Shown: piece by piece, positions 1-7,525 of the stretch
Layout: every line of letters begins with the position of its first letter
Numbering within the stretch: position 1 is the first letter of the stretch
Assembly: GCA_913020705.1 (NCBI GenBank)
Contig: CAJWBY010000190.1
Location: forward strand, 1-7,525
Length of the DNA: 7,525 bases
From: an uncultured Colwellia sp.
GTDB lineage: Bacteria; Pseudomonadota; Gammaproteobacteria; Enterobacterales; Alteromonadaceae
Reading direction: 5' to 3'
The notes under the pieces: generated by a model
What the model was told of the DNA's origin: nothing
The model's input: the letters and a program-made list of their open reading frames with translations, nothing else
Databases searched by the model: none
Made by a program: the position numbers and the translations under genes

Positions 1-14
1 TAATGAGGCGTTAG
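1..14 (+). repeat. attC site, 3' end only (L' remnant and R' core)
   Basis: The window opens with TAATGAGGCGTTAG, which matches the last bases of the complete site ending at 1298. The R' core GTTAGGT starts at 10, so the first cassette begins at 11. The rest of this site, and the cassette it belongs to, lie outside the window. Confidence 0.9.
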
Positions 15-27
15 GTATTTTCATATT

Positions 28-33
28 GAGGAG
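28..33 (+). promoter_or_regulatory. Ribosome binding site of the VOC pseudogene
   Basis: GAGGAG lies 5 nt before TTG at 39. It is a strong Shine-Dalgarno match in the short leader between the R' core and the reading frame. It picks TTG (39-41) as the start of the decayed gene. The spacing shows that the gene was once laid out like the other cassette genes, close behind the recombination point. Confidence 0.7.
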
Positions 34-38
34 TCACA

Positions 39-424
39 TTGAGCAATCCATTTCATTTATCATTTGTTATTCCTGAGTTACGTTTATCAGAAGCGTTTTA
101 TGTCTACTTTCTCGGCTGTAAAAAGGTAGGGATACTGGAGAATGGATAGATATTATCTTTTTTGGTCACCAATTAACTCTTCATCAAGAAACAGAAACGA
201 TGAAAGCTCAATCCATAGATCATTTTGGTGTCATTTTAGAAAAAGCAGAGTGGTTATCTATTATTTGAAAGATTGAACTTGATACTTTACTGTTTGTTCT
301 TCCGCCTAACACTAAAACCAATGACGATAATAGTGAATCAGGTAAATTTATTATCAATGATCCTGCTGGAAATTTAATAAAATTCAAATTTTATAAAAAG
401 GCACCTTTAGTTAAGGTGTCATAA
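39..424 (+). pseudogene. VOC-superfamily (glyoxalase/bleomycin-resistance fold) protein, broken
   Basis: Reading from TTG at 39 gives MSNPFHLSFVIPEL, then SEAFYVYFLGCKKVG, the N-terminal strand and helix of a vicinal-oxygen-chelate protein. That frame stops at TAG 147-149. The family's next block, WIDIIFFGHQLTLHQ, continues in another frame from about 143, so one base has been lost (or two gained) near 131-145. Further on come DHFGVIL, an in-frame TGA at 266-268, and the C-terminal FIINDPAGNLIKFKFY, ending at TAA 422-424. About 128 codons match a one-domain VOC protein. The usual metal-binding Glu in DPxGNxxEF is Lys here. Intact relatives are small dioxygenase- or glyoxalase-like enzymes of diverse function, so the exact activity is unknown. 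Two independent lesions make a sequencing error unlikely as the only cause. Confidence 0.85.
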
Positions 425-453
425 ATTTATAAAAGTTGGTTACAAAGTAACTC

Positions 454-548
454 TAACGAGCCAATGAAGACGGGACTGCTAGCAGTTTGCTAGGTTCCAC
501 TCCACCAAACAGTTTAGTCCGGTAGTATGCCCCCTTAGTTGGGCCTAT
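454..548 (+). repeat. Degenerate attC site between cassettes 1 and 2
   Basis: The stretch has an R''-like TAACGAG at 454-460 and a GGGACT/AGTCC pair (472-477 and 516-520). A CAGTTTGCT block follows at 483-491 with a CCAAAC partner near 504-509, and then an L'-like block GCCCCCTTAGTTGGGC at 529-544. At the place of the R' core, GCGTTAT is replaced by GCCTATA (from 543), so the invariant GTT is gone. A perfect CTAGCA-GTT-TGCTAG hairpin (479-493) sits in the left half. By family rules the site should no longer be cleaved, which would lock cassettes 1 and 2 together. The 425-572 interval holds no gene other than this site and the leader of the next reading frame. Confidence 0.6.
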
Positions 549-572
549 ATAGCCGCAGGAGTATGCAATAAG

Positions 573-1199
573 ATGAGAGTGACTCAAGTATCTCAACCAG
601 AAGAAAGTGATTTTGAAGTTTTAAAGAATGGATTAATTCGATATAACGAGCATTTTACTGGTTCGCTTTACCAAGAGAAAATCTCTTGCTTTGTCAAAGA
701 TGAAAACGATAAAACCGTTGGCGGTATTCTTGGTGATATAATGTGGGGCTGGCTTTATATTGAAGGCATTTGGGTTTGTAACTCTGTTCGTTCATCGGGA
801 CTTGGAAAAGAGTTGCTCAATAAACTTGAAAGTAAGCCTGAACTTCCCAAAGACTCTGCTCTGGCTATTCAAAAAACTTCAGATTTAATGAAAAATGAGT
901 TGAAAGAACTCTTAAATGGAAATTTGAGCTTAATATCAGAGGTTTGGGGACAGGAAGAATTAAACGAGTTAGATACCTATAACTATCAAAAAAAAGTAGC
1001 TCTACATTCTGAAATAATCGGGGATTCTGAAATTCTTGAAATCCCTAATACTAAAAAAGCCTTAGGTAGTAGTTACATGGAACGGTTTCCGGACCATGAT
1101 TTTGAACAAAAAACTACTTGGATCGTTTTTACTAAAATTGCAGATTTTACCTGTAATAGTTATGAACAAGCACAAGAAATGGCTATGCAGTTTAAGTAA
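573..1199 (+). CDS. Chimeric protein: N-terminal half of a GNAT acetyltransferase joined to an unknown domain
   Basis: The product has 208 aa. Residues 1-87 look like the first half of a small GNAT N-acetyltransferase: GLIRYNE, a KDENDKTVGGILG strand pair, WGWLYIEGIWV, and the acetyl-CoA pyrophosphate loop RSSGLGKELL (R73, G76, G78). A normal protein of this kind is about 140 aa and continues with motif B, which supplies the rest of the substrate pocket and a Tyr. That part is absent. Residues 88-208 are a different sequence with a helical stretch (97-135) and a later WIVFTKIADF strand, which I do not recognise. The start is ATG 573, 11 nt after AGGAG (557-561). The nearer ATG at 563 meets a stop after two codons. 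Acetyltransferase activity is doubtful. The cassette's left end has a decayed attC, so the fusion may be a deletion or recombination scar. It could instead be a real two-domain protein. Confidence 0.7.
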   Translation: MRVTQVSQPEESDFEVLKNGLIRYNEHFTGSLYQEKISCFVKDENDKTVGGILGDIMWGWLYIEGIWVCNSVRSSGLGKELLNKLESKPELPKDSALAIQKTSDLMKNELKELLNGNLSLISEVWGQEELNELDTYNYQKKVALHSEIIGDSEILEIPNTKKALGSSYMERFPDHDFEQKTTWIVFTKIADFTCNSYEQAQEMAMQFK

Positions 1200-1202
1200 A
1201 AC

Positions 1203-1298
1203 TAACAAGTCATTAAAGCAGGACAAAAAACAGTTGGTTTTTGCTCGTGCCTCGCTTATTTTAACCAACTATTTTATTGCCTCTTAATGAGGCGTTAG
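1203..1298 (+). repeat. attC site of cassette 2
   Basis: The site has R'' TAACAAG, an L'' block GCAGGACAA, an inner stem CAGTTGGTT paired with AACCAAC, an L' block TTGCCTCTTA, and R' GCGTTAG. ACTAAC (1201-1206) pairs perfectly with GTTAGT (1294-1299). GG-A-CAA opposite TTGCC leaves one unpaired base, the extrahelical base typical of attC. The inner stem reads GGTT/AACC here instead of the common GGCT/AGCC, so both sides have changed together. Confidence 0.93.
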
Positions 1299-1307
1299 TG
1301 GTAAAAC
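1294..1307 (+). repeat. Left terminal inverted repeat of cassette 3
   Basis: GTTAGTGGTAAAAC here is the exact reverse complement of 2177-2190 at the other end of the same cassette. It runs 7 bp past the 7-bp R box. In the excised circle the two copies become the outer stem of a single attC. This is the longest of the terminal repeats in the window. Confidence 0.85.
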
Positions 1308-1331
1308 AATATTCCAACTTTAGAGTAATTA

Positions 1332-2174
1332 ATGAGTCATATTTTATTTAAAACTATTTTACTAGTATCTGTATTAACATCATGTGCATCTACAGTAGAT
1401 CAAACAATACCTCTTTCAAACGATTTTGAAGTGAGCTCAAAAGTCATAACCTTAGAAAACCCTAGCTGGAGAATTCCAGATTCAATTTATAATATCAATT
1501 TAGATACATATCATACCGAAAGTTCTAAAACTTCATGGAGGAGCGCTGATAGGACGTTAGTGAACAGAAAGAAAGATATTAGCTTTATAAATTATATTCT
1601 TTTCGATGATGCCCTTTCTTTTATAACTGAAGAGTTTGAAGTGGAAGAAACACAAATATTTTCTTTTAATCTTGCAAAAGATGATTTACTAATTTCCACA
1701 TCTAAATGCGAAATATTCTCACAATCTTTAGCTAAAGATACTGTAGCAGCCGATATAGAATACTCAAATAAAAGTTCAAATTCTCACCATAGTATTAGAG
1801 TAAAAACTTATTTAGTCTGTGCCATTACGCACAATAATAAATTGTGGGAACTCACGCTGACATCAAATAGTGAAGAAAATATTAAAATAAAATTGAAAAG
1901 TGAGAGTCTGTTTTATGAAATTAAAGGTGTGTCTAAAATTATAAATTTAGTGAAAGATAACAATGTAATAGAGAAAAGAAATTCTCCACCTTGGCGTTCA
2001 TTAAAATCAGGGCTAGAATTTTTTCAATATAAAGAACAGGTTGCGGCTTTATCCTTTGTCGGAAAACCTAAAATTTGGCTACGGGATGATTTGTCCACTG
2101 AATCAAAAGAGTTGTTACTGTCTGTAAATTATAGTTTGACTATGTTTAATTGGTTAGATAGCAGTTGGAGGTGA
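1332..2174 (+). CDS. Predicted lipoprotein of unknown function
   Basis: The product has 280 aa. The N-terminus has a short charged region, a hydrophobic stretch (ILLVSVLTS), and a lipobox LTSC with the lipidated Cys at residue 18. It should therefore be processed by signal peptidase II and anchored to a membrane facing the periplasm. Ser follows at +2 after Ala, so outer-membrane sorting is likely. The mature part is about 260 aa, mixed alpha/beta, with a FFQYKEQVAALSFVGKPKIW segment and Trp near the C-terminus (NWLDSSWR). I recognise no domain. The start ATG 1332 has only a weak TAGAG-like site upstream, but it is the only start that keeps the signal peptide intact. The stop comes just before the attC. 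The gene fills its cassette and has no operon partner. Function cannot be assigned. Confidence 0.82.
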   Translation: MSHILFKTILLVSVLTSCASTVDQTIPLSNDFEVSSKVITLENPSWRIPDSIYNINLDTYHTESSKTSWRSADRTLVNRKKDISFINYILFDDALSFITEEFEVEETQIFSFNLAKDDLLISTSKCEIFSQSLAKDTVAADIEYSNKSSNSHHSIRVKTYLVCAITHNNKLWELTLTSNSEENIKIKLKSESLFYEIKGVSKIINLVKDNNVIEKRNSPPWRSLKSGLEFFQYKEQVAALSFVGKPKIWLRDDLSTESKELLLSVNYSLTMFNWLDSSWR

Positions 2175-2176
2175 CA

Positions 2177-2190
2177 GTTTTACCACTAAC
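2177..2190 (-). repeat. Right terminal inverted repeat of cassette 3
   Basis: GTTTTACCACTAAC is a perfect 14-bp complement of 1294-1307. It includes the R'' box of this cassette's attC and the 7 bp before it, just after the lipoprotein stop codon. Confidence 0.85.
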
Positions 2191-2282
2191 AAGCCATTCA
2201 AGCAGGACAAATAACAGCTGGCTATTTGCTCCTTCGTCGCTTATTTTAGCCAACTATCATTTGCCTCTTAATGGGGCGTTAG
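2187..2282 (+). repeat. attC site of cassette 3
   Basis: R'' TAACAAG, L'' GCAGGACAAAT against L' ATTTGCCTCTTA with one extra A on the left arm, inner stem CAGCTGGCT against AGCCAAC, and R' GCGTTAG. The loop region TTTGCTCCTTCGTCGC is close to those at 1203-1298 and 5051-5145. Confidence 0.94.
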
Positions 2283-2288
2283 GTGCTT

Positions 2289-2672
2289 ATGAGTAAATCA
2301 TTCAAAGCGTTTCTATTTACTCCGAGTTTAGCTCCTATTCTGTATGTTTTTTATAATTATATTGCAACGTCGGGTAGGACTGGAGATATTGGCGGCGCAG
2401 GAATTATTGCGCTTATTTGCTACTCTTGGGCAATAATTATTGGCTTTCCCTTATCAAAAGTTATGCGAAGGAAATCATGGTCTAAATGGTGGCAGTATTT
2501 CATTGTTGGCTTTATAAGTGGTTCTCCTTTCGCTATTTTTTGGTATGGTTTTGGTTTACCTATGATGCTCGTAATGTTTGTAAGTGCGGGTGTTATTTCT
2601 GGGGTATCTGCGATAGTATTCTGGGCAATAATAAACCCAGCACCTAACAAGAAAATCAACAAGGACACGTAA
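2289..2672 (+). CDS. Small polytopic membrane protein, unknown function
   Basis: The product is 127 aa from ATG 2289. The frame is open from GTG 2283, but that codon abuts the R' core and only adds two residues. Four hydrophobic segments are visible, at about 7-27, 36-56, 67-87 and 92-115. Between segments 2 and 3 is a basic loop (KVMRRKSWSKWW), probably cytoplasmic by the positive-inside rule. The Gly-rich loop TGDIGGAG lies between segments 1 and 2. The last residues (NKKINKDT) are encoded by the attC itself: the frame runs through R'' and stops at TAA 2670-2672, inside the L'' side. The start has only an AGGTG-like site 3 nt upstream, so translation may be weak. I recognise no family. Confidence 0.78.
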   Translation: MSKSFKAFLFTPSLAPILYVFYNYIATSGRTGDIGGAGIIALICYSWAIIIGFPLSKVMRRKSWSKWWQYFIVGFISGSPFAIFWYGFGLPMMLVMFVSAGVISGVSAIVFWAIINPAPNKKINKDT

Positions 2673-2741
2673 CAGTTGGCTACGTTTCGCTTCGCTACAC
2701 ATTTTAGCCAACCATTACTTAGCCTGTTATTTGGGCGTTAG
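2645..2741 (+). repeat. attC site of cassette 4
   Basis: TAACAAG at 2645, CAGTTGGCT against AGCCAAC in the inner stem, and GGGCGTTAG at the right end. The L arms (AAGGACACG and TTAGCCTG) pair less well than in the other sites. The central loop TACGTTTCGCTTCGCTACAC is unusually rich in TTCG. The terminal codons of the membrane-protein gene lie inside the left arm. Confidence 0.92.
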
Positions 2742-2783
2742 CATTTTCTCAAGCATTAGTTGCTATCAATAAAAGGACTTTTA

Positions 2784-4202
2784 ATGAAAACATTTTTTTT
2801 ACTCATCGTCGCGTTACTTTATTCTTTCCCCACATTAGCCAATAAAGAGTTAGCTTCATCATTCATAACCGTTTTTAATGGAGGTTCACGCATTGAAGTC
2901 ATAGATTACCTTTCTGATCATATGTCTAAAAGTAGAATTGAAACATACGGTATTGATGCACATGTTGGTGTCTTTTTAAATAGCCAAAACACCTTTGGAC
3001 ACTTAGATGTTATAAAGGTTTTACCTCCTAGTAATGGCAATGAAAGAATTGAGGTTATATCTAACAATAATAAATTCAAATATAACCTAATAATAAACAA
3101 AGAAAAAGATGCGCCTTATAAAATCAACTATTTTACTTTGCAAAATTCTAAGCCTGAGCATAGCTCCAAAAGGTTGATATCACCGAAAGAGCTCGCTCAA
3201 GAGCTATCTAGTTTTATTAATAACCTAAGTATTGAAGATGCTTTTTCTGGTTCTGTTTTGGTTGCAAAGGGTAATGATGTAATTTTTAAAGGTTCTGTGG
3301 GTTATGCAAACAGAACGTGGAAGATAAAAAATAATATTGATACTAAGTTTTCATTGGGCTCTATGAACAAAATGTTCACTGCCATAGCTGCATTGCAACT
3401 TATAGAAAAGGGTAAATTAAAATTTGATGACAAGCTTATTCAGTTTGTTGATAAAGACTGGCTACCTAAGGGCGACTCTGATTCTATTACAATTAGGCAG
3501 CTTCTCACACATACATCAGGTTTAGGTAATTTCTTTAATGATGAGTTTAATAAAAGTAATAAGGAAGCATACAGAAATTTAGACGCATATAAACCATTAA
3601 TATCCCAAAGCGAACTTTTATTTGTGCCAGGCTCACGAAACCGCTATAGCAACTCGGGGATGTTGATGCTTGGTTTAGTCGTTGAAAAAGTTAGCGGTCA
3701 AAGCTATTACGACTATGTTCAAAAGCATATTTATAATAAAGCTAATATGACCAATTCGGGGAGCTTTGAACTTGACTCTGTTACAGCCAACTTAGCCTCT
3801 GGATATTTAAAAAGAATGCATAGTGACCAGTGGGTCGATAGTATTTATGCTAGAGCAATTAAAGGAAGTCCAGCCGGAGGCGGTTTTTCATCAGTTGAAG
3901 ATTTATATCAATTTGCTATTGCACTGACTGAATTTAGATTACTAGGTAAAAAGTTAACCGAGGATGCTTACACTGAGAAAACTCAATATAATTCTGCTTT
4001 TTGGTATGGTTATGGTTTTTCAGTTAGCGGAGAGGAAAATAATCGTGTTGTGGGTCATGGAGGAGCTTATTTAGGCGTAGATTCACGTTTAGATATACAC
4101 CTTGATAGCGGGTTCGTTGTTGTTATATTGGCGAACCAATCAGATGTGGTCGCACCAGTAAGAAGAAAAATTAATGAGCTAATTAGAAAGTATGGTTCAT
4201 AA
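2784..4202 (+). CDS. Exported serine hydrolase of the beta-lactamase/class C family
   Basis: The product is 472 aa from ATG 2784, with AAGGA at 2773-2777, 6 nt upstream. The frame is open from TTG 2760, but that lacks a ribosome site. A signal peptide (residues 1-19, ending SFPTLA) sends it to the periplasm or outside. Residues about 20-140 form an extra N-terminal part, perhaps NTF2-like. From about 150 comes the serine beta-lactamase-like domain (Pfam Beta-lactamase, PF00144). The catalytic SMNK is at S193-K196, followed by LLTHTSGLG, YSN at 288-290, GSPAGGG, and the third motif HGG at 425-427 in place of KTG. This pattern fits esterase, DD-peptidase or peptide hydrolase members (EstB/AmpH-like) better than a true beta-lactamase. 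All three motifs are intact, so it is probably active. The substrate is unknown. It is the largest gene of the window and is alone in its cassette. Confidence 0.92.
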   Translation: MKTFFLLIVALLYSFPTLANKELASSFITVFNGGSRIEVIDYLSDHMSKSRIETYGIDAHVGVFLNSQNTFGHLDVIKVLPPSNGNERIEVISNNNKFKYNLIINKEKDAPYKINYFTLQNSKPEHSSKRLISPKELAQELSSFINNLSIEDAFSGSVLVAKGNDVIFKGSVGYANRTWKIKNNIDTKFSLGSMNKMFTAIAALQLIEKGKLKFDDKLIQFVDKDWLPKGDSDSITIRQLLTHTSGLGNFFNDEFNKSNKEAYRNLDAYKPLISQSELLFVPGSRNRYSNSGMLMLGLVVEKVSGQSYYDYVQKHIYNKANMTNSGSFELDSVTANLASGYLKRMHSDQWVDSIYARAIKGSPAGGGFSSVEDLYQFAIALTEFRLLGKKLTEDAYTEKTQYNSAFWYGYGFSVSGEENNRVVGHGGAYLGVDSRLDIHLDSGFVVVILANQSDVVAPVRRKINELIRKYGS

Positions 4203-4208
4203 AAATGC

Positions 4209-4303
4209 TAACAAGTCGCTTAAAGTGGACGCAAAACAGTTGGCTTGCGCTCATTCTTCGCTAATTTTAGCCAACAATTTTGCGCCCGTTAGCGAGGCGT
4301 TAT
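4209..4303 (+). repeat. attC site of cassette 5
   Basis: TAACAAG at 4209. GTGG-A-CGCAAAA pairs with TTTTGCGCCC, leaving one unpaired A, one of the clearest extrahelical bases in the window. Inner stem CAGTTGGCT against AGCCAAC, right end GAGGCGTTAT. Confidence 0.94.
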
Positions 4304-4543
4304 CAGGCAACACAATTAATAAGTTTTTTATTATTTAATGTTGCTTGGCTTTCACATCAAAGGACTGGTGCTTATTCCCTTCTTTGTTGTGTTTAATCAA
4401 ATAGTTTTAAATCAGGTAAACAGTTTATGTTACTGTTTACCAATCAAATTTAGTGGTGTTGTGTTGCATTATTTCTGCACATTAAATATCACTAAAATAA
4501 TTTTAACGTTAGTAGCAAGTTCAGTGCTTTAAAGTCTTTCTGC
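4304..4543 (+). other. Body of cassette 6: no convincing gene
   Basis: Between the attC at 4209-4303 and the one at 4544-4630 is an AT-rich cassette body of 240 bp. The only frame of any length, 4338-4532, would encode 64 hydrophobic residues (MLLGFHIKGLVLIPFF...). It has no ribosome binding site before ATG 4338 and no recognisable motif, so I do not call it a gene. I saw no convincing frame on the other strand either. The notable content is the hairpin at 4415-4441. Gene-less cassettes are common in large arrays and may carry promoters or small RNAs. The cassette's two ends (GTTATCAGG and CTGCTAAC) match poorly, unlike the others. Confidence 0.6.
4415..4441. repeat. Perfect 10-bp inverted repeat in cassette 6
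   Basis: GGTAAACAGT (4415-4424) and ACTGTTTACC (4432-4441) are exact complements, with a 7-nt spacer TTATGTT. No T-run follows, so it is not a standard Rho-independent terminator. It could be an RNA hairpin or a dyad operator for a DNA-binding protein. Confidence 0.6.
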
Positions 4544-4630
4544 TAACAAGGCAATCAATCGGACACGTACAGTTTGCTCGCGCTTCGCGCAGTTTAGCAA
4601 ACATTACTTAGCCGCTTATTGTGGCGTTAT
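4544..4630 (+). repeat. attC site of cassette 6
   Basis: TAACAAG at 4544, inner stem CAGTTTGCT against AGCAAAC, right end GTGGCGTTAT. The inner stem uses TTGCT/AGCAA where most sites use TGGCT/AGCCA, a paired change. The apical loop is replaced by the near-palindrome GCGCTTCGCGC. At 87 bp it is one of the two shortest sites here. Confidence 0.92.
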
Positions 4631-4641
4631 AAGGAACAAGG

Positions 4642-5064
4642 ATGTATCGAGTAATTTTCACATTTTGGCTTTTTAGTTCCTTTGCTTTCGCAGATTCAGG
4701 CCCTCAACGAACCGAATTGACAAATGACATAGCAAAAAAACTCGGATTTAGTGTTACTGAAATGGAATCTGGTAAAAATGAAATAAAGTTAATTCACTTT
4801 AAATTTCCATCAAATATCGGTACGGGTTGTATCGCAGGTAGAATTCAAACTGCATTATTAGATTCAGATGATGTAGAATTAACTAGTTCATCATTTGATT
4901 CTCAACCTGCATCAGACTCACCTAGTATTTTATTTCATTACAATAATTCGAAACACGATATGGCAATCCAAATCCAGTACTGTTGTACCGCAGGGGATTT
5001 ACCCGGTTGCAAAAAAGCATATACAATAGGTTCAGTGTCAAAGTTCCTTATAACAAGGCACTAA
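4642..5064 (+). CDS. Small exported protein with four cysteines, unknown function
   Basis: The product has 140 aa. ATG 4642 follows AAGGA (4631-4635) by 6 nt, a good ribosome site. It lies directly behind the R' core, so the leader is only about 15 nt. A signal peptide (MYRVIFTFWLFSSFAFA, then DSG) predicts cleavage after residue 17. The mature protein of about 123 aa has Cys at 63, 114, 115 and 123, the last three in IQYCCTAGDLPGCKKAY, so disulphides in the periplasm are likely. The middle is rich in Ser and Asp (70-93). The last five residues are encoded by the R'' end of the attC, and the stop TAA 5062-5064 lies within it. I recognise no family. Confidence 0.82.
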   Translation: MYRVIFTFWLFSSFAFADSGPQRTELTNDIAKKLGFSVTEMESGKNEIKLIHFKFPSNIGTGCIAGRIQTALLDSDDVELTSSSFDSQPASDSPSILFHYNNSKHDMAIQIQYCCTAGDLPGCKKAYTIGSVSKFLITRH

Positions 5065-5145
5065 AGCAGGACAAATAACAGTTGGCTTTTGCTCCTGCGT
5101 CGCTAATTTTAGCCAACAATTATTTGCCTCTTAGTGAGGCGTTAG
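5051..5145 (+). repeat. attC site of cassette 7
   Basis: TAACAAG at 5051. CAGG-A-CAAAT pairs with ATTTGCCTC, leaving one unpaired A. Inner stem CAGTTGGCT against AGCCAAC, right end GAGGCGTTAG. The loop is close to those at 1203-1298 and 2187-2282. Confidence 0.94.
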
Positions 5146-5156
5146 GTATACATGGC

Positions 5157-5693
5157 ATGTTCAATTTTCGCGGCAAGCTCATATTTAATAAATCAACATT
5201 CTTTGTCACTACCTTTTTAGTAATTTATTACTATTTAACCAACTTCATTATTCTTGATATTAAATATCTTACTGACAATGAATACATAGTGATATTTTAT
5301 TTAAATGCTATTTTGTGTTTACTTTTTCGCGCAGGATCGGAAAACCCTAAGCTTTCATTTATGGATGATGATGATAATTACTACAAATCTAAATCAGAGA
5401 TAAAAGTAGGATTCTATTTTGCTGTAATAGCTTTTGGTTTGTGGTACATATTCTACGAGGAGTTTGTTAAAAACATGTATTTTAACGCCACATCAGGGAT
5501 CGCTGTTTTAGCTATTACAATAAGTCTTGGGCGTTTAATCACATACGATGCATTATCAGAAGATACTGAAATGCACAAAATGCATTTAGCAGCTAATTTC
5601 AAACAAAGTAAATTGTCGGGTATTATTTATTTTATTGGCTCTCTAATAGCGTTAGCAATTTTTATTCACGGTGACTGGTTAGTAAGAGTTTAA
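5157..5693 (+). CDS. Polytopic membrane protein, unknown function
   Basis: The product is 178 aa from ATG 5157. The frame stays open upstream through the attC to 5082, but that part is recombination site, and the ATG at 5152 is out of frame. About five hydrophobic segments are seen (roughly 14-33, 42-57, 82-100, 112-126 and 154-172). An acidic loop SFMDDDDNYY (67-76) lies between segments 2 and 3, and a His/Met-containing loop, DTEMHKMHLAANF (136-148), precedes the last segment. An AGGT 9 nt before the start is the only ribosome-site candidate. The acidic stretch and HxxxH-like residues could bind a metal, but that is speculative. I recognise no family. The stop is 8 nt before the attC. Confidence 0.78.
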   Translation: MFNFRGKLIFNKSTFFVTTFLVIYYYLTNFIILDIKYLTDNEYIVIFYLNAILCLLFRAGSENPKLSFMDDDDNYYKSKSEIKVGFYFAVIAFGLWYIFYEEFVKNMYFNATSGIAVLAITISLGRLITYDALSEDTEMHKMHLAANFKQSKLSGIIYFIGSLIALAIFIHGDWLVRV

Positions 5694-5701
5694 AGTATAC
5701 C

Positions 5702-5788
5702 TAACAAGTTGCTTAAACGGAATAAAAACAGTTGGCCATCGCTTCGCGATTATAGCCAACCATTTTTATCCGCTTAGCAAGGCGTTAT
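5702..5788 (+). repeat. attC site of cassette 8
   Basis: TAACAAG at 5702. CGGA-A-TAAAAA pairs with TTTTTATCCG, with one unpaired A. Inner stem CAGTTGGC against AGCCAAC, with loop ATCGCTTCGCGAT, which itself can pair. Right end AAGGCGTTAT. 87 bp. Confidence 0.94.
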
Positions 5789-5801
5789 ACGAATCTCGAT
5801 T

Positions 5802-6119
5802 ATGGATGATGAAATCAAATTAATAGTTTCAAACGAAGCTAATGTCTCTCTTGAAAAAGTCACTGAGAATTCTACTTTGTTGGTAGATCTAAAAGTTGAT
5901 GGAGATGACGCCTGGGAGGTGTTTGAGCAGTGTCATGATAAATTCAAACTTGATTTAACCGACTTTGATTTTAACCAACACTTCAGATCTGAACCTTGCT
6001 TTAAAGGTTTAGTTTATCTTTATCGTAAAATGAAATATCATGACGAACATATAGCCGCTAATAAAATTCCTATTACAGTCAAACAGTTAATTTCTGCATG
6101 TAAAAAAGGTAAGTGGTAA
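5802..6119 (+). CDS. DUF1493 family protein (acyl-carrier-protein-like)
   Basis: The product has 105 aa, the usual size for this family. Visible features in order: an N-terminal helix (IKLIVSNEANVSLEKV), TENSTLLVDL, the family's GDDAWEVFEQC block (34-44), FKLDLTDFDFNQHFRSE (48-64), and the C-terminal ITVKQLISACKKGKW. DUF1493 (PF07377) resembles acyl carrier proteins in fold. The Ser that carries phosphopantetheine in ACPs lies in a DSL motif. Here the equivalent place reads GDDA with no Ser, so it probably cannot carry an acyl group. Its role is unknown. Relatives often occur as lone genes or cassettes in enterobacteria and vibrios. The start ATG 5802 has no clear Shine-Dalgarno and a 14-nt leader behind the R' core. 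The frame ends one codon before the attC. Confidence 0.87.
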   Translation: MDDEIKLIVSNEANVSLEKVTENSTLLVDLKVDGDDAWEVFEQCHDKFKLDLTDFDFNQHFRSEPCFKGLVYLYRKMKYHDEHIAANKIPITVKQLISACKKGKW

Positions 6120-6126
6120 ATTCGTA

Positions 6127-6218
6127 TAACAAGCTGTTCAAGCGGGACAAAAAACAGTTTGCTGTTTCGTCCCTCAACATTTTAGCAAACAATTTTTTGC
6201 CCCTTAACAGGGCGTTAG
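6127..6218 (+). repeat. attC site of cassette 9
   Basis: TAACAAG at 6127. CGGG-A-CAAAAAA pairs with TTTTTTGCCCC, with one unpaired A. Inner stem CAGTTTGCT against AGCAAAC, as in the site at 4544-4630. Right end AGGGCGTTAG. Confidence 0.94.
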
Positions 6219-6243
6219 CATTCAAATCAAGTATGGAGAAAAA

Positions 6244-6558
6244 ATGAAGTTTTTATTATCAATTACAGGATGTTTATTTTTAGCGGGCTGCGCAACTGGC
6301 TATCAAGAATATACTTGGTCTGGTGGTTATAAAGATAAAGAGTTAGGTGAGAATCACTACTTAGTTGAATACTATGGCAATGGAACAACCTCAACTGAAA
6401 TGCTTAAAAGTTTTTGGAGCAAGCGTGCGGAACAATTATGCTCTAAAGGTTACGATGTAATTGGTGAAGATAACGGTAAAACTGATGGTGGTATATTTCT
6501 TGGTGGCATAGTGTCAATCGCTCATCCTTGGTTAAAAGCCGAAATACAGTGTAAATAA
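6244..6558 (+). CDS. Small lipoprotein, CC0125/CC1285 type
   Basis: The product has 104 aa. ATG 6244 follows GGAG (6235-6238) by 5 nt. The signal peptide ends in lipobox LAGC with Cys at residue 16, so the protein should be lipidated and envelope-bound. The mature part carries the small-lipoprotein pattern GGYKDKELGENHYLVEYYGNG (from 27), followed by TSTEMLKSFWSKRAEQLCSKGYDV. It matches what I recall of the CC0125/CC1285 lipoprotein family, whose signature is GY.....L....Y.V.F.GN......A.....RAAEL....G. A Gly-rich segment GGIFLGGIV (82-90) and a C-terminal Cys103 follow. Cys66 and Cys103 could form a disulphide. The function of the family is unknown. The gene is alone in its cassette and ends 4 nt before the attC. 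Confidence 0.85.
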   Translation: MKFLLSITGCLFLAGCATGYQEYTWSGGYKDKELGENHYLVEYYGNGTTSTEMLKSFWSKRAEQLCSKGYDVIGEDNGKTDGGIFLGGIVSIAHPWLKAEIQCK

Positions 6559-6562
6559 ATGC

Positions 6563-6655
6563 TAACAAGTTACTCAAACGGACGCTAAACAGTTGGCTAG
6601 CGCTCGTTCCTCGCAATTTTAGCCAACAATTTCGCGCCGCTTAGTAAGGCGTTAT
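6563..6655 (+). repeat. attC site of cassette 10
   Basis: TAACAAG at 6563, ACGG-A-CGC against GCGCCG in the L arms, inner stem CAGTTGGCT against AGCCAAC, right end AAGGCGTTAT. Apart from the R-proximal bases and a two-base gap in the loop, it is almost the same sequence as the site at 7434-7525. Confidence 0.94.
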
Positions 6656-6946
6656 GCGTCAGCGCGAATTCAGTTTAAATTGTTTTTCACTGTTGGTGTT
6701 TTATAAAAGTTTTCGCACTTGTTGCCTATTCTTTATTTTGGTAACTTAAGTGCCAAATATTTAGTTTCAGCTATTGGTTAAACATTTTTTCGCCAAAGTG
6801 GTTTGGTGGTAAAAGTCACATTATTTAAGTGTCTCAAAATTCATGGTTTGGTGTGTCGCACTGCGTGGGAGTTTTTTAATGCTACGGTCGGGCTGCCACG
6901 AAACCTTATATAAATTGCGTTGTTTGTGGTATTCACAACCAGCGCA
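6656..6946 (+). other. Body of cassette 11: no gene
   Basis: This is a gene-less cassette body of 291 bp. The only frame, 6843-7028, would encode 61 aa, has no ribosome site, and runs on into the attC, where NKLLKRT is simply the translated R''/L'' sequence, so I reject it. The body is T-rich on the + strand. Its general style (TTAAATTGTTTTTCACTGTTGG, GCACTGCGTGGGAG) recalls the non-coding cassettes of vibrio arrays, an impression from memory. A small dyad, TTGTG-GTATT-CACAA (6924-6938), lies just before the attC. Such a cassette might carry a promoter or a small RNA. Confidence 0.65.
6680..6707 (+). promoter_or_regulatory. Possible sigma-70 promoter in cassette 11
   Basis: TTGTTT (6680-6685), a 16-nt spacer, then TATAAA (6702-6707). 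The -10 matches five of six consensus bases, while the -35 matches only TTG. It points toward cassette 12, about 350 bp further on. In AT-rich DNA such pairs arise by chance, so this is a weak call. Confidence 0.22.
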
Positions 6947-7039
6947 TAACAAGTTGCTCAAACGGACAAATAACAGCTGGCTGCGCTCGTGCCTCGCACA
7001 TTTTAGCCAACTATTATTTGCCCCTTAGCAAAGCGTTAT
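6947..7039 (+). repeat. attC site of cassette 11
   Basis: TAACAAG at 6947. ACGG-A-CAAATA pairs with TATTTGCCCC, with one unpaired A. Inner stem CAGCTGGCT against AGCCAAC. The right end is AAAGCGTTAT, with AGCG in place of the usual GGCG just before GTT. The last three bases of the R' box together with G7040 contain an ATG of the next reading frame. Confidence 0.93.
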
Positions 7040-7044
7040 GTATC

Positions 7045-7050
7045 TAGGAG
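7045..7050 (+). promoter_or_regulatory. Ribosome binding site that selects TTG 7056
   Basis: TAGGAG sits 5 nt before an in-frame TTG at 7056 and downstream of the ATG at 7038. That ATG overlaps the attC R' box and has only recombination-site sequence upstream. Initiation at TTG is therefore better supported. Confidence 0.6.
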
Positions 7051-7055
7051 TTGTC

Positions 7056-7436
7056 TTGAGTTCTCGGTTTAATAAAAAGTCTCTGATTCGCTGGAAGGTC
7101 TATATAGATCGGTCAAAAATGTATATGGGCTATATACAGTTTTTGCTTATAATTTTTGTTACTATCGAATCTTTAGGCGATAGCCCAGTAAAGGAGTTTG
7201 TATTTAATAGTCCATTGGTTGCAATCCCTGTTATTCTGGTAATTTTTGTGTTGGCTTCTTTGTTGATTGGTTACTTAGATTCTAGACTCGGGTTTCGTGA
7301 AGAAGAAATTAGAAATCACTCTAAATCTAATCCAGTATTAATGGATATTCAAAAATCTCTTAATGAGCTAAATGATAAAATAGCACAAATAGAACAAGGT
7401 AAAATAAACAAAAATTCCGACGAAAAAGATACATAA
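7056..7436 (+). CDS. Two-helix membrane protein with C-terminal coiled coil, unknown function
   Basis: The product is 126 aa from TTG 7056, chosen because TAGGAG precedes it by 5 nt. An ATG at 7038 would add six residues but lies in the R' core. A basic N-terminus (SSRFNKKSLIRWKVYIDRSK) precedes two transmembrane segments, at about 22-40 and 54-74. Next comes GYLDSRLGFREEEIRNHSKSNPV (72-94), then a heptad-like, Leu/Ile-spaced stretch MDIQKSLNELNDKIAQIEQ (96-114), probably a coiled coil in the cytoplasm, and a polar tail. The topology, with both ends inside, suggests a small oligomeric inner-membrane protein or a partner-binding protein. I do not recognise a named family. The stop TAA 7434-7436 is also the first three bases of the attC R'' box, so gene and site overlap. 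Confidence 0.8.
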   Translation: MSSRFNKKSLIRWKVYIDRSKMYMGYIQFLLIIFVTIESLGDSPVKEFVFNSPLVAIPVILVIFVLASLLIGYLDSRLGFREEEIRNHSKSNPVLMDIQKSLNELNDKIAQIEQGKINKNSDEKDT

Positions 7437-7525
7437 CAAGCTATTCAAACGGACGCTAAACAGTTGGCTAGCTTCGTTCCTCGCAATTTTAGCCAACAAT
7501 TTCGCGCCGCTTAATAGGGCGTTAG
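7434..7525 (+). repeat. attC site of cassette 12 (complete to R' core)
   Basis: TAACAAG at 7434, ACGG-A-CGC against GCGCCG, inner stem CAGTTGGCT against AGCCAAC, and GGGCGTTAG as the last bases of the window. The next cassette starts just outside. The central part is almost identical to 6563-6655. Confidence 0.93.

Follow-up and report, generated by a model that had tools for sequence, protein, structure and literature searches.

The window, a 7,525-nucleotide stretch of contig CAJWBY010000190.1 (assembly GCA_913020705.1) from an uncultured Colwellia sp., is a typical Colwellia-type cassette array of a chromosomal integron. Eleven attC sites lie in tandem and in one orientation on the + strand, and between them are ten cassettes of 327–1562 nt bounded by intact sites, that is, sites with both the AAC and the GTT triplet. 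AAC (in R'') and GTT (in R') are present in 11 of the 11 sites of the window (1203–7524), all of which, at 86–96 nt, fall inside the 57–142 nt range for attC. Judged by eye, two of the 11 fit the strict RYYYAAC consensus of R''; given that conservation in attC is limited to the triplets, according to a passage in PMC2727003, this does not bar the other nine from attC membership. The consensus of the palindromic single-strand fold has 25 pairs, and the site at 4209..4302, folded alone, forms a bottom-strand hairpin (z = -3.52). An Rfam search returned nothing above gathering scores, and intI was above the cut-off in 15 of the 17 genomes whose loci hold attC sites of this type. The cassette array, the attC length of 86–96 nt, the AAC/GTT triplets, the palindromic fold and the sharing of R' with the next cassette are all features of the sedentary chromosomal integrons of Vibrionaceae and related bacteria (attC sites being also called 59-base elements), and where the window is intact it shows no deviation from them. 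An attC-like element at about 454–553 lacks GTT in the box on its right, as read from the sequence, and because of it the earlier cassettes were left out and the own-end test starts at 1294. The features are as follows.

1203..1297, + strand: attC closing the cassette before cassette 3 (covariance-model hit, 95 nt); its R' gives the cassette 3 start arm
1294..1307, + strand: cassette 3 start arm, 14 bp, exact reverse complement of 2177-2190
2177..2190, + strand: cassette 3 end arm, R'' AAC included, exact reverse complement of its start arm
2187..2281, + strand: attC of cassette 3 (covariance-model hit)
2278..2287, + strand: cassette 4 start arm, 10 bp, exact reverse complement of 2639-2648
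2639..2648, + strand: cassette 4 end arm, exact reverse complement of its start arm
2645..2740, + strand: attC of cassette 4 (covariance-model hit)
2737..2747, + strand: cassette 5 start arm, 11 bp, exact reverse complement of 4202-4212
4202..4212, + strand: cassette 5 end arm, exact reverse complement of its start arm
4209..4302, + strand: attC of cassette 5 (covariance-model hit), the bottom-strand hairpin
4299..4547, + strand: cassette 6, start arm through R''; the one exception (4 bp), with a mismatch at position 5 followed by three further matches
4544..4629, + strand: attC of cassette 6 (covariance-model hit)
4626..4637, + strand: cassette 7 start arm, 12 bp, exact reverse complement of 5043-5054
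5043..5054, + strand: cassette 7 end arm, exact reverse complement of its start arm
5051..5144, + strand: attC of cassette 7 (covariance-model hit)
5141..5151, + strand: cassette 8 start arm, 11 bp, exact reverse complement of 5695-5705
5695..5705, + strand: cassette 8 end arm, exact reverse complement of its start arm
5702..5787, + strand: attC of cassette 8 (covariance-model hit)
5784..5794, + strand: cassette 9 start arm, 11 bp, exact reverse complement of 6120-6130
6120..6130, + strand: cassette 9 end arm, exact reverse complement of its start arm
6127..6217, + strand: attC of cassette 9 (covariance-model hit)
6214..6222, + strand: cassette 10 start arm, 9 bp, exact reverse complement of 6558-6566
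6558..6566, + strand: cassette 10 end arm, exact reverse complement of its start arm
6563..6654, + strand: attC of cassette 10 (covariance-model hit)
6651..6658, + strand: cassette 11 start arm, 8 bp, exact reverse complement of 6943-6950
6943..6950, + strand: cassette 11 end arm, exact reverse complement of its start arm
6947..7038, + strand: attC of cassette 11 (covariance-model hit)
7035..7045, + strand: cassette 12 start arm, 11 bp, exact reverse complement of 7427-7437
7427..7437, + strand: cassette 12 end arm, exact reverse complement of its start arm
7434..7524, + strand: attC of cassette 12 (covariance-model hit)

The sequence-only reading had listed nine coordinate pairs at which the start of a cassette is the reverse complement of its own 3' end, and each pair, when rechecked, was exact at the length given. 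Its claim that every cassette has matched ends holds for nine of the ten, at 8–14 bp; in cassette 6, which it had not listed, the match is only 4 bp and breaks at position 5 (GTTAT vs GTTAG). The very first base is not strictly the cassette's own, since this leading G sits across the crossover point. Taken in order, the ten matches measure 14, 10, 11, 4, 12, 11, 11, 9, 8 and 11 bp and sum to 101, whereas permuting the ten ends 100,000 times gave a mean sum of 52.3 and a maximum of 99; among the 90 non-own pairings, 88 gave 4–7 bp, one gave 9 and one gave 10. The R-box consensus accounts for about 4 bp (GTTA), so that the figure of about 7 bp put forward earlier underestimates the effect; R-box positions 5–7 differ among cassettes yet match their own partners.

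Covariance searches for attC covered the window and 119 loci, and the sites used for counting were re-found with nhmmer. For the Colwellia type there were 1249 hits, of which 104 were dropped because an end lacked AAC or GTT and 14 because they lay at a sequence edge; the same kinds of hit were dropped from the Vibrio set, where their number was untallied. Cassettes sharing > 10% of their 12-mers were removed as redundant, and the per-position tables leave out cassettes of at least 1000 nt (Colwellia-type) or at least 1300 nt (Vibrio). The 962 Colwellia-type cassettes were thus reduced to 852 distinct, 697 non-redundant and 583 counted, and the 350 Vibrio cassettes to 347, 249 and 227.

The shuffled-pairing null proposed in the sequence-only reading was run on both sets, and own matches were far above those of re-dealt ends. 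In the 583 non-redundant Colwellia-type cassettes the own match had a mean of 9.76 bp and a median of 11, against a mean of 4.80 bp (sd 0.05) over 500 re-deals and 4.73 bp with the adjoining array neighbour (n = 579). The Vibrio values were similar (mean 9.87, median 10, n = 227; null 4.87; neighbour 4.99), so that a match to the array neighbour was at chance in both sets. At least 8 bp matched in 492/583 Colwellia-type cassettes (84%, leaving 91 below 8 bp) and in 216/227 Vibrio cassettes. The idea that the match is the R-box consensus plus chance draws on GTTA, which almost all cassettes share and almost every match includes. However, only 3.9% of re-dealt Colwellia-type ends reached 8 bp, no permutation in the window reached the observed sum (0/100,000), and array neighbours stood at chance; the permutations refute this explanation, and we regard it as almost certainly wrong.

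By position, the match held in 93–100% of cassettes at positions 5–8 and fell to chance at 13 in both sets, and only 14 of 810 cassettes exceeded 12 bp. At position 13, Colwellia-type matches were rarer than chance (8/130, expected 19%), and Vibrio gave 6/31. At edges 9–14, it was rare for pairing to resume beyond a bulge or internal loop of one base. The commonest Vibrio length was 9 (74/227) rather than 11–12.

Following the integrase family to other gammaproteobacterial integrons yielded few long arrays. In a mixed set, at least 8 bp matched in 413/532 cassettes bounded by profile hits and in 18/31, 15/26 and 11/39 of those in which one boundary or both came from fold prediction, the last being the cassettes bounded solely by fold-predicted sites; their lower match is probably due to some false sites. 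Three loci with fold-predicted sites (L174, L196 and L201) gave only 11 cassettes, nine at 7–10 bp and two at 3–4 bp, and seven cassettes at L172, L177, L205 and L206, where the fold-predicted sites are possibly false, gave 3–6 bp. In G289, whose sole integrase match is in two pieces, 8/8 cassettes matched at 8 bp or more, which may mean that the integrase was lost recently.

The two ends also change together between homologous cassettes. All disjoint homologous pairs were compared, most distant first, with closest-first and close-homologue-only counts in addition. With the most distant pairs first, 30/41 Colwellia-type double changes at positions 5–8 were complementary in both members, against 19/173 at positions 13–20; closest first, the counts were 23/32 and 9/108. 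In Vibrio, 24/24 double changes at 5–8 kept pairing, against 3/44 at 13–20. Distant homologues (30–40% amino acid identity) may be cassettes that arose independently around the same gene; with close homologues only, complementary double changes were 11/16 vs 14/88 in the Colwellia type and 13/13 vs 2/23 in Vibrio. One or more double changes, with both members still matching over at least 8 bp, occurred in 21/79 and 14/30 families, respectively. Coupling was weaker at 9–12 than at 5–8: for close homologues at 9–11, 5/17 Colwellia-type double changes (odds 1.9, p 0.07) and 2/4 in Vibrio (odds 6.3) were complementary, and at Vibrio position 12 the count was 0/8. Start arms of close homologues changed less often at 5–8 than at 13–20 (Colwellia-type 41/424 vs 221/848; Vibrio 18/236 vs 101/472). 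These sequence comparisons indicate that evolution preserves the pairing in a structure which only the excised circle can form.

Predicted folding pointed in the same direction. The circle form was predicted to be more stable than the array form by a mean of 5.45 (Colwellia-type) and 4.89 kcal/mol (Vibrio); it was the more stable of the two in 208 of the 220 cassettes sampled from each set. R arms were predicted to be open in 11 circles vs 77 array forms of 220 (Colwellia-type) and in 7 vs 116 of 220 (Vibrio). Selection on the folded bottom strand would be expected to leave a bias in G.T wobbles, and here the result was mixed: a bottom-strand bias appeared at position 10 (26:3 in the Colwellia type and 17:0 in Vibrio, 0/5000 re-deals each) and at position 11 in the Colwellia type only. 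It was not found at 5–9 in either set, the tendency at 9 being reversed, and continuation of the helix past bottom-strand wobbles was no commoner in either set.

We consider it probable, at about 0.7, that selection favours a longer duplex in the R arm, the part of the circle's folded attC to which the integrase binds. The start and end of a cassette would each supply one strand of a recombinase-binding arm, which is complete only in the free circle. The integrase binds the R box first, and rounds of excision and re-insertion would select complementarity of own start and own end over the length of the arm, so that integrase binding would set that length. After insertion, the R' half comes from the next cassette, pairing falls to GTTA plus chance, and the inserted site is predicted to be weaker than that of the circle; circles would therefore be better substrates than array sites. 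The integron integrase and XerCD belong to the same recombinase superfamily, and the upper length limit would correspond to the 11-bp half-site of Xer recombinases. Passages of PMC5357621 describe dif half-sites of 11 bp flanking a 6-bp centre, and the cassette arm likewise reaches up to 11 bp from the cut; unlike dif, a site in double-stranded DNA, the attC arm forms when the two ends of a circle pair within one strand, often over 8–10 bp. The link to the integrase footprint is an analogy from coinciding lengths, and Vibrio fits it less well because its commonest length is 9; the Colwellia-type shortage of matches at position 13 is unexplained by selection for the footprint. In attI1, mismatches in the R box lower integrase binding, as reported in a passage of PMC4792948. 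The earlier proposal that selection acts on the circular-form attC thus gains support from own ends that match, array neighbours at chance, homologue ends that covary and start arms that change less often than flanking positions.

The same reading had offered another origin, in which a hairpin, a terminator or a similar fold around the gene gives rise to the cassette, for example by way of a group II intron with reverse transcription, and survives as the matched ends. A group IIC intron route to gene cassette formation is known, and such an origin would yield matched ends and may apply to cassettes. As the whole story it fails, since both ends change together between homologues (Vibrio 24/24 and Colwellia-type 30/41 at 5–8), even at 70–90% identity, and hairpins of varied origin should vary in length, yet so few matches exceed 12 bp; double changes in close homologues contradict it as the sole cause, and overall we think it improbable. 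Templated conversion, in which one arm is copied onto the other in a folded circle or single strand, would produce complementarity without functional selection, with coordinated changes and few intermediates, and in close Vibrio pairs an end change without a start change at 5–8 was indeed seen in 0/218. However, intermediates with a changed start and an unchanged end do occur (25/41 in close Colwellia-type and 5/18 in close Vibrio homologues), conversion alone should not slow substitution in start arms, which change about 2.7 times less than positions 13–20, and it would erase the unpaired features of attC, whereas extrahelical bases are kept according to part of PMC2727003. We accordingly hold it to be unlikely. 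A role of the arms at the level of the RNA or the gene, as a transcript-level stem enclosing the gene or as ribosome-binding or stop signals that match by coincidence, accords with the crowding of stop codons in and just before the arm (the TAA of R'' ends 166/594 and 82/215 ORFs), but cassettes without a 60-codon ORF match too (at least 8 bp in 36/50 and 17/19), and signals common to all genes should make re-dealt ends match, which they do not; we give this very little credence.

Extended own-end pairing, presented as unexplained in the sequence-only reading, is already known and hence not new here: a passage of PMC2727003, citing Rowe-Magnus 2003, states extended self-pairing of 9–11 nt for most cassettes. 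A passage of Loot et al. 2017 (PMC5371416) notes that the variable 4 bp of R' need not complement R'' in an array; the remark concerns sequence input, and the passages concerned hold no own-versus-neighbour comparison. What is added here is the measurement of a match to the own end only, its upper limit of about 12, the covariation of the ends and the predicted energy gap between circle and array; the covariation and the circle/array contrast were not found in the literature searched.

Selection on the excised circle also invites a tentative extension, a one-way ratchet in which the private end match makes insertion favoured and arrays stable, and which we put forward as a joint claim that is possible but rather doubtful. 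In it, the circle would offer a full-length integrase arm and so a strong substrate; insertion would swap the own partner for a stranger's, at a predicted loss to attC of about 5 kcal/mol; long arrays would be stable without site regulation, and array order would be free because no neighbour match is selected; and length would be capped at about 12, with pairs past 12 disfavoured in Colwellia-type arrays.

The suggestion that matched ends form an internal bar code of intactness was borne out. An exact 10-nt partner of one end lay inside the body of 54/146 low-match (at most 6 bp) but 7/528 high-match Colwellia-type cassettes, a difference for which body length, about twice as great in low-match cassettes, does not account; this suggests a missed, broken or fused attC. 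Comparing the two ends of an array cassette is thus an easy way, by computation, to tell an intact cassette from one that is fused or in which an attC site was missed. More broadly, the results indicate that evolution acts on the excised cassette circle, a DNA form unseen in genome sequence, and they make testable the standing question of why cassette insertion and excision differ, and that of how arrays with hundreds of cassettes remain stable.

The window is a chromosomal integron cassette array. It holds 11 attC sites, all on the + strand and 86–96 nt long, each with both the AAC and the GTT triplet (11/11), and their consensus folds with 25 pairs. The integrase gene is absent from the window; of 17 genomes holding loci with such attC sites, 15 had an integron integrase match that passed the family cut-off. 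Broken or partial integrase matches also lie near attC arrays in two related genomes (G289:C79:22401-23250; G006:C16:658147-658620 and G006:C1:1063061-1063354). One pattern scan of species genomes for such sites matched at least 119 stretches, and many of those listed are from Colwellia, with Pseudoalteromonas, Shewanella, Marinomonas, Vibrio, and others also represented. The window cassettes starting at 7035 and 6651 have homologues in Colwellia genomes (83.8% nt at locus L046 and 84.4% nt at locus L135, respectively). The Pfam scan of the window cassette proteins gave the following matches and left six others without a match:

573-1196, GNAT acetyltransferase (PF00583)
2760-4199, serine beta-lactamase-like fold (PF00144, a broad family)
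5802-6116, DUF1493 (PF07377)

The attC-like element at 454-553 differs in sequence type and looks like a worn attC; its right-hand box lacks GTT, and the cassettes on either side have no defined bounds. At 40-420, in the first cassette, there appears to be an open reading frame interrupted by in-frame stops.

In the array, the R'' box (AAC) closes a cassette and the R' box (GTT) comes from the next one. Counting from the G of GTT, we defined the own match as the bp over which a cassette start is the exact reverse complement of its own end. The sequence-only reading had listed nine cassettes with such ends, and every pair proved to be exact; the list had omitted the bounded cassette 4299-4547, which matches over only 4 bp. 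The same reading attributed about 7 bp to the R-box consensus, but the common part is about 4 bp (GTTA) because positions 5-7 vary between cassettes. The own matches of the ten bounded cassettes sum to 101 bp, while 100,000 permutations of the ends gave a mean of 52.3 and a maximum of 99. Cassette 4299-4547 belongs to an ORF-poor family of about 330 nt found in several Colwellia arrays (L038 508, L060_L037 2047, and L120_L121 12280, named by locus and start); the window and L038 copies share a mismatch at position 5, and the L060_L037 copy has an own match of 8 bp.

The 11 attC sites of the window served to build a search profile; their four terminal bases on either side are constant (TAAC and GTTA), so the site search had no bias toward matched ends. 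It yielded 583 non-redundant Colwellia-type cassettes shorter than 1000 nt from 109 loci. A separate replicate came from a Vibrio genus group: profiles seeded with sites predicted from their fold (119–124 and 91–100 nt) recovered 227 non-redundant cassettes at 13 loci. The comparison with shuffled and next-cassette pairings, which the sequence-only reading had proposed, favored own ends: the Colwellia-type own match averaged 9.76 bp (median 11, n = 583) versus 4.80 bp for re-dealt ends (sd 0.05, 500 shuffles), 4.87 bp for non-own pairs within the same locus, and 4.73 bp against the start of the actual array neighbor (n = 579). Matches of at least 8 bp occurred in 492/583 cassettes versus 3.9% after re-dealing. 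In Vibrio, the mean was 9.87 bp (median 10; null 4.87, neighbor 4.99; n = 227), with 216/227 reaching 8 bp.

The match was also proposed as a bar code of intact cassettes, and this was borne out: an internal partner of one end was present in 54/146 Colwellia-type cassettes of low match (6 bp or less) versus 7/528 of high match (4 of the 19 in between), and in 3/9 versus 0/231 in Vibrio (1 of 9 in between). A good part of the match failures thus probably reflect cassette fusion or an overlooked attC site. Psychrosphaera loci L129_L130 and L131, from one genome, contain many cassettes with identical or near-identical ends (7 bp match), mostly 84–94% alike among the pairs listed, which suggests multiplication inside the array.

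We then compared homologous cassettes, each used once (125 Colwellia-type and 65 Vibrio pairs). Close pairs numbered 106 in the Colwellia-type set (aa >= 50% or nt >= 70%) and 59 in Vibrio. With the most distant Colwellia-type pairs taken first, 30 of 41 double changes at positions 5-8 were complementary in both cassettes, versus 19/173 at control positions 13-20, and the odds ratio for an end change given a start change was 33 versus 2.9. Taking the closest pairs first gave 23/32 versus 9/108, and close homologues only gave 11/16 versus 14/88. The Vibrio values were 24/24 versus 3/44 for all pairs and 13/13 versus 2/23 for close homologues, in which no end change at positions 5-8 occurred without a start change (0/218). 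Coupling was weaker outside positions 5-8 in both sets: complementary double changes numbered 21/43 (Colwellia-type) and 9/16 (Vibrio) at positions 9-11, with 5/17 (odds 1.9, p 0.07) and 2/4 (odds 6.3, p 0.016) among close homologues, and 8/20 and 0/8 at position 12. Coordinated change in which both members still matched over at least 8 bp was seen in 21/79 Colwellia-type and 14/30 Vibrio families. Start arms (5-8) also changed less than positions 13-20 (41/424 versus 221/848 and 18/236 versus 101/472, respectively). Together, these sequence comparisons show that pairing is maintained between ends that are separated on the chromosome by hundreds of bases and that form both sides of one site only in the excised circle.

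Bottom strands of 220 sampled cassettes per set were folded with their own start (circle) or the next cassette's start (array). Predicted mean energies were -23.6 versus -18.2 kcal/mol in Colwellia-type and -22.7 versus -17.9 kcal/mol in Vibrio cassettes, the circle being the more stable in 208/220 of either set. In-register arm pairs were predicted at 9.9 versus 4.0 and 9.8 versus 2.9, and fully open arms in 11 versus 77 and 7 versus 116 of 220. Random starts gave -18.0 and -17.8 kcal/mol, near the array value, and the model thus gives no sign of selection on neighbor pairing.

The match has an upper limit. Own matching at positions 5-13 was 94, 94, 93, 93, 88, 81, 67, 39, and 24% in Colwellia-type and 99, 100, 100, 97, 90, 62, 60, 31, and 22% in Vibrio cassettes (chance, 24–48%); the most frequent lengths were 11 (174/583) and 9 (74/227), and only 14/810 cassettes exceeded 12 bp. 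Colwellia-type cassettes matching through position 12 matched at position 13 in 8/130 cases versus 19% from base composition (P = 2e-5); this deficit is not general, since Vibrio gave 6/31. PMC12901181 and PMC2727003 place the crossover between the first and second bases of GTT, so that positions 2-12 make 11 bp from the cut. This limit may, by analogy, correspond to the XerC/XerD half-site, given as 11 bp in PMC5357621. On the gene side, the TAA of the R'' box is the stop codon in 166/594 Colwellia-type and 82/215 Vibrio ORFs, stops also crowd just outside the 12-bp arm (60 at -12 versus 16 at -13, Colwellia-type), and purines for ribosome binding often directly follow the start arm by eye.

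According to PMC8191803, the integrase recognizes the folded bottom-strand attC, and PMC4792948 states that binding begins at the R box and that R-box mismatches in attI1 lower it. The best-supported explanation of the end match is that selection favors circles in which the duplex R arm is longer. It predicts that, at mismatches, bottom-strand G.T exceeds top-strand G.T. At position 10 the ratios were 26:3 (Colwellia-type) and 17:0 (Vibrio), neither reached in 5000 re-deals; at position 11 the excess was confined to the Colwellia-type set, positions 5-9 showed none (20:26 and 3:3), position 9 tended the opposite way, and the helix did not continue longer past such wobbles. Given this mixed outcome, the wobble bias is only suggestive of bottom-strand selection.

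Self-pairing beyond 7 nt, to 9–11 consecutive complementary nt in most cassettes, is reported in PMC2727003 (citing Rowe-Magnus 2003), and we therefore count the feature as known; the methods of PMC5371416 note that R' in the array is not necessarily complementary to R''. The accessible portions of PMC3053210, PMC8352920, PMC8946536, and PMC6393395 mention no own-end pairing. No account of the two-end covariation, of an arm length limited to about 12 bp, or of the energy difference between circle and array turned up in the accessible open-licence literature, which is weak evidence of absence. Extended end pairing is thus already known, and what is new is the support for what maintains it.
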